A stretch of 64,000 nucleotides of DNA from Haloplanus natans DSM 17983 (GTDB lineage Archaea > Halobacteriota > Halobacteria > Halobacteriales > Haloferacaceae). The number at the start of each line of letters is the position of its first letter. Position 1 is the first letter of the stretch. The translations under genes and the position numbers were made by a program. Of the stretch, positions 1 through 64,000 are shown piece after piece. The notes beneath the pieces are model-generated. The model did not search any database. It was given only the letters and a program-made list of their open reading frames with translations, and was not told where the DNA came from. The DNA is taken from contig NZ_KE386573.1 in the NCBI RefSeq assembly GCF_000427685.1, forward strand, positions 868,001 through 932,000. Reading direction: 5' to 3'.

Positions 1-736
1 TGTCGTTGATGAACTGCGTGCCGGCGGTCGTCCCCTGACGTTTCATCATGTCGTCGGTCGTCGCCGCCTCGCCGTGGATCTCGGACTGGACCTGAGACGA
101 GAGGTCGACCGTCGGCGCCGACTCGCCCGCAAAGGAGATGGTCTTGACGCCTTTTGAGCCGAGCACGGCGCCGAGTCCCCCGCGTCCGAACGCCCGCGAG
201 TCGTAGGTCATGACGCAGGCGAACCGGACCAGGTTCTCGCCGGCCGGCCCGATGGTGACGAGGTTCTCCGATTCGAGGCCGTGGCGGTCGTTCATCACCT
301 CGCTCACGTGGGGGACGTGGGCCTCGCGCAGTTCGGGCACCGTCTCGAATTCGACGCCGTCGTCGCTCACGTGGATCGCCAGCAACTCGTCGCTCTCGCC
401 GACAACCTCGACGACGGGGTAGCCGGTCCCCGCGAAGTTTCGGGAGAGGTAGCCGCCGGCGTTCGTCGAGACCAGGCCGTCGGTCAGCGGCGAGAGGGCG
501 GTCATGTTCATGCGGCCGGTGAACGACATCCGTGACTGCTGTAACGGCCCGGTCGAGAGGTACGCTCGGTTCTCCGGGCCGAGCGGATCGGCGGTGAACG
601 GAATGCGCTCGTGGGCGAGTTTGGTTGCGATGCCCCGCCCGCCGAGGAACGATTCGAGGTGGTCGTCGATGGCCGATTCCTCGACGCTTCGGTCCCCGAC
701 GTCGATCGTCAACAGGGGTCCGTTGGCGTGTTCCAT
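1..736 (-). CDS. Aldehyde:ferredoxin oxidoreductase family, N-terminal part (cut by window edge)
   Basis: About 245 N-terminal residues are present and the gene runs off the left edge. It begins at ATG 736 (protein start MEHANGPLLTIDVG). The family-typical stretch FLGGRGIATKLAHE is followed by NRAYLSTGPL, the usual opening of the tungsten-pterin AOR N-terminal domain; RAFGRGGLGAVLGSKGVKTI is also typical of that domain. Enzymes of this family oxidise aldehydes to acids with ferredoxin as acceptor. The cysteines that bind the 4Fe-4S cluster lie in the missing C-terminal part, so they cannot be checked. The gene is transcribed in the same direction as the dehydratase upstream, with about 240 bp and a palindromic element between them. 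The substrate is unknown; the sugar-acid context suggests a catabolic aldehyde, which is inference. Confidence 0.85.
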   Translation of the reverse strand, partial: MEHANGPLLTIDVGDRSVEESAIDDHLESFLGGRGIATKLAHERIPFTADPLGPENRAYLSTGPLQQSRMSFTGRMNMTALSPLTDGLVSTNAGGYLSRNFAGTGYPVVEVVGESDELLAIHVSDDGVEFETVPELREAHVPHVSEVMNDRHGLESENLVTIGPAGENLVRFACVMTYDSRAFGRGGLGAVLGSKGVKTISFAGESAPTVDLSSQVQSEIHGEAATTDDMMKRQGTTAGTQFIND

Positions 737-895
737 GGTGGTTCGGGTAACGAGAGCGTCGCACATGAACGTTCGGATGGGGACAGTCGTGTCGGCGCCC
801 CACCGGCATCGACGGCCCGCCGTAGGGGATAACGGTGTCCCCGTGGTTCGCGGACCCTCCCGACGAATCACGGGTTCGGGCTCACACTACCCCGT

Positions 896-978
896 CTCAT
901 ACGATTTATCGTAAGTCAGTACCGGTGGCCGAGATGGGCCGACGATCCACCGGTGAACAGTTACAATAATCCGTATCA
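896..978. repeat. Palindromic intergenic element, copy A
   Basis: An imperfect inverted repeat of about 80 bp. The outer arms are ATACGATTTATCGTAA (899-914) and TTACAATAATCCGTAT (961-976). The inner arms share ACCGGTGG and CCACCGGT. The same architecture and much of the same sequence recur at 6822-6909. The element starts exactly at the stop codon of the dehydratase gene: read on the minus strand the end is GAC-TGA-TAC. It may act as a terminator, or be a small non-autonomous mobile element. Confidence 0.75.
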
Positions 979-2145
979 GTCGTAGACGCGTCTGTCGATC
1001 CGGTTCGCCTCGACGTACTCCCAGTCGTACTCGACGCCGAGTCCCGGGCCGGTTGGCACGGGCACCGTACCGTCGTCGTCGATCGCGTCGATGCGGTCGG
1101 TGTACCCTCCCTGGTAGACGGGATACTCTGTGTGGGGACGCTTCGACTCCGGGTGGACGAGCCCGAGTTCGTAGAAGTTGGTGTTGCGCGTCGCAGCCAT
1201 ACAGTGGCGCTGTGCGGGCCCAGCGAGGTGATACTCGATGTCGACGCCGAGCCCTTCCGCGGCGCGGGCAATCTTCATCGCCCCCGTGATTCCGCCGTCC
1301 CACTCGGGGTCGGCGCGGGCGAAGTCCGTCGCGCCGTTCACAACGAAATCGGTCGTCGGCTCCAGTCCCCGCACGAGTTCCGTCAGCAAGAGCGGCGTGT
1401 CGAGGCGCTGGCGCAGGTTCTGGTGCCCGTGCTGTGACCGACCCCCGTCACTGTACGGGTCCTCGTACCAGAAGTAGTCGTACTCGTCACACACCGTCCC
1501 CACGGCGAGGGCGTCCGCGAACGTCTCGTATTTCGAGACCGGATCGTGCATCAACCGCATCCGATCCCCGACCCGCTCGCCGACCGCTCGGATCAGGGCC
1601 TGCTCCCGTTCGATGTCGGTCTCCCCACACCAGGTGTGGGTCTTGAACCCCGGATAGCCGTATTCGAGGCAGGTCTCCGCGAAGTCGGCGAAGGCCGCCG
1701 GGGAGTCGAGGCCGTCCTCGGGATTCGCGAAGTACGTCGAGGCGTACGCGGGCAACCGCTCCCTGTACGTCCCGAGCAACTGGTGGATCGGCGCGTCGAC
1801 GTGCCGGCCGGCGAAATCCCAGAGGGCGATATCGAGCATACCGAGTCCCATCTGGTCGTACTTGCGGAGCCCCTGGCGCATCGACGCCCAGTGTCGCTCT
1901 CGATCCAGCGGATTCTCGCCGAGCAGGGACCGGGCACACATGTCGATCTGTGCGAGCCCCGGGCCGTTCCCACCGATGTACTCCCCGGTCACCCCCACGT
2001 CGGTGTGGATGCGGATCCCGTGTGCGGTTCGCTCGTGTGTCTCCCCCGGCGCGTAGACGAGTTTCCGGACCGCCGGTTTCAGGCGGGCGCCTTCGACCGG
2101 ATAGGTGAACGAGTCGACCTCGATCCGGGTGATCGTCGGGCTCAT
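976..2145 (-). CDS. Enolase-superfamily sugar-acid dehydratase (mandelate racemase / muconate lactonizing enzyme family)
   Basis: A full-length 389-residue member of the mandelate racemase subgroup. The N-terminal capping domain is residues 1-130 and the barrel follows. Candidate metal ligands are D201 (MHDPVSKYE), E228 (FWYEDP) and E256 (LLLTELVRG). Candidate acid/base residues are K168 with H170 (GFKTHTW) and H306 (IEYHLAGP). Related enzymes dehydrate aldonic acids such as gluconate, galactonate or xylonate to 2-keto-3-deoxy acids. An IclR gene lies immediately upstream in the same orientation (162 bp gap) and is a likely local regulator. The exact substrate cannot be read from the sequence. 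The stop codon lies in the end of a palindromic repeat. Confidence 0.85.
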   Translation of the reverse strand: MSPTITRIEVDSFTYPVEGARLKPAVRKLVYAPGETHERTAHGIRIHTDVGVTGEYIGGNGPGLAQIDMCARSLLGENPLDRERHWASMRQGLRKYDQMGLGMLDIALWDFAGRHVDAPIHQLLGTYRERLPAYASTYFANPEDGLDSPAAFADFAETCLEYGYPGFKTHTWCGETDIEREQALIRAVGERVGDRMRLMHDPVSKYETFADALAVGTVCDEYDYFWYEDPYSDGGRSQHGHQNLRQRLDTPLLLTELVRGLEPTTDFVVNGATDFARADPEWDGGITGAMKIARAAEGLGVDIEYHLAGPAQRHCMAATRNTNFYELGLVHPESKRPHTEYPVYQGGYTDRIDAIDDDGTVPVPTGPGLGVEYDWEYVEANRIDRRVYD

Positions 2146-2306
2146 GGGTCGCCACCCGCGTCCGTCCGTGCCGTTCCCTCGGCCGTCTCGTGTGGCAGTC
2201 CTCGTGGCGCCGTGTCCGTCCGTTCGTGTTCGATCACGGTGTGCTAACGACGCGAGTCGGAGTATAAATTAGTTGGTGCGGAACCCTCGGCCCCGAGACG
2301 CCCGCG

Positions 2307-3080
2307 CTACGCCTCCATCTCCTGTTCCACTTTGTGTTCGATCTGGCTCGTTATCCGCAGGAGGTCGTCGCCGTACTCCTCGATCAGGTACTCCTCCGGG
2401 AGGCTGGCCGCCGGACCGAACACGTTGATCGCACCGACCTTGCCCGTCGGTCCCGTGATGACCGCGCCGATGCCGTTTATTTTTTCGTGCCACTCGCCGC
2501 TACTGATGGCGAAGCCGCGGTCACGGATGGTGGACACCTCCGCGAACAACTCCTCTGCGGTCGTTACGGTGTCGTCCTCCCGGGGCGGCAGTCCGGTCTC
2601 CTCGACGTACGCCCGGATTCGTTCGTCCGACTCCTCGGCGAGCATCGCTTTCCCCGGGGCGGACTGGTGTAGATACTCCCGTCGCCCCGGGAGGAAGTTG
2701 ACCTGGAACATATTGGAGTCGTTGTTGATGTAGACGCCGATGGAGTAGTTGCCCTGTTTGACGGAGAACTTGACCACGTCGTCGACGTTGTTCGCCATCT
2801 TCTCCACGCGGTTTTTGGCCACCTGACACAGCTTGCTCTGCTTTTTGACGTGTTCCGCGTGCGTTATGAACATGAAACTCAGCGCGTACTCGCCGTCGGT
2901 GTTGTCCACGTATTTCGTCTGCTCCAGCGTCTTCAGATACTTGTGGACGTGACTCTTCTCCATGTCCAGATACTCCCCGAGTTCCGTCACGCCGGCGCCG
3001 CCCAGTTTCTGTAACGCCTGGACCACCTCGAGCAGTTGTTCGCCCGATTTGATCGTGCCGGGAGTGTTGCGGTTCACCAT
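2307..3080 (-). CDS. IclR-family transcriptional regulator
   Basis: 257 residues from ATG 3080 (MVNRNTPGTIKSGEQLLEV). An in-frame upstream extension exists but reads through AT-rich promoter-like DNA and has no family similarity. Residues 10-75 form the winged HTH (GAGVTELGEYLDMEKSHVHK). The rest is the IclR effector-binding domain, with the usual SAPGKAMLAE, RDRGFAISSGE and GAINVFGPAA segments. Proteins of this family sense small metabolites, often sugar acids. It lies directly upstream of the dehydratase gene on the same strand, so it probably controls that gene and itself. It is one of three intact IclR genes in the window. Confidence 0.9.
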   Translation of the reverse strand: MVNRNTPGTIKSGEQLLEVVQALQKLGGAGVTELGEYLDMEKSHVHKYLKTLEQTKYVDNTDGEYALSFMFITHAEHVKKQSKLCQVAKNRVEKMANNVDDVVKFSVKQGNYSIGVYINNDSNMFQVNFLPGRREYLHQSAPGKAMLAEESDERIRAYVEETGLPPREDDTVTTAEELFAEVSTIRDRGFAISSGEWHEKINGIGAVITGPTGKVGAINVFGPAASLPEEYLIEEYGDDLLRITSQIEHKVEQEMEA

Positions 3081-3705
3081 GGCACGAAAACTAATTCGCA
3101 GTGACTTAATCGTTTCTCTATAAGTAACGCCGCCCACGAAATGTCTATATATTCGATATCTGACGGTATTTGCCGGTCGTTCGTGGTCCCGGATAGAACA
3201 GAAGTTAAAGACCAAATTTTATTCTCGCCAAAAGCCGACTGTTCGTGTGTTTACGATGGCACGAATCGACACCCCCTCGGGTCGGCCAGGAGAACGAGCC
3301 TCGATACGGCGCGCCGGCCGTCGTCGTCGCCGATTCCGGCGGCTACGCTGTCGATATCTCGCCCGAATCGGCCGACAGCGACGACGCGACCGTACTCGGC
3401 GGTAACACACACTCGGTGACCACCCATAGTTGCACTCACGCGCCGTTCGTGACCGTGACGGCGCCCGAATCGCCGTTTCATTTCACGAAACGAGTTCGAG
3501 TCGAGCGAGCCCGCCGTTTCGACGGGACGCCTTACTGTGGTGTGGTGTCATGGCACAGTAACTCGGTGAGCCGTTCGTCGCACCGGCGCTACGCGGACGC
3601 TCCCGTGGAACACGGTCACGGGCCGTGGAGTCGTCGGGCAGTCGGGGCGGCGTTATCTTATTGTGAACGGCCGAACGCTCCGGACCGACGACCGACGTGC
3701 CGCGT
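3081..3705. other. Intergenic region without a recognisable gene
   Basis: About 625 bp between the divergent IclR gene and rdfA. The first 150 bp are AT-rich and must hold the IclR promoter. The open frames in the rest have arginine-rich, non-haloarchaeal composition and match nothing I recognise. Confidence 0.6.
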
Positions 3706-3713
3706 CTTTTATG
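3706..3713 (+). promoter_or_regulatory. TATA box of rdfA
   Basis: CTTTTATG lies 29-36 nt before ATG 3742, the spacing expected for a haloarchaeal TATA element in front of a leaderless or nearly leaderless mRNA. Confidence 0.5.
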
Positions 3714-3741
3714 TGTGCCGCATCGCATGAAGTAGCAAGAC

Positions 3742-4371
3742 ATGACCGACAACCGCGACGATAGCGATCGACCGTCGAGCAAGGTCGCCCGGCTGATCGA
3801 CGAGTACGGCCTCGGCGAGTCGTTCGGCGACGAACTCGAACGGCTCTGGACCGCCGAGGGCGACGAGCGTCGGAGCCTCCGTGACCTCGCGGCGCTGTTC
3901 AACCGACGCCTTCTCGACAGTGCCCTGACCGCAGCGGGGGCGTCGACGGTCAGTGGCGAGGTGGAGAACCTCTATCGCCTCCTCACCGCCGACGACGTGA
4001 GCAGCGGGATGCGGACGGAGGCACGCGCCCGACTCGAACGCGACGGCGTCGACGTCGACGGCCTCGAACGCGATTTCATCACCTATCAGGCCATCCGCTC
4101 GTACCTGACCGAGTACCGCGACGCTACGTACGAGGAGCCGTCCGATAGCGAGCAGGTCGAGTCGGTCGTCGATACGATCCAGCGCCTCCGCTCGCGGCTC
4201 CGGTCGATCACGGAGGGGAGTCTGGACCGCCTCCGCTCGACCGACCGGCTCACCCTTGGCACTTTCCGCCTGTTCGTCGATGTCGACGTACTCTGTGAGG
4301 ACTGTGGCGCCCAGTACAGCGTCGTCGAACTGCTGGAACGAGGTGGGTGTGACTGCGCGGCCGACGAATAG
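3742..4371 (+). CDS. rdfA: Rod-determining factor RdfA
   Basis: 209 residues matching, from memory, the haloarchaeal RdfA family named from Haloferax volcanii, where loss impairs rod formation. Family signatures are SKVARLIDEYGL at the N terminus, then SLRDLAALFNRRLL, YRLLTADDVSSG, RLERDGVDVDGLERDF and TYQAIRSYL. A C-terminal CEDCGAQYSV segment with a later CDC could bind a metal. No signal peptide or membrane segment is seen, so it is probably cytoplasmic. It converges with the SMC-related gene, whose stop lies 36 bp from the rdfA stop; this pairing is typical of the family. The mechanism is unknown. Confidence 0.85.
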   Translation: MTDNRDDSDRPSSKVARLIDEYGLGESFGDELERLWTAEGDERRSLRDLAALFNRRLLDSALTAAGASTVSGEVENLYRLLTADDVSSGMRTEARARLERDGVDVDGLERDFITYQAIRSYLTEYRDATYEEPSDSEQVESVVDTIQRLRSRLRSITEGSLDRLRSTDRLTLGTFRLFVDVDVLCEDCGAQYSVVELLERGGCDCAADE

Positions 4372-4407
4372 CAATAACACCGATATGGGTGTTAGCCAAT
4401 CGGGTAC

Positions 4408-6342
4408 TCAAATCTCCGTCACGCGGGCGTACACGTCGTCGAGGGCCTGTGCGTCCTCGGGGAGGAGGGCGGCGACGAGGAACTCGGCGTAGTCGGCGAC
4501 GTACTCGATCAGAGCGGCGATACGGTCGGAGTCGATGGCTTCGAGCGAGTCGAGCAGCATGAACGGTAGCGTCTCGTACACGTCGTGGACGAGGTAGCCT
4601 GCGAGCGCGAACACGAGGCCGGTCACCTCGCGTTCGCTCTCGGAGAGGTGGTCGATGGTGTCCTCGAACGTCGCCCCGTTCTCGGTGCTCCGGACGATGT
4701 GGAGTTCGAACAGCGTCTTTTCGACGGTTCGACGCCCCTCGCGGACGGTGCGTTCGACCCGTTCGATCCAGATACGTTCGAGGTTCTCGTAGCCGAGGAT
4801 GTCGAGGACAGAGGCCATGTGGTCGTTGAACTGCTCGACGGCGTTCTCCTCGATCCGGTCGATCCGCGTCCGGAGATCACGCAGCTCCGCGTTGAGTTCC
4901 TCACGCTGGGACCGGAGCTGGTCTTCCTCGGTCAGGCGCTCCTCGATGGCGCCGATCCGGTCGGCCACGTCGTCGAGGTCCGACTCCAGCCGTCCGAGCT
5001 CGAACTCGAGCTGATTTGCCTCCTTGTGCAGGTCGAGAATGTCGCCGAAATCGTCGGACTCCAGGGTTTCGATCTCGGCCTCGAGCGCCTCGATGTCCTC
5101 GTTGAGCCCCTCGCGCTCGGCGCGCAAGCTCTCGAGCCGGGTCTCGCGGTCCTCGATCTCGCCGTCGATGTCGCTCAGTTTTCGCTCGATGGTCTCCTTG
5201 CGCTGCTGTTGTTTCCGGTAGGTCCGGCGCTCGTCTTTCAGCTGACTCAGTTCCGATTCGAGCGATCGAATCGTCTCGAGTTTCTCCTGGCGGATCTCCC
5301 GGAGCTGATCGAGCGTGTTCGTGATCCGATCCGCCTCGACGGTGGTGCCGCAGGTCCAGCAGACGACCGATTCGTCGACGAGCGCGTCCGTCACGGCGCC
5401 GTCCTCGTCCCCGCCAAGGTGTGCTGCGATCGACCCCGTCTCGTCGAGTTGGTCCTCGTTGAACCCGATGACGTCTTGTAGATCGCTCACCTCGCGTTCG
5501 AGTGTCTCCTTTCGCTCCCGGAGGCGCTCGATTTCGTTGTCGAGGTCGGCGTGTTCGCCCATCGGCGTCTCGGGCAGGTCGTCGCGCTCGCCTTCCAGTT
5601 CCCGGCGCTCGGCCGTGAGCGACTCGATGCTCTCCTGCTGGAGGTCGATGTCGGATCGCACCCGCTCCAGCGACGAACGCTTCTCCCGCAGGTCGTCGAG
5701 CCGCGATTCGAGCTCCCGTTTCTCCTCCCGCGTCTCGTCGAGGTCGGCGTCTAGCGTCTCGATGTCCTCCTCTTTCGCCGCCAGTTCCGCCCGCTTCTCC
5801 TCGATATCGCCTTCGAGGCGGCTCCGCTTCCGTTCGAGCTCCGGTAGGTCGCCTTTCAGGTCGTCGAGTTCGTCGAGTTCGTCGTCGATCCGGGATTTCT
5901 CGCGTTCGAGTTCCCGGATCTCTGCCCGGATCGCCTCGGTGTCGACCGGCCGCATGATGAGTTCGCGTAGGTCCGCGCCCCGGGCGACCGATCGCCGCGC
6001 CTCGTTCGACTCCAGCAGGAACGCGAAGAGATCCGCCAGTTCGGGGTCGTCCAGAAACGGGTCCCCCCCAGTCGTCACCGTGCCGTTCGTCCGCGTGAAC
6101 GTCCGTACGTAGCGCTCGTCCCCGACCGTGAGTTCGACGCGCCCCTCGTCGGCGTCGGCCTTGAGTGAGGCGTCGTCGCTCCCCATGACTGCCATGATCG
6201 AACGGAGCAACGACGTTCGGTTCGTCGCGTTTCTCCCCGTCAGAATCGTGATCCCCGGATCGAACTCCACGGCCGTCTCGTCGATGCCGCCGACGTTCCG
6301 CACCCGAAGGGTAGCTTCCTGCCCAAGTAGTTTCGTATCCAT
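4408..6342 (-). CDS. Archaea-specific SMC-related protein (Sph-like, Rad50-type zinc hook)
   Basis: 644 residues. The N-terminal ATPase half has a P-loop at residues 36-44, GRNATNRTS, in which the usual GKS/T is NRT. Residues about 125-320 and 345-510 are long heptad coiled coils. Between them is a Rad50-like hook, C328-W-T-C331. The C-terminal half has an ABC-signature-like SESEREVTGLVFALAGY and a Walker B-like LPFMLLDSLEAID. Proteins of this type are haloarchaeal relatives of SMC/Rad50 (Sph proteins of Halobacterium). ATP hydrolysis is uncertain because the P-loop lysine is replaced. The gene converges with rdfA, so a shared role in cell shape or chromosome organisation is plausible. Confidence 0.85.
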   Translation of the reverse strand: MDTKLLGQEATLRVRNVGGIDETAVEFDPGITILTGRNATNRTSLLRSIMAVMGSDDASLKADADEGRVELTVGDERYVRTFTRTNGTVTTGGDPFLDDPELADLFAFLLESNEARRSVARGADLRELIMRPVDTEAIRAEIRELEREKSRIDDELDELDDLKGDLPELERKRSRLEGDIEEKRAELAAKEEDIETLDADLDETREEKRELESRLDDLREKRSSLERVRSDIDLQQESIESLTAERRELEGERDDLPETPMGEHADLDNEIERLRERKETLEREVSDLQDVIGFNEDQLDETGSIAAHLGGDEDGAVTDALVDESVVCWTCGTTVEADRITNTLDQLREIRQEKLETIRSLESELSQLKDERRTYRKQQQRKETIERKLSDIDGEIEDRETRLESLRAEREGLNEDIEALEAEIETLESDDFGDILDLHKEANQLEFELGRLESDLDDVADRIGAIEERLTEEDQLRSQREELNAELRDLRTRIDRIEENAVEQFNDHMASVLDILGYENLERIWIERVERTVREGRRTVEKTLFELHIVRSTENGATFEDTIDHLSESEREVTGLVFALAGYLVHDVYETLPFMLLDSLEAIDSDRIAALIEYVADYAEFLVAALLPEDAQALDDVYARVTEI

Positions 6343-6365
6343 TTCGGTCTACCCTCACCCTCGTA

Positions 6366-6373
6366 TCATAAAA
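6366..6373 (-). promoter_or_regulatory. TATA box of the SMC-related gene
   Basis: On the minus strand TTTTATGA lies about 24-31 nt before ATG 6342, consistent with a TATA element for a leaderless transcript. Confidence 0.45.
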
Positions 6374-6569
6374 ACGTTGTTGTACTCCGCCGCCGCGCGC
6401 TAAAATAACAATATTACTGGTGTTAGAAAACCTCCGATCGGCCCGTTTTCGTTTCGGAAACGAGGTGGATCACCATCGCAGTGTGTCGCTACCGCCGATG
6501 GAACGGGGTCGGGGTCGTTCCTCGGCGGGGGTTCGGGCGACAGTACGACCGAATTTCCGGACATCGACT

Positions 6570-6825
6570 CGATCCCGTTTGGGACAGGTGAACGATCAAG
6601 TGGGCTCCCACGGTAATGGATGTACCACTACCTGGCGACGCTCCGGCAGGAGGATTTCGTCGCCAAGACCGGCGACCAGTACGAACTCGGCCTCCAACCC
6701 CGGGAGAGTCCGTCAGGAACCGCAACTTCCTCTATCGCTCCGGCAAGGAGGAACTCGCGGAGACGACCGGGGAGTACGCGAACCTCCGTACCGACCGAGC
6801 GTCGCCGAACCGACGAGTCGACTGA
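6570..6825 (+). pseudogene. Decayed IclR-family regulator gene
   Basis: Two reading frames carry consecutive pieces of an IclR protein. MYHYLATLRQEDF and QYELGLQ (frame from 6620) match the recognition helix and wing. After a frameshift, NFLYRSGKEELAETTGEYAN (in the frame ending at 6825) matches the start of the effector domain. The upstream part has a stop just before the HTH, and most of the effector domain is gone. The compared intact paralogue is the IclR gene at 8044-8814. The residual stop codon TGA 6823-6825 is the first part of palindromic element copy B. Confidence 0.65.
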
Positions 6826-6909
6826 TACTGTTTATTGTAACTGGTTACCAGTGGGTCGCCGGACCGGCTTGGCGACCCACCGGTAATGACTTACAATAAA
6901 CAGTATGAA
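6822..6909. repeat. Palindromic intergenic element, copy B
   Basis: A nearly perfect inverted repeat. The outer arms ATACTGTTTATTGTAA (6825-6840) and TTACAATAAACAGTAT (6891-6906) are exact complements. The inner arms GTGGGTCGCC and GGCGACCCAC are also exact complements, around a short GGACCGGCTT centre. It is related to copy A at 896-978. Here too the element begins at a stop codon (GAC-TGA-TAC). Confidence 0.85.
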
Positions 6910-8043
6910 GCGCACGCCGATCGACGAGGAATTTTCGTGTCGTGAACACGCTTCCGTGGCTCGGTACCGATCCTCGTTCGCGTGCGAGATTCGCCACTCC
7001 GGCCGTCCACACCCGCGTAGCTACTCCGGTCCGTCCACTCGCGGGGGCTGTGCGAGAACCCGCCGCGGGACGGCGCGGACAGCATCCTCGTCTCGGTGGC
7101 GTTCGCGATGTGCATGGTGCCGTCACCGGACCCGGATGAAGCGAGAGGGAGGGCGTCGACGGTCGATACCGCCCGCTCGCGGGCGGCCATACACCGTTCG
7201 CTCATCTCGCTCGGCGGGATGTCGTACGGTCGCTCGAACCCCGTTTCGATCGGTCCCGTCGTCCCGACGTCTCCCCTCTTCGGTCGATGCGTGGGGTGTT
7301 CCCGAGCGCTCGGGCCCGCGGTTCGTCGATTCGAGACCGGGCCACGGACATCACGGTGACGTACTACTCTAGTTAGATTAAATTTATCGTATCCGATTTC
7401 TATCATTCGGATCGTCGGCCCGAAACGGTGTGCGGAGCCCGAACGATTCGCCGAACTGGAGCGATTTCGACCGCCTCCGGAGTCCCATCGACCGACATCA
7501 GAACCGTCGAAACGGGTTCGAACTGTGAATTTCAGCCGTTCCAACGCGAACGATTTCGGCAACGTCGTCGGGCACTCTACCGCCACGAACGCCGGACCGG
7601 GTGGCCCTCCGTGTCATTACTGCACGCGTTATAACATTTGAATATACAGTAACAAAATTTGATATGATCTGTGGACGAAAGCTTCGCAGGCGTCCGATGG
7701 ACCGGCGGGTTCGTGTCGGGACGCGCCGTTCGGTCCCGTCACGTTCGGCCCCACGTCCGTCGGATAGGGATGGATCGTTCGGTGGGGGACGAAATCGTAC
7801 GAACGGTCGTCGACGTCGACCCCACTCTACCTGGTTCCGTCCGGTTTCGGTCTCTGATGCACGCTATCGTCGGTGAGCAGTCGACGGCGTCGACCGCCCG
7901 ATCGCCCGTATCGGCCCCCCGGTTGGTCACCCACAGCGTCTCCCGGTCGAACCACGCGGCGAGTTTGTGGGCGCTCGTCCGGGCCGCTCGTCGCCGAGTC
8001 AGTGGCCGACGTTATTTTCTGCAAAACAGAATAAACGCCACCC
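6910..8043. other. Gene-poor stretch, probably decayed DNA
   Basis: About 1.1 kb with no convincing gene. On the minus strand around 7040-7240 a frame reading FERPYDIPPSEMSERC and then TMHIANATETRMLS looks protein-like for about 60 residues, but it has no start, domain or family I recognise. It may be another fossil. AT-rich patches at 7370-7400 and 7610-7660 could be old promoters. Confidence 0.4.
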
Positions 8044-8814
8044 TCAGAACCGCGAGTACGTCACGTTGAGTTCCAGTTCGTTGGCGACGCCGAGGAGGCT
8101 GTCGACGATGGACCGTTCGTGGGTGGACTCCTCGAGTCGATAGGAGGGTCCGGCGACGCTGATCGCCCCCAGAAGGTCGCCTTCGGTCGTTTTGATCGGG
8201 ACGCTGATCGCCCGCATCCCGCGGATGTGTTCCCCGGCGTTGATGGCGTACCCACGGTCACGAACGGTGTCGAGGCGGTCGAGCAGGTGTTCCCGATCGG
8301 TGATAGTCTGATCGGTGAGCGCTGGCAGCCCCCGTTCGGCGAGGATATCGTCGACCCGGTCGTCCGGGAGGTGCGCGAGCAGTGCCTTCCCGCCGGCGAT
8401 GCCGTTGAGCGCGACTGACGTGCCGATCCGGGTCTGTGTCTCCACGGCGTCGTCGCCCCGCTCCTGGAAGAGGACGATCCCTCGCCCCCGTTCCTCGACG
8501 ACGAACTGACAGATCTCCTCGGTCGAGTCGGCGATTTCGCTGATTTTCGGCCGGATCAGGTGGACACTCGGCGTCTGCGCTCTCGCGTGTCCGCCGTGGT
8601 CGAGAAACCGAAGCCCGAGTCGGTACAGGTCCCCGTCTCTAACCACGTAGCCGTGGCGTTCCAGGGTCTGCAGGTGGTTGTGTACTGTGCTCTTCGACCG
8701 GCCGACCCTATCGGCGAGGGCCGTGAGTTCGCCACCGTTCGTCTCCTGAAGCGCCTCGACGATGGCGAGCGTCGTCTCGACCGACTTCACCGGGACGTTC
8801 GCGGGGTCTCCCAT
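8044..8814 (-). CDS. IclR-family transcriptional regulator
   Basis: 256 residues from ATG 8814. The winged HTH spans residues about 8-70 (SVETTLAIVEALQ, then RVGRSKSTVHNHLQTLERHG). The effector-binding domain follows, with NGIAGGKALLAHLPD, RDRGYAINAGEHIRGM and GAISVAGPSYRLE. It sits just upstream, in the same orientation, of the two tandem FGGY kinase genes as they lie on the map (its stop is at 8044, the kinase stop at 9023), so it is transcribed away from them downstream of their ends. Regulation of the neighbouring sugar genes is likely but inferred. CAGAACAGTATAC near 8857 and TATACAGAATAC near 8995 may be half-sites. Confidence 0.9.
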   Translation of the reverse strand: MGDPANVPVKSVETTLAIVEALQETNGGELTALADRVGRSKSTVHNHLQTLERHGYVVRDGDLYRLGLRFLDHGGHARAQTPSVHLIRPKISEIADSTEEICQFVVEERGRGIVLFQERGDDAVETQTRIGTSVALNGIAGGKALLAHLPDDRVDDILAERGLPALTDQTITDREHLLDRLDTVRDRGYAINAGEHIRGMRAISVPIKTTEGDLLGAISVAGPSYRLEESTHERSIVDSLLGVANELELNVTYSRF

Positions 8815-9022
8815 GCGACGCCGTACCCACCGAGAGACCTAATGTTCTTTCATTCAGAACAGTATACCGAAACGTCGCGGATACACGGGCATCATTTACC
8901 GTCCCGTCCGGTACAAGGAGCGACGAATCCACGTACAGACGTGCGCTAATAGGATTTGAGGCCTTCTCGGGACGATCGACAACCTGCTTCTGCTATACAG
9001 AATACAGGGTCGTCGGGCGGCG

Positions 9023-10543
9023 TCACTCGTCGACCGCGTCGAACGACTCGGCGACGGTCCGGCGAAGCGCCCACGCATCGGCCATCGATTCCGCGACGGC
9101 ATCGTAGTACTCGTACAGGGCGTCGTACATCGACGCGGGCTCCGGGCGGGGTGTGTGTGTCGTCGCCGCGCCGCTCATCGCCTCGACCGCCGCGCCGAGG
9201 TCGGGGTATCGATCCACCCCGATCGCCGCCAGCATGGCGGCGCCTTTCGCACCCAGTTCGCCGTACGTGGGCACCGTCACCGGCGTATCGAGGCAGTCGG
9301 CGAACAGCCGACACCAGAACGCCGACCGCGTGCCACCGCCGCTAACGGTGATCGTCGTGGGGTCGGTCGGTAACGATTCGTAACAGTCGCGCGCAGCGAG
9401 GGCGACACCCTCGTAGACGGCCCGAAGGAGGTGGGCGCGGGAGTGGGAAGGGTCGAGACCGCTGAACCCCGCGCGTGCCGCCGGGTCGACGAACGGCGCT
9501 TTCTCGCCGGCGCTACTGAGGTAGGGGTGGTAGACGAGGCCGTCGGCGCCGATCGGCGCCGACCGTGCCGCGTCCTCGACGGCGCCGAAGTCGTCCGTCT
9601 CGGCGATCTGCGCCCGCGCCCAGTCGAGGTTCGGCGTCCCCACCATCGTGCCCATCGCACGGAGTCCCAGGCCGTCGATCCCGAGATCGAGCGTGTAGCC
9701 CGTCGGCGGCCCGACGATCCGTGGGCGTTCCAGAAGGACCTGGTTCTGGAGCGTCGTCCCGAGGACGGTCGACCCCTCGCCCGGTTCGTACGCGCCGCTG
9801 CCGTACGCCGAGGCCGCCACGTCCATCGTCCCCGCGACGACCGGTGTCCCGGCTGGAAGTCCGGTGGCTGCGGCGGCGTCGGCCGTCACCTCGCCGACGA
9901 CGCTCGTCGGCGCGTCGACCCGCGGTTCGAGATCACCGACCGCCGGCACGCCGGCGAGTTCGAGGGTGTCGGTGCGGTAGCCGTCGCCCCGGATGTCGCG
10001 GTGGATCAGTGACGTGTCGGTCGGATCGCTCCCGACCGTCCTCGTCAGACGGGTGCGAATCCAGTCCTTGCAGCCGACGATCGTCGCCGCGCGGTCGAGG
10101 GCGTCCGGATCGTGCTCGCGAAGCCAGCGGACGATGGGCAGCGCCATCCCCGGAAAGGCACCGTAGCCACAGCGGTCGAACAGCGCTTCGCTCGTCCCGT
10201 CGTCGCGCCACGCCTCGACGATCGCCGACGCGCGGGCGTCCGTCCAGAGGATCGCGTTTCCGGCCGGCGCCCCGTCCGCGTCGAGCAGCCAGCACCCGCC
10301 GCCTTGGCCCGTGACGCCGACACCGACCACCTCGTCGCCGGCCGGCAGCGCCGTCACCACCTCACGGATCGCCCCGGCTGTCCGCTCCCACGTCGTCGTC
10401 ATGTCCTGTTCCGCCCACTCGTCGCGGGGGTGGTGAACGCGGTTGTCGCGGGCGGCGTGGGCGCGTTCGGTCCCGTCAGCCGCGAACGCGACGGCCGTAA
10501 TCGTCGTCGTGCCCGCGTCGACGCCGAGCAGACACCGCGTCAT
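9023..10543 (-). CDS. FGGY-family carbohydrate kinase (xylulokinase/gluconokinase type)
   Basis: 506 residues from ATG 10543, which overlaps the stop of the preceding kinase gene by 4 bp (ATGA). The N-terminal phosphate-binding segment is LLGVDAGTTTITAVAF. Other family segments are GVGVTGQGGGCW, CKDWIRTRLT, GTMDVAASAYGSG and SGGGTRSAFWCRLFADCLD near the C-terminal ATP site. Length fits the family (about 500). It is clearly paralogous to the neighbour at 10540-12054 over its whole length. Its likely role is ATP-dependent phosphorylation of a sugar, sugar alcohol or sugar acid; the substrate is not deducible. Confidence 0.9.
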   Translation of the reverse strand: MTRCLLGVDAGTTTITAVAFAADGTERAHAARDNRVHHPRDEWAEQDMTTTWERTAGAIREVVTALPAGDEVVGVGVTGQGGGCWLLDADGAPAGNAILWTDARASAIVEAWRDDGTSEALFDRCGYGAFPGMALPIVRWLREHDPDALDRAATIVGCKDWIRTRLTRTVGSDPTDTSLIHRDIRGDGYRTDTLELAGVPAVGDLEPRVDAPTSVVGEVTADAAAATGLPAGTPVVAGTMDVAASAYGSGAYEPGEGSTVLGTTLQNQVLLERPRIVGPPTGYTLDLGIDGLGLRAMGTMVGTPNLDWARAQIAETDDFGAVEDAARSAPIGADGLVYHPYLSSAGEKAPFVDPAARAGFSGLDPSHSRAHLLRAVYEGVALAARDCYESLPTDPTTITVSGGGTRSAFWCRLFADCLDTPVTVPTYGELGAKGAAMLAAIGVDRYPDLGAAVEAMSGAATTHTPRPEPASMYDALYEYYDAVAESMADAWALRRTVAESFDAVDE

Positions 10544-12054
10544 CGGCCGTCCCCGCGCAACTCGTCGCGGACGGCCGCCCGTGTCTCCCAGGCGTCGAAC
10601 ATCGCCTCGTAGGTCGTTCGGTACACCTCGTACCACTCGTCGTACCGCTCGGCGTACCCCGACCGAGGGTCGTACGATCGGTCGATCCCCGTCATCGCGT
10701 CGAGCCCGGCCTCGATGCCGGGGTACGCGTCCAGCGCGACGCCCGCGAGGAGGGCAACGCCGCGCGCGCCGAGTTCGCTCCCCTCGGGGACCGCCACAGT
10801 CGTGTCGAGACAGTCCGCGAACAGCTGACACCAGAACGTCGAGTCCGCGCCGCCGCCGCTGACGACGACGCGGTCGGCTTCGGTCGGCAGGTGTTCGTAG
10901 CAATCACGCATGGCGAGGGCGACGCCCTCGTAGACGGCCCGGAGGAGGTGGGCGCGGGTGTGGGAGGGGTCGAGGCCGCTGAACTGTGCGCGTGCCGCCG
11001 AGTCGATGAAGGGCGACCGCTCGCCCGACGAACTGAGATAGGGGTGATAGAGCAGGCCGTCGGCGCCGGTGGGGACCGACCGCGCCGCATCCTCGACGGC
11101 GTCGAAGTCGTCCGTCTCGGCGATCTCCGCCCGCGCCCAGTCGAGGTTCGGCGTCCCCGCCATCGACGCCATCGCCCGCGTGTATCGATCCTCGGTGATC
11201 GCCAGCGTGAAGCCGACCGGCTCGTCGAGATCCGGAACCGACTCGAGGATCGTCTGATTGAGCGCGGTGGTTCCCACGACTGAGGAACTGTCGCCCGGCC
11301 GTGCGGCGCCGCTCCCCACCGCGGAGGCGACGATGTCGATGACGCCGGAGATGACCGGCGTCCCCGCGGGAAGGCCGGTCCGTGCCGACGCCGACTCGGT
11401 GACCGTGCCGACGATGGATGTCGCCGGTTCGAGTCGGGGAAACAGCGTTTCGACGCCCGGGACGCCGGCGAGGTCGGACAGTTCGTCCGTGTACTCGCGC
11501 GTACGGACATCGAGATACGGCAACGAGGCGTCGGAGAGATCGGTGGTCAGCTCCCCGGTCAATCGGTATTTGATCCAGTCCTTGCAGAAAAGCACCGTCT
11601 CGGCGCGGTCGAGCGTCGCCGGTTCGTTGTCGTGAAGCCAGCGCAGGATCGGAAGGCTCGCCCCCGCGAACAGCCCGTTGCCACAGATGTCGAAGATGCG
11701 CTCGCTGACCCCCGTCTCGCCCCACTCCTCGACGACATCCGCGGCGCGGTTGTCGTTCCAGAGGATGGCGTTTCGCGCCGGTTGCCCATCACCGTCGACG
11801 AGCCAACAGCCGTCGCCCTGGCCCGTGACGCCCACGCCAACGACGTGGTCGTCGGCCGATAGCGACGCACTCACGTCCTCGATGGTCGCGGCCGTCCGCT
11901 CCCACGTCGCCTCCATGTCCTGTTCGGTCCGACCGTCCTCGGTCAGAACCTCGTTTCTCCGACTCGCCCGGGCGAGTTCGTCACCTCCGGCCGAGAACGC
12001 CACCGTCTTGATGTTCGTCGTTCCCGCGTCGACGCCGATCAGTACCCCTGCCAT
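10540..12054 (-). CDS. FGGY-family carbohydrate kinase, tandem paralogue
   Basis: 504 residues from ATG 12054. Motifs match the downstream paralogue: IGVDAGTTNIKTVAF, GVGVTGQGDGCWLVDGDGQ, CKDWIKYRLTGELTTD, ISGVIDIVASAVGSG and SGGGADSTFWCQLFADCLD. The two genes form an operon with translational coupling (ATGA at 10540-10543). They may be a heteromeric pair or may phosphorylate different substrates. The pair is divergent from the ABC importer operon, with 227 bp between the starts, so both are likely controlled from the same intergenic region. Confidence 0.9.
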   Translation of the reverse strand: MAGVLIGVDAGTTNIKTVAFSAGGDELARASRRNEVLTEDGRTEQDMEATWERTAATIEDVSASLSADDHVVGVGVTGQGDGCWLVDGDGQPARNAILWNDNRAADVVEEWGETGVSERIFDICGNGLFAGASLPILRWLHDNEPATLDRAETVLFCKDWIKYRLTGELTTDLSDASLPYLDVRTREYTDELSDLAGVPGVETLFPRLEPATSIVGTVTESASARTGLPAGTPVISGVIDIVASAVGSGAARPGDSSSVVGTTALNQTILESVPDLDEPVGFTLAITEDRYTRAMASMAGTPNLDWARAEIAETDDFDAVEDAARSVPTGADGLLYHPYLSSSGERSPFIDSAARAQFSGLDPSHTRAHLLRAVYEGVALAMRDCYEHLPTEADRVVVSGGGADSTFWCQLFADCLDTTVAVPEGSELGARGVALLAGVALDAYPGIEAGLDAMTGIDRSYDPRSGYAERYDEWYEVYRTTYEAMFDAWETRAAVRDELRGDGR

Positions 12055-12281
12055 GCGTCAACGCGGACGAGCAATCGTTATAATCTTTCGTGACCTGACA
12101 GCGGGCATCGGGGTCGTAGAAAAATTTATTAATGTTTGTGTTAAACGGTGGGCTCGTGCCTGTGGCACGCATAGGCACCCGCAGTGTCAGGTAGCAGCCT
12201 GCGGGTAATCCGGCGGGGCGTGCGCCGCTCCCGCGGGTGGCCGGTCCGCGCCGGCGCCGACGCACCACAGTCGCAGTGACA
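12055..12281. promoter_or_regulatory. Divergent promoter region with a structured leader of the ABC importer operon
   Basis: For the kinases, a TATA-like GATTATAAC on the minus strand lies near 12080-12088, about 30 nt before ATG 12054. For the importer, AAATTTATTAAT at about 12122-12133 is a strong TATA candidate, giving a leader of about 120 nt. The leader contains inverted repeats GTGCCT/AGGCAC (12156-12178) and ACCCGCAG/CTGCGGGT (12177-12206, 14-nt loop). ACCTGACA at 12093 and TGTCAGGT at 12185 are also complementary. Confidence 0.5.
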
Positions 12282-13823
12282 ATGACAGACCACAACGACT
12301 CTACGATCGAACGGGAACGTTCGTCGAGGCGGCCGCTGGTGGATCGGCGACGAGTGCTGCAGACGATCGGCGGCGCCTCCGTCGTCGGACTGGCCGGCTG
12401 TTCGAGCAACGACGGCTCCGGCGGCGGCACCAGCACCGGCGGTGGCGACGGGAGCGGTGGCGGCGGCGGAAGCTCCGGCCTCCCCTCCCGGTCCGCCGCG
12501 GTGCAGGAGTGGGGCGAACGCATCAACCAGCACTGCCGGCAGGCCGGTATCGACTGGAAGCAGTTCGAGGGAACGTCGCTCATTACCGGGATGAACGTCC
12601 ATCCGTTCACCTCGGTGACCGAGCCTCTCCTTCCCTACTTCGAGGAACTGACGGGGATCAGCGTCCAGTACAACACGTTCCCGGAGGACCAGCTCTGGCA
12701 GAAACTGACGCTCGACCTGAACTCCCAGACGGGGGTCTTCGACGGGTTCTTCCTCGGCCTCTGGCCGAGTGCCCGGTACCACAACGCCGGCTGGGTGAAA
12801 GACCTCAACCAGTATATCGACGATTCGAGTCTGACGGATACGGACTGGCTCGCCCTCGACGACTACCCGCAGGCGGCGCTCGACGCGTTCACGTACGGCG
12901 ACGACGACTTCATCGCCATGCCGTTCGGCATCGAGGCCTACGGCTGTCTCGGCTACGACAAGCCGACGCTCGAGACGGTCGGCATGGACGTGCCGACCGA
13001 CTACCCGTCGATGCGCGACGTAGCGAAGGCCATCCAGGAATCCGACGAGGTGGACCGTGCGGGTATCTGCTCCCGGGCGAGTTCGACCACCCTCTCGTCG
13101 GCCAACTGGGCAACGGTGTTCAAGTCCTACGGCGCGGATTGGCTCGACTACGGGAACCGGCAGGCGACCCTCGACTCCAGTCAGGGCGTCGCGTCGCTCG
13201 AAATCTTCTCCGAGATGATGGGCGACTACGGCCCCGCGGACATCGGCTCGTTCGACTGGTACCGATCCAACCAGGCGATGGGCAACGGGCGGGTCGGCAT
13301 GATTCTCCACACGCCCTCGGCCATCGGCCCGTGGACGACGGAGCAGCGCCAGCGGACCGAGTGGGTGCCGCCGGTGCCCGGTCCGGACGGCGACCAAGTC
13401 GCGAGCACCTGGGAGTGGGCGATGGGGATCAGCCAGTACACCGACAACCCCGGTGCGATGTGGCTGTTCCTCCAGTGGGCCACCTGCCGGCCGATGATCC
13501 TCCTCAACAACGTCCAGCAGTGGGAGGGCCAGCCGGTGTACGGTCCGGCCCGCAGCAACTGGCTGTTCGAGCAGGACGAGTACCTCGAGAACGGCCCCAA
13601 GGAGTCGTGGCGGGAGGCCCACCGTCAGGGAATGGAGATGGTGCCGTCCTCGCCGCCGCCGGTGCCCCTGCACACGCCCCAGAACATGGACATCATGACC
13701 GAGGCGGCGGTGGCGATGAACGCCGCCGTCACGGACACCAAATCGGCCCAGCAGGCACTCTCCGACGCTGCGCCACCAATCACGGAGTTCGCCAAGGAGA
13801 TCCCGAGCGAATACCTGTCCTAA
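12282..13823 (+). CDS. Sugar ABC transporter substrate-binding lipoprotein (family 1)
   Basis: 513 residues from ATG 12282. The N terminus has a Tat motif (DRRRVLQTIGG) followed by a lipobox LAGC with the lipidated cysteine at residue 40. A Gly/Ser-rich linker then leads to the binding domain. This is the usual haloarchaeal form, exported folded and anchored outside the membrane. The segments GIEAYGCLGYDKPTLETVG and WEWAMGISQYTDNPGAMWLF are typical of CUT1-type solute-binding proteins for sugars and oligosaccharides. It is the first gene of the importer operon, followed after 13 nt by the first permease. Confidence 0.9.
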   Translation: MTDHNDSTIERERSSRRPLVDRRRVLQTIGGASVVGLAGCSSNDGSGGGTSTGGGDGSGGGGGSSGLPSRSAAVQEWGERINQHCRQAGIDWKQFEGTSLITGMNVHPFTSVTEPLLPYFEELTGISVQYNTFPEDQLWQKLTLDLNSQTGVFDGFFLGLWPSARYHNAGWVKDLNQYIDDSSLTDTDWLALDDYPQAALDAFTYGDDDFIAMPFGIEAYGCLGYDKPTLETVGMDVPTDYPSMRDVAKAIQESDEVDRAGICSRASSTTLSSANWATVFKSYGADWLDYGNRQATLDSSQGVASLEIFSEMMGDYGPADIGSFDWYRSNQAMGNGRVGMILHTPSAIGPWTTEQRQRTEWVPPVPGPDGDQVASTWEWAMGISQYTDNPGAMWLFLQWATCRPMILLNNVQQWEGQPVYGPARSNWLFEQDEYLENGPKESWREAHRQGMEMVPSSPPPVPLHTPQNMDIMTEAAVAMNAAVTDTKSAQQALSDAAPPITEFAKEIPSEYLS

Positions 13824-13836
13824 TGGAGGGGTGTTC

Positions 13837-14772
13837 GTGATCGGAATTGGAGAGATACAGGCGAAGGTCGGCCGGCTGCGAACCCGGGAGCCGTTGCTCA
13901 ACCGGCTCGACATCTCCGACCGGACGCTGAAGTGGCTGTTCCTGCTCCCTTCGGTCGCCATCCTCGCCTTTCTGGCGCTCTATCCCTTCTTCATGGGGAT
14001 TTGGATGAGCTTCCACGAGTGGTCGTTGGCCGGCCAGACCCAGACGTGGATCGGGCTGGAGAACTACGCGTCGCTGCTCGCCGAGAGCCGCTTCCAGAAC
14101 TCCCTCGAGAAGACCGTCATCTTCACCGGCGCCTCGGTGACCGTCGAGTTGCTCCTCGGGCTCGGTCTGGCGCTCTACCTGCGGTCGGTGACGAGGACGT
14201 GGCGCCCGATCTTCCGGACCATCTTCATCCTCCCGATGGTGATGACGCCCATCGCCACCGGGCTGATGTGGCGACTCCTGCTCAACAGCCAGATCGGCGT
14301 CGTCAACTGGATGATCGAGACGTTCCTCGGCGTGTCTGCACCCGCGTGGACCTCGTCCCCGACGATGGCGATGGCGACGCTGATCATGATCGACGTCTGG
14401 CAGTGGACGCCGCTGATCATCATGATCGTCTTCGCGGGCCTGCTGTCGGTCCCCGAGACGCTCTACGAGGCCGCGCGTGTCGACGGCGCGCCGCGCTGGG
14501 CCGTCTTCCGACACATCACGCTGCCACACATCAAGTATATGATCGCAATCGCGGTCGTCTTCCGGCTGATGCGGAGCTTCCGGAGTTTCGACATCATCTG
14601 GCTCGTGACCGGCGGCGGCCCCGGCACGTCGACCGAGATCCTCAACATCTACCTGTACCGCGTCGCGTTCGTCAACCTGGCCGGCGGGAAGGCGGCCGCG
14701 CTCGGCCTGATCTTGCTGGTGATCACGATCGGAACGACGATGGGTATCCTGCGGTTCGCGGGGGCACAATGA
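13837..14772 (+). CDS. Sugar ABC transporter permease (MalF/UgpA type)
   Basis: About 311 residues. I chose GTG 13837 because GGAGG at 13825-13829 is 7 nt upstream; GTG 13831 in the same frame is too close to it. Six membrane segments are visible (for example LFLLPSVAILAFLALYPFFM). The EAA loop that contacts the ATPase is EAARVDGAPRWAVFRHITLP. It pairs with the next permease, whose ATG overlaps its stop (ATGA at 14769-14772). Confidence 0.9.
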   Translation: MIGIGEIQAKVGRLRTREPLLNRLDISDRTLKWLFLLPSVAILAFLALYPFFMGIWMSFHEWSLAGQTQTWIGLENYASLLAESRFQNSLEKTVIFTGASVTVELLLGLGLALYLRSVTRTWRPIFRTIFILPMVMTPIATGLMWRLLLNSQIGVVNWMIETFLGVSAPAWTSSPTMAMATLIMIDVWQWTPLIIMIVFAGLLSVPETLYEAARVDGAPRWAVFRHITLPHIKYMIAIAVVFRLMRSFRSFDIIWLVTGGGPGTSTEILNIYLYRVAFVNLAGGKAAALGLILLVITIGTTMGILRFAGAQ

Positions 14773-15647
14773 GCAGCCGTACCGTCGGGGTCGGCGACCG
14801 ACTCGCCGCCCTCACCGACGACCCGAAACACGCCGTCGCCGTCGCGGTGAAATACGGCTTCGGCGCCCTCGTGAGCCTCTGGATGCTCTTTCCGATCTAC
14901 TGGATGGTCCTCACCAGCCTGCAGTCGCGGTCGACCATCCTCGACTCGACGCCGACCTTCCTGCCGTTCGATCCCACCCTCTCGAACTACGTCACGGTCT
15001 TCGTCGAGAACGAGTTCCTGACCTACCTGACGAACAGTTTCATCGTGGCGGCGGGGGCCGTGACGATCAGCGTCATCATCGGCGTCCCGGCCGCGTACAG
15101 CCTCTCCCGGATGGATATCCCGGGCGATCACCACATCAGCTTCTGGATTCTCTCGACGCGGATGGTGCCGCCGCTGTCGATTCTGGTGCCGCTGTACGTC
15201 TTCCTGTCGGGGGCGGGTCTGACCCGCAGCCTCGCGGGACTGACGATCACGCATTTCCTGATCACGCTCCCGATGATCATCTGGATCGTGAAGGGGTTCA
15301 TCGACGAACTCCCCGAATCGATGGAGGAGTCGGCGATGATCGACGGCTGCAACCGGATTCAGGCGTTTCGCGAGGTGGTGGTTCCGCTGGTCAAACCCGG
15401 CATCGCCGCCGCGGCGTTTATCAGCTTCATCTTCTCGTGGAACAACTTCCTGCTGGCGCTCGTACTGACCGGCGGGAACACCAAGACTGCACCTCTGCAG
15501 ATCCAGGCCTCGATGGGGTATCTCTCCATCGACTGGGGGATGCTCGGCGCCGCGGGCACCGTGACGGTGCTCCCCGTCGTCCTTATCAGCCTCGCCATCC
15601 GCAACTACTTGGTGGAAGGATTGACCATGGGGGCGGTCAAAGAATGA
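14769..15647 (+). CDS. Sugar ABC transporter permease (MalG/UgpE type)
   Basis: 292 residues from ATG 14769, overlapping the previous stop by 4 bp. It has six predicted membrane segments. FPIYWMVLTSLQ near the N terminus is typical of MalG-type permeases. The EAA motif is EESAMIDGCNRIQAFREVVV. It forms the heterodimeric channel with the previous permease. A 9-codon reading frame (15644-15673) overlaps its stop and the start of the next gene. Confidence 0.9.
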   Translation: MSSRTVGVGDRLAALTDDPKHAVAVAVKYGFGALVSLWMLFPIYWMVLTSLQSRSTILDSTPTFLPFDPTLSNYVTVFVENEFLTYLTNSFIVAAGAVTISVIIGVPAAYSLSRMDIPGDHHISFWILSTRMVPPLSILVPLYVFLSGAGLTRSLAGLTITHFLITLPMIIWIVKGFIDELPESMEESAMIDGCNRIQAFREVVVPLVKPGIAAAAFISFIFSWNNFLLALVLTGGNTKTAPLQIQASMGYLSIDWGMLGAAGTVTVLPVVLISLAIRNYLVEGLTMGAVKE

Positions 15648-15669
15648 CGCTCACTACGGAGACTCACTC

Positions 15670-16740
15670 ATGAAGGCGCTAATCACGGCGAACATCGACG
15701 ACGACGCTATGGAACGACTACGACGCGACCTCGACTGTGAGGTTGTGTACCATCCGATCGAATCGCGCACCGAACGCTTCTCGACCGACGAGTTCGTCGA
15801 GTTACTCGACGGCGTCGAGTTGCTGATCGTCGGCTACGAGGGCGTCTCCGCCGAGGTACTTGACGCCGCGTCCGACCTCGAACTCATCGCGTGTCCGCGA
15901 GGCGGCCCGGACGCGAACGTGGACATCGCGGCCGCCACCGAGCGTGGGATTCCCGTCCTCTACGCCCCCGGCCGAAACGCGGTCAGCGTCGCGGACTTCA
16001 CGCTCGGCCTAATCTTGAGTGTCACGCGCCATATCGCTCACAGCCACCACCTCCTTCACACCGGAACCTACACCGGCCAGCCGAGCGCCGATTCGGCCGA
16101 AGGCGGCGAACGCGAGGACGTGACCTGGGGCATCGCCGAGGGCTCGCCGTACGTCGAGCTCAAGGGCCCCGAACTCGAGGCCAAGACGCTCGGCATCGTC
16201 GGCATGGGCGCCATCGGCCGCAAGGTGGCGGCCCGCGCCGCCGGTTTCGACATGGACCTCGTCGGCTACGATCCGTATATCGACGCCGACGAGATGGCCG
16301 ACTACGGCGTAGAGAAAGTCGACGACTTGGACGCCCTGCTCGACCGGGCGGCCGTCGTCACGCTCCACGTCCCGGTGACCGACGCGACACGCGGCCTGAT
16401 CGGTGCCGACGAGTTCGACCGGATGCGCGACGACGCCTACTTCATCAACACGGCGCGGGGCGCGCTCATCGATCAGGACGCCCTCGTCGGCGAACTGCAG
16501 TCCGGCGGGCTCCGCGGCGCGGCACTGGACGTCTACGACGAGGAGCCGTTACCGGACGACCACCCGTTGTTGGCACTCGACAACGTGGTGACGACGCCAC
16601 ACCTCGGCGGCGCCGCCGAGGAAGTCGTCACCCGCCACTCGCGGATGGTGGTCGACGACATCGCCGCGGTGCTCGCCGGTGAGACGCCAGATCACGTATC
16701 GAATCCCGAAACGCTCGAACCCGCAACGACCGGAGGATAA
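15670..16740 (+). CDS. D-isomer-specific 2-hydroxyacid dehydrogenase
   Basis: 356 residues from ATG 15670. The Rossmann motif is TLGIVGMGAIGRKVAARAAG. The family's catalytic triad positions are visible: Arg in INTARGALIDQ, Glu in VYDEEPLPDDHP and His in TTPHLGGAA. Such enzymes interconvert 2-keto acids and D-2-hydroxy acids with NAD(P). Its place inside the importer operon, between permease and ATPase genes, suggests it acts on a derivative of the imported sugar or sugar acid. The substrate is unknown; hydroxypyruvate or 2-ketogluconate are possibilities for the family. Confidence 0.9.
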   Translation: MKALITANIDDDAMERLRRDLDCEVVYHPIESRTERFSTDEFVELLDGVELLIVGYEGVSAEVLDAASDLELIACPRGGPDANVDIAAATERGIPVLYAPGRNAVSVADFTLGLILSVTRHIAHSHHLLHTGTYTGQPSADSAEGGEREDVTWGIAEGSPYVELKGPELEAKTLGIVGMGAIGRKVAARAAGFDMDLVGYDPYIDADEMADYGVEKVDDLDALLDRAAVVTLHVPVTDATRGLIGADEFDRMRDDAYFINTARGALIDQDALVGELQSGGLRGAALDVYDEEPLPDDHPLLALDNVVTTPHLGGAAEEVVTRHSRMVVDDIAAVLAGETPDHVSNPETLEPATTGG

Positions 16741-16741
16741 C

Positions 16742-17914
16742 ATGGGCAACGTCACCCTCGACGGCGTCGGTAAGGTGTACGACTCGGCCGAGGAGCAGGT
16801 GGTCGCGGTGTCGGATCTCGACCTCGACATCGAGGACGGCGAGTTCCTCGTCCTCGTCGGGCCGTCCGGCTGCGGGAAGTCGACGACCCTGCGCATGATC
16901 GCCGGTCTCGAAACGATCACCGAGGGCACCATCACCATCGGTAACGAGGTGGTAAACGAGAAGGAGCCGAAAGATAGGGACATCGCGATGGTGTTCCAGA
17001 ACTACGCGCTCTACCCGCACAAGACGGTGCGGGAGAACATGTCCTTCGGCCTCAAATACTCGAGCGATCTCTCCACGGCGGAGATGCGCGAACGCGTCGA
17101 GGAGACGGCCGAGATGATGGGTATCGAGGAGCTCCTCGACGAGAAGCCCTCGCAGCTCTCGGGCGGGCAGCGACAGCGCGTGGCGCTCGGCCGGGCCATC
17201 GTCCGCGACCCGGCGGCCTTCCTCTTCGACGAGCCGCTGTCGAATCTCGACGCCAAGTTGCGGACGCATATGCGGACCGAGATCACGAAATTGCAGACCG
17301 ACCTGGACGTGACGACGGTGTACGTCACCCACGACCAGGCCGAGGCGATGACGATGGGCGACCGCATCGCCGTCCTCGACGGCGGCGAACTCCAGCAGGT
17401 CGGCACGCCGAACGAGGTGTACAACCACCCGGCCAACGAGTTCGTCGCGGGCTTTATCGGCTCGCCGAGCATGAACTTCATGTCGATGTCGGTCGTCCGC
17501 CGCGGCGGGACGACGGCGCTCGTCGCCGACCACGACGAGTCGCTCACGTATCGGCTCGACGACGCGGCGTCGGATCTCCCCGTCGAACCGGGTGATAGCG
17601 TGACCCTCGGGGTTCGACCGGAGGATCTCCGGATCGTCGACGGCGCCGAGTCCAACGGCGAGGGGCGCCGGCTTGACGCGGCGGTACAGGTGGTCGAACC
17701 GATGGGGAGCGACAACTTCCTGTCGCTCGACGTCGGCCTCGACGATGCGTGGGTCGCCCGCGTCGACCCCTCCTACACGCCCGAGGAGCGAACGTCGATT
17801 CAGGTTACCCTCGACTACCACGCGCTCAACCTGTTCGACGACGACGGGATGACGATCAAATCGCGGGGTACAGAGGTGGAATCGTTCCACGGGAGGGTCT
17901 CGCCGAGTCATTAA
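16742..17914 (+). CDS. Sugar ABC transporter ATP-binding protein (MalK/UgpC type)
   Basis: 390 residues from ATG 16742, one base after the previous stop. Walker A GPSGCGKST, Q-loop FQNYALYPH, signature LSGGQRQRVALGRA, Walker B FLFDEPLSNLD and switch His in VTHDQAEAM are all intact. The C-terminal 130 residues form the OB/TOBE domain that defines CUT1-type ATPases; GVRPEDL is typical. It energises the two permeases encoded upstream and completes a four-component importer. Confidence 0.95.
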   Translation: MGNVTLDGVGKVYDSAEEQVVAVSDLDLDIEDGEFLVLVGPSGCGKSTTLRMIAGLETITEGTITIGNEVVNEKEPKDRDIAMVFQNYALYPHKTVRENMSFGLKYSSDLSTAEMRERVEETAEMMGIEELLDEKPSQLSGGQRQRVALGRAIVRDPAAFLFDEPLSNLDAKLRTHMRTEITKLQTDLDVTTVYVTHDQAEAMTMGDRIAVLDGGELQQVGTPNEVYNHPANEFVAGFIGSPSMNFMSMSVVRRGGTTALVADHDESLTYRLDDAASDLPVEPGDSVTLGVRPEDLRIVDGAESNGEGRRLDAAVQVVEPMGSDNFLSLDVGLDDAWVARVDPSYTPEERTSIQVTLDYHALNLFDDDGMTIKSRGTEVESFHGRVSPSH

Positions 17915-17981
17915 CCACTCTCCACGAGTCGAATCGAGCCACGAACAGCGACCTGCGGACGATCAGTACACACCACATACA

Positions 17982-18638
17982 ATGGCAGAAAACCTACAGT
18001 ACGGCGCGGAACGGACGACCGTCAGCGACCTGGGACGCGAGATGCTCGCCCAAGGGCTGACGAAAGGAACCGGCGGTAACGTGAGCCAACTGTGCGCCGA
18101 CGGCGAGACGGTCGCGATCAACCCGTCCGGTGTCCCCTACGAGGACGTGACGCCGGAGCGTGTCTCCCTCGTCACGCTCGACGGCGAACAGGTGGCGGGC
18201 GACCTGGACGCCTCCAGCGAGACGCCGATGCATACGATGATCCTCCGGCGCCGCGACGACATCGGCGGCGTCGTCCACACACACTCCCCGTACGCGAGCA
18301 CCTTCGCCTCGCTCGGCGAACCCATCCCGGCGTCACACTACCTGATCGCCTTCGCCGGCGATCAGGTCCCCGTGGCGGGCTACGAGAAGCCCGGCAGCGA
18401 GGAACTCGGCGAACTCGCCGCGGAGACGATGGGCACCGACTACGACGCGTGCCTCCTCCAGAACCACGGCACCCTCGCCGTCGGCGAGACGGCCGAGGAG
18501 GCGTTCGAGGTGTCGATGATGGTCGAATACTGCGCGCGCATCCACTATCAGGCGATCAGCGTCGGCGACCCGGTCATCCTGCCCGACGAGGAGGTCGACC
18601 GCCTGCGCTCGGTGTTCGAGAGCTACGGCCAGCACTGA
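17982..18638 (+). CDS. Class II aldolase/adducin family (fuculose-phosphate aldolase-like)
   Basis: 218 residues, the normal length for L-fuculose-1-phosphate aldolase relatives. Motifs are GTGGNVS (substrate phosphate site), SSETPMH with the catalytic-type Glu, HTHSPYASTFA with zinc-ligand histidines, and LLQNHG with a further zinc-ligand His. Family members split or rearrange sugar phosphates. Lying between the importer and a third FGGY kinase, it may cleave the product of one of the kinases to dihydroxyacetone phosphate and an aldehyde. That aldehyde could feed the aldehyde dehydrogenase at 20889; this route is inference. Confidence 0.85.
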   Translation: MAENLQYGAERTTVSDLGREMLAQGLTKGTGGNVSQLCADGETVAINPSGVPYEDVTPERVSLVTLDGEQVAGDLDASSETPMHTMILRRRDDIGGVVHTHSPYASTFASLGEPIPASHYLIAFAGDQVPVAGYEKPGSEELGELAAETMGTDYDACLLQNHGTLAVGETAEEAFEVSMMVEYCARIHYQAISVGDPVILPDEEVDRLRSVFESYGQH

Positions 18639-18684
18639 CCTGCCCGACCGGAAGACACAACCGGCCCGGGTAGTAACGGCGCGC

Positions 18685-20151
18685 ATGGACGATCCCCAAC
18701 TCGTCGGCATCGACCTGGGGACGGCGGGCGCGCGGACGACCGCCTACACCGCGTCGGGCGAAGTCGTCTTGAGCGGTCGGTCGGAGATCGACAACCACAC
18801 TATCGAAGAGTGGGAGCGTGCCCTCCGCTCGGCCGCGCTGTATCTTCCCTCGAAGCGGACGATCTGTTCGGTCGACAGCACCTCGGGGACCGTCGTCGCC
18901 GTCGACGCGACCGGCGACCCGGTGTTCGAGCCGTCTATGTACTACGAGTCGGCGCCGGAGCAGGCGGAGCGGCTCCGTTCGCTCGGCCCGGTACAGGAAC
19001 TGGCGGCGCGGGGGCTCTCGCTCTCGGCGACGAGCCCGCTCTCGAAGATCCTCCGACTCCGGGAGCGCCACCCCGACCGCTTCGAGTCGGTCGAGTGGCT
19101 GCTCAGCCCGACGACGTGGCTGCTCAACCGGCTCAAACACGAGGCTGAGGAGCGGTGGACGGACGTACGCACCGACTGGACGAACGCGCTCAAATTCGGC
19201 GCCGACATCACCCGGGACCCGCCGACGTGGTTCGAGCCGCTGTTCGATCGGGTCGACCTCCCGACGCATCTCCTCCCCGACATCGAGCCCCCGGGGACGT
19301 ACGTCGGCGTCGCGGCGAGCGAGTTCGCGGAGGACATCGGCCTCGGCGGCGCGGAGTTGTACCAGGGCATGACCGACGGTAACGCGTCGGCGCTCGCGGC
19401 CGGGGGACTGGAACCCGGCGACTACAACATCACCTGTGGGTCGACGAGCGTCGTGAAGTACGTCTCGGAGTCGATCAAACCCCACGACGCGCTCTACTAC
19501 CACCGCCACCCGATCGAGGGGTACTTCGCCGGCGCCGCCGCCCAGACCGGCGCCGTCTTCCGGTGGTTCTGTCGCACCGTCTTCGATTTCAGCGAGACGC
19601 GCGGGCTGGAACTCGCCCAGCGTGTCGCCCCCGGCGACGAGTACGAGATGATCCTCCAGGCCGACCGGAGCCCCTTCTTCGATCCGACGATGGGCAACTC
19701 CTTTTTCGGTATCTGGCCGGATAGCGACCTCTCGACCGAGGCGGTTCGCGGCAGGTTCCTCCGTGGCATCGCCACCGGCATCGCCCTCGCGGAGTACACG
19801 TACCTCCCGCTCCTCGAATCGCAGTTCGACACGGATATCGACCGCGTCCACCTCGTCAGCGGCGGGCGAGCGGGCGGCGACGACCCGGTGAGCTGGTGGA
19901 ACGAACTCCGGGCGTCGATCTGGAACCGCGAGACGGTGCAGATGGAGCCCCGTACCACGGTCGGCTCGCTGATTCCGGCGACGCTCTCGGCGGGCCTGTT
20001 CGACGACGTGAACGAGGCCAGCGACGCCCTCCTCCGCTCTCACGGGATGCTTGACTCCGACCCGACGCTCCGGGAGCGATACGCGGACGACCGCGAGTCT
20101 TTCACGGAGCGGTGGCGGGCCGTCAACGACTACTACGAGTCGTGGTACTGA
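18685..20151 (+). CDS. FGGY-family carbohydrate kinase (third, divergent)
   Basis: 488 residues from ATG 18685. The N-terminal motif is VGIDLGTAGARTTAY, then ICSVDSTSGTVVAVD and GMTDGNASALAAGGL, with a Ser/Gly-rich VHLVSGGRAGGDDPVSWWNELRA segment near the ATP site. It is much less similar to the other two kinases than they are to each other, so it is not a recent duplicate. It starts 47 nt after the aldolase stop and is probably co-transcribed with it. Kinase plus class II aldolase is the arrangement of fuculose/rhamnulose/ribulose-type pathways. Confidence 0.85.
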   Translation: MDDPQLVGIDLGTAGARTTAYTASGEVVLSGRSEIDNHTIEEWERALRSAALYLPSKRTICSVDSTSGTVVAVDATGDPVFEPSMYYESAPEQAERLRSLGPVQELAARGLSLSATSPLSKILRLRERHPDRFESVEWLLSPTTWLLNRLKHEAEERWTDVRTDWTNALKFGADITRDPPTWFEPLFDRVDLPTHLLPDIEPPGTYVGVAASEFAEDIGLGGAELYQGMTDGNASALAAGGLEPGDYNITCGSTSVVKYVSESIKPHDALYYHRHPIEGYFAGAAAQTGAVFRWFCRTVFDFSETRGLELAQRVAPGDEYEMILQADRSPFFDPTMGNSFFGIWPDSDLSTEAVRGRFLRGIATGIALAEYTYLPLLESQFDTDIDRVHLVSGGRAGGDDPVSWWNELRASIWNRETVQMEPRTTVGSLIPATLSAGLFDDVNEASDALLRSHGMLDSDPTLRERYADDRESFTERWRAVNDYYESWY

Positions 20152-20157
20152 CAGTCC

Positions 20158-20793
20158 TCACTCGCCCCCGGTGACCGACACCACCTGCAACAGCGAGTAG
20201 ACGGGGACGCCGGCGAGGCTGTCCACCCCGCGCTTGTCCACGAGGACGACGCAGGCAACGGGGTCGCCGCCGCGGGTGCGGACCGCCTCGATGGTCTCTT
20301 CCATCGTCGTGCCGCTCGTGATCGTGTCGTCGACGACGTAACACTCGCGGTTCCGGATGTCCGCGAAGTTCCGCGAGAACGACCCGCCGAGTTCGTCCAG
20401 TTCGCCCTCCTCCCAGTGGTGCTTGCTCGGCGTGTACGTACCGAGGTCGGTGTCGAGTTCGCGGGCGACGGTCGTCGCCAGCGGCGCGCCGGCCTTCTCG
20501 ATGCCGATGGTGAGGTCGACGGCCTCCCCCTGCTTCCCGAGGAGGTCGGCCATCGCCGCCCCCGCGTAGTGGAGACGGGTGCTGTCCCGGCCGAACGCGC
20601 TCCAGTCGACGTGGATGTCGCGTGGCTCCTCGTCGTCGGCCGCAGTCGCGGCCCGTGGACGACTGCCGCTTCGCTCGACCAGCCAACTCGCCGTCTCGCG
20701 AGAGACGTTCAACTCGTCGGCGATTTCGCCTTTCGTCAGCCCCCGCTCCGCGAGGTCCGCCGCGCTCTCGATGAGGTCGTCGACGTTTTTCAT
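20158..20793 (-). CDS. gfcR: Transcriptional regulator GfcR (HTH fused to phosphoribosyltransferase-like domain)
   Basis: 211 residues. Residues 1-50 form an HTH (ERGLTKGEIADELNVSRETA). Residues 60-211 are an orotate-phosphoribosyltransferase-like fold with the PRPP-binding motif CYVVDDTITSGTT. This combination is the haloarchaeal GfcR (earlier annotated as a PyrE homologue). From memory, GfcR in Haloferax volcanii activates sugar-degradation genes in response to a keto-deoxy-phosphogluconate-type effector. It is divergent from the aldehyde dehydrogenase gene and convergent with the kinase, which fits local control of the sugar locus. Confidence 0.85.
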   Translation of the reverse strand: MKNVDDLIESAADLAERGLTKGEIADELNVSRETASWLVERSGSRPRAATAADDEEPRDIHVDWSAFGRDSTRLHYAGAAMADLLGKQGEAVDLTIGIEKAGAPLATTVARELDTDLGTYTPSKHHWEEGELDELGGSFSRNFADIRNRECYVVDDTITSGTTMEETIEAVRTRGGDPVACVVLVDKRGVDSLAGVPVYSLLQVVSVTGGE

Positions 20794-20888
20794 GCCGGCC
20801 GTTCGCTCCCCGTCGGTATCGGCTTTTCCCCTGAATACTTTTTCGAACCAGAGTAAATTTTATTTCGGCACGGGTGGTAGGGGGTGTC

Positions 20889-22325
20889 ATGACAGTGACG
20901 ACAGCGACGACAGACGAATACGGACTCTACGTCGACGGGCAGTGGGTGTCGGGGGGCGACACCCTCGCCGTCGACGACCTGGCGGACGGTGGCGTGTTCG
21001 CGCGGGTCGCGACGGCGGACGAGCGACGGGTGGAGGCGGCCCTACACGCGGCGGCGCGTGCGGAGTCGGCGATGGCCGACGCTACGATCGTCGAGCGGAC
21101 GCGCTGGCTCGACGGAATCGCGGCCGCTATCGACGACCACGCGGACGAACTGGCCGAGGTCGTCGTCCGCGAGGCCGGCAAACCGATCGCGAGCGCCGAG
21201 AGCGAGGTGGCGGCGGCGGCCGAGCGCTTCCGCCGCGCCGCCGGCGAGGCCCGGGACGTGCAAGGCGAGTACGTCGAGGGGACGACCCCCGGTCACGAGG
21301 GGTGGAACGCCATCGTCGAGCCCCGACCGGTGGGAACGGTACTCTGTATCGCTCCCTACAACTACCCGCTGGCGACGACGGCGCTCCAGGTGGCGCCCGC
21401 ACTCGCGGCGGGCAACAGCGTCCTCCTGAAGCCCTCGTCGAAGACGCCGGTCTGTGCGATGGTCCTCGCTCGACTGATCGACGACGCGGTCGATCTGCCG
21501 GACGGCGGGTTCAATGTCCTCCCCGGCCCGTCTTCGACCATCGGAGACGCCCTCGCGGGCGACGACCGGATCGACGCCATCGCCATGACCGGCTCCTCAG
21601 CGGCCGGGGAACGCGTCGCCCGCGAGAGCGGCATGGTCACGCTCCACATGGAACTCGGGGGGAACGCCCCGGCCATCGTCTTCCCCGACGCCGACCTCGT
21701 GGCCGCCGCAGCCGACTGTGCGAAGGGTTCGTTCAAGTTCGCCGGGCAGCGCTGCTCGGCGATCAGTCGAATCCTCGCCCACGAGTCGGTCCACGACGAC
21801 CTGGTGGATCGGCTAGCGGCCGATGTCGACGACTGGCAGCCCGGACCGTTGTTCGATCACGACACCGCGGTCGGGCCGCTCATCACCGAGGACCACGCCG
21901 CGTGGGTCGCCGAACTCGTGACCGACGCGGTCGACCGCGGGGCGACCCTCGTCGCCGGCGGGGAGCGAGACGGCCGGCGGTTCGAGCCGACCCTCCTCGC
22001 CGACGTTCCCCGGGACGCCCGAATCCTGTACGAGGAGCAGTTCGGCCCCGTCGCGGCCGTCACGCCCATCAGCTCCGAGGCTGACGCCCTCGATCTGGCG
22101 AACGCCGACGACCTCGGCCTCGACGTGTCGGTGTTCACCGCCGACCGCGACCGGGCGATGCGCGTCGCGGAGGCGGTCGACGCCGGCGCCGTCCGGATCA
22201 ACGGCGCGCCGAGTCACGGGTTGGGCGATATCCCCTTCGGCGGCGTCGGCGCGTCCGGCATCGGCCGCGAGGGCCTCGGCTACACCATCGAGGAGTTCCT
22301 CACGACGAAAAGCATCGTGTTGTGA
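20889..22325 (+). CDS. NAD(P)-dependent aldehyde dehydrogenase, candidate non-phosphorylating GAPDH
   Basis: 478 residues from ATG 20889; TATA-like TAAATTTTATT lies upstream at about 20852-20863. Catalytic Cys289 lies in FAGQRCSAISR, general-base Glu255 in HMELGGNAP, and the oxyanion Asn in IAPYNYPL. The cofactor segment is LLKPSSKTP. AGQRC(S/D)AISR and the PYNYPL variant resemble archaeal GAPN more than general betaine/succinate aldehyde dehydrogenases. GAPN oxidises glyceraldehyde 3-phosphate directly to 3-phosphoglycerate. Divergence from gfcR supports a place in central sugar degradation. Substrate assignment is moderate. Confidence 0.8.
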   Translation: MTVTTATTDEYGLYVDGQWVSGGDTLAVDDLADGGVFARVATADERRVEAALHAAARAESAMADATIVERTRWLDGIAAAIDDHADELAEVVVREAGKPIASAESEVAAAAERFRRAAGEARDVQGEYVEGTTPGHEGWNAIVEPRPVGTVLCIAPYNYPLATTALQVAPALAAGNSVLLKPSSKTPVCAMVLARLIDDAVDLPDGGFNVLPGPSSTIGDALAGDDRIDAIAMTGSSAAGERVARESGMVTLHMELGGNAPAIVFPDADLVAAAADCAKGSFKFAGQRCSAISRILAHESVHDDLVDRLAADVDDWQPGPLFDHDTAVGPLITEDHAAWVAELVTDAVDRGATLVAGGERDGRRFEPTLLADVPRDARILYEEQFGPVAAVTPISSEADALDLANADDLGLDVSVFTADRDRAMRVAEAVDAGAVRINGAPSHGLGDIPFGGVGASGIGREGLGYTIEEFLTTKSIVL

Positions 22326-22389
22326 GGGAGTGCTTGCCGGGGCTATCCCTGCCGTTCCCCGTCACACAACGTCGGGGCGGTGAGCAGCC

Positions 22390-23133
22390 ATGAACCGACA
22401 CGTGCTCGCCCCCATCGGGACGGCGCTCGACCGCGTCGCCGACGAGCGAGCGGAGGTCGAGGCCGAACGCGACGCGTTCGCGGCCTTCGTCGCTCGCGTC
22501 GAGACGTGTCCGGCCCGATCCGAGCCGAGCGTGACGGCACCCGACCCCACGGCGAGGCTCCGGACGACGGGGCTCGGCGCCGACGTCAACCGCACGGCAA
22601 GACTGCGACGGGCCTACCGCGAGACGGTGATGGCCGTCGATCACTACGACGCCGTCTACGGCGAATCGTTGCCCGTCAACGTCGCCTCCGAGTTCGGTGT
22701 GGACGTGGCGACGGCGCTGTGTCAAACCGTCCCGTTCACGTCCGCGCTCAAGGGGACGCTCTCCGACGCCGCGACGACTGCCCAGGCGGAACGCGAGCGG
22801 TTCGACGAGATACTCCGACGGGAGCGACGGTCGCTCGCCGACGCCGAATCCGCCCTCGACGACGTCGTCACCGCCATCCGTCGCCGTTCTACCGACCATC
22901 CGGACGATGCGACGACCCCATCCCTGGCCGAACTGGAACGGCGCTGTGACCGCATCGGCACCGAGCGCCAACGGGCCGTCCAGCGCCAGCGACGGTTCTC
23001 CCGCGAAGGGGACGCCCTCTACGAGTACCTCTACGGCGACCAGTCGTGGACGTACCCCGTCCTGTCGGCCGTCGCGACGCTGGGCGAGGACCTCTCGGCG
23101 ATGCGTGACGGGGCGTCCGACGGCGCTCGGTAG
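22390..23133 (+). CDS. Haloarchaeal coiled-coil protein of unknown function (DUF7260-like)
   Basis: 247 residues, rich in charged residues, with two long helical stretches (residues 15-45 and 120-215) predicted as coiled coil. No signal peptide or membrane segment is seen. RLRRAYRETVMAVDHYDAVYGE and LCQTVPFTSALKG resemble, from memory, the haloarchaeal DUF7260 family. It starts 65 bp after the aldehyde dehydrogenase stop and might be co-transcribed. No function can be inferred. Confidence 0.65.
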   Translation: MNRHVLAPIGTALDRVADERAEVEAERDAFAAFVARVETCPARSEPSVTAPDPTARLRTTGLGADVNRTARLRRAYRETVMAVDHYDAVYGESLPVNVASEFGVDVATALCQTVPFTSALKGTLSDAATTAQAERERFDEILRRERRSLADAESALDDVVTAIRRRSTDHPDDATTPSLAELERRCDRIGTERQRAVQRQRRFSREGDALYEYLYGDQSWTYPVLSAVATLGEDLSAMRDGASDGAR

Positions 23134-23428
23134 CGCATCATATCAGTTTCAAAAACTGTATCGAAAATATATGTCATTGACGACGACCGCTTCGATCGAA
23201 TCGAACGTAAACGCGTTTTATCGCTACTTTGGGGACTATCGTTCGAAAACACGTTGGCTTGGTCGAACCGACCGCTTCTGACCTCTCCAATCTTGGAATT
23301 TCTCTATAGAGTGGCCGAGTACGTCAAAAACAAATGTCTCGGCATCGACGTTCGTGTCGGCCGACTAAATTTCGAGTTCATGGTAAAAAAGCAGATATAA
23401 ACGTGGACAAACACGTAGGCGGATCGGC

Positions 23429-23896
23429 CTAGTCGGCGGCGACGCTCGGCGCCGCGCCGTCGACGACCGTCTCGGGGAGCGTCTCGAGGTAGTCGTCGAG
23501 ATCGAGGGCGAACGCGGCGTCGGTCCCGAGGTCGAGCCAAGAAAACGAGAACTCCGTGCCGCGTTCGGGGCCGGCGCCGGTGACGGTGTGCGTCCACGCG
23601 TCGCGGGGTTCGTGAACGGGTGCGTGGTAGAAGTGGCGCACGTACCGCTTCGGCGGCGATTCGCGGCGGGTCCACACGTCGGTAACGAGGTGGTCGACCC
23701 CCCCGAACGTCGCCAGGCCGCTCTCCTCGACGGCCTCGCGGTACATCGCCTCGCGTGGCGTCTCTCCCGGTTCGACGGTCCCTTTCGGTATCTGTAGGCC
23801 ATCGTGGGTCGGCCCCTCGAACACCAACACCTCCGACCCGTTTCGGGTGATGTAGGCACATACTTTCTGGACGTACGTCACATCCTGTGCTATCAT
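23429..23896 (-). CDS. NUDIX hydrolase
   Basis: 155 residues. A complete Nudix box runs from residue 39 to 61: GTVEPGETPREA then MYREAVEESGL, with the metal-binding REAVEE glutamates. Members hydrolyse nucleoside diphosphates linked to other groups, or capped RNA. IPKGTVEPGE is the common form in house-cleaning or dinucleoside polyphosphate enzymes. It stands alone between two AT-richer intergenic stretches. The substrate cannot be predicted. Confidence 0.9.
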   Translation of the reverse strand: MIAQDVTYVQKVCAYITRNGSEVLVFEGPTHDGLQIPKGTVEPGETPREAMYREAVEESGLATFGGVDHLVTDVWTRRESPPKRYVRHFYHAPVHEPRDAWTHTVTGAGPERGTEFSFSWLDLGTDAAFALDLDDYLETLPETVVDGAAPSVAAD

Positions 23897-24688
23897 ACTC
23901 TACGTCTGTCGGAGTCACACGTATAGTCGTGTTCATATATGATCCTATAGGTGTTCTAGTTCGACATTCGAGACGACTCGGAGCGAATCGTTGTTCTCCG
24001 ATATATCGGTTTCAGTTACTGTTTTAATTTTTTATATGAAGGTGGCCGATTTCGACGGCACGCCCGACGACGAGCGAGGCCGACGGTTCGCGGGTCCCGG
24101 AACGTCGACGCCGTCGAAACCGGCCTCTTCGAACGAACTCGTTCCGGTTTACACGGGTAAATCGCCGCCGGAAAGATATCGACGTAGGGGGGTCCGGAAC
24201 CAGGGACTGCGATTTCGGTATCGTCCGTGGGTCGTTTCCCTCACACGTCGGTAAATCTGGCTTTCCGACGTGTATTCGAATGGGAAGAATGTCCAAACTA
24301 ACGGATTTTATATATGTTTGCGTGGGGGTCGGAACGCCCTCCTCCTCCTCGATAATATAACGAGCTTATTTCTGTTATTCGACTGTGTGTTCGGTCGACG
24401 GACCGGTTGCCGATCGTGTCGACGTTCGGTCGTGTCGCACGCGGCGTGTCCACGTTCGCGGTGGTCGGTGCGGCGGCGTCGAGCGTCCGTATTCGAAATA
24501 GTCGGAATACTCCGTGTCGACCGTCCCCTGTTCCGCGGTCGGAGGGCTTGAGACACACCAACACCCGATGACACTTCGACTATTTCGAATCGGCGCCGGG
24601 ACTGGGCTGCGATGGCGTCCGAACGCGTCCGGTTCCGACCCTCCGAAATATCCGGAACTATAATGACGGTTCGACGCATGGCAATCGT
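23897..24688. other. AT-richer intergenic region without a gene
   Basis: About 790 bp between the divergent NUDIX and IclR genes. Short frames here have no haloarchaeal codon bias. It contains AT-rich promoter-like patches (23925-24050, 24300-24380) and the inverted repeat listed separately. Confidence 0.5.
24491..24590. repeat. 14-bp perfect inverted repeat upstream of an IclR gene
   Basis: ATTCGAAATAGTCG (24491-24504) and CGACTATTTCGAAT (24577-24590) are exact complements separated by 72 bp. They lie 100-200 bp before the IclR start at 24689. They could be paired operator sites or ends of a small inserted element. Confidence 0.6.
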
Positions 24689-25456
24689 ATGGCTTCGACG
24701 CAACCGCTCAAATCACTCTGTCGGGCCAATCGTATCGTCCAGCGACTCATCGAGTTGGGGACAGCGTCGGTGAGCGAGTTGGCCGACGAATTCGATATGC
24801 CGCTCAGTACGACCTACGAGTACGTGAACACGCTCGAGAAGATCGACTACATCAGAAAGCAGTCCGACGGGCGGTACTGTGTCGGGTCGGCGTTCCTCGA
24901 GATGGGGAACCAGGCTCGCCGTAACCACGCAGTGTACAACGTCGCGGAGCCGGAGATCCGTCGACTGGCCGAAGAGACCGGTGAATTTGCCGGACTGATG
25001 ATCGAGGAGGACGACCTCGGCGTCCTGTTCTCGATGAAGAAGGGTGACAAGGTGAAACGGCTCAAGGTCAACCGGACGTATCCGGGCGTCAAGACCCGAC
25101 TACACACGACTGCGTTCGGCAAGGCGATTCTCGCACAACTCTCCGACGCCGAAATACGGGACGTGGTCGAGCAGTACGGGCTTCACCCGCGGACGGAGAA
25201 CACGATCACGCAACTCGACTCGCTTCTCGAGGAGATGGAACGGACCCGTGAGCGCGGCGTCGCCTTCGACGATCAGGAGTGTTTCGAGGGGATGCGAGGC
25301 ATCGGGGTCCCGATTACGGACCGATCGGACACGGTCCTCGCCGGTATCGCGCTGTACGGCCCGCCGACCCGTCTCGACGACGAGGCGTTTTTCGACGAGT
25401 ATCCGTCCCTGGTGCAGGAGTACGGGAACGTGATCAGGGGCAACCTCGAGTACTAG
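24689..25456 (+). CDS. IclR-family transcriptional regulator
   Basis: 255 residues. HTH in residues 10-70 (TASVSELADEFDMPLSTTYE). The effector domain follows, with HTTAFGKAILAQL, RERGVAFDDQECFEGM and LAGIALYGPPTRLDDE. It is upstream of, and in the same orientation as, the E1 alpha/E1 beta/AcoX genes, 131 bp away. It probably regulates that 2-oxoacid dehydrogenase-type operon. The operon has its own TATA box, so the regulator is probably transcribed separately. Confidence 0.9.
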   Translation: MASTQPLKSLCRANRIVQRLIELGTASVSELADEFDMPLSTTYEYVNTLEKIDYIRKQSDGRYCVGSAFLEMGNQARRNHAVYNVAEPEIRRLAEETGEFAGLMIEEDDLGVLFSMKKGDKVKRLKVNRTYPGVKTRLHTTAFGKAILAQLSDAEIRDVVEQYGLHPRTENTITQLDSLLEEMERTRERGVAFDDQECFEGMRGIGVPITDRSDTVLAGIALYGPPTRLDDEAFFDEYPSLVQEYGNVIRGNLEY

Positions 25457-25546
25457 CGCGCCGGTCCGTCGACGCGTATTCCACCGTCGCTGGCCGGTTC
25501 GAGCCCCACGATTCGACGATTCCCGAGTGGTATTACACGAAAAATC

Positions 25547-25559
25547 GATACTATTATGA
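25547..25559 (+). promoter_or_regulatory. TATA box of the E1 alpha operon
   Basis: GATACTATTATGA is centred about 35 nt before ATG 25588. The ATG starts a protein that aligns with E1 alpha from its first residues, consistent with a very short leader. Confidence 0.5.
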
Positions 25560-25587
25560 GCTATTCACTGCAATTCGGGTCCGAGGC

Positions 25588-26634
25588 ATGGCAGACTATA
25601 CCATAGATACGGCTGACGGACGACTCGAAGCGTTGCGCCGGATGTTGACGATTCGGGAGTTCGACACGACGGCGGGCGAGTACTTCGCGGACGGGGAAAT
25701 TCCGGGATTCGTCCACCTCTACATCGGCGAGGAAGCCGTCGGTGTCGGTGCGTGTGCCGCGCTGGAGCCCGACGATTACATCGCCAGCACCCACCGTGGT
25801 CACGGCCACTGCATCGCCAAGGGGCTCGATCCCAAGCTCATGATGGCCGAACTGTTCGGCAAGGCCGACGGTTACTGTAACGGTAAAGGCGGCTCGATGC
25901 ACATCGCCGACGTCGACGCCGGGATGCTCGGTGCGAACGGTATCGTCGGTGCGGGACCGCCGATGGCGACCGGCGCGGCGCTCACCATCGACTATCAGGA
26001 CCGCGACCAAGTCGCGCTCGGATTCCTCGGTGACGGGGCGGTCGCGCAGGGACAGGTCCACGAAGCCATCAACCTGGCGTCGACGTGGGATCTCCCGGCC
26101 ATCTTCCTCGTCGAGAACAACCAGTACGGGGAGGCGACTCCGGTCGACAAACAGCACAACGCCGACAACCTCAGCGACACCGCCCAGGCGTACGACATCC
26201 CCGGCATCACCGTCGACGGGATGGACGTCACTGCCGTCGCCGAAGCGGTCGAGGAGGCGCGCAAACGCGCTCGGGCCGGCGACGGTCCGACGCTCATCGA
26301 AGCCGAGACGTACCGCTACCGAGGCCACTACGAAGGCGACGAACAGCCCTACCGTGACGAGGCGGAGATCGAGCGCTGGAAGCAGCGAGACGCCATCGAG
26401 TCGTTCAAAAAGCGCCTCGTCGACCGCGGCGAACTCACCGAGGACGAGTTCGAGGAGCTACGGGCCGACGTCGAAGCGACCATCGCCGACGCCGTCGACT
26501 ACGCACAGGAGGCCGACCTCCCCGCGCCCGAGGAGGCGTACGACGACATGTTCGGCGAATCGGTACCCGAAATCGAGCAGTTCGCGGCCCGTCCACGGAC
26601 CGACGGCGGGAACCGCGGAGGTGACTCCCGATGA
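25588..26634 (+). CDS. 2-oxoacid/acetoin dehydrogenase E1 component, alpha subunit
   Basis: 348 residues from ATG 25588. The thiamine-diphosphate motif is LGFLGDGAVAQGQVHEAINL followed by LVENNQYG. STHRGHGHCIAKG and KGGSMHI are typical of the PdhA/AcoA group. TPVDKQHNADNLSDTAQAY matches the acetoin/pyruvate type more than branched-chain enzymes. It decarboxylates a 2-oxoacid (or cleaves acetoin) together with the beta subunit. The stop overlaps the next start by 4 bp (ATGA). The AcoX neighbour favours acetoin or a related diketone as substrate, but this is inference. Confidence 0.9.
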   Translation: MADYTIDTADGRLEALRRMLTIREFDTTAGEYFADGEIPGFVHLYIGEEAVGVGACAALEPDDYIASTHRGHGHCIAKGLDPKLMMAELFGKADGYCNGKGGSMHIADVDAGMLGANGIVGAGPPMATGAALTIDYQDRDQVALGFLGDGAVAQGQVHEAINLASTWDLPAIFLVENNQYGEATPVDKQHNADNLSDTAQAYDIPGITVDGMDVTAVAEAVEEARKRARAGDGPTLIEAETYRYRGHYEGDEQPYRDEAEIERWKQRDAIESFKKRLVDRGELTEDEFEELRADVEATIADAVDYAQEADLPAPEEAYDDMFGESVPEIEQFAARPRTDGGNRGGDSR

Positions 26635-27635
26635 CGGCGCAGGCCAGTCTCGATCAGGAACAGACCGAGACGATGACGGTGCGAGAGGCGATTCGGCTGG
26701 CGCTCCGGGAGGAACTCCGCCGCGACGAGGACGTCTACGTCATGGGCGAGGACGTGGGCCTGTTCGGGGGCGTCCTCGAAGTGACCGGCGACCTCTTCGA
26801 GGAGTTCGGCGAGGAGCGGGTTCGGGATACACCCATCGCGGAGGCGGGATTCATGGGCGCCGCGACGGGTGCGGCCGCGACGGGCACCCGACCGGTCGTC
26901 GAACTCATGTTCAGCGACTTCATGGGCGTCTCGATGGAACAGATCATGAATCAGATGGCGAAGATGCGGTACATGTTCGGCGGGAAGACGGAGATGCCCG
27001 TCACCGTCCGCACCACCGAGGGCGGGGGGATGGGCGCCGCCAGCCAACACTCCGGCACCGTCCACGCCTGGATCGCCCACTTCCCCGGGCTCAAGGCCGT
27101 TGCACCCGGGACTCCCGCGAGTGCGAAAGGTCTCACCAAGGCCGCCATCCGCTCGAACGATCCCGTGTTCGTCTTCGAGAACAAGATGATCTACGAACGG
27201 AGCGGTGAGGTGCCGACCGACCCCGACTTCACCGTCCCGATCGGTGAGGCGGCCATCGAGCGCGAGGGCGAGGACGTGACCGTCGTCGCCACCCAGCGCC
27301 TGGTTGGCGAATCGCTGGAGACGGCCGAGAGCCTCGCGGGCGATGTCGATGTCGAGGTGATCGATCCGCGCTCGCTGTACCCGCTCGACACCGACACCAT
27401 CGTCGAGAGCGTCCAGAAGACCGGACGGCTCGTGGTCGCCGACGAGAGCCCACTCTCTTACGGCATCCACGCCGAAGTCGCGACCCGGACGATGGAGAAC
27501 GCGTTCTTCAGCCTCGACGCGCCGATCCAGCGGGTCGGAACGCCGGATACGCATATGCCGTTCAGCCCGCCGCTCGAACAGGAAGTCCTGCCCAACGGCG
27601 AGGACGTCCGCGAGGCGGTCGAGCGGATCGCCTGA
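26631..27635 (+). CDS. 2-oxoacid/acetoin dehydrogenase E1 component, beta subunit
   Basis: 334 residues. MTVREAIRLALREELRRDE and GEDVGLFGGV open the thiamine-binding domain. DTPIAEAGFMGAATGAA, GGGMGAASQHS and DPRSLYPLDTD are conserved beta-subunit segments. It forms the alpha2beta2 E1 with the preceding gene. ATG 26631 overlaps the alpha stop. The last base of its stop is the first base of the next ATG (27635). Confidence 0.92.
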   Translation: MTAQASLDQEQTETMTVREAIRLALREELRRDEDVYVMGEDVGLFGGVLEVTGDLFEEFGEERVRDTPIAEAGFMGAATGAAATGTRPVVELMFSDFMGVSMEQIMNQMAKMRYMFGGKTEMPVTVRTTEGGGMGAASQHSGTVHAWIAHFPGLKAVAPGTPASAKGLTKAAIRSNDPVFVFENKMIYERSGEVPTDPDFTVPIGEAAIEREGEDVTVVATQRLVGESLETAESLAGDVDVEVIDPRSLYPLDTDTIVESVQKTGRLVVADESPLSYGIHAEVATRTMENAFFSLDAPIQRVGTPDTHMPFSPPLEQEVLPNGEDVREAVERIA

Positions 27636-28654
27636 TGGCCCGGGTCGGACTGATCGTCAACCCCGCGGCCGGCCGGGATATCCGGCGCCTCACCGGCGGT
27701 GCGAGCGTCGTCGACAACTACGCGAAACGCCGCGTCGCCGAGTGCGTTCTCGCCGGACTGACGCTCGTCTCGGAGCCGCCCAGCGTGGCGGTGATGCCCG
27801 AGAAAGTCGGAATCGCGGACCACGTCGTCGCGGAGGCGCCCCCCGACCTGACCGCCGGGACGCTGGATATGACGGTCGAGGAGTCGGCCGCCGATACGCG
27901 CCGTGCGGCAGCGCACTTTCGGGCGGAGGCCGACGTGGTGGTCGCGCTCGGCGGCGACGGGACGACCCGAGATGTCGCACAGGAACTGGGCGACGTGCCG
28001 CTCGTTTCGGTCTCGACGGGAACGAACAACGTCGTTCCGTCGCCGGTCGACGGGACTGTCGCAGGCGCGGCCGCCGCCGTCATCGCGACCGGAATCGTCG
28101 ATACGGACACCGTAACCTACCGTCACGGACGCATCGAAGCCGTGGCCGACGACGTGACCGGCGAGAAGCGCCTCACCGGGCTGGCGTCGATCGGGATCGT
28201 CGACCGGCCGTTCGTCGGAACGCGTGCGGTCGTCGATCCCACGGAACTGCTCGGCGGCGTCGTCTCCCGCGCACATCCCTCGGACCTCGGCCTCGGGAGC
28301 GTCGCCGGCTGCTTCGGGGTCATCGAGCCGGACGCACCGGGAGGGGCGGCCCTCCGCTTGGGCGACCCCGATGTGACGCCACGGAGCGCCACCGCCCTCG
28401 TCGCGCCAGGGATGGTGACAACCGTCGGAGTCGAGCGTCACGACACGCTCGATTGGGGTGAGCCGGCGACGTTCGAGGTAACGGACTGCGTCATCGGCGC
28501 CGACGGGGAGCGCGAGGTCGAACTCGTGGACGCGACGGTCGAACTGACGCCGACCGCAGACGGTCCACGGCTCGTGGACGTCGACGCGACGCTCGACGCC
28601 GCAGTCACGTCGGGAACGTTGGTTCGGGACGGGACGGCTCGGGCCAACCGGTAA
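27635..28654 (+). CDS. acoX: AcoX-like protein (ATP-NAD kinase family)
   Basis: 339 residues. IVNPAAGRDIRRLTGGA at the N terminus and ADVVVALGGDGTTRDVAQEL carry the NAD-kinase/diacylglycerol-kinase GGDGT nucleotide motif. SVSTGTNNVVP and PGMVTTVG are also family-like. AcoX proteins are encoded with acetoin dehydrogenase genes in bacteria; their exact role is unsettled. The one-base overlap with the E1 beta stop shows it belongs to the same operon. It ends 3 bp from the convergent E2 stop. Confidence 0.8.
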   Translation: MARVGLIVNPAAGRDIRRLTGGASVVDNYAKRRVAECVLAGLTLVSEPPSVAVMPEKVGIADHVVAEAPPDLTAGTLDMTVEESAADTRRAAAHFRAEADVVVALGGDGTTRDVAQELGDVPLVSVSTGTNNVVPSPVDGTVAGAAAAVIATGIVDTDTVTYRHGRIEAVADDVTGEKRLTGLASIGIVDRPFVGTRAVVDPTELLGGVVSRAHPSDLGLGSVAGCFGVIEPDAPGGAALRLGDPDVTPRSATALVAPGMVTTVGVERHDTLDWGEPATFEVTDCVIGADGEREVELVDATVELTPTADGPRLVDVDATLDAAVTSGTLVRDGTARANR

Positions 28655-28657
28655 CTC

Positions 28658-30037
28658 CTACTCCGTCCCCGCGTACGAGCGCAGGACGAGTTCGGACGCC
28701 CGTTCGGCTCGTTCGCAGACGGCGCTCAGAAACGCTCGGCCGTCGTCCACGCCGAGTGCGCGCGTATCGTAGGTCAGATCGAGCGTCACCAGCGGCTGCA
28801 GGCCGACACCGTCGCCGTCCGGAATCGCTCGCTGGCCCGTCGGGTCCACGGCGAGTGCTGCGACGGCCGGCGGATTGATCAACCGACCCTCGGTTTCGGC
28901 CTCGGCCGCGTTGGCCAGCGTGAACGTCGCTCCCTCGGCCCCCGTGTCCGCGTCGCCGTCGATCGACTGGCGCCGCTCGACGATCTCCGTCAGCGACAGC
29001 CCAGCGAGGCCCGGGACGACGCCCGCGACGGCGTCGTCGTCGATGGAGCCGACGAGCGCCACGTCCTGTGTCTCATGGATCTGGTGTGTCGATTCCACGT
29101 ACGTGCCGTTTATCGCCGGCTGTGCGTCGAGGGCCTCCGACACGACGACGAGCAACACGTCGGTCATCGTCACTCGCTCCTCGAAGGCCGCCCGAACGGC
29201 GTCCATCGTCTCGAACAGCGCCTCGCCGGCGGCCGGGTCGGCGACGGCCGTGACACGCCCGTACCGGTCCACCGCGCGATCCTCGGCGGCGACCCACCGC
29301 ACGTCCGTTTCGTCCCGTGTTCCGGCTTCGGCGGCGGCCTCGACGTCGTCCGCGGTGACCGCGCCCTCGAAGCCGGTGCCCTCGACGGCCATCAGGTCGA
29401 CGCCCAGTTGCTCCGCGCGTTCCCGCGCTCGTGGCGACGCCTTCACCGCCTCCGCTGCGCCGCAGTCGTCCGATTCGGCGGCAGCCTCGACGTCGTCTGC
29501 GGTGATCGCACCCTCGAAGCCGGTGCCCTCGACGGCCGTCAGATCGACGCCCAGTTGGCCCGCGCGTTCCCGCGCCCGTGGCGACGCCTTCACCGCCTCC
29601 GCCTCCGCCGCGGCCCCCGGCGCCTCCGCCTCCGTCGTCGCGTCGCCGGTCTCCCTCGCCTCGTCGGCGGCACCGGCTTCGTCTCCCCCGACTTCTGACG
29701 CTGCCTCCGCACTCTCCGTCTCTCCCCCGCTCGATTCGATCTCGGGATCGTCGCCGAGTTCGGCCTCCACTTCCGCTTCGAGCGCCGAGATGTCGGCCTC
29801 GGCGGCCGCCAGGATACCGATAGGGGTCCCCGGCGGAACGGACTCCTGCTCCCCAACGTAGAGCTGCCGCAGCGTTCCGTCCTCACGTGCGTCCACCTCG
29901 CCGATGCTCTTCTCCGACTCGACTTCGACGAGTGTATCGCCTTCCGACACGTCGTCGCCCGGCTCCACGTACCATTCGAGAACCGTTCCCTGTTCCATCT
30001 CGAGCCCCAGCTTCGGCATCTTGATAATGTATGCCAC
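28658..30037 (-). CDS. 2-oxoacid dehydrogenase E2-like protein with degenerate active site and two subunit-binding domains
   Basis: 459 residues from GTG 30037 (VAYIIKMPKLGLEMEQG, aligning with E2 starts); an in-frame GTG at 30055 would add six residues. The lipoyl domain is residues 1-78, with the lipoylated Lys43 in EVESEKS. A long Ala/Glu-rich linker follows. Two nearly identical peripheral-subunit-binding domains lie at about 148-186 and 197-236 (both KASPRARERA, then GTGFEGA). The catalytic domain follows, but the usual DHRxxxDG-type site reads TYDTRALGVDDG: the active-site His is Thr. The gene is convergent with the E1/AcoX operon. It may be a core scaffold without normal transacylase activity. 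No E3 is present in the window. Confidence 0.85.
   Translation of the reverse strand: MAYIIKMPKLGLEMEQGTVLEWYVEPGDDVSEGDTLVEVESEKSIGEVDAREDGTLRQLYVGEQESVPPGTPIGILAAAEADISALEAEVEAELGDDPEIESSGGETESAEAASEVGGDEAGAADEARETGDATTEAEAPGAAAEAEAVKASPRARERAGQLGVDLTAVEGTGFEGAITADDVEAAAESDDCGAAEAVKASPRARERAEQLGVDLMAVEGTGFEGAVTADDVEAAAEAGTRDETDVRWVAAEDRAVDRYGRVTAVADPAAGEALFETMDAVRAAFEERVTMTDVLLVVVSEALDAQPAINGTYVESTHQIHETQDVALVGSIDDDAVAGVVPGLAGLSLTEIVERRQSIDGDADTGAEGATFTLANAAEAETEGRLINPPAVAALAVDPTGQRAIPDGDGVGLQPLVTLDLTYDTRALGVDDGRAFLSAVCERAERASELVLRSYAGTE
29333..29602. repeat. Internal tandem duplication of about 120 bp within the E2 gene
   Basis: Two copies (about 29333-29456 and 29481-29602) encode the two subunit-binding domains. 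I count about nine differences in about 123 aligned bases, so the duplication is recent or kept uniform. The copies are separated by a short linker encoding SDDCGAAE-type residues. Confidence 0.8.
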
Positions 30038-30155
30038 AGTGGCAGTGTCATGCACGCTATGGTACTAAAACGTACCTCATTTTATCACGGAGTTCGTACG
30101 GGCAGTCACCAGCGCTCCGCGCCGGTACGTCGAACGTCGCGCTCGAAGAAGGAGG

Positions 30156-31115
30156 TCAGGCCGGCTGTGAACGGGTGTGTGATCGGAGTTCGCGCACCTC
30201 GTCGCCGATACGCTCGATGGCGTCGCGCGCCCGGTCGATCTCCGGATCGGAGAGCATCGCCAAGAAGCCGTGGATCATATCGTCGTACTCGACGTGAGTG
30301 GTCGGGACGCCGGCATCGGACAGACGGCCCGCCAACTCTCGTCCGTCGTCCCGGAGCGGGTCGAATCCACACGTCAGGACGAACGCCGGCGGGAGTGCCT
30401 CCAGCGTCCGCGCCCGGAGCGGCGAGGCGTACGGGTGGCTACCGTCCAGTTCACACCGGAGATAGCCGTCCCAGAATCGTTTCATGTCCTCTCGCGTGAG
30501 GAAGTACCCCTGTGCGTTCTCCTCGTAGGAAGCCGTCTCGAAGCCGTAGTTCGTGACGGGGTAGGCGAGCACCTGATAGTCGATGTCCGGGCCGTTCCGG
30601 TCACGGGCGAGTAACCCGACGCCCGCGGCGAGGGTTGCCCCGGCGCTATCACCCGCGACGATCAGCGTGTCGGGATCGGCGCCAATCGCTTCGGCGGTGC
30701 TGGCGACCCAGCGGGTCGCGGCGTAGCAGTCCTCGAGTCCGGCCGGGAACGGGTGTTCGGGCGCGAGTCGGTACTCGACGGCGACGACGACACACCCGGT
30801 CGCGTTCGTGAGCGCTCGACACAGGGCATCGTGGGTTTCGAGTCCACCGAGCATCCACCCGCCGCCGTGAAAGAAGACGAGCGCCGGATGCGGGCCGTCT
30901 CCGGGAGGGGTGTATATCCGGGTCGGAACGTCGCCCTCCGGCCCCGGAACGGACCGCTCGGTCACGGATCCGACCGCTTCCGAGGTCGTTTCGGAGACGC
31001 TGAGGTTTCGATACGTCTCCCGGGCGTCCTCCAACGACAGCCGATGGAGCGGCGGTAATCCCCGCTCCGATAGTCCGTGGAGGTACTCTTCGACCTGCGA
31101 ATCGAGCGCTGACAT
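30156..31115 (-). CDS. Alpha/beta hydrolase of the hormone-sensitive-lipase family (carboxylesterase)
   Basis: 319 residues from ATG 31115 (MSALDSQVEEYLHGL); an upstream in-frame extension is arginine-rich and not family-like. The oxyanion motif FFHGGGWMLGG, nucleophile motif VAGDSAGATLAAG, YRLAPEHPFPA and the C-terminal ValGlu-Tyr-Asp-Asp then IHGF with the catalytic His are all present. The Asp is likely that of GFDPLRDDG. The family hydrolyses short-chain esters. It is cytoplasmic, with no signal peptide. It stands 118 bp downstream of the E2 start in the same orientation but need not be functionally linked. Confidence 0.9.
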   Translation of the reverse strand: MSALDSQVEEYLHGLSERGLPPLHRLSLEDARETYRNLSVSETTSEAVGSVTERSVPGPEGDVPTRIYTPPGDGPHPALVFFHGGGWMLGGLETHDALCRALTNATGCVVVAVEYRLAPEHPFPAGLEDCYAATRWVASTAEAIGADPDTLIVAGDSAGATLAAGVGLLARDRNGPDIDYQVLAYPVTNYGFETASYEENAQGYFLTREDMKRFWDGYLRCELDGSHPYASPLRARTLEALPPAFVLTCGFDPLRDDGRELAGRLSDAGVPTTHVEYDDMIHGFLAMLSDPEIDRARDAIERIGDEVRELRSHTRSQPA

Positions 31116-31782
31116 GGATACGTACTCGTTGTTCGCACGAACGACTATAATTGTACCTGTCGTCTGGGGGGCCACACGTCCGCGACGGGTACGGGCCGTC
31201 GCGACGGACGCCACCCTCGTTACTCACAGCGCGCGCGCAACCGGCGCTCGGGGAGGCAGCCGTGAACGTCACGGAACGAACGAGCGGACGCCCGATCGGT
31301 GACCGCCCGAATCGCAGTCGACGGGGTCCGTTTCGACGCGGATAACATATTTGATCCCTTAGAAATAAACAGATATAACCGGAAAATTACACGTAAGTTC
31401 TCGACCGAGTACGAGCTCCCACAGAATCGATAAAATCAGGGACTGGACGGTTCAGTACGCCAGTTTGACGGTAAAGAGTGATCGCGATCGGCTCGGGTGT
31501 CGACCGTCGCTCCCCTCTCATCGATAATGATCGGACCGAGTCGACGAATTCGGCCTTCGAGTGCGCGTTCGTGCTGTTTTCGTATCTTTCGCACCCACGT
31601 AACTCTCCCCAGTCGTCCCGTGATCCCCCGATAGGCGGAAACAAACATATCGGACAGATAGATAGTAGTTAGAACGAATACGTTCATCCGACGTGACCGA
31701 ACACCTCGCTCGTTATCGTTCCTGACACTATGGACGCCATCGTTATGTGGCGTTCCGTCCGCTGTCGACACGGAGTCACGCC
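31116..31782. other. Intergenic region without a recognisable gene
   Basis: About 670 bp between divergent genes. It holds a TATA-like ACTATAATTG near 31143-31152 for the hydrolase (minus strand, about 30 nt before ATG 31115) and an AT-rich tract at 31345-31400. The open frames are not gene-like. Confidence 0.5.
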
Positions 31783-32661
31783 ATGGCGACAGAATCGGAC
31801 ACCCGGCCACGCTACGTACCGGCCGCCGCCCTCGGCGACCGGCTTCGAGCGGCGGATATCGCGCTCGTTTGTTCGGTGCCGCTGGTTCTCGGCCTCGTTG
31901 CCCTCCTCCCGTTGACGACACGCCGGTCGCTCGTCTTCGACTACACGGCGCCGACGGTGCCCACCGCCGTCGCCTCACCGTTCGTCCATCTGGCGCCCGG
32001 CCATCTGCTCGTCAACGTGGGGCTGTACGCCCTGGTCGTGCCGGTGGTGCTCACCCTCGCCATCGCTGGCGAGCGTCGCCGGCGTTTCTACACCGCCTTC
32101 GTCGTCTTCGTCTGTGTCTTTCCGCCCGTCCTCTCGTATCTCAACCTCGCGATTCCGCGGGCGGCCGCAGGCGTCGGCTTCTCCGGGGTCGTGATGGCCT
32201 TCGCCGGCTACCTCCCCTTCGCGCTCGCGGAGTACCTCGACGACCGCTTCGGCGTCGGTCCCGCGACCCAGCTCGCTCCCCTACTCTTCCTGACCAGTCT
32301 GAGCCTCGTGTCCGTGTTGAGCCTCCGCTCCGTCTTCGGGCTGGTCGGCTACCGCGCGGCCGGCCTCGCCCTCGCGGCGTTGCTCGGCGCGCTGTGGTAC
32401 GGCCTCGCCCTCGTGGAGCAATCACCGACCCTCCGTGCGAACGCTCGGCGCCTCCTCGCGACGCCGGGGGCGGCGGAACTGGCCGCCGTCGCGGGCGTCC
32501 TCGTGTTCGCGGTACCTTTCGTCGCCTTCCCGGCAACGCCGGTTCGCGACACCGGCGTTCTGAACCTCTACGTTCACCTGCTCGGCTACGTCCTCGGTTT
32601 TCTCGTGCCGTTCGTCACGGCGGCGACGACGCGATTTGTGGCTCGGCGCGTCGAATCGTAA
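31783..32661 (+). CDS. Rhomboid-like intramembrane serine protease
   Basis: 292 residues from ATG 31783. There are at least six hydrophobic segments. Rhomboid hallmarks are visible: HLAPGHLLVN (residues 69-78, like the family HxxxxHLxxN), GVGFSG with candidate catalytic Ser134, and YVHLLGYVLG with candidate catalytic His265. Sequence divergence is large, so membership is moderate. Rhomboids cut transmembrane segments and release surface proteins. It converges with the cohesin-domain gene, 10 bp apart at their ends, whose product has a single C-terminal membrane anchor. Confidence 0.75.
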   Translation: MATESDTRPRYVPAAALGDRLRAADIALVCSVPLVLGLVALLPLTTRRSLVFDYTAPTVPTAVASPFVHLAPGHLLVNVGLYALVVPVVLTLAIAGERRRRFYTAFVVFVCVFPPVLSYLNLAIPRAAAGVGFSGVVMAFAGYLPFALAEYLDDRFGVGPATQLAPLLFLTSLSLVSVLSLRSVFGLVGYRAAGLALAALLGALWYGLALVEQSPTLRANARRLLATPGAAELAAVAGVLVFAVPFVAFPATPVRDTGVLNLYVHLLGYVLGFLVPFVTAATTRFVARRVES

Positions 32662-32671
32662 ACACGCTGGC

Positions 32672-33565
32672 TCAGAGCCATCCTTGCCGTCGCAGGACGA
32701 CCACCGCAACGACGAGGGCCAGAAGACCCAATCCGAGGATGGCCAGCGTCCGCGCCTCGAACCCGCCGGGCTCCGTTTCCTGCGTCGTCGTCTCCGTCGT
32801 CGGGTCAACTTCCTCGACCGTCGGCGTCGCCCCTGGCGTGGGTCCCGCTCTCGGTGTCGGTTCCGCCGTGGGCGCCGGCGTCGGTTCCGCGGTGGACGCC
32901 GGCGTCGACACGGTGGTCCGCGTCGCGTCCTCGGGGGTCGGTTCCGCCTCGGTGCCGTCCCCGCCGCTCCCGCCCCCGCCACCGCTATCCGACTCGACCA
33001 CGTTCGCTCCGTCCCCGCCGTCGTCCGGGGTCGGTTCGGGAGTCGGTCCGGGGGTCGGTTCGGGGGTCGGTTCGGGAGTCGGTTCCGGTTCGACCGCCAG
33101 CGTCCGGTCCTGTTCGTCGGTCACCGTGTACGGGTCCCCGTCTTCGTCACCGAGCGCCGTGACCGAAATCGAGAGCCGCGCCGTTCCGAAGTCGTTCGCC
33201 TCCATCGTCACCGTCGCGACGGTCACCGGGCCGGTGTCGAGCGTGTCCATCCCCGTTGCGGCGAGACGCACCTCCCTCGACCCGTTCGCGGCGTGCGTGT
33301 ACGCCGCCGAGTCGTCGTAGGTTACGTCTCGGATTTCGAGGACCGAACTGTCGTTGGTCCGCACCGTGACGTTGAACGACCCGACCCCGCCGCTCGCGTC
33401 CTCGACGACCACGTCGTACTCCACCGTCTCGCCCGGCTGTACCGGACCGTCCTTCGGCGACAGCATGACCTCGGTTGTCGGCGCGCCGGCGACGACACCG
33501 GCGACGACGCCGAGACAGCACACCCCGATCAGCAAGATTCGTGCGAACTCCCCACGCCCGTCCAT
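32672..33565 (-). CDS. Membrane-anchored cohesin-domain protein
   Basis: 297 residues. A signal peptide occupies about residues 1-28 (ILLIGVCCLGVVAGVVAGA). Residues 31-157 form a cohesin-like beta-sandwich: PVQPGETVEYDVVVEDASGG, then SFNVTVRTNDSSVLEIRDV and TGPVTVATVTMEANDFG. A Pro/Thr/Glu-rich stalk (TPEPTPEPTPGPTPEPTP and similar) spans about 158-265. One membrane helix lies at 273-291, with RRQGWL at the cytoplasmic end. Cohesins bind dockerins, and the divergent gene 114 bp away encodes a dockerin protein. I infer that this protein anchors that partner to the outer face of the membrane. Confidence 0.85.
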   Translation of the reverse strand: MDGRGEFARILLIGVCCLGVVAGVVAGAPTTEVMLSPKDGPVQPGETVEYDVVVEDASGGVGSFNVTVRTNDSSVLEIRDVTYDDSAAYTHAANGSREVRLAATGMDTLDTGPVTVATVTMEANDFGTARLSISVTALGDEDGDPYTVTDEQDRTLAVEPEPTPEPTPEPTPGPTPEPTPDDGGDGANVVESDSGGGGGSGGDGTEAEPTPEDATRTTVSTPASTAEPTPAPTAEPTPRAGPTPGATPTVEEVDPTTETTTQETEPGGFEARTLAILGLGLLALVVAVVVLRRQGWL

Positions 33566-33678
33566 AGTATTCGGTCAGATATTCGATACTGTTAAATGTA
33601 CTGTGGATTATCAACTCAGATATTCGACAGTATTAACTGATTGGTCAATAAGCGTGTTTCAACCAAGGTGTCCGTGGA
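33566..33678. promoter_or_regulatory. Divergent promoter with a repeated 12-bp motif
   Basis: TCAGATATTCGA occurs at 33575-33586 and again at 33616-33627. Each is followed after 5 nt by TTAA, and the copies are 41 bp apart. The region is AT-rich and must hold both promoters for the cohesin and dockerin genes. The duplicated motif suggests one regulator acting on both. Confidence 0.6.
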
Positions 33679-36600
33679 GTGGCGGGGAGACACGACCCAC
33701 GACGGGGAGGACAGGCGTTTTCGGCACGAACACGCCGGTGGCTAGCGGCGGTCCTGGCGGTCGTTCTGATGTTGACGCCGGCCGTGGTCTACGTCCCGGC
33801 CGGTTCGCTCGCACAGGCGGGTAACGACGGAATCGTCGGCAACGACGCCCCGGTCGGTAACGACGGAATCGTCGGCAACGACGCACCGATCCGGCCGGAG
33901 ACACCGCTTCCGCCGGTCGTCGGGGCGCGGCGGCCGACCGATCCGAACGGCGACGGCCGTTTCGAGGACGTCAACGGCGACGGGACGTTCGACGTCGTCG
34001 ACAGTCAGGCGTTGCTCGCGCATCTCCCGAACGAGAGCGTCCGGAACCACACGGTTCGCTACGACTTCACGGCCGACGGGGTTGCCGACGTGAGCGACGT
34101 GCAGTGGCTGTACGTCCGGGCGATCCAACCGTCGTCGGCCGACCCCGACGGCGACGGCCTGAACAACAGTCGGGAGATCGAGTTGGGGACGAACGCCTTC
34201 GCCGTCGACACGGACGACGACGGCCTGGCGGACCCGGTCGAGGCGAACGACGGGAGCGCGGTCGACACCGACGGGGACGGAACGATCGACGCCCGTGACC
34301 GTGACAGCGACGGCGACGGCGCCACCGACGCCCGCGAGGGCGACGCCGACACCGACGGGGACGGCATGCTCGACTACCGCGACGCCGACGACGACGGCGA
34401 CGGGGTGGCGACGCTCGTCGAGGTGACCGACGGCGCGAACTACACCCACGACGTGGACTTCGACGACACGTCGAACTGGCTCGACCCCGACGCGGATGGC
34501 GACGGGGTGCCTGACGGCACCGAGGGACTCGCCGACCGCGACGACGACGGGATGCCCGCCTACCTCGACAACGACGGGGACAACGACGGCCTGCCCGGCC
34601 ACTACGAGCGAAACGTCACCGGGACCGCGCCGGCGAACAACGACAGTACCACCGGGGTCGTCGAGTACGAGACGGCGGACAACGACGTCATCGACGGGAT
34701 GGAGGATTTCGACGCCGACACGCTCGGCAACTACCGCGAGTACACGCTCGGCACCGACCCTCTCGACAACGACACGGACGGCGACGGGTTGACCGACGGC
34801 TTCGAGAACCGTCACCGGGCGTTCGACCCGCTCGCCGCCGATTCCGACGACGACGGGGTGGCAGACGGCGAGACCGACCGTGACGACGACGGCCTGACCA
34901 GCACCGAAGAGGACGAGTACGGAACGCTCGTCGACCGCGCCGACACCGACCGCGACACCCTACTCGACGGCCGCGAGGTCGACCTCGGCACCGACCCGAC
35001 GACGCCGGACACGGACGACGATGGCCTCGACGACCCCGCGGAACCCCCCCTCGGCACCGATCCCCTCGTCGCGGACACGGACGGCGACGGCGTCCTCGAC
35101 GGCAACGAGACGTTCGAGACGACGGCGACGGACCCGGAAACCGGGGCGACCGTCGATATCCGCGGGAGCGGGAACCTCTCCGCGAGCGTGCGCGTCACGC
35201 CGAAAGCGTTCTTCGAGGGCGTCGGCGCCCGCGCCGGGCCGACGGTTCGGATCACCAACCGTTCCGCGTTCGAGAACGCGACGGTGAGTCTCCCCGTCGA
35301 CGACGCGGTGCCCGAGTCCGAGTACGACTCGCTCGCGGTGTATACGTGGAACGGCTCCGCGAACGACACGTGGACGCCGCTGGAGACGACCGTCGAGAAC
35401 GGCACCGCGCGGGCGACCGTCGAGGACTTCTCCTATTTCACCGTCCTCGACACCGACGAGTGGGTCAACGCCACCAGCCTCGACGTGGGCGAGCCGATCC
35501 GGTTCAACGAGACGAACGTCACCGCCTGCACCGACGCCTGTGAAATCCGCAACGAAACGACGGCCATCCTCGGCGGCGAGCCCAGCGCTCGTCAGATCCG
35601 GATCGAACAGGGCGACCGCACGCTCGAGGTGGTCCCCCTGAGCAACGGACAGTCGATCGAGCGGTTCTACGACTACGGTGCCGCGGAGATCAACTCGCCG
35701 CTTCCGGTCGCGAAAAGCGACACGAGCCGGCTGTTCCTCTGGTCCGGCCCGAACGGCCTGAGCCTCGTCGTCGTCCACGACAAGCCACGCGACGGCTCCG
35801 GCGCCGCGGTGTCGTTCGAGTTTTCGGGCCTCCCCGGTCGGGGGTCGTGGGTCGTCCGCGACGACGGCGGCGACTTCAGACGCAGCGGCGGCGCCGCCTC
35901 GCCCGACTGGACGTGGACGCGCGACAACACCGACGGCGGCGCGTTCCGCGGCGGCCTCACGAACACGTCGATCACCATCGAGCCCAAGTTCAACGAGCAG
36001 GCGTACTCCGAGCCGCTGACCTCCGGTCGCCTCGACGCCTGGCAGGTCCTGACCGGGCGTGCGACCGATCCGCGCAACGAGTCGCTCGCGCTCGACGAAC
36101 CGATCACGATCCACGTCCCGGAGGCTCCGGGTGACGGGACCGACGGAACGGCCGGCGATTCGGGGCGGCTCGACTTCTCGACGCGGCTGGCCAACGGCAC
36201 CGAGGACGTACGGGTCGTCTATCAGACCGAGCAGACCGACGTGAATCCGAGCGCGAGCGTCACCGTCACCGGTCCAGAAGGCGCACGGGTCACCAGGTCG
36301 CTCTCCATCGGGACCGTCGGGACGGTCAGCGAGGTGCTCGATGTCTCCTCGCTCGCGGCCGGGAACGCGAGCGTCAGCCTCAGCGCCGACGGCGTCAACC
36401 TGCGCGCACAGCTGATCGCGCGGAGTTCTTTCGACACGGACGACGACGGCATCCCCGACGATATCGAGGAGCGGACGTGGACGCTCCCGACCGGCCCGGC
36501 CGACACCTTCTCGACCGATCCACGGGACAACGACACCGACGGCGACGGCATCCCCGACGGCGAGGAGGTCGAGTTCACCCGCGAGGTCGTCGACGGCGAA

Positions 36601-39390
36601 CTCCGGACGACGCCCGCGGTGGTGCGTTCGAACCCCGACGCCGTCGACTCCGACGACGACGGCCTGACCGACCCCGAGGAGCGCCGCGGCTGGAACACGT
36701 ACTTGGCGACCAGCGCCGATCAGGGCGATCGGTTCGCCGAGGCCCGGGAGGGTGACGGGAACGCCACCGCGGTCCTGTTCGAGCAGAACGTCAGCGCCGA
36801 TCCCCTGCGGGCCGACGCCGACGGCGACCGGCTGGACGACACGCGCGAGCGGATCGCCGGCACCAATCCGGGCGTGGCCGACTCCGACGGCGACGGCAAC
36901 ACCGACGGCGAGGAAGTCCTCGACGACGAGCGGGGCGATCCGACCATCCACGACCACACGGCGCCGGCGGTCGAGCCCATCTCGTTCATCGCGAACAACG
37001 TCCAGCGGACGAGCTACACCATCTCGCTCGCCGTCACCGATCAGAGCGGGTTCACGACGGTCAACTTCTACAAGAAGGGCGAACGGCAGCGCCAGCTCAC
37101 CGAGATCAGCGAGACGGCGGAGACGTACCGCAATCTGGTCATCAACGTCGAGCGAGGCGCCGTCGACAGCATCATCACCGGCATCAGCGGCTTCTTCGTC
37201 CCCCCGACGATGGACGTGGAGACGATCGACGTCCACGACACCAGCAAGCGCCGGACGATCAAGGGCCCCGACTCGTTCGGTGCCGCCGCCGACAAGTACA
37301 GTCAGTTACCGATCAATCCCGGCAAGAACGCTTTCGTCGGGGTCATGGCGTTCTCCTCGGGTGTCACGACCGTTATCGCGGAGACGATAATCGGCATTGT
37401 CAATCTGCTCACTGATCCGCTCGGGTTCGTCGATCAAATCCGACAGTTCGCCGAGACGGTGCTCGATAACCCGGCGATCCTGCTGAAACTCCCGCAGTTG
37501 ATAATCCAGTCCATTCAAGAAAAGCAGGACACGCGCAACCCGTTCGAGCCGGCCGAACCCGAGAACAACCCCTTCCAGTTTGGCTGGTTCACGGGCTACC
37601 TGTCCGGGCAGATCCTCTCCTCGATCATCTCGTCGGTCGGCAAGTCGGCCGCCTTCCAGAAGCTCCTCCAGAACTCGCGGTCGTTCCAACGGTTGATCGA
37701 CGCCGTCGACTCCGCGGTGCCCGACCGCGTGCCGAACCGGATCCGACCCGGCGTGTTGCGTCGTGCCGGCAAGATCGACGACAACCTTCCCGATACGGAC
37801 GTGCGGACGGGGACGCTGAGCGCCCGGTTGAGTCGGGTCCCCGAGGCCGACCGTGGTCGGATCGTCGAGCAGTTCGACGAACTCGATCCGGACGCGCTGG
37901 ACGGCGTCGATGTCGACGCACCGACGACCAAGGCCGCGGGTCTGTTCGACGCCGCGAACGACCCCTCGAACGCCCGGCGCGCGCTCGAAGCCCTCGCCGA
38001 GACCGACGACGAGGCCGCGAGCGTGTTGTTGCGGATCGACGACCCCGAGACGCAGTGGCGCTTCGCCCGGGCGTACGACCGGAGCGTCGACGGCGACGAA
38101 CTCGCGACGGCGCTGCGCAGGTACGACGAACTCGACATCGGCGACAAGCGCGCCGCCCGCGGACTGCTCAAGGCGACCGGCGACAACGGCGTGCGCTTCC
38201 TCTCGCGGGCCGATCCGGCGACGGTCCGGAACGTGGTCGGGAGCGCCGCGGACGGGAACGCCGACTACGCCCGGACGGTCGTCCGCCGGTTCAACCGGTA
38301 CTACCGGACCGGCGATGCCGACGCTCGCGTCGAGCTCAGCGACGCAGTGCGGCGGATCGACCAGCTCGAGGCGACTGGCAACTCCGAGGCTGCGGCCGTC
38401 GCGAGACGCCTCGTCGCCAGTGATACCGAGGGCGGGAGCCGGCTCGTGAACACGTTCGACGCGTCGCAGTTGCGTCGGCTCGGCGACGAGATAGAGGCCG
38501 GCACCGTCAGCGAGGCGGCCCTCGGACGGTTCGCCCGTGACCTCAACGAGCGGAACGTCATCGAGCTTCGCGAAACCGTCCTCGAAAACGGCGATAGCGA
38601 CGCGACGACGGCCGACCTGGCTCGGTTCGTCGGCACGTCCGACGGCGAGGCGAGTACGCTCGTCCGCAAACTCGAAGGACAGCAACTGATCCGGGTGGTC
38701 GAGATGGATTCGGCCGACCGCGACGTGGTCATCGAGGCCGGAATCCGTCATGCGCTGAACGGCCGTGACGACTTGGCGAGTAACAGTCTGACCCCGGCCG
38801 ACATGATGGAACTGGACGACAGTATCGACCTCCAGAACGCTCGGATGGTCGCCAAGACGGCCGATGGCAAGCCAGTCGCGCTGGTTCCCGGGACCCCCGA
38901 CTCCGGCTTCGACCATCTCCAGGCGCGTCACTTCGACGGGACGGAGATCAACTCGGGTGCCGACCAGCCGACGACGTTCTTCCCGTCGGGCGCGGAAGTC
39001 CCCGCCCGTGGCGGTGCGCCGGCCGCCGAGTTGCCGTCGAATCTGAATCGCGACGAACTCGCGCCGCTCGTCCGGGAGGCCATCGAGCGCTCGTCGGCGT
39101 CGGCCGCCGGCGGCTTCAGGGTCGAGTTCGACAGTCCCCGGAACGGAATCACCGAGATGCAGGTCAACCTCGACGGCTCGACGGTCGGAACCGCGTATCC
39201 ACGTGCCGGCCCCGCGGTGAAACGCTTCAACTGGGAGGCGGGCCGATGGGAAGAGTGGACCGAATCCGGGTGGCAGCGCTGGGAGGCCCCGTACGAAACG
39301 ACCGAACGGCTCCGGTCGCCCCGCCCGATCCAGCCGGACACGCCTCGGACGACGGCGTTACGTACTCCGGCTTCTGTCGTCGATACATGA
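33679..39390 (+). CDS. Giant secreted dockerin protein with calcium repeats and C-terminal toxin-like domain (candidate polymorphic toxin)
   Basis: 1903 residues from GTG 33679. A signal peptide (RRWLAAVLAVVLMLTPAVV) is followed by short GND-type repeats (47-70) and a type-I-like dockerin (about 88-150: DVNGDGTFDVVDSQALLAHL then FTADGVADVSDVQWL). Calcium-binding thrombospondin-3-like repeats (DxDGDG) fill about 151-490 and recur at about 940-1110. A beta-rich middle (500-930) contains EDFSYFTV. A hydrophobic segment at about 1214-1345 (NPFQFGWFTGYLSGQILSSI) resembles pre-toxin regions. An alpha-helical domain follows (1350-1700). The last about 190 residues contain GFDHLQARHF (H1746, R1750, H1751), TTFFPSG (1765 on) and GITEMQV, like nuclease toxin domains. 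The ATGA overlap with the next gene suggests a toxin-immunity pair. Confidence 0.8.
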   Translation: MAGRHDPRRGGQAFSARTRRWLAAVLAVVLMLTPAVVYVPAGSLAQAGNDGIVGNDAPVGNDGIVGNDAPIRPETPLPPVVGARRPTDPNGDGRFEDVNGDGTFDVVDSQALLAHLPNESVRNHTVRYDFTADGVADVSDVQWLYVRAIQPSSADPDGDGLNNSREIELGTNAFAVDTDDDGLADPVEANDGSAVDTDGDGTIDARDRDSDGDGATDAREGDADTDGDGMLDYRDADDDGDGVATLVEVTDGANYTHDVDFDDTSNWLDPDADGDGVPDGTEGLADRDDDGMPAYLDNDGDNDGLPGHYERNVTGTAPANNDSTTGVVEYETADNDVIDGMEDFDADTLGNYREYTLGTDPLDNDTDGDGLTDGFENRHRAFDPLAADSDDDGVADGETDRDDDGLTSTEEDEYGTLVDRADTDRDTLLDGREVDLGTDPTTPDTDDDGLDDPAEPPLGTDPLVADTDGDGVLDGNETFETTATDPETGATVDIRGSGNLSASVRVTPKAFFEGVGARAGPTVRITNRSAFENATVSLPVDDAVPESEYDSLAVYTWNGSANDTWTPLETTVENGTARATVEDFSYFTVLDTDEWVNATSLDVGEPIRFNETNVTACTDACEIRNETTAILGGEPSARQIRIEQGDRTLEVVPLSNGQSIERFYDYGAAEINSPLPVAKSDTSRLFLWSGPNGLSLVVVHDKPRDGSGAAVSFEFSGLPGRGSWVVRDDGGDFRRSGGAASPDWTWTRDNTDGGAFRGGLTNTSITIEPKFNEQAYSEPLTSGRLDAWQVLTGRATDPRNESLALDEPITIHVPEAPGDGTDGTAGDSGRLDFSTRLANGTEDVRVVYQTEQTDVNPSASVTVTGPEGARVTRSLSIGTVGTVSEVLDVSSLAAGNASVSLSADGVNLRAQLIARSSFDTDDDGIPDDIEERTWTLPTGPADTFSTDPRDNDTDGDGIPDGEEVEFTREVVDGELRTTPAVVRSNPDAVDSDDDGLTDPEERRGWNTYLATSADQGDRFAEAREGDGNATAVLFEQNVSADPLRADADGDRLDDTRERIAGTNPGVADSDGDGNTDGEEVLDDERGDPTIHDHTAPAVEPISFIANNVQRTSYTISLAVTDQSGFTTVNFYKKGERQRQLTEISETAETYRNLVINVERGAVDSIITGISGFFVPPTMDVETIDVHDTSKRRTIKGPDSFGAAADKYSQLPINPGKNAFVGVMAFSSGVTTVIAETIIGIVNLLTDPLGFVDQIRQFAETVLDNPAILLKLPQLIIQSIQEKQDTRNPFEPAEPENNPFQFGWFTGYLSGQILSSIISSVGKSAAFQKLLQNSRSFQRLIDAVDSAVPDRVPNRIRPGVLRRAGKIDDNLPDTDVRTGTLSARLSRVPEADRGRIVEQFDELDPDALDGVDVDAPTTKAAGLFDAANDPSNARRALEALAETDDEAASVLLRIDDPETQWRFARAYDRSVDGDELATALRRYDELDIGDKRAARGLLKATGDNGVRFLSRADPATVRNVVGSAADGNADYARTVVRRFNRYYRTGDADARVELSDAVRRIDQLEATGNSEAAAVARRLVASDTEGGSRLVNTFDASQLRRLGDEIEAGTVSEAALGRFARDLNERNVIELRETVLENGDSDATTADLARFVGTSDGEASTLVRKLEGQQLIRVVEMDSADRDVVIEAGIRHALNGRDDLASNSLTPADMMELDDSIDLQNARMVAKTADGKPVALVPGTPDSGFDHLQARHFDGTEINSGADQPTTFFPSGAEVPARGGAPAAELPSNLNRDELAPLVREAIERSSASAAGGFRVEFDSPRNGITEMQVNLDGSTVGTAYPRAGPAVKRFNWEAGRWEEWTESGWQRWEAPYETTERLRSPRPIQPDTPRTTALRTPASVVDT

Positions 39391-40379
39391 CCGCGTTCGC
39401 GACGCTCGAACTCGACTATCCCACACCGACGACGGTCGAGTGCCGGGTCGAGACGGGTGAGGATACGTACGCGTTCGAGGGCGCCTTCTCTGCCCCTTCG
39501 GCCGACCTCCTCGACGCCGTGTACACTCTCCCGTCGGTGCTGGGTGGTGACTCGGCGTCGTTACTCCGGTTCGCCGATTGGCGTCTCCGGCTACAGGTTC
39601 GTCCCCACGATGCCGAGTCGGTGCAGTTGACTGTGACCGACGGCAGCGATCCGGAGGTGAGCGTCCCCGTGGCGACGGATCACCTCTGTGAGGTGTTCGT
39701 CACCGCGGGCCGGACGTACCTGAAGCGCCTCCGCGACGCCGATATCACCACCGACTGCTACCGTCTGGCGCTGACTGTCGGACTCCACGACCTCGAACGG
39801 CGCGTCGAGTACTACGATGCCGGCCGGATGGACGACTACGAACCATCCGTCGAGCGAGCGAACGTAGAGACGTTCGTGTTCGACTGCCGGAGGAACGACC
39901 ACCTCGTCGCGTTCGTCGCCGGAACCGATGCCCTCACCGAATTCGTCGCCGACCTCCGGCGTCGCGACGACGAGTACGCCACCGACGCCTACCGACAGCT
40001 CCTCCAGCACCGCGATGCCGTCTGCACACACGTTCTGCGACATCTCCGTGACGCTCCCGACGACCGTGCTCGCCAGTACCTCCGGAACGTCTGTTGGTCG
40101 AACGATCCGGAACTGCGGTCCCGCGCTCTCGACGCTCTCGAAACGGTGGATCGAGAGGAGGCGCTCGACGCCGCCCTGACGCTCGCAAAAGACCGCGACC
40201 CCGACGCTATCGTCGCGGCCGCGCGGTTGTTCGCCGATGTCGGTGCCGAGGCCGTCGACGACGCACAGCGTGACCGGATCGAGTCGGCACTCGACCGGGC
40301 TGCCGACCGCATCGACGACACGGCCGCTGCCGACGAGGTTCGGACGATAGCCAAACAGTTCCGCGTCCGATCCGGATAA
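39387..40379 (+). CDS. HEAT-like repeat protein, candidate immunity protein
   Basis: 330 residues from ATG 39387, overlapping the stop of the giant gene by 4 bp. The N-terminal 200 residues (TAFATLELDYPTPTTVECRV) are a mixed alpha/beta domain I do not recognise. The C-terminal 120 residues are helical repeats of HEAT type (DDRARQYLRNVCWSNDPELR, then SRALDALETVDREEALDAAL). No signal peptide or membrane segment is seen, so it stays in the cytoplasm, as expected for an immunity protein protecting the producer. The overlap implies translational coupling. The immunity role is inferred from position and form only. Confidence 0.65.
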   Translation: MTAFATLELDYPTPTTVECRVETGEDTYAFEGAFSAPSADLLDAVYTLPSVLGGDSASLLRFADWRLRLQVRPHDAESVQLTVTDGSDPEVSVPVATDHLCEVFVTAGRTYLKRLRDADITTDCYRLALTVGLHDLERRVEYYDAGRMDDYEPSVERANVETFVFDCRRNDHLVAFVAGTDALTEFVADLRRRDDEYATDAYRQLLQHRDAVCTHVLRHLRDAPDDRARQYLRNVCWSNDPELRSRALDALETVDREEALDAALTLAKDRDPDAIVAAARLFADVGAEAVDDAQRDRIESALDRAADRIDDTAAADEVRTIAKQFRVRSG

Positions 40380-40435
40380 CCGGCAAACATCCACCGCTTC
40401 ACGCCCCTCTTTACGCCCCGCCTCCTGTCACCGAC

Positions 40436-41653
40436 GTGTTCCGTCGCACCCTCCGAGACGCCCTCGCCCCCCTTCGCGGCGGCGGCCGCGGCTGGGTCCT
40501 CCTCACCGTCGCCGTCGGCTGGTTGTTCACGCTCGGCCTCCGATTTCTCGTCCCGACGCTCCTCCCGCAAGTGAAGGCGACGTTCGCACTCGACAACACG
40601 ACGGCCGGGTTCGCGGTATCGGTCATCTGGGGCTGTTATGCCCTGATGCAGTTCCCGGCCGGCCTGCTCGCCGACCGGATCGGCGAGCGGACCGTCCTCG
40701 CGGCGAGTCTCGCTGTCAGCGCGGCGAGTCTCGCCCTCCTCGCGGCGGCGCCGATTTTCGTCGTCTTCCTGCTCGGGGCCGCGGCGTTCGGGGTCGGCTC
40801 CGGCCTCTACGGCCCCGCCCGCGGCATCTCGCTCTCGAAAGCGTTTCCCGGCAACGACGGCGCCGCGTTCGGAATCACGCTCGCGGCGGGGAGTGTCGGC
40901 TCCGCGGTCATCCCCCTCGTCGCGGGCGCGGCCGTCGGCGCGTTGGGGTGGCGGCTCCTCGTCGGCGGCACGGTGCCGGCGTTCGTCGCCGTCGCCGCGC
41001 TCGCGTGGTCGAGGCTCCCGGAGCCCATCGACGCGTCGGTGCGCGCCGACGGCGGGACGGTCGCGCCGCCGCTCCGGACGGTGATTCGCTCCCTGCCGAG
41101 TGCCCTCCGGAACCGGAACGTCCTCCTCGCCGGTCTGGGGGTGATGTTCTACCTCTTCGCGTTCCAGGGGTTGACCGCCTTTCTACCCACCTACCTCGTC
41201 ACCACCGAGGGGATCGGACAGGGCGTGGCCGGCCCCATCTTCGCGCTCCTGTTCGTCGGGGGTGCGGCGGGTCAACTCGGGATCGGTTCCGCGGCGGATC
41301 GCTACGGCGCCCGGACCGTCCTCGTCGCCGTCGCGGGCCTCGGCGTCGTCACCCTGCTGGCGGTCCCCGTCGTCGACGGCCGCCTCGCGTGGGCCGCCCT
41401 CGTCTTCCTGCTCGGCACCCGCATGGCCATCGCTCCCGTGGCGAACGCCTACATCGTGGCACGGCTCCCAGCCGACGTACAGGGCGCCGTCTGGGGCTTT
41501 CTCCGCACCTGCCTCTTTCTCGTCGGCTCGACGGGATCGCTGTTCGTCGGCGCGATGGCCGACGCCGGCCGTTTCGACGCCGCCTTCCTCGCGCTCGGCG
41601 GCGTCACCGCGGTGGCAGTCGTCTGCTATGCCGGCCTGCCGACCGGGGAGTAA
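40436..41653 (+). CDS. Major facilitator superfamily transporter
   Basis: 405 residues from GTG 40436. Twelve hydrophobic segments are evident. The MFS loop 2-3 motif appears as GLLADRIGERTVLAASL and is repeated in the second half as GSAADRYGARTVLVAVAG. GARG-like GPARGISLSKAFPGND is typical of antiporter-type MFS proteins related to NarK/OFA groups. The transported compound cannot be inferred. It starts 56 bp after the candidate immunity gene but has no evident link to it. Confidence 0.9.
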   Translation: MFRRTLRDALAPLRGGGRGWVLLTVAVGWLFTLGLRFLVPTLLPQVKATFALDNTTAGFAVSVIWGCYALMQFPAGLLADRIGERTVLAASLAVSAASLALLAAAPIFVVFLLGAAAFGVGSGLYGPARGISLSKAFPGNDGAAFGITLAAGSVGSAVIPLVAGAAVGALGWRLLVGGTVPAFVAVAALAWSRLPEPIDASVRADGGTVAPPLRTVIRSLPSALRNRNVLLAGLGVMFYLFAFQGLTAFLPTYLVTTEGIGQGVAGPIFALLFVGGAAGQLGIGSAADRYGARTVLVAVAGLGVVTLLAVPVVDGRLAWAALVFLLGTRMAIAPVANAYIVARLPADVQGAVWGFLRTCLFLVGSTGSLFVGAMADAGRFDAAFLALGGVTAVAVVCYAGLPTGE

Positions 41654-41692
41654 CGCCACGAACGTTATACCCCGCGCCGCCGACGTACGCCT

Positions 41693-42118
41693 ATGAGCGA
41701 CGATCCCTTCGACGTGCGACTCGACGACCTGCCCGCGTCGGTCGACCGGGCGGCCGTGCGGCGGATGCGCTTCGTGGCGCGCGTTCTCGACGACAGTGTG
41801 CGAATACCGGGAACGACGGTCCGTATCGGGCTCGACCCGTTGCTCGGCCTCCTCCCGGTCGCGGGCGACGCCGCGAGCGGCGTCCTCTCGCTGTACATCG
41901 TCGCCGAATCGGCCCGCCTCGGCGTCTCGCCCACGACCCTGCTCGGGATGCTCGCGAACGTCTGCGTCGACGTGATCGGGGGATCGATCCCCGTCGTCGG
42001 CGACCTGTTCGACGCCGTGTGGCGGGCCAACACGCGAAATTTTCGTCTCGCACTCGCGGAGTTGGCCGACGCCGACGGGGCGTCGTCTCGAACCGCCGTC
42101 GAGGTCGATATCGAGTAG
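41693..42118 (+). CDS. DUF4112 family membrane-associated protein
   Basis: 141 residues matching the DUF4112 layout: VRIGLDPLLGLLPVAGD, a hydrophobic segment, then IGGSIPVVGDLFDAVWRANT. Two weak hydrophobic stretches suggest membrane association. A TATA-like GTTATAC lies about 30 nt upstream of ATG 41693. Function is unknown. It converges with mtnA with adjacent stops (42118/42119). Confidence 0.85.
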   Translation: MSDDPFDVRLDDLPASVDRAAVRRMRFVARVLDDSVRIPGTTVRIGLDPLLGLLPVAGDAASGVLSLYIVAESARLGVSPTTLLGMLANVCVDVIGGSIPVVGDLFDAVWRANTRNFRLALAELADADGASSRTAVEVDIE

Positions 42119-43186
42119 TCACACGGTCGCTCGATCCGCCGCGTCCTCGAAGGTCGCGCGATCGAGCGGCGGTTCGTACACCCCCGTCTCCGTGACGAGG
42201 TAGTCGACGAGGGTCATCGGCGTCGCGTCGAAGGCGGGGTTGTACACCGGCGTCTCCGGCGGTGCGTTCCGCGTCCCGTAGATCTCCCGGAGTTCGTCGC
42301 CGTTGCGCTCCTCGATCTCTACCTCGTCGGCGCGTCGCTCGGTGTCGATCGTCGCGTGGGGCGCGGCGACGATGAAGTGCACGTCGTGGCGATCGGCGAG
42401 GACGGCGTGTTTGTACGTCCCGATCTTGTTGAAGACGACTCCTTGGTCGCCGAACTCCTCGCCGCCGTCGAGGACGACCCGGTCGGCGCCGACGATCACC
42501 GCGTCGACCATCCCCCGTTGCATGCACAGCCCGCTGGCGTTGTCGGGGACGAGCGTCGTCTCGACGCCCCGCTCCTGGAGTTCGACGGTCGTGATGCGCG
42601 ACCCCTGGTTCAGCGGCCGGGTCTCGTTGGCGATCACGTCGACCCGCTTGCCCGCCTCCTTCGCGGAGTAGACCACCCCGAGCGCCGTCCCCCAGTCGAC
42701 CGTGGCGAGGGCGCCGGCGTTGCAGTGGGTCATCACCGTGTCGCCGTCGTCGAGAAGGCCGGCGCCGTGTTCGCCCAACCGCTTGTTTCGCGCCACGTCC
42801 ACGTCGGCGAGCTCCTCGGCGGCCGCGAGCGTCCGCTCTCGTGCCTCGGTGATCGACGTACAGCCCCGAAGGACGCCGAGCAGCGAGTCCACTTCACGCG
42901 AGAGGTTCACTGCTGTCGGGCGTGCGGTGGCGATGGCCTCGGCGTCGGCCGACACGGAGTCGACGAACGCCTCGAACGACTCGGCGTCGGTGCGGCGCGC
43001 GGCGAGGGCGACGCCGTAGGCGCCGGCCGCGCCGAGTCCCGAGGCGCCGCGGATTCGCAGCCGCTCGATGCTCTCGATCAGCTGTGGCACCGTCTCGGCG
43101 TGGTACGTCGTATACTCGCCCGGAAGTTTCGTCTGGTCGACCATCGCGATGCAGTCGCGCTCGTCGTCCCACTCGATCGTTCTCAT
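42119..43186 (-). CDS. mtnA: S-methyl-5-thioribose-1-phosphate isomerase
   Basis: 355 residues, typical for MtnA. Family motifs are RIRGASGLGAAGAYG at the N terminus (usual form RGAPAIG), MTHCNAGALATVDWGTALGV with the catalytic Cys, ANETRPLNQGSRIT, GADRVVLDGG with the catalytic Asp, and FNKIGTYKHAVLA. The enzyme converts the aldose phosphate to a ketose phosphate in methionine salvage. Archaeal relatives also include ribose-1,5-bisphosphate isomerase, but the ETRPLNQG/NAGALAT pattern and length favour MtnA. Confidence 0.9.
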   Translation of the reverse strand: MRTIEWDDERDCIAMVDQTKLPGEYTTYHAETVPQLIESIERLRIRGASGLGAAGAYGVALAARRTDAESFEAFVDSVSADAEAIATARPTAVNLSREVDSLLGVLRGCTSITEARERTLAAAEELADVDVARNKRLGEHGAGLLDDGDTVMTHCNAGALATVDWGTALGVVYSAKEAGKRVDVIANETRPLNQGSRITTVELQERGVETTLVPDNASGLCMQRGMVDAVIVGADRVVLDGGEEFGDQGVVFNKIGTYKHAVLADRHDVHFIVAAPHATIDTERRADEVEIEERNGDELREIYGTRNAPPETPVYNPAFDATPMTLVDYLVTETGVYEPPLDRATFEDAADRATV

Positions 43187-43315
43187 GTGTCGTGATAGCG
43201 GGGCACGCGTCTTAACCCGCTCGCCGTCCCGATCCGTTGGACCGGCGACCTCACCGCCGCCGATCCGGTCGACGCGACCACCCGACGTTTTGCCGCCCGG
43301 TCACGTGGGTGGCGT

Positions 43316-43762
43316 ATGGTCGGTCGACTCAAACTGCCACTCGTTCCCGGGTCAGTCCGCTGGCTCCTCGTGGTCGCGACGCTCGTGACCCTTCTCGTCT
43401 TCTCGGTCGTCCGCCCGTCCGCCACGGGACCGATCCGTGGCCCCTTCGGACTCGTCCCGCAGTCGACGTGGCTTCACGCCATCGGTTATGCCGGGCTGGC
43501 CGTCGTTCTGACGTACGCCCTCCAGACCTCCCCCCGGCCGGACTGGCAGGTGCTCTGTGCCGCGTTCGTGTTCGCGACGGCGTACGGTGCCGGGATCGAA
43601 CTGCTCCAGTCGACCATCGCCTACCGGACGTTCGATACGGCGGACATCCTGGTCAACGCCGCTGGCGCCGCGGTGGCGGTAGCCGGGTGGAAACTGCTCG
43701 TCAGGCGCGTCCGGTTCTATCGGTGTCGACGGCTCGCGTCGCTGCGGCCGCCGCTCGAGTAG
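43316..43762 (+). CDS. VanZ-family membrane protein
   Basis: 148 residues with four hydrophobic segments. The VanZ pattern is visible: a conserved His in WLHAIGYAGLAVVL, then GAGIELLQSTIAYRTFDTAD and LVNAAGAAVAV. VanZ proteins are small membrane proteins of mostly unknown function (VanZ itself gives teicoplanin resistance). The gene follows mtnA divergently, 129 bp away. Confidence 0.85.
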   Translation: MVGRLKLPLVPGSVRWLLVVATLVTLLVFSVVRPSATGPIRGPFGLVPQSTWLHAIGYAGLAVVLTYALQTSPRPDWQVLCAAFVFATAYGAGIELLQSTIAYRTFDTADILVNAAGAAVAVAGWKLLVRRVRFYRCRRLASLRPPLE

Positions 43763-43775
43763 CGTTCCACCAACC

Positions 43776-43781
43776 TATATG
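43776..43781 (+). promoter_or_regulatory. TATA box of the V4R-like gene
   Basis: CTATAT lies 28-33 nt before ATG 43809, supporting that ATG as the leaderless start over an in-frame ATG at 43779, which overlaps the TATA box. Confidence 0.55.
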
Positions 43782-43808
43782 CCGTTGCCCCTCACGAATC
43801 ACGTACGG

Positions 43809-44360
43809 ATGGCTCCCTACGAGGCCTTCGACGCGGACGTGGAAGTCCACGGCCGGACGATCCTCGCCGTCGCCGACGACGCCCTCTCCAGATTCTCCGA
43901 CGCCTACCGCGAAACGGCGTTCGACGCCCTTGCGACCAACGGTATCGACGACCCGTCGCCCGACGAGTGGTACCCCCAGCAGGCGTGGCTGGGGGCGTTC
44001 GAGGTCATCGCCGCGGAGCTCGAACCGCACATCCTGGATCGACTCGGGGAACAGATTCCGGACGTAGCCGAATGGCCGACGGGTGTCCAGTCGGTCGAAG
44101 CGGGCCTGCGGGCTATCGACGATGCCTACCAGCGCAACCATCGCGGCGGCGACATCGGCTCCTACGACTTCGAGGCGGTCGGCGAGCGAACCGGCGAGCT
44201 AACCTGCGAGAACCCGTACCCCTGTGAGTTCGACCGGGGATTGATTCGGGCCGTCGCTCGTCGTTACGCGCCGGTCGAGTCGTTCGTCGTCGTCGAGGAA
44301 CGCGGCGACCGGTGTCGACGCGACGGCGACGACGCCTGCGTCTACACCGTCTCCTGGTAG
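43809..44360 (+). CDS. V4R/heme-NO-binding-like alpha-beta domain protein, function unknown
   Basis: 183 residues from ATG 43809. The C-terminal half contains CENPYPCEFDRGLIRAVARR and CRRDGDDACVYTV, a cysteine arrangement seen in V4R and heme-NO-binding-type small-ligand domains. The N-terminal half is helical. No membrane segment or DNA-binding motif is seen. It might sense a small ligand. It is convergent with a GbsR/MarR regulator whose stop is adjacent (44361). Confidence 0.6.
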   Translation: MAPYEAFDADVEVHGRTILAVADDALSRFSDAYRETAFDALATNGIDDPSPDEWYPQQAWLGAFEVIAAELEPHILDRLGEQIPDVAEWPTGVQSVEAGLRAIDDAYQRNHRGGDIGSYDFEAVGERTGELTCENPYPCEFDRGLIRAVARRYAPVESFVVVEERGDRCRRDGDDACVYTVSW

Positions 44361-44873
44361 CTACTCGTCGTAGGCTTCGATGGCCGCGATCAGTTCGGCG
44401 ACCGAGTGATCCATCGCGAGTTCGAGCAGCGTCTCGAACTCGTCGTACGTCGCCGCCAGCGCGGCCACGCGGTCGTACGTGGTGCCCTCGTGGTCGAGGC
44501 GGTCCTGTGCCCGGTCGAGCGTCCGGCGGGTCGTCCCCATCTCCCGTGCCACGTACTGCCCGAACACGTCCTGGACGACGAGCCAGAGGTCGGTTTCGGG
44601 CTCGAACTGGACCCGCCGGCCGCCACCACCGCTCGACCGACGGCGGATCAGACCGATTCGCGTGAGTTTCCGCGTCACGTTGCTGATCGTCGACTTCGCG
44701 TAGCCCGTCTCCTCGACCAGTTCCGGAATCGAGAGCGGGGCCGACGCGAAGTAGAGAACGCCGTAGACGCGGCCGGCGCTTCGACTCAACCCGTACACCT
44801 CGGCCGACCGCTCCATCGACTCGATCACGTCGCGTCGGACCGCGTCGGCGTCGTCCCCGGTCATCGTCGCCAC
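44361..44873 (-). CDS. GbsR/MarR-family transcriptional regulator
   Basis: 170 residues from ATG 44873; ATG 44864 is an alternative. The winged HTH lies at about 25-85 (SAGRVYGVLYFASAPLSIPE and GYAKSTISNVTRKLTRIGLI). A C-terminal helical part probably dimerises. GbsR-type proteins regulate osmoprotectant genes in bacteria and many transport genes in archaea. An operator-like double palindrome lies upstream at 44941-44984, suggesting autoregulation. Confidence 0.85.
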   Translation of the reverse strand: MATMTGDDADAVRRDVIESMERSAEVYGLSRSAGRVYGVLYFASAPLSIPELVEETGYAKSTISNVTRKLTRIGLIRRRSSGGGGRRVQFEPETDLWLVVQDVFGQYVAREMGTTRRTLDRAQDRLDHEGTTYDRVAALAATYDEFETLLELAMDHSVAELIAAIEAYDE

Positions 44874-44940
44874 CCGCGTTCGGTACGCCGTAGGTTCACG
44901 TCTCCATCCGACGGACCGTAAGTATTAAATCGTTTGGTCT

Positions 44941-44984
44941 GTTCGTTCGGGATGAGCCGAACAAACAAAACAAGCGGCTCATCC
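44941..44984. promoter_or_regulatory. Overlapping palindromes, candidate operator of the GbsR/MarR gene
   Basis: GTTCGTTCGG and CCGAACAAAC (about 44941-44967) form an inverted repeat with one mismatch around a 6-bp centre. It overlaps GGATGAGCCG (44950-44959) and CGGCTCATCC (44975-44984), an exact 10-bp inverted repeat. A TATA-like ATTTAATACTTA for the minus-strand gene lies at about 44920-44932. Confidence 0.5.
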
Positions 44985-45049
44985 GGCGGCATCTCCCCCG
45001 CTTCGGCCCTCACACGCTCCTCCCCGCGCCGCCGGTCGATCCCCCACCC

Positions 45050-45256
45050 ATGACACCGTCAACTCGTGCCCGATGTGAACGGCTCGCCGACCGAACCGAG
45101 AGCGACCCGTTTCTGACCGCCCTGTTGGTCGTTCCGCTTCTCGTGCTCGTCCATCCAGTCGTCCCCGTGGCGGCACTGCTCGTACTGTGCGGCCGACGGC
45201 TCGGCCGCTCGGCCCGCTCCCCGATGGGTCACGGCCGGGTTCGTCGGCCCGCGTAG
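45050..45256 (+). CDS. Possible small membrane protein
   Basis: 68 residues with one hydrophobic stretch (FLTALLVVPLLVLVHPVVPV) between charged ends. Codon use fits the neighbours. It lies 47 bp upstream of the UppP-like gene in the same direction. No family is recognised and no clear ribosome site is seen, so it may not be real. Confidence 0.4.
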   Translation: MTPSTRARCERLADRTESDPFLTALLVVPLLVLVHPVVPVAALLVLCGRRLGRSARSPMGHGRVRRPA

Positions 45257-45303
45257 CCCCCGACCACCGCCGCTTCTATAACCCCTGACAGTTTTCCCCC
45301 GGT

Positions 45304-46110
45304 ATGGACCCGCATCTCGTCGCCGTCGTCGTGGGGCTCCTCCAAGGGGTGTTCGAGTGGCTCCCCATCTCCAGCGAGGGGAACATCGCTATCGCGCTCA
45401 CGGCGCTCGGTACGGCCCCCGGTGTCGCCGTCTCCTACGCCCTGTTCGTCCACCTCGGGACGGCGGTTTCGGCCAGCGCGTACTACCGCGAGGAGGTCCG
45501 CACTGCGCTGGCGTCGTGGCCCGCGTTCCGCCCGGCCTCGGCGTTCGACGGCGAGACGGCGACGCTCTCTTTCGTCGTCCTCGCCACCGCCGCCTCGTCG
45601 GCCGTGGGACTCGTGGCGCTTCTGGCGCTCGAAGCGCTCGTGACCGAACTGACCGGCGGGGCGTTCGTCGCGCTCATCGGCGCCCTCCTCGTCGCCACCG
45701 GGGTCCTCCAGCGGTTCGCGGACGCGCACTCGCTGTCGACACGGGAGACGCCGAACGCCCTCGACGCCGTCCTCGTCGGCGGCCTGCAGGGCCTCGCCAT
45801 CCTCCCCGGCGTCTCCCGCTCCGGGACGACCACCAGCGCCCTCCTCCTGCGGGGCCACGACGGCCCGGCGTCGTTTCGACTCTCCTTCCTGCTCAGCATC
45901 CCCGCCGCACTCATCGGCGGCGGTGTCGGCGTCGTCCGGGCTGGCGGTATCGGCGTCTCGCCGACCGCTGGCCTCGTCGCACTCGTCGTCGCCGCCGTCG
46001 TCGGCTACGCGACCATCGACCTGCTGATGCGGGTCGTCCGCCGGGTTGCGGTCTGGAGCCTCTGTGTCGGGCTGGGTGGCCTCGCTATCGCCGGCGGGCT
46101 ACTGATTTAA
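45304..46110 (+). CDS. uppP: Undecaprenyl-diphosphatase-like (UppP/BacA) polyprenyl phosphatase
   Basis: 268 residues, about eight hydrophobic segments. Both family motifs are present: LLQGVFEWLPISSEGN with the catalytic Glu residues, and ILPGVSRSGTTTS. The second half repeats the fold of the first. In archaea the substrate is likely dolichyl or polyprenyl diphosphate released by glycosylation. Its position shortly upstream of a polyprenyl sugar-phosphate transferase and an AglB-like protein fits lipid-carrier recycling. Confidence 0.9.
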   Translation: MDPHLVAVVVGLLQGVFEWLPISSEGNIAIALTALGTAPGVAVSYALFVHLGTAVSASAYYREEVRTALASWPAFRPASAFDGETATLSFVVLATAASSAVGLVALLALEALVTELTGGAFVALIGALLVATGVLQRFADAHSLSTRETPNALDAVLVGGLQGLAILPGVSRSGTTTSALLLRGHDGPASFRLSFLLSIPAALIGGGVGVVRAGGIGVSPTAGLVALVVAAVVGYATIDLLMRVVRRVAVWSLCVGLGGLAIAGGLLI

Positions 46111-46250
46111 CGCGGGATTAACTGTCGGTCGTACGGTATTACGCGCACCCTACCTTTCCGACTCGGTCCGTAAGCTCGGATTACCTCGTGGCGCGAATCG
46201 GCCACCAGCGTCAAGAGACACGGTTAACAACTAACTAACCAAATAGCTGT

Positions 46251-47687
46251 ATGCATACTCCTCTGGTAATGCTCTCGGGGTGGCGTTACCGGCTTATCAG
46301 TGGGATGGGGGCTACGGCACTCGCAGTGGGAAGTGTCGGCGTCGCGAACCATCCGGCCGCACAGCGGCTGACGGATCTGGTCCCGGTGTTCGCTCGTCTG
46401 CCGGCGACGACGCTCTCCAACGGCGACCTCTCGCTCGCCATCGCGACCACGCTGCTGGTCGTTCTCGGCGCCCTCGTCCCGCTATTCAAGCCGCGGCCGC
46501 GCCGTGTTCTGGATACGATCATGCTCGTCGAGCGACGGGTGTTTCTCGCCGCCGTCGCCATCGCTGCCGTCGGCTACTTCGACTACACGTACCGCCTCCC
46601 CCGGACGACGCTCGTCCTCGCCACGCTCACGATGGGCCTCCTCCTGCCCGCGTGGTTCGTCGTCATCCGCCGGAGTCCGCGTGTCGACCCCGATCGGACG
46701 GTGGTCGTCGGCGACGATCCGTCGACGATTCGGGATGTCATTCGGGAGACGAACGTCCCCGTCGAGGGGTACATCTCCTCGTTCGCGGCTCGGTTCCGCC
46801 GGGCGTCCGACATCGGCGCCCCCGCCATCGTGACCCCCGACGGCGGGACCGTCGACACGACGGCCGTCCCGGACGCGGCCTGTCTCGGTGGACTCGCCCG
46901 GCTGGAAGATGTCCTCGTCGAACGCGACATCGACACCGTCGTCTTCGCCTTCGAGTATCCGGACCAGGAGGAGTTCTTCGGCTCCCTCGATACGTGCCAC
47001 CGAATGGGCGTGAGCGCCAAAGTCCACCACCGGCACGCCGATACGGTGCTGACGACCGGCGTCGAGACGGGGGATCTGGTCGACATCGATGTCGAACCCT
47101 GGGACTGGCAGAGCCACGTCCTCAAGCGTGCGTTCGACATCGCCTTCGCGGTGACCGGGTTGCTCGTTCTCACGCCGGTGATGCTCCTCATCGCTACCGC
47201 GATCAAGCTCGACGACGGCGGACCGATCCTCTACGCACAGCAGCGAACCGCCGAGTTCGGCGACACCTTCACCGCCTACAAGTTCCGGACGATGGTTCCG
47301 GAGGGAGAGTCCGCGACGCCGATGGACGACGAGCAGAACGACCGGATCACCCGCGTCGGCCGCTTCCTCCGAAAGACGCATCTCGACGAGATTCCCCAGC
47401 TACTGACGATCCTCAGTGGACGGATGAGCGTCGTCGGTCCCCGGGCGGCGTGGGTCGACGAGGAGGCCGAAATCGAGTCCGAGATCAGTTCGTGGCGCCA
47501 GCGCTGGTTCGTCAAGCCCGGCCTCACCGGACTCGCACAGATCAACGGCGTGACGAGCACCGATCCCACCGAGAAACTCCGTTACGACGTGGCGTATATC
47601 CGGAACCAGTCGTTCTGGTTCGACATCCGAATCGTCCTTCGACAGCTCTGGATGGCGTTCACCGATGCCCTGACGACTCTCAGATAA
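46251..47687 (+). CDS. Polyprenyl glycosylphosphotransferase (bacterial sugar transferase family, WcaJ/WbaP-like)
   Basis: 478 residues. The N-terminal half has about four membrane helices and a CoA-binding-like soluble domain. A fifth helix (AVTGLLVLTPVMLLIATAIK) precedes the catalytic domain. Catalytic segments are KRAFDIAF, YKFRTMVPEGE, RKTHLDEIPQLLTILSGRMS, VVGPRAAWVDEE and VKPGLTGLAQING. Such enzymes transfer a sugar phosphate to polyprenyl phosphate and start glycan assembly. The AglB-like gene lies 116 bp downstream. Confidence 0.92.
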   Translation: MHTPLVMLSGWRYRLISGMGATALAVGSVGVANHPAAQRLTDLVPVFARLPATTLSNGDLSLAIATTLLVVLGALVPLFKPRPRRVLDTIMLVERRVFLAAVAIAAVGYFDYTYRLPRTTLVLATLTMGLLLPAWFVVIRRSPRVDPDRTVVVGDDPSTIRDVIRETNVPVEGYISSFAARFRRASDIGAPAIVTPDGGTVDTTAVPDAACLGGLARLEDVLVERDIDTVVFAFEYPDQEEFFGSLDTCHRMGVSAKVHHRHADTVLTTGVETGDLVDIDVEPWDWQSHVLKRAFDIAFAVTGLLVLTPVMLLIATAIKLDDGGPILYAQQRTAEFGDTFTAYKFRTMVPEGESATPMDDEQNDRITRVGRFLRKTHLDEIPQLLTILSGRMSVVGPRAAWVDEEAEIESEISSWRQRWFVKPGLTGLAQINGVTSTDPTEKLRYDVAYIRNQSFWFDIRIVLRQLWMAFTDALTTLR

Positions 47688-47802
47688 CACTCCATGCGTG
47701 CACTCGGTCGCGATCCCTCTACCAGTCGACTATATGTAGCTGTGACCACACCACTCGAACGAATGCTGGGGGACGAACCGACACCGTGTGGAGGCGTCCG
47801 GG

Positions 47803-49896
47803 ATGAGTGAGCCGCCGACAGGTGGCGCGTCCGACGACCGCCGCCGGATCCGCGTCCGGACGGCTCTCCTCCTTGCCCTCGCTCTGGTCGTCCTCGTCCG
47901 CCTCCCGACGGTCATGGAGGTGTTTCGCGACGACTGGATCGTTCTCCCCTCGAACGATCCCTATTTTTACCGCTATATGGTCGACCAGTCGCTGCTGAAC
48001 GGGGTACTTCCGTCCTTACCGGACCGCGCGCTACGCGGCGAACCGCTGCTCGTGGCGACGCTCGCGGTCGCGGCGTGGCCATTCGGTCCGGGAACCTGGG
48101 GATCGGGGTTCGTCGTCGCCTGGTACCCCGTGGTCGCGGCCGTGATCACCGCCGCGCTGGTGTACGGTGCCGCCACACGACTCACCGACGACGCGCGGGT
48201 CGGCCTCGCCGCAGCCGGGTTACTGGCCGTCACGCCGGCCCACGCCTACCGAACCGCGCTCGGCGTCGCCGACCACCACGCGTTCGACTACGTGTGGCTC
48301 GCGCTGACGGCGCTGGCGGTGATCGAACTGCTCGCGCGGAGCGAGCGCGACCGGCGGACGTGGCTCGCGACCGGTGGTCTCGCCCTCGGCGTCGCCGCGC
48401 AGGCGCTCTCCTGGGAGGCGTCGCCGCTTCTCCTGCTTCCGCTGGCGCCGGGACTCGCACTCGCGGCGCTGGTCGAGATTCGGCGACCCGGTCCCGAGCG
48501 ACTCGCGCCGGTCACTGCCGGCCTCGTCCTCGGGGCGGCGCTCGCCCACCTCGTCCATCTGCTCCTCGGGTGGCAGTTCGAGGCCGTCATTTACGCGCTC
48601 GACCTGTTGGCGCTTGGGAGCGTGGGACTGCTGGCGCTCGTCGTCGCGATCCGTCGACTCGACGGGTCGTGGACGCGGCTCGCGGTGGCCGAGGCCGGAC
48701 TCGGTGCCGCCGCCGTCGTCGCCGTTTGGCGGATTCCGGCCATCGCGAGCGAACTGGATTCCGGCCTCGAGTTCTTCGGCTCGACGCAGGCAGCCGAACT
48801 CGCCGGCGTCGGCGCCAACTACGGCGCAGTCGGCGTGCTCGTCATCCTCGGGTTCGCGTCCGTGCTCGCCGCGCCGATGCTCTTCTTTGCGGCCAAGTGG
48901 GGCTGGCAACGACTCGAACCCGGCTGGTTCGTCGTCGCCATCTACACCATCCACTTCGGCGTGCTGGCGGGACTCCAGCGCCGTTTCGGTGGCGAACTCG
49001 CGCCCTTCGCGGCCATCCTCGGCGGCGTCGGCTTCGTGTTGCTCGCGTCGTGGTTCGACCTCGTGCGGCCACCCGTTCCGCGTCGGGCCGACAGCGGGGA
49101 GGCCGCCGCCACGGCCGTCGCTGCCGACGGCAGTGGTGAGGACGAACTCGTCGTTCCCGACCGAACGCGCGTGGCACTTCTCGCCGGCCTCGCGGGCGTG
49201 GCCGTCGGTTCCGGCTCGCTCTACGCCGCGCTCATCGACCGACGACTCGTCATCACCGACGCCACATACGAGGCGGCCCGCTGGATCACCGGGTACGTCG
49301 ACGACCACGACATCCCGTATCCCGAGAGCTACGTCCTCAGCAAGTGGGGGCGAAACCGCGTCTACAACTACTTCGTGAACGGGGAAGCGGAGTCGTACGG
49401 CTACGCCGAACGGACGTACGAGGACTTCCTCTTCTCGAACTCGAACAGCGCGCCCGACTGGTACGAGGAGTTCACCGACCGCGTGGGCTTCGTCGTCACT
49501 CGTGATCTGCCGCATCTCGGCCTCATCCCCTCTTCGACGATTCAGTCGACGCTCCACAGCCGATTCGGGAGCGCAACGATCAGTAATATCGCCGGAGTCG
49601 GCCATTTCCGGGCCATGTTCGCGACGGACGACGGCGCACGCAAGGTGTTTCGCGTCGTTCCGGGCGCGACGATTCGGGGCCGGGCGCCGGGGGAGACGGA
49701 CCGCGTCCGACTCGAAGCCGACGTGTCCATCCCGGGCGCCGAGTTCGAGTACGTCCGCCGGGCGACGGTCACCGACGGTCGTTTCGAAGTGAGAGTCGCC
49801 CACCCGGGAACGTATCGAATCGGGCGGGACGGGACGACCGTCGACGTGTCCGAACGCGACGTGCGAACGGGCGGAACCGTGACCCTCGGCGACTGA
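47803..49896 (+). CDS. AglB-like oligosaccharyltransferase (STT3 family)
   Basis: 697 residues from ATG 47803; GGAGG at 47790-47794 gives good spacing. About 11-13 membrane segments cover residues 18-480. The first catalytic loop motif is PSNDPYFYRYMVD with Asp52. The C-terminal soluble domain starts near 490. The usual STT3 WWDYG motif is replaced by LSKWGRNRVYNYF (Trp515). It therefore belongs to a divergent AglB group, and acceptor specificity is uncertain. It likely transfers a lipid-linked glycan to surface proteins. The many NxS/T sites in the downstream secreted proteins are possible substrates. Confidence 0.8.
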   Translation: MSEPPTGGASDDRRRIRVRTALLLALALVVLVRLPTVMEVFRDDWIVLPSNDPYFYRYMVDQSLLNGVLPSLPDRALRGEPLLVATLAVAAWPFGPGTWGSGFVVAWYPVVAAVITAALVYGAATRLTDDARVGLAAAGLLAVTPAHAYRTALGVADHHAFDYVWLALTALAVIELLARSERDRRTWLATGGLALGVAAQALSWEASPLLLLPLAPGLALAALVEIRRPGPERLAPVTAGLVLGAALAHLVHLLLGWQFEAVIYALDLLALGSVGLLALVVAIRRLDGSWTRLAVAEAGLGAAAVVAVWRIPAIASELDSGLEFFGSTQAAELAGVGANYGAVGVLVILGFASVLAAPMLFFAAKWGWQRLEPGWFVVAIYTIHFGVLAGLQRRFGGELAPFAAILGGVGFVLLASWFDLVRPPVPRRADSGEAAATAVAADGSGEDELVVPDRTRVALLAGLAGVAVGSGSLYAALIDRRLVITDATYEAARWITGYVDDHDIPYPESYVLSKWGRNRVYNYFVNGEAESYGYAERTYEDFLFSNSNSAPDWYEEFTDRVGFVVTRDLPHLGLIPSSTIQSTLHSRFGSATISNIAGVGHFRAMFATDDGARKVFRVVPGATIRGRAPGETDRVRLEADVSIPGAEFEYVRRATVTDGRFEVRVAHPGTYRIGRDGTTVDVSERDVRTGGTVTLGD

Positions 49897-49975
49897 CTGC
49901 GCCGAGAAACGACCGCCATACGGTGCTTAACGAGCAATTATCTATCAGCAGCGAGACGGTGTATACGATCAACAT

Positions 49976-50803
49976 ATGTCCTTCAGTGAACGCGTGCATC
50001 GCCTCCGCCAGCCGGAGTACACCGGTGAGAACCGATGTGTACCGTGCACCGCCGTCAACCTCGTCATCGCCGTCGTGGTCGGCGGTCTCGTGGCAGCCGT
50101 CTCCCCGCCGGCGGCCGTCGTCGTGTTCGCGACGTGTCTCGCCGCCATCTATCTCCGGGGATACCTGGTCCCGGGGACGCCGACGCTGACGAAACGCTAC
50201 TTCCCCGATTCGGTGTTGAAGCTGTTCGATAAGTACGAGCCACCCGAGCCACCGGCCGTGGAGGACGACGCCGACATCGAGGCGTTCCTGCTGGACGTCG
50301 AGGCTGTGGAGGAGTGCCGTGACGGGACGGATCTCTGCCTGACCGACGAGTTCGAGGACGCGTGGTACGACCGCATCGCATCCCTTCGTGAGCGGGGCGA
50401 CGAGGACGACAGCGTCGCCGTGCTGTTCGAGGGCCTCGACATCGAGCCGGATCGGGTTCGCATCGAATCCTACGGTAACGCCTACGAGGCGTACATCGAC
50501 GACACGCGGGTCGGCCAGTGGGAGTCGCGGGCGGCGTATCTGGCCGACATCGCTGCGGAATCGGAGTTCCGGGAGCGACATCCGGCGTGGCACCGCCTCG
50601 GATTCGACGAACGCACGGAAATTCTCGGCGCGCTCCGGCTGTGGTTGGAGCGCTGTCCGGAGTGTGACGGGCCGGTGACTCTCGGTGAGGACACCGTCGA
50701 ATCGTGCTGTCGGTCGATCGATGTCATCGCCGCTACCTGTGAGGACTGCGGTGCGCGGGTGTTCGAGGCGCAGTTCTCGCCACAGGCGATGGCGGCGGAG
50801 TGA
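49976..50803 (+). CDS. Membrane protein with C-terminal cysteine-rich domain, function unknown
   Basis: 275 residues. Two hydrophobic segments lie at about residues 26-65 (VNLVIAVVVGGLVAAVSPPA), preceded by CVPC. A soluble acidic domain follows. The C terminus has CPECDGPV, a CC pair and CEDCGARVFEA, a probable zinc ribbon. I recognise no named family, but it has the look of a conserved haloarchaeal protein. A TATA-like GTGCTTAACGAG stretch lies about 50 nt upstream. Confidence 0.75.
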   Translation: MSFSERVHRLRQPEYTGENRCVPCTAVNLVIAVVVGGLVAAVSPPAAVVVFATCLAAIYLRGYLVPGTPTLTKRYFPDSVLKLFDKYEPPEPPAVEDDADIEAFLLDVEAVEECRDGTDLCLTDEFEDAWYDRIASLRERGDEDDSVAVLFEGLDIEPDRVRIESYGNAYEAYIDDTRVGQWESRAAYLADIAAESEFRERHPAWHRLGFDERTEILGALRLWLERCPECDGPVTLGEDTVESCCRSIDVIAATCEDCGARVFEAQFSPQAMAAE

Positions 50804-50832
50804 GGTCGGCCGCCGTCGTGTACGCTAGATCG

Positions 50833-51459
50833 CTACTCGTGCGCGTCTAGAATGTGCTGAAAGTACGGGATCATTGCGTTCCGTGCGGCTTCCCACCGGC
50901 GGATGTCGTGATACTCGATACCGAGGGCATACTGAACCGGTTCGGGACCGAATCCACCCTGTCCGCTTCGGGGCTTGTCCGGGTACGCTTGATCTTGGAG
51001 CGCGGCACGGAGCTCGAGCATTTGCGCGTGCATCGTCGGCGTCCAGTAGTCGCCGCCGCTTTTGTGTTGGACCCACGCTTCGGTCGTCAGGTCGGCGTAC
51101 TTCGGATCGATACCAGCCGCTTCCGCCCGGCGTCTGAAGGCTTCTCGAACTGAGGACCAGTCGGCCTCGACGATGGCGTTCGGATCGATTTCACCGTCGA
51201 TACGACAGCTGTCTTCGACTTCGTCTTTGGCCCACAGGGCGTCGACGTAGCCGACGGCTGCACAGTGCACTTCGTCTTCGTCGAGATGCCGAAACTGTAG
51301 CGAATCGACCGCTGCGAACGCTTCTACGGCCTCTTCACGCTTCCGTTGATCGTGATTAATGAAACCCTGACAGAGTTGGTCTGCCATGAACGACGCGGAC
51401 GGCTCGACGTTCCGGATGGATGGTTGCTCCTGTTTCGTTTCAGGGTGACTCTGACTCAT
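50833..51459 (-). CDS. Hypothetical protein
   Basis: 208 residues from ATG 51459 (MSQSHPETKQEQ); ATG 51507 would add a basic extension without support. The protein is soluble, mostly helical and acidic. WSSVREAFRRRAEAAGIDPKYA, HKSGGDYWTPTMHAQMLELR and GIEYHDIRRWEAARNAMIPY show no motif I recognise. Codon use is slightly less GC-biased than its neighbours. Nothing can be said of function. Confidence 0.7.
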   Translation of the reverse strand: MSQSHPETKQEQPSIRNVEPSASFMADQLCQGFINHDQRKREEAVEAFAAVDSLQFRHLDEDEVHCAAVGYVDALWAKDEVEDSCRIDGEIDPNAIVEADWSSVREAFRRRAEAAGIDPKYADLTTEAWVQHKSGGDYWTPTMHAQMLELRAALQDQAYPDKPRSGQGGFGPEPVQYALGIEYHDIRRWEAARNAMIPYFQHILDAHE

Positions 51460-51643
51460 GTCGATACCCGTTGATCGGCGGAAGAGCGAAATAACTGTGT
51501 CTCTCAAATTATCAGAAAAAATAATCAGTGCAATAATAGCAGATCTAAATCTCTTAGGAGATCTATAGCGGCAGCAAAATCGGTCTCTACGATCGGGCCA
51601 AGATATTGACTCTGAGAACTAGTCGACAGACAGCGTCGGGATA

Positions 51644-52180
51644 TCACAGCAATTGCTGGAGGTAGAGCCACCGCCGCGACCAGAACTGGTAGAGCGTCGA
51701 CACGGCGATGATCATCAGAAATAGGCTCGCCCACAGTAGCGGATCGATCGCCGAGACGAACGGCGTGTTGGTGGAGGCCAGGACGATGCTGAGAAGCGAG
51801 ATGGTGCCGAGTGCGCGGTAGTACGTCGCCCACGTGACGCCGTAACGTGTGACGACCTCCATATACAGGTCGACTTGGCGGGCGGACTTCCTGAGGATGA
51901 TCGTCTTTCGGTCGCTATCGTAGTCGACGATTCCCGCGTCGTCGAGTTTCGGGAGGTGGGTCTGGTGGAGCGAGACGTAGACGCTGTCCCGGATGTTGCT
52001 CGGCGGCGGTGACTCGCTTGTCTCGATTTCGGCGATGTGCTCCGCGAGATCGCGAAGCGATACTTCGCTCCCCCGATCCTGGAGGCACTTGATCACGTTC
52101 CGCCGTCGGTCGTTCCGGAGGATGTCGTGGATGTCCGTCTCCGGAAGTACCTCGTCCGTCTGGAGTAGTCCGATGTTCAT
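51644..52180 (-). CDS. DUF7344-type HTH protein with membrane anchor, candidate regulator
   Basis: 178 residues from ATG 52180. Residues 15-95 form the haloarchaeal DUF7344-like winged HTH (ILRNDRRRNVIKCLQDRG, SLRDLAEHIAEIE, VSLHQTHLPKLDDAGIVDYD). Two hydrophobic helices follow (about 125-165), so the DNA-binding domain is probably membrane-tethered. It is divergent from the run of TasA-like surface protein genes and is the best candidate for their regulator. Confidence 0.8.
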   Translation of the reverse strand: MNIGLLQTDEVLPETDIHDILRNDRRRNVIKCLQDRGSEVSLRDLAEHIAEIETSESPPPSNIRDSVYVSLHQTHLPKLDDAGIVDYDSDRKTIILRKSARQVDLYMEVVTRYGVTWATYYRALGTISLLSIVLASTNTPFVSAIDPLLWASLFLMIIAVSTLYQFWSRRWLYLQQLL

Positions 52181-52564
52181 GTGTAGCGACCAGGTAGGAT
52201 GACCAACACGACAATAGGGCATAGTTATCAGGAGCTTTCCCCGCGGACGGCCGGGCCTGAATCGGATTCTAATTCCCGGTTATACGAACATACCTCCTCC
52301 GTATTTCTCGGGTTTCGAGGCTTCTATACGGTTAACAACTGGTTAATGCGCGGGTGCGACCCGCGCGTGTCTAGCTGTTAGCCTCTTGTCACGTGGTGCG
52401 AGGAGTAATCGGACCTTTACTCGGATTATTCTCTCGTTATGTGAGCGAATTGGCGATTAGCTATATGGGTAGGTGTTATGTGTAGCAGTGTCCGGTCACC
52501 CACGTCGGTCGTCACGGCGGTTCGACTCCGCCGGTGGGCGTCCCCTCACGGGGGGAGAGACACA
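52181..52564. promoter_or_regulatory. Divergent intergenic region with hairpins, leader of the first TasA-like gene
   Basis: It contains an 8-bp hairpin GCGCGGGT-gcg-ACCCGCGC (52348-52366). GAGTAATCGGA and TCGGATTATTC form an imperfect inverted repeat near 52401-52430. A TATA-like GCTATATGG lies at about 52459. The T-arm-like hairpin is listed separately. Confidence 0.5.
52515..52533 (+). promoter_or_regulatory. tRNA T-arm-like leader hairpin, copy 1
   Basis: CGGCGG-TTCGACT-CCGCCG forms a 6-bp stem with a 7-nt loop like a tRNA T-arm, followed by GTGGGC. A second small hairpin TCCCC/GGGGA (52541-52556) follows. It ends 31 nt before ATG 52565. Two more copies stand before the next two secreted-protein genes. 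Confidence 0.75.
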
Positions 52565-53638
52565 ATGGACGAACGATTCGACATTTCACGGCGGAAGGCA
52601 CTGGCCGCGCTCGGCACCATCGGGGTAGCGTCGGCGGGCGCCGGACTCGGCACGAGCGCGTACTTCAGCGACCAGGAGACGTTCGAGAACAACTCGCTCG
52701 TGGCCGGGACGCTCGATATGGGCGTTTCCTACTCGGCGCACTACTCGGACTGGAGCGACGACGAGGACGGCAGCGACACGACGACGACTCAAGACGATGT
52801 CGATGTCAACATGTGGGACGGCGGTCCGAACACGACCGGCACTGCCTCGGACCTTACGAGCGGGTACACCGGCCTCCCGACGAACGACGCGTGGCTGATC
52901 GAGGTCGACAACCCAGAACAGTTCCTCGAAAACACAGAGACGGAATCGTACAACGACGAAACAGCGCTTACGTGTACGAATGGTACGGCAACCTCGCAGG
53001 CAGACGACGCTCCCAAGCCAGTCATCGACTTGGGTGACGTGAAGCCGGGTGACTTCGGCGAGGTCACCTTCGATTTCATCCTCTGTGACAATCCCGGCTA
53101 CGTCTGGATCAACGGCGAACTGCAGAACGCAAGCGAGAATGGCGTCACCGAGCCTGAAGCCGACGATCCAGACGAGGATCAGGTCGAGGGGACGCAGGCA
53201 GAACCCCCGCTGAAAGCCGGCGAATCCGGCGAAGCGGTGGTAGAGCTTCTCGATGTCGTGCAGGCGGCGGTCTGGGTCGATGACGGAGACAATTATCAGG
53301 ACAAGGACCCAGCCGAGCCGTTCGAAGCCGTGAAAACGGGATCCCTCCGACAAGTGCTGGGCATGATCGAAGGTTCCAACGGGACAGCACTCACCGGTAA
53401 CATGAATGCCGAAACGGGTGGCGGCACGGGGAGTCAGGGTTGCTTCTCTGCCAATACGGAACACTCGGTTGTCTTCGCGTGGTGGGTCCCGGTCGATCAC
53501 GGCAACCAGATCCAGTCCGACAGCGCGGAGTTCACGCTCGGCTTCTACACCGAGCAGTGCCGCCACAACGACGGGAGCGGCATGAACAACGAGAATCTCG
53601 GTCCGCAGACCGACGACGACGCGGAGACGCCCTCGTAA
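52565..53638 (+). CDS. TasA/camelysin-like surface protein with SipW-type signal peptide
   Basis: 357 residues from ATG 52565. The signal region SRRKALAALGTIGVASAGAG, then SAYFSDQETFENNSLVAGTL, is the SipW-dependent type. The mature part is acidic and beta-rich, with DVKPGDFGEVTFDFILCDNPG, VWINGEL and FAWWVPVDHGNQIQSDSAEF near the end, plus conserved cysteines (for example FYTEQCRHNDGSGMNN). Related proteins form fibres or surface layers. It is probably processed by the signal peptidase at 57033. It has N-glycosylation-type NxS/T sites. Confidence 0.85.
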   Translation: MDERFDISRRKALAALGTIGVASAGAGLGTSAYFSDQETFENNSLVAGTLDMGVSYSAHYSDWSDDEDGSDTTTTQDDVDVNMWDGGPNTTGTASDLTSGYTGLPTNDAWLIEVDNPEQFLENTETESYNDETALTCTNGTATSQADDAPKPVIDLGDVKPGDFGEVTFDFILCDNPGYVWINGELQNASENGVTEPEADDPDEDQVEGTQAEPPLKAGESGEAVVELLDVVQAAVWVDDGDNYQDKDPAEPFEAVKTGSLRQVLGMIEGSNGTALTGNMNAETGGGTGSQGCFSANTEHSVVFAWWVPVDHGNQIQSDSAEFTLGFYTEQCRHNDGSGMNNENLGPQTDDDAETPS

Positions 53639-53797
53639 TCGCGTCCGACATCGACCCATTTGGAGCACGGCGTCTCCGGCTTCACCGGAGGCACGTGGCA
53701 CGGCGACGCCGTGCCACGGCGGTTCGACTCCGCCGGTGGGCATCCCCAGGATGGGGAGCGAGGCCACTTCGCGGTGGTCACGAGGAGGACACAACCA
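53639..53797 (+). promoter_or_regulatory. Highly structured intergenic leader between two TasA-like genes
   Basis: Four successive hairpins are visible: CTCCGG/CCGGAG (about 53674-53690); GTGGCACGGC-gac-GCCGTGCCAC (53695-53717, exact 10 bp); the T-arm-like hairpin; and TCCCC/GGGGA (53743-53757). A ribosome site GAGGAGG-like stretch lies near 53783-53789. It could act as terminator, processing site or translation control. Confidence 0.6.
53717..53735 (+). promoter_or_regulatory. tRNA T-arm-like leader hairpin, copy 2
   Basis: Same 19 bases as copy 1 (CGGCGGTTCGACTCCGCCG), again followed by GTGGGC and a TCCCC/GGGGA hairpin. It ends 62 nt before ATG 53798. Confidence 0.75.
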
Positions 53798-55801
53798 ATG
53801 TCAAACGATTTCGAACTGTCGCGGCGGAAGGCACTCGCCGCACTCGGTAGCATCGGCGTGGCGTCTGCTGGAGCGGGGCTCGGTACGTCCGCGTACTTCA
53901 GCGATCAAGAGACGTTCCAGAACAACTCGCTGACGGCCGGTGAACTGGACCTCAAGGTCGACTGGGAGGAGCACTACTCCGACTGGTCGGCGGATGAAAA
54001 TACTGATCGGACCGAGGAGGATGGTGGTGAACTCGGTGAAACTAATTCCAGTGAATTCGATGTTCTGATGGAGGAACCGACGAATCCCGACGGATATCGC
54101 GCATTCCCACCCGGTGCATCGGAGCCGCTAATCTGGGTCCCTGACCAGTACGTGGACGATTTCATGGACAACACGTCCATCGAAGGGTTCCCCGATTCCG
54201 ATAATAACGGGATTACCGACTTCCCGATCGAAGAGACAAACGGCCGAGGTCCGTGTGAGTACTTGGCCGACGTGGGTGGCGACGACCAAGGACTCGATCC
54301 GGACAGCGATCCCCTGGGCCGAACCGACAACGACGACACGCGTCTCGACGACGACTCTCCGGCGCCACTGATCAATCTTCAGGACGTGAAGCCCGGTGAC
54401 TTCGGCGAGATCACGTTCAGCACGCATCTCTGTGACAACGACGGCTACCTGTGGATGAACATGCCGGACGGCTTAGATGCGAGCGAAAGCGGTGTTACCG
54501 AACCGGAGGGTGACGACCCTGACGAAGACGCACCGGAAGGGGACACCGTCGAACTCGTTGACGATATCCAGACGGTGATCTGGTACGACAACAACTGTGA
54601 CAACCTGATCACCTGTGACGATCCGATCGATATCATGGCGGTGGCGGACACCTCCGGAAGTATAGGTGGTTCGCTGAGCAATAGCAACACCGAGGAGGAG
54701 ATCGACCTCATCCGTGATGGTGCAAATACGTTCGTGGACGAGTTGGCTTCGAGTCCGAACGCGGATCAGATCAGAGCCGGTCTCTTGACATTCAACGGTC
54801 CGGGTGACGCCGGTGGCAATAGTGGTGCACCGAGAACGTTCAACCGGCCAGCGCTGCGAGCCGGCCTCGGACCCCTCAGTCAGTTCGATACGGATGGCGA
54901 CGGTAATGCGAACGCCGGAGAGTTCCTCCCTGACACCGGGAACGGCAACACACCAACCCCCCACGCGCTGGATCTTGCGAAACAAGTCCTTGACGATCAG
55001 GGCCGAAACAATGCACGCCAAGTCATCGTGCTCATCGCCGATGGGCTGCCGAACTACACCAGTCCAGAGTCCAGTACCACTCCGTACACTGTCACGGATG
55101 CAGAGGGCAGTCCGCTCTCCGGAAGTGGTGCGACATACACCTCAAATACGCTTGCCAACTATCCGTACGACGGTCTCGGCGGTGATGGGATCTCTTCGAG
55201 TGACGAGCAAGAAGAGACTGCACTCGCTGCGGAAAACGTCCAGCAGGCAGGTATCCCGATCATCGTAGCGGGGATCAGCCTCGATCAGGCCTCCTCGAAC
55301 GCCGACGACTTCCTGCGCGACGTGGTTGCGGGTGACGACGGCGACCGGACCAACTCTCAGATGAATCAGGGATTCTTCTTCAACGCTGCGTTTAATCCCG
55401 GTCCTGGCGAGGACAGCGTTACCGATGTCGCCGACGCAATCGCTCAAGCCCTCGTCGGTGGGGATGAAGGCGTGTGCGACGAAACGATCTTCAGTGGAAC
55501 GCTCAAAGAGGCCGAAGAGGCTCTTACCGCGAACGATGGTCGTGGTATCCCGCTTGATGCCGATCGAGATACGCCGTTCGACGAACTCAACGATCCCGAG
55601 GACTCCGAGATGCGAGAGTGTTTCTCGTCGGCATACACTGCCTGCTTTGGCTTCTCGTGGTGGCTACCAGCCGACCACGGCAACGAGGTCCAGTCCGATT
55701 CCGTCTCGTTTGATATCGGCTTCTACACCGAGCAGTGCCGCCACAACGACGGCAGCGGCATGAACAACGCCGAAGTTCGTCCGGAAGAGACGGACGCCTA
55801 A
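53798..55801 (+). CDS. TasA-like surface protein with an inserted von Willebrand A domain
   Basis: 667 residues from ATG 53798. The signal region (SRRKALAALGSIGVASAGAG and SAYFSDQETFQNNSLTAGEL) and first 268 residues match the preceding paralogue, including DVKPGDFGEITFSTHLCDND. Residues about 270-560 are a vWA domain with MIDAS motif DTSGS (284-288), IVLIADGLPNY and PIIVAGISLD. The TasA-like fold resumes at about 561 (IFSGTLKEAEEAL) and ends with FSWWLPADHGNEVQSDSVSF and FYTEQCRHNDGSGMNN. The vWA domain is therefore inserted in a loop. It probably mediates metal-dependent adhesion outside the cell. Confidence 0.88.
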   Translation: MSNDFELSRRKALAALGSIGVASAGAGLGTSAYFSDQETFQNNSLTAGELDLKVDWEEHYSDWSADENTDRTEEDGGELGETNSSEFDVLMEEPTNPDGYRAFPPGASEPLIWVPDQYVDDFMDNTSIEGFPDSDNNGITDFPIEETNGRGPCEYLADVGGDDQGLDPDSDPLGRTDNDDTRLDDDSPAPLINLQDVKPGDFGEITFSTHLCDNDGYLWMNMPDGLDASESGVTEPEGDDPDEDAPEGDTVELVDDIQTVIWYDNNCDNLITCDDPIDIMAVADTSGSIGGSLSNSNTEEEIDLIRDGANTFVDELASSPNADQIRAGLLTFNGPGDAGGNSGAPRTFNRPALRAGLGPLSQFDTDGDGNANAGEFLPDTGNGNTPTPHALDLAKQVLDDQGRNNARQVIVLIADGLPNYTSPESSTTPYTVTDAEGSPLSGSGATYTSNTLANYPYDGLGGDGISSSDEQEETALAAENVQQAGIPIIVAGISLDQASSNADDFLRDVVAGDDGDRTNSQMNQGFFFNAAFNPGPGEDSVTDVADAIAQALVGGDEGVCDETIFSGTLKEAEEALTANDGRGIPLDADRDTPFDELNDPEDSEMRECFSSAYTACFGFSWWLPADHGNEVQSDSVSFDIGFYTEQCRHNDGSGMNNAEVRPEETDA

Positions 55802-55859
55802 CGCCACCACCTCGCTCCCCATCTCACCCGCACTGGTCGTCTCGGGGATCCACCCCGAA

Positions 55860-55878
55860 CGGCGGTTCGATTCCGCCG
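55860..55878 (+). promoter_or_regulatory. tRNA T-arm-like leader hairpin, copy 3
   Basis: CGGCGG-TTCGATT-CCGCCG with one loop change from copies 1 and 2, followed by GCGGGC. Here the second hairpin (CGGGG/CCCCG, 55843-55857) is upstream of it. It ends 10 nt before ATG 55889. Confidence 0.7.
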
Positions 55879-55888
55879 GCGGGCCTTG

Positions 55889-56710
55889 ATGCCGCTCGAT
55901 TCGCTCACTCGACGGCGGATTCTCGCCGCGGTCGGGAGCGCCGGCGCTCTCTACCTCGGTATGGACAGAGCGGCGGCGACACTCGGATACGGAACGGTCG
56001 ACATGAACCAGCGAACGGTGAACGGGACGTACGCACAGACCCAGGGGTTCGCCGACGAGAATCCGCCACCGCGGATCGGGCTCACGTGGCGCGAAATCGT
56101 AAACGGGACCGTGCAGGAAGACACGGGACTCACGAGCACGACGGACGGCGAGGCCGGCAGCGTCGGCCTGATCGTCGACGAGGCGGTCGTGCCCGGCGAC
56201 TCGGGGTCCGTGACCATGCGGGCGCGGTTGCTCAGCGGGGCGGACGTCGACGCCGCGAACACGGCGAACGCGGAACTGTACCTGCTCGCCCACATCTCCG
56301 ACACGGCGGAAAACGGGATCAACGAACCGGAACGGGACGCAGGGGACACCGCGGATACCGACGGCCTGCCCGGGGATCTGGCCGAACACGTCCGAATGGC
56401 CGTCTGGGTGGACGAAAGTATCCTCACCGGCGACGGCAACGGCGAACTCGAGGACCTCCCGATCATCGGCGATACGCCTATTGCGGAGGGTTCGCTCGCA
56501 CAGGTCGCCACGGCGTCCGATCTGGCCGGCGACGCACGCGGTAACACGGGTGGCTACCGAATTTCGGTCGGCGGCGACACGTGTCTCTCCCCGGGCGACG
56601 AGGTGTACGTCTCGTTCGAATGGGAGATTCCGGAGAGTGTCGGCAACGTCATTCAAGGGGATTCGGCCACGTTCCAGGTCGGCTTCGATCCTCGGCCGTG
56701 TCCGGAGTGA
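55889..56710 (+). CDS. Secreted TasA/SipW-cargo-like protein
   Basis: 273 residues from ATG 55889; TTG 55886 in frame is less likely. The N terminus TRRRILAAVGSAGALYLG is a Tat/SipW-type signal. The mature protein is acidic, with VPGDSGSVTMRARLLSG, AELYLLAHISDTAENGINEP and YVSFEWEIPESVGNVIQGDS, parallel to the last strands of the two TasA-like proteins. It is more diverged from them than they are from each other. Its leader carries the same T-arm-like hairpin, supporting co-regulation. Confidence 0.8.
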   Translation: MPLDSLTRRRILAAVGSAGALYLGMDRAAATLGYGTVDMNQRTVNGTYAQTQGFADENPPPRIGLTWREIVNGTVQEDTGLTSTTDGEAGSVGLIVDEAVVPGDSGSVTMRARLLSGADVDAANTANAELYLLAHISDTAENGINEPERDAGDTADTDGLPGDLAEHVRMAVWVDESILTGDGNGELEDLPIIGDTPIAEGSLAQVATASDLAGDARGNTGGYRISVGGDTCLSPGDEVYVSFEWEIPESVGNVIQGDSATFQVGFDPRPCPE

Positions 56711-57032
56711 TTCCCGTGTCGAACCCTTCTGTTAACGTCCCATTACCGGGGCATTTGCACCCGAACCAAACCGGCGGTGTCGTGCGATTTGTCCCTGTTG
56801 ATCTCGACAAAACCCCTATCCGGACGGGCTCCCCGTCAACCCCCCTTCAGGCTCCGCTTACCTCTTCCGGAGTCGTATCAAAGCGGCGGATAACTAAGAC
56901 CAATACAGGAGTCGATAGTGATGATGGACACAACGGGGGCGATCGACGGGTGGTCGAGTCACATCGGGGGGCAGCCGTGACGCTCGTGTGTCGGCGTCGG
57001 TACGGCGCCTGCGCAACTGGAGGGAGTCACAC
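56711..57032 (+). promoter_or_regulatory. Intergenic region before the signal peptidase operon
   Basis: About 320 bp. No gene is seen. It includes C-rich tracts, a TATA-like GGATAACTAAG near 56888 and the ribosome site GAGGGAG (57020-57026), 7-8 nt before ATG 57033. No T-arm-like hairpin is present here. Confidence 0.45.
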
Positions 57033-58220
57033 ATGGACCTGATGAACGACCGGAACGTTCCGCGGCTGGCAGTGAACGTGCTGGTAGTGCTCGTGCTGGC
57101 GGCCGTCGTCGTTCCCTTCGTCGTGTACGCAGTGCCGGGTGTCGTCGGCGCGGACCACGGGCTCGTCGTCCTCTCCGGCAGCATGGAACCGAAGATGAGT
57201 CCGGGCGACGCGGTCATCGTCCGGGAAGTGCCGGCGTCGGAGATTCAGGAACGGGATATCATCACGTTCCAGCGAGCCGGCAGCGAGACGCCGACGACGC
57301 ACCGCGTGATCGAGAAACGGCAGACAGAAAACGGCGTCGAGTACGTCACGAAAGGCGACGCGAACGAGGAGCGGGACCGCGGAACGGTTCCCCAGAGCCG
57401 CGTAATCGGCGAGGTAATCTTCGTGATTCCGTTCATCGGCCACGTGGTTCAGTTCGCCAACACGCAGCTCGGCTTCTTGACGCTCGTACTCACGCCGATG
57501 GCGCTGTTCGTGCTCTCGGAGCTCTGGGAACTGGCGAAGTCGGTCCGAGAGCCCGACGCGTCGAAGGACGAAGCGACCGATGACCCCGCCGTTCCGGCCG
57601 ACGCGGCCGCGGAATCCGGGTCGGTGGATACCGGTGTCGACGCCGACGCTGGAACCGACACTGACACCGACGGCGACGATAGTGGGTTCACCCTCACCCG
57701 TTCGAGCCTGCAGTTGATCGTCCTCCTCCTCGGACTGTACGTCCCGTACAGCGGATACGTAGCGTGGACGACGCGTGAAGCGTGGTCGATCGGCGCCGCG
57801 ACGGCCACCGGGATCGCGTTCCTGTTCGGTGTCGTCCTCTATCTCGCCAGTCGTGGCGCCGGCGGTGGATCGACATCGACGACGAGTCGATCGGTCGACG
57901 GCGTCGTCAGACGCGGCGAGCTACCGGCACAGATCGGCGAGCGGACGACGATCCCGCTCGAGTCGGTCGAATCACTGGTTCAGATGGCGCTCGACCGCGA
58001 CGACTGGGTCATCTACGACGACGACGAGGACACGTACTACATGACTCGGGACGACGCCCTGTACCTACACCGTGCGTCGCCGGAGACCGACGGCGGGACC
58101 GCGTTCGACGGCGGGACATCGGAGGTCGATAGCGTGAGCGCCGACGGGGCGTCGAGCGAATCGGCGCCCGGAGACCGATCCGAGAGCGACGATACGAAGA
58201 CGGGCGGTGGCGACGTGTGA
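57033..58220 (+). CDS. SipW-type signal peptidase I with long C-terminal extension
   Basis: 395 residues from ATG 57033. One helix (VLVVLVLAAVVVPFVVYAV) is followed by the catalytic Ser50 in LSGSMEPKMSPGD. His90 in TTHRVIEK replaces the bacterial Lys, as in ER/archaeal-type enzymes. KGDANEERD holds the conserved Asp. After two further helices comes an acidic linker and two more helices, then a soluble tail of about 120 residues (ERTTIPLESVESLVQMALDR). This extension exceeds the usual SipW length (about 190-240). It heads an operon of overlapping genes and likely cleaves the neighbouring cargo proteins. Confidence 0.88.
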   Translation: MDLMNDRNVPRLAVNVLVVLVLAAVVVPFVVYAVPGVVGADHGLVVLSGSMEPKMSPGDAVIVREVPASEIQERDIITFQRAGSETPTTHRVIEKRQTENGVEYVTKGDANEERDRGTVPQSRVIGEVIFVIPFIGHVVQFANTQLGFLTLVLTPMALFVLSELWELAKSVREPDASKDEATDDPAVPADAAAESGSVDTGVDADAGTDTDTDGDDSGFTLTRSSLQLIVLLLGLYVPYSGYVAWTTREAWSIGAATATGIAFLFGVVLYLASRGAGGGSTSTTSRSVDGVVRRGELPAQIGERTTIPLESVESLVQMALDRDDWVIYDDDEDTYYMTRDDALYLHRASPETDGGTAFDGGTSEVDSVSADGASSESAPGDRSESDDTKTGGGDV

Positions 58221-59296
58221 GCGACCGCCGCCCCCTGTCGCGCCGAAAGCTCCTCTTGGCGGTGGCTACCACCGGGGCTGCGGCGTCGACGGGGAGCGGT
58301 GCGGCGGCGATGTTCCACGATTCGGAGACGACCACGTCGGCGGTGACAGCGGGGACACTGGATCTCGAACTCGGGCCGTGGACGAGCGATGGCGCAGGTC
58401 CGAGTCCGTTCGAAGACGGTACGGTCTCGAACGGTGACAGCGGTCGGGAACGGCGTGAACTTTCGATTTCCGATAACCCCGGATATCTCTGGTTCCGGAC
58501 GGCGTGCGCTTGCGATCCGGTTACTCCGGTCGAAGAAGCGCTGTTCCTCCGATTCGGAGTCGACGAAGATGGCGACGGCACCGTCGATCGGTGGCTCACT
58601 GACGACCACCTGTCGCTCCGTGAGAGTCGCGAGCGGTTCGGAGACGGTGTCAGCATCGGTGAACTTCCCACGACGACGACGTGGCAGTTCGTCGTGGACT
58701 GGAAAGTCGATGTCGAGGAGAACATTACCGACGAAACCACCGTCGAGTTCGACTTCGTGTTCTACGCCACGCAGTCGCGCCACGTGATGAACGCGGACTC
58801 CGTCGCGCCCGACTGGGAGTGTGACTGCGACGGGACCGGCGGTGGCGAAGGGGGTAGCGAGTCGCTTCCGGGCATCAGTTGGGTTGCCTTCTGTGCGTCC
58901 GAACCGTTCTCGAAAAACGACCTCGAATTCTCCCGGAGTGAGGACGAACGGACGCTCACGCTCACGAGCGTTCCGGATGCAGTCGACACTATCGCGCTCA
59001 AATACGGGCCGTATCTGGACGTGTTCACCGACCTCCCACAGTCGACTCTCACGGTCGGGACTGGCGGGATGTACGAAAAACAGGGTACCCAGTACCCGGG
59101 AACCAACCCCACGCGCTCCAACGGCGTTCCGTGTCCGGAGTCGTACGGCTGCAAATACGAATTCGAGGAGGAGATGTGGGAGTGCAAGAACAACCTGACG
59201 GACGACGGAACCAGCGGGAACAACGACGTGGTCGACTCCATGGGCAGCCACCCCTCGCTCCGCTCCGTGGCCCACTCGGCGGGGGGTGAGGACTGA
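58217..59296 (+). CDS. Secreted SipW-cargo protein
   Basis: 359 residues from GTG 58217, overlapping the signal peptidase stop (GTGA). The signal LSRRKLLLAVATTGAAASTG is followed by AMFHDSETTTSAVTAGTLDL, the SipW-cargo pattern. Beta-rich segments include DNPGYLWFRTACACDPV and TTTTWQFVVDWKVDVEE. The C-terminal part (from about 225) is a separate domain with several cysteines (CASEPF, CPESYGCKYEFEEEMWECKN). It probably forms part of a surface fibre or matrix. Confidence 0.82.
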   Translation: MSDRRPLSRRKLLLAVATTGAAASTGSGAAAMFHDSETTTSAVTAGTLDLELGPWTSDGAGPSPFEDGTVSNGDSGRERRELSISDNPGYLWFRTACACDPVTPVEEALFLRFGVDEDGDGTVDRWLTDDHLSLRESRERFGDGVSIGELPTTTTWQFVVDWKVDVEENITDETTVEFDFVFYATQSRHVMNADSVAPDWECDCDGTGGGEGGSESLPGISWVAFCASEPFSKNDLEFSRSEDERTLTLTSVPDAVDTIALKYGPYLDVFTDLPQSTLTVGTGGMYEKQGTQYPGTNPTRSNGVPCPESYGCKYEFEEEMWECKNNLTDDGTSGNNDVVDSMGSHPSLRSVAHSAGGED

Positions 59297-61009
59297 ATGT
59301 CGTCCGACGACTTCGACTTCGACTTCGACTGGACTTCCGTTGCGACGCTGGTCGCCGCGTTCGTCGTCATCGCCGCGGCTTCCGGCGGTGCGACGTACAC
59401 GTCCCTCTCCGATACGGAACAGTCACCGGGGAACATAACGGTCGAACCGTCGTTCACCCTCGGGACGTATCAGGTGACCCCGATATCCTGCAGTGAGGCC
59501 AAGTCGGCGAAAGCGACGGGCGTGACTCCTAATCCCGCCAAGCAGGAGCCGGTCAAGACCTTCGATGTCGAGGGTGAAGGGAAGTGTGCACAGATTTCGT
59601 TCTGGCTCGCACCGTTCTGGTTCGGAGATGCGGATCCCCAGAATTCCACCGTTGGCCACTACGTTCGCGGCGAGTGGGTGTGGCTGGAGACGAGCGTCGG
59701 TATGGAGACCGACGGTACGGTCAGAATCGACACCGTGACCACGAACGGATACAGCCCGTTCGCGGTGTTCGTGTCCAACGGGACACAGCCGAAACCGACA
59801 CAGGTCGCCGGGAACGTCACGCCAGCGAACGCCACGTCTGCAAACGAGACGACGCAGAACGGAACGGCTCCGGCATCCGGCGCACAATCGTCGGCAGGGC
59901 AGACGGAGAACGGAAGCACCACCGTCAACGGCGCGAACTTGAACAGCACTCAGTCGGGAAGTGGCTCCCAGACCGGCACTGGTTCGGCGACCGAGTCTGA
60001 CCCGTCCGAAACTTCGGGTGGTGGCAGTCGTGACGACGGGAGTAGCGACGGCGGCGAGACGAAGAATGGTGGGACGAAGGAGAGCGGCGAGACGAAAGAT
60101 GGCCAGACGAAGAACGGTGAGGGCGGCGAGACGAAGAAGAGCGGCGAGACGAAGAAGAGCGGCGAGACGAAGGAGAGCGGCGAGACGAAGAAGAGCGGTG
60201 GCCAGACGAAGGATGGCCAGACGAAGAACGGTGGGACGGACGACGGCGAGAGCAGCGAGACGAAGAGCGGTGAGGGTGGCGAGACGAAGGACGGTGAGAC
60301 GAAGGAGAGCGGTGGGACGAAGGACGGTGAGACGAAGGAGAGCGGTGGGACGAAGGACGGTGAGACGAAGGAGAGCGGTGGGACGAAGGATGGCGAGACG
60401 AAGGAGAGCGGTGGGACGAAGGACGGTGAGACGAAGGAGAGCGGTGGGACGAAGGATGGCGAGACGAAGGAGAGCGGTGGGACGGACGACGGCGAGAGCA
60501 GCGAGACGAAGAGCGGTGAGGGTGGCAAGACGAAGGACGGTGAGACGAAGGAGAGCGGTGGGACGGACGACGGCGAGAGCAGCGAGACGAAGAGCGGTGA
60601 GGGCGGCGAGACGAAGGATGGCCAGACGAAAGAGAGCGGTGGTGAGACGAAGAACGGTGGGACGGACGGCGGTGAGGACGGCGAGACGGAGACCGGCGGC
60701 GAGACCGAGACCGGTAATGGCGGCGAGACCGAGACCGGTAATGGCGGCGAGACGGACGGCGGCGATGGTGGAGAAACCGATGGTGGTGACGCCGACGGCG
60801 GAGAGACCGATGACGGCGGCGACGGTGGAGAAACCGATGGTGGTGACGCCGACGGCGGAGAGACCGATGACGGCGGCGACGGTGGCGAGACGGACGGCGG
60901 CGATGGTGGCGAGACGGACGGCGGCGATGGTGGCGACGCAGACGATGGCGGAGAGACCAACAACGCCGACGATGGCGACGAGACCTCGGACAGTAACACG
61001 GAACAATGA
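59297..61009 (+). CDS. Secreted protein with long ETK/GGE repeat stalk
   Basis: 570 residues from ATG 59297. A hydrophobic N-terminal helix (VATLVAAFVVIAAASGGATY) acts as signal or anchor. Residues about 40-165 form a small folded domain (CSEAKSAKATGVTPNP, YSPFAVFVSNGT). Then come a Thr/Asn/Ser-rich stretch with many NxT/S sites, about 210 residues of GGTKDGETKES-type repeats, and an acidic GGETDGGD tail. The stop overlaps the next gene (ATGA). It is probably an extended, hydrophilic surface stalk or matrix polymer. Confidence 0.8.
   Translation: MSSDDFDFDFDWTSVATLVAAFVVIAAASGGATYTSLSDTEQSPGNITVEPSFTLGTYQVTPISCSEAKSAKATGVTPNPAKQEPVKTFDVEGEGKCAQISFWLAPFWFGDADPQNSTVGHYVRGEWVWLETSVGMETDGTVRIDTVTTNGYSPFAVFVSNGTQPKPTQVAGNVTPANATSANETTQNGTAPASGAQSSAGQTENGSTTVNGANLNSTQSGSGSQTGTGSATESDPSETSGGGSRDDGSSDGGETKNGGTKESGETKDGQTKNGEGGETKKSGETKKSGETKESGETKKSGGQTKDGQTKNGGTDDGESSETKSGEGGETKDGETKESGGTKDGETKESGGTKDGETKESGGTKDGETKESGGTKDGETKESGGTKDGETKESGGTDDGESSETKSGEGGKTKDGETKESGGTDDGESSETKSGEGGETKDGQTKESGGETKNGGTDGGEDGETETGGETETGNGGETETGNGGETDGGDGGETDGGDADGGETDDGGDGGETDGGDADGGETDDGGDGGETDGGDGGETDGGDGGDADDGGETNNADDGDETSDSNTEQ
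60037..60680 (+). repeat. Tandem coding repeats, 33-bp unit (GGTKDGETKES)
   Basis: The unit is repeated about six times without interruption near 60290-60483, with degenerate units on both sides. A separate 57-bp unit encoding GGETDGGDADGGETDDGGD is repeated twice near 60770-60884. Such arrays change length by slippage or recombination. Confidence 0.8.
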
Positions 61010-61224
61010 CTCCTAGCGGCGTCGAACTATCACGGGTCGTCCGCCGATTCCGCCGGGCAGTCAGCGACCCATCCGAACATCGGTGGCTCCGTCCCGTCGT
61101 CGCGACCGGATCGTGGCTCCTCAGGCTCCCCGGAATGCGTCCACACGCGCCGAAACGGAACGTAATCTTGGGGCTCCTCTATCTCTACGGGCTGCTCGTT
61201 CTGGCGTCGGTCGGTGCCGTCTGA
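61006..61224 (+). CDS. Small membrane protein of the SipW operon
   Basis: 72 residues from ATG 61006, overlapping the preceding stop by 4 bp. The N terminus is basic (SRVVRRFRRAVSDPSEHRWL). One hydrophobic helix ends the protein (VILGLLYLYGLLVLASVGAV). No family is recognised. The overlap argues that it is a real gene of the operon and may help export or assembly of the secreted products. Confidence 0.7.
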   Translation: MTPSGVELSRVVRRFRRAVSDPSEHRWLRPVVATGSWLLRLPGMRPHAPKRNVILGLLYLYGLLVLASVGAV

Positions 61225-61299
61225 CTGTCGTAACGCCTAATAGTCGAACACTCTTTTTTTCGACAATGAGAGCAACACGTACGCAACGGAGGTGGGACC

Positions 61300-61995
61300 G
61301 TGGGGGTTGAAATAAAGGAGTCCGCCGTCTCCGACGCTGCCTTCGAGGACATGAAGGGGTTCGTCGCCGACTACCTCGCGGCGAGCGTCGAGAACGAGGA
61401 GGACGGCGGCCGGATGCGGTGGTACCCGTGGCACAGCGCCGAGTATCGGTTCAATCACACGCTGAACGTCGTCGACCTGGCGGTCGATATCGCCCGTCGT
61501 GAGGGGGCCGACGTCGACGTGGTTCGCGTGGCGGCGCTGTTTCACGACATCGCGAAACTCGAAGCCGAGCAGGAGCGCCACGCCGACGAGGGCGCCCGTG
61601 TCGCCCGCGAGTACCTCACGACGCGTGGCGACTACCCGGCGTCATTCGTCGATCAGGTGACCCAGTCCGTCCGCGAGCACTCCTACCAGGGGACGCTCGG
61701 GGACGTGTCGCTGGAGACACAGTGTCTCATCGAGGCCGATATCCTGGACAAGATCGGTGCCAACGGCGCCGTGTTGATGCTCCTGCGGATGGGCTACGAG
61801 TCACGAACCCACATGGACGCCGGCGAGATGATCGACCGCGTCCTCGAACGCGGGCGCGATGCCGCCCGGCGCGTACAGAGCGACGCGGCCGAGAGCGTCG
61901 CACACCAGCGGCTGAAACGGGTGAAGTGGTTCCGCGAGTGGCTCGAAGACGAAGTTCCGGGAATCGACGGGACGGACGCGGACGACGATGTCTGA
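61300..61995 (+). CDS. HD-domain phosphohydrolase
   Basis: 231 residues from GTG 61300 (protein MGVEIKESAVSD). HD-domain metal ligands are visible: His in YRFNHTLNVVDLA, HD in ALFHDIAKLEAEQ, and later ESDs (LIEADILDKIG). Family members hydrolyse nucleotides or related phosphates. It stands alone between the surface operon and gltB, and the substrate is unknown. Confidence 0.88.
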   Translation: MGVEIKESAVSDAAFEDMKGFVADYLAASVENEEDGGRMRWYPWHSAEYRFNHTLNVVDLAVDIARREGADVDVVRVAALFHDIAKLEAEQERHADEGARVAREYLTTRGDYPASFVDQVTQSVREHSYQGTLGDVSLETQCLIEADILDKIGANGAVLMLLRMGYESRTHMDAGEMIDRVLERGRDAARRVQSDAAESVAHQRLKRVKWFREWLEDEVPGIDGTDADDDV

Positions 61996-62055
61996 ATTCT
62001 TCGGTAGAAACGTTGCGCGGCGTGAACGGTGCGACGGGCCCGCCGTCCGGCCCGC

Positions 62056-64000
62056 TCAGTCGTCGCCGGTCTGGACCGTACCCACGTCGACCTCGGCACC
62101 GCCGGCTTTCGAGGCCGGTTCGGGGAGGCTGGTACGGACGTCCTCGCGGCTCTCCTCGGCGATGACCTCGGCGTAGGCGTCGGGCATCACCTTCGTGAAG
62201 TTCAGCACTTCGGTGCCCCAGTCGTCGAGCAGCGTCGCCGCGCGGTCGCTGTCGGTGTACGCCGCGTGGTTCTCGACGAGGCGGCGGAGCATGGCCTCGT
62301 CCGACTCTTCGAGGTCGTGGTGGATGGTCACCATGCCGGTGTTGGCGCGGTCCTCGAAGTCGCCGTCTGGGTCGTAGACGTAGGCAATGCCGCCGGACAT
62401 CCCGGCCGCGAAGTTCCGCCCCGTCTCGCCGAGGACGGCCACGACGCCACCGGTCATGTACTCACAGCCGTGGTCGCCGACGCCCTCGACGACGGCTTTC
62501 ACGCCGCTGTTGCGGACGGCGAAGCGTTCGCCCGCGAGGCCGTTGACGTAGAGTTCGCCCTGTGTCGCGCCGTAGAGACAGACGTTGCCGACGAGGATGT
62601 TCTCCGAGGGCGTGTAGGCCGCCGTTTCGGGCGTCCGGACGATCAGCTTGCCACCGGAGAGTCCCTTGCCGACGTAGTCGTTGGCGGCACCGACGAGTTC
62701 CATCGTCACGCCGTTGGCGAGGAAGGCGCCGAAGCTCTGGCCGGCGATGCCGTCGAAGGTACAGGAGATGGTGTCCTCGGGCAGGCCGCTCTCGCCGTAG
62801 CGTCGCGAGATACGGTTCGAGAGCATGGCGCCGACCGCGCGGTCACCGTTCGAGATGTCGCCGCGGATGTGGATTGGTTCCCCCTCCTCGATGGCGTCGG
62901 TCGCCTCGCCGATCAGGTCGTGATCGAGGTGGGTTTCCACGTCCGCGTGTTTCTGTTCGCGGACCTTGTGGCGCGCGCCACCCTCGGGTTCGGCGATGAT
63001 GGCCGACAGATCGAGATGCTTGGCTTTCGGGTGGTCGGTCTCGGTCTGTTTCAGCAGGCTCGGCCGGCCGATCATCTCGTCGACCGTCCGGAAGCCGAGG
63101 TCGGCCATGATCTCGCGCAGTTCCTGCGCGAGGAAGATCATGTAGTTGATGACGTGATCCGGCTGGCCGGAGAAGCGCTCGCGCAGGTCCTCGTCCTGCG
63201 TGGCGACGCCGGTCGGACAGTTGTTGGTCTGGCAGATGCGGGCCATCACACAGCCCGAGGTGATGAGGCTGGACGTGCCGAAGACGTACTCCTCGGCACC
63301 GAGCAGTGCGGCGACGGCCACGTCGCGGCCAGTCATCATCCCGCCGTCGGCGGAGATGCGGATGCGGTCGCGCAGCCCCGTCGCGCGGAGCATCTGGTTG
63401 GCTTCGGCGACGCCGAGTTCCCACGGCAGGCCGGCGTTTTTGATCGACGTCTTCGGCGACGCGCCCGTCCCGCCGGAGTGGCCCGAGATGTGGACCACGT
63501 CGGCGTTGGCCTTGGCGACGCCGGCGGCGATAGTGCCGATACCCGCCTCGGCGACGAGTTTCACGTTGATGTCGGCCTCGGGGTTGGCCGTCTTCAGGTC
63601 GTGAATCAGTTGCTTGAGGTCCTCAATGGAGTAGATGTCGTGGAGCGGCGGCGGCGAGATGAGTCCAACGCCGGGCGTGGAGTAGCGGACGTGGGCGATC
63701 ATCTCGTTGACCTTCTTACCGGGGAGGTGGCCACCCTCACCGGGCTTGGAGCCCTGTGCCATCTTGATCTGCAGTTCGTCGGCCGAGGAGAGGTAGTTCG
63801 ACGTGACGCCGAAGCGGCCGGAGGCGACCTGCTTGATGTTACACTCCTTCTCGGTGCCGAACCGCTCCGGTGGCTCGCCGCCCTCGCCGCTGCCCGACTT
63901 GCCGCCGATGCGGTTCATGGCGATGGAGTTGGTCTCGTGGGCCTCCGGCGAGAGCGATCCGAGCGACATCGACGCCGTCGCGAACCGCTCGACGATTTCG
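62056..64000 (-). CDS. gltB: Glutamate synthase large subunit, C-terminal part (cut by window edge)
   Basis: About 648 C-terminal residues; the gene continues beyond the right edge. The FMN-binding barrel has [33 protein letters not shown] and [20 protein letters not shown]. The 3Fe-4S cysteines are in [17 protein letters not shown]. The C-terminal beta-helix domain has [19 protein letters not shown] and [17 protein letters not shown]. The enzyme makes glutamate from glutamine and 2-oxoglutarate in nitrogen assimilation. The N-terminal glutaminase domain lies outside the window. Confidence 0.95.

Follow-up and report, generated by a model that had tools for sequence, protein, structure and literature searches.

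The window, a stretch of 64,000 nucleotides from Haloplanus natans DSM 17983 (contig NZ_KE386573.1), contains the following genes and features, with residue numbers referring to P0001 unless stated otherwise.

51644-52222, minus strand: divergently transcribed regulator-like gene, 192 aa; homologues lie upstream in most loci
52565-53638, plus strand: P0002, the upstream paralogue without insert, 357 aa; insertion site at its residues 240-256 (53282-53332)
53798-55801, plus strand: P0001, TasA-like scaffold protein with an inserted von Willebrand A (vWA) domain, 667 aa
53798-53890, plus strand: SipW-type signal peptide, residues ~1-31 (TIGR04088 at residues 17-50)
53891-54589, plus strand: TasA-like scaffold, first part, residues 32-264
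54590-55477, plus strand: inserted vWA domain with linkers, residues 265-560 (PF00092; 277-554 in the AF2 model)
54647-54661, plus strand: MIDAS motif 1, DTSGS, residues 284-288 (D in 42/42, S in 42/42 and S in 41/42 vWA inserts)
54950-54952, plus strand: MIDAS Thr385 (T in 36/42 vWA inserts)
55040-55042, plus strand: MIDAS Asp415 (D in 38/42 vWA inserts)
55478-55798, plus strand: TasA-like scaffold, second part, residues 561-667
55889-56710, plus strand: P0003, divergent short TasA-like paralogue, 273 aa
57033-58220, plus strand: SipW-like archaeal signal peptidase I (TIGR02228, E=3e-30, above cut-off)
58217-59296, plus strand: exported protein with a weak camelysin/SipW-type N-terminus (PF12389, 20.6 bits, below cut-off)

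The P0001 gene is intact, a single uninterrupted frame running from the ATG at 53798 to the stop at 55801 and encoding 667 aa. The product matches the SipW-dependent-type signal peptide model TIGR04088 (E=1e-7, 31.9 bits vs a cut-off of 19), and its N-terminus is of the camelysin/TasA type (PF12389, 25 bits vs a cut-off of 22.5). Cleavage probably occurs between ...GTSA and YFSD, a site placed by analogy with TasA (...A followed by AFND). Residues 32-264 comprise a putative N-terminal donor strand, the KPGD strand pair and a strand ending in IQTVIWYD, and residues 561-667 comprise the ETIFSGTL strand/helix followed by the FSWWLP..NEVQSDS..FYTEQCRHNDG strands, with the protein terminating in ...HNDGSGMNNAEVRPEETDA. 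The full-length protein lacks a sorting motif, a recognised anchor and a C-terminal hydrophobic segment. It also lacks a class III signal and a pilin N-terminal domain, as its signal is SipW-type and it returned zero pilin-family matches.

According to the sequence-only reading, segments shared with the upstream paralogue flank a vWA domain of about 290 residues, at a position where the paralogue has only a short loop. Comparison of the two proteins agrees with this description. BLASTP aligned residues 1-264 of P0001 with 1-239 of P0002 (42% identity, E=2e-51) and residues 608-666 with 293-351 (59% identity), giving no notable alignment between these two segments, and the scaffold profile extended the second flank to residues ~562-588 ('IFSGTLKEA...GIPLDA'). 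Because the flanks therefore reach up to residue 264 and resume at ~562, the insert corresponds to residues ~265-560, so that the insertion site holds ~296 aa in P0001 vs ~17 aa (residues 240-256) in P0002. Both junctions are also spanned in alignments with 15 homologues, which come from the same genus and one further family. As the junctions recur in these homologues and in all 43 large inserts of the survey described below, the insertion is not a product of chance, and the conserved two-sided junction rules out a terminal fusion or a frame artefact.

The inserted domain was recognised by Pfam as VWA (PF00092) at residues 278-424 of the full protein (E=1.2e-8, above the curated cut-off) and in the insert alone (E=4.4e-10), in accord with the earlier report of a vWA domain with an intact DTSGS, which occupies residues 284-288. 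The MIDAS of P0001 is complete (D284, S286, S288, T385 and D415), a residue set from which we infer that the domain binds metal. Inserts in other scaffolds share 16-59% sequence identity with that of P0001. In alignments, the MIDAS of the long vWA forms of haloarchaeal scaffolds is flanked by additional segments that may match the arms of RrgA/GBS104-type adhesins.

Predicted structures of the two paralogues bear on whether the vWA domain could instead be terminal. In the AlphaFold model of P0001, which is of modest confidence (16 sequences, mean pLDDT 59.5), strand 258-263 leads into the vWA domain (~277-554) and strand 562-568 returns to the scaffold; since one strand enters and the other leaves, the vWA domain is internal. 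In the P0002 model (103 sequences or fragments, pLDDT 77.6, pTM 0.76), the equivalent site is a short loop, 240-256, connecting strands 233-239 and 257-260. The claim of a clean domain insertion thus holds in the models as well as at the junctions. The putative N-terminal donor segment has no clear placement in either model. The best PDB matches of the P0001 model by Foldseek were the pilus-tip adhesins SpaC (E=1e-11), PitA, RrgA and GBS104, together with the modular pilin PilB, and the model also matched many vWA structures. For the P0002 model the sole PDB match at E<0.001 was the TasA fibre 8aur (E=1e-4, prob 1.00), with modest TM-scores of 0.28/0.40, which fits the TasA-like fold proposed from the letters; weaker matches to other donor-strand filaments included Pyrobaculum bundling pili (7ueg, E 0.066) and Sulfolobus threads (7pnb, E 0.10). 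The predicted TasA beta-sandwich fold is thus direct for the P0002 model and applies to P0001 through its alignment with P0002.

With regard to sequence, hhalign comparison of the scaffold profile with the single TasA sequence (that of 8aur) produced short, weak matches (E ~0.05, probability ~1%), although the motifs fall at the right places despite the weak score. A PDB profile search with the scaffold did not return TasA. We therefore set aside the idea that TasA homology is proven by sequence alone, and the case for kinship combines three lines of evidence: the fold, the type of signal and the gene cluster.

The sequence-only reading had proposed a search for other domains at the same loop of related proteins, and beta-propellers were found there. 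We surveyed 102 scaffolds, drawn from named haloarchaea and from genomes of the same genus, a sample that leans to vWA because the query itself carried a vWA domain. Loop length was bimodal, at either 5-34 or 188-323 residues. vWA models match up to 39 of the 43 large inserts, the other four (L018, L019, L052 and L064) being beta-propeller-like, with propeller inserts matching DUF6923/SGL; two further propellers (L056 and L067) occur among unparsed cases. Another 34 proteins, sampled on the basis of the scaffold, included 15 with inserts at the loop, 12 of them vWA and three propeller as assigned by reading insert starts. One loop on related haloarchaeal scaffolds thus carries nothing, a vWA domain or a beta-propeller. 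A 'YDxx.DN/NN' strand end (typically 'WYDxxxDN') precedes all 43 large inserts and 'E[EK][VI]F.G[TS]' (typically 'EEVFxG[TS]L') follows most. Insert-free relatives read, for example, WYDTDGDNVLDEGEEVFF at this site; as this loop sequence is acidic, cargo enters an acidic loop, possibly one that binds calcium. The propeller domains in the loop equivalent to that of P0001 are ~250 aa (L018:1477-3303, L019, L052:9992-11749, L056:3800-5539, L064:10213-12051 and L067:9932-11818), and more were seen in L096, L098 and L099.

In a scaffold tree built with the cargo columns removed, the propeller proteins fall within one strongly supported clade (100/96) that also includes three vWA proteins. Within it, the propeller protein L052 clusters with the vWA proteins L044 and L050 at 100/85, the three scaffolds being 68-70% identical and their cargo unrelated. 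Since such near kin carry either a propeller or a vWA domain, the loop is a site of exchange, and the starred branches require at least two cargo changes at it within the propeller clade. A single old vWA insertion without later change is rejected, as the tree needs ~13 vWA changes, at least nine of them forced by starred branches, in a count that treats gains and losses alike and enters L058, vWA by reading, as a propeller. Insertion, loss and recombination between tandem copies are all compatible with the tree and cannot be told apart as the means of change.

In addition to a few divergent scaffolds, the genome itself encodes at least 12 of full size. Three have a vWA domain at the same loop (P0001, L009 and L010), and in L014 (6429-8039) the insert, an unnamed one, is at a second loop. 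Others carry C-terminal cargo: FG-GAP repeats (L011:5809-8265), LamG (L012:6985-8532), a right-handed beta-helix (L013:5735-7726) and a plastocyanin-like copper domain (L015:6659-8149). The second loop, between GIPLDG and CF..WW, has inserts of 148-227 aa in L014, L046, L053, L059, L061, L063, L064, L065 and L066; a recurring type reads roughly SGNPKC..TYxTxxGxIT..VIVKGGxxGANVYxYD..ISHVxFC and matched no Pfam family. Second-loop inserts were also placed at L041:6899, L053:13427 and L062:13730, although the coarse automatic labels of the locus survey called these three vWA, and the insert at L062:21018 lies before site A. In one same-genus scaffold (L032:301-2376) the vWA domain is fused at the C-terminus rather than inserted, and vWA has therefore been joined to the scaffold in more than one way.

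Scaffold matches (E<=1e-20) were present in 50/145 sampled genomes of the class. In other classes of the same phylum, matches (E<=1e-12) occurred in three genomes only, and the two of these listed in detail are short frames of ~250 aa, too small to accommodate a large insert. Related scaffolds also occur in Patescibacteria, and those seen there lack a vWA domain. A conserved N-terminal segment is common to scaffolds with and without cargo and is among their best conserved parts.

The genes around the scaffolds recur in a common order, which the window displays: first a divergent regulator-like gene, next a single scaffold or several that differ in cargo, frequently a P0003-type gene, and then a SipW-like peptidase, found in 24/27 named loci. 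The regulator-like product (51644-52222) is presumed, from its sequence, to have an HTH fold. The P0003-type gene is the conserved next-downstream gene in many arrays, between the scaffolds and the signal peptidase; P0003 itself (55889-56710) has an altered N-terminus and is a candidate starter, cap or anchor of a fibre. The peptidase (57033-58220) matches the SipW model NF046067 at E=1e-27, below cut-off, and has a C-terminal extension matching DUF5305 (PF17231, E=2e-8). Homologues of the exported protein at 58217-59296 are co-conserved in other arrays.

The Bacillus subtilis protein TasA (8aur/5of1), encoded in the tapA-sipW-tasA operon, is the closest parallel to the scaffold. The two share a SipW-type signal with a SipW-like peptidase in the cluster, a beta-sandwich with a significant structural match, and KPGD and NxxQxxS motifs in the same order. 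TasA differs in having no inserted domain (its equivalent loop, placed by eye, is apparently 118-127, KEGGNGYPKN), whereas the haloarchaeal scaffolds are larger, number at least 12 paralogues in this genome and carry cargo. TasA fibres assemble by strand donation, in which each subunit fills out the sandwich of its neighbour with its N-terminal strand (PMC9674648). Given this mode of assembly and the conserved N-terminal segment, P0001 would enter a fibre of P0002-like subunits. We therefore propose, with a probability of roughly two in three, that P0001 is a TasA-like secreted subunit of a donor-strand fibre on which the loop-inserted vWA domain is displayed for attachment. P0001 would be exported by means of its SipW-type signal and processed by the signal peptidase encoded in the same cluster, and its N-terminal segment would serve as the donor strand, linking it to plain P0002-like subunits in the fashion of TasA. 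The vWA domain would be held out from the fibre, at its tip or sideways along it, where the MIDAS metal could bind a ligand on cells, matrix or minerals, and the scaffold loop would act as a standing cargo site holding nothing, a vWA domain or a beta-propeller.

One alternative, which we consider doubtful, is that the TasA-like proteins do not polymerise and are single secreted or surface-held carriers, the vWA domain being a free soluble binder. TasA also has a stable monomeric form (PMC9674648), full-length P0001 has no recognised anchor or sortase motif, and fibre formation by the haloarchaeal proteins is something that we infer. However, the putative donor-strand segment is among the best conserved parts of the scaffold, the structural match is to TasA in its fibre form, and neighbouring genes encode several related subunits, an arrangement that a mixed polymer would lead one to expect. 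Equally unlikely, in our estimate, is a subunit that polymerises but whose vWA domain is structural or regulatory, for example by binding another subunit through its MIDAS, capping the fibre or tethering it to the S-layer. vWA domains also act in protein-complex assembly, and the remaining kinds of cargo at the loop are not necessarily adhesive. In the Sulfolobus thread system, moreover, a protein that lacks an acceptor site is a putative cap (PMC9715654). Against such a role, the divergence of the inserts and the exchange of unrelated domains fit varied outward targets better, and the best structural matches of P0001 are adhesins. An annotation or assembly artefact, or the chance adjacency of two genes, can be dismissed, as the frame is uninterrupted and the identical junction is found in many genomes and families.

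Filament subunits with a grafted adhesive module are already known as a kind, and the TasA-like loop version preferred here is new and moderately surprising. In Streptococcus sanguinis PilB, a vWA domain on a filament subunit mediates adhesion (PMC8179133). PilB and other modular type IV pilins resemble P0001 in presenting a vWA domain with a MIDAS through a loop and in the modularity of their cargo, but the PilB scaffold is a type IV pilin with a class III signal, and its vWA domain comes after the pilin module instead of splitting a TasA-like sandwich. In RrgA and GBS104 the vWA domain is inserted between two stalk halves and, in RrgA, is a tip domain (PMC7893114). These proteins, SpaC and PitA, the top Foldseek matches of P0001, resemble it in a vWA domain that lies between the sequence halves of an Ig-like stalk and has extra arms, but they are sortase-assembled, with a C-terminal sorting signal and a stalk that is not TasA-like. 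The Pyrobaculum pili (7ueg) and Sulfolobus threads (7pnb) are likewise secreted archaeal donor-strand filaments, but their subunits are single-domain in the solved structures and their likeness to P0002 is one of predicted fold. In the literature searched, which covered few subscription papers, we found no prior description of haloarchaeal TasA, of SipW or camelysin there, or of vWA-bearing TasA-like proteins.

The vWA insertion in P0001 is one instance of a wider pattern, in which domains are exchanged at one scaffold loop, and the variation of that loop across haloarchaea suggests that these proteins are plug-in building blocks of fibres for attachment. We give even odds to a broader haloarchaeal system in which tandem TasA-like subunits form mixed filaments by donor-strand exchange and are loaded repeatedly with exchangeable domains (vWA, beta-propeller, the unnamed domain, LamG, halocyanin-like and beta-helix) at the acidic hairpin (WYDxDGDNxxxxxEEVF), the second loop and the C-terminus, so that each strain would display its own, shifting repertoire of binding functions. 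Among biofilm-fibre subunits TasA is the reference, and the haloarchaeal loop bears on the cargo of such fibres in archaea. Close scaffolds that hold nothing, a vWA domain or a propeller offer a direct route to haloarchaeal attachment, aggregation and partner recognition, would carry the modular-pilin principle over to a class of filaments in which it is not known, and mark the loop as a naturally tested insertion point for domain display on fibres.

Directly downstream of the cluster, 59297-61009 encodes a 570-aa exported protein that consists mostly of ESGGTKDGETK-type repeats and has a weak SipW-type signal. Patescibacterial loci (L068-L076) contain several TasA-like scaffolds each, and in some of these proteins a large additional domain separates the N-terminal segment from the KPGD strand. 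Finally, chain C of PDB entry 9p0a ('Pilin', 215 aa, with a similar signal) gave a weak profile match to the scaffold N-terminus (E=0.0085) and could be a relative with a solved filament structure.
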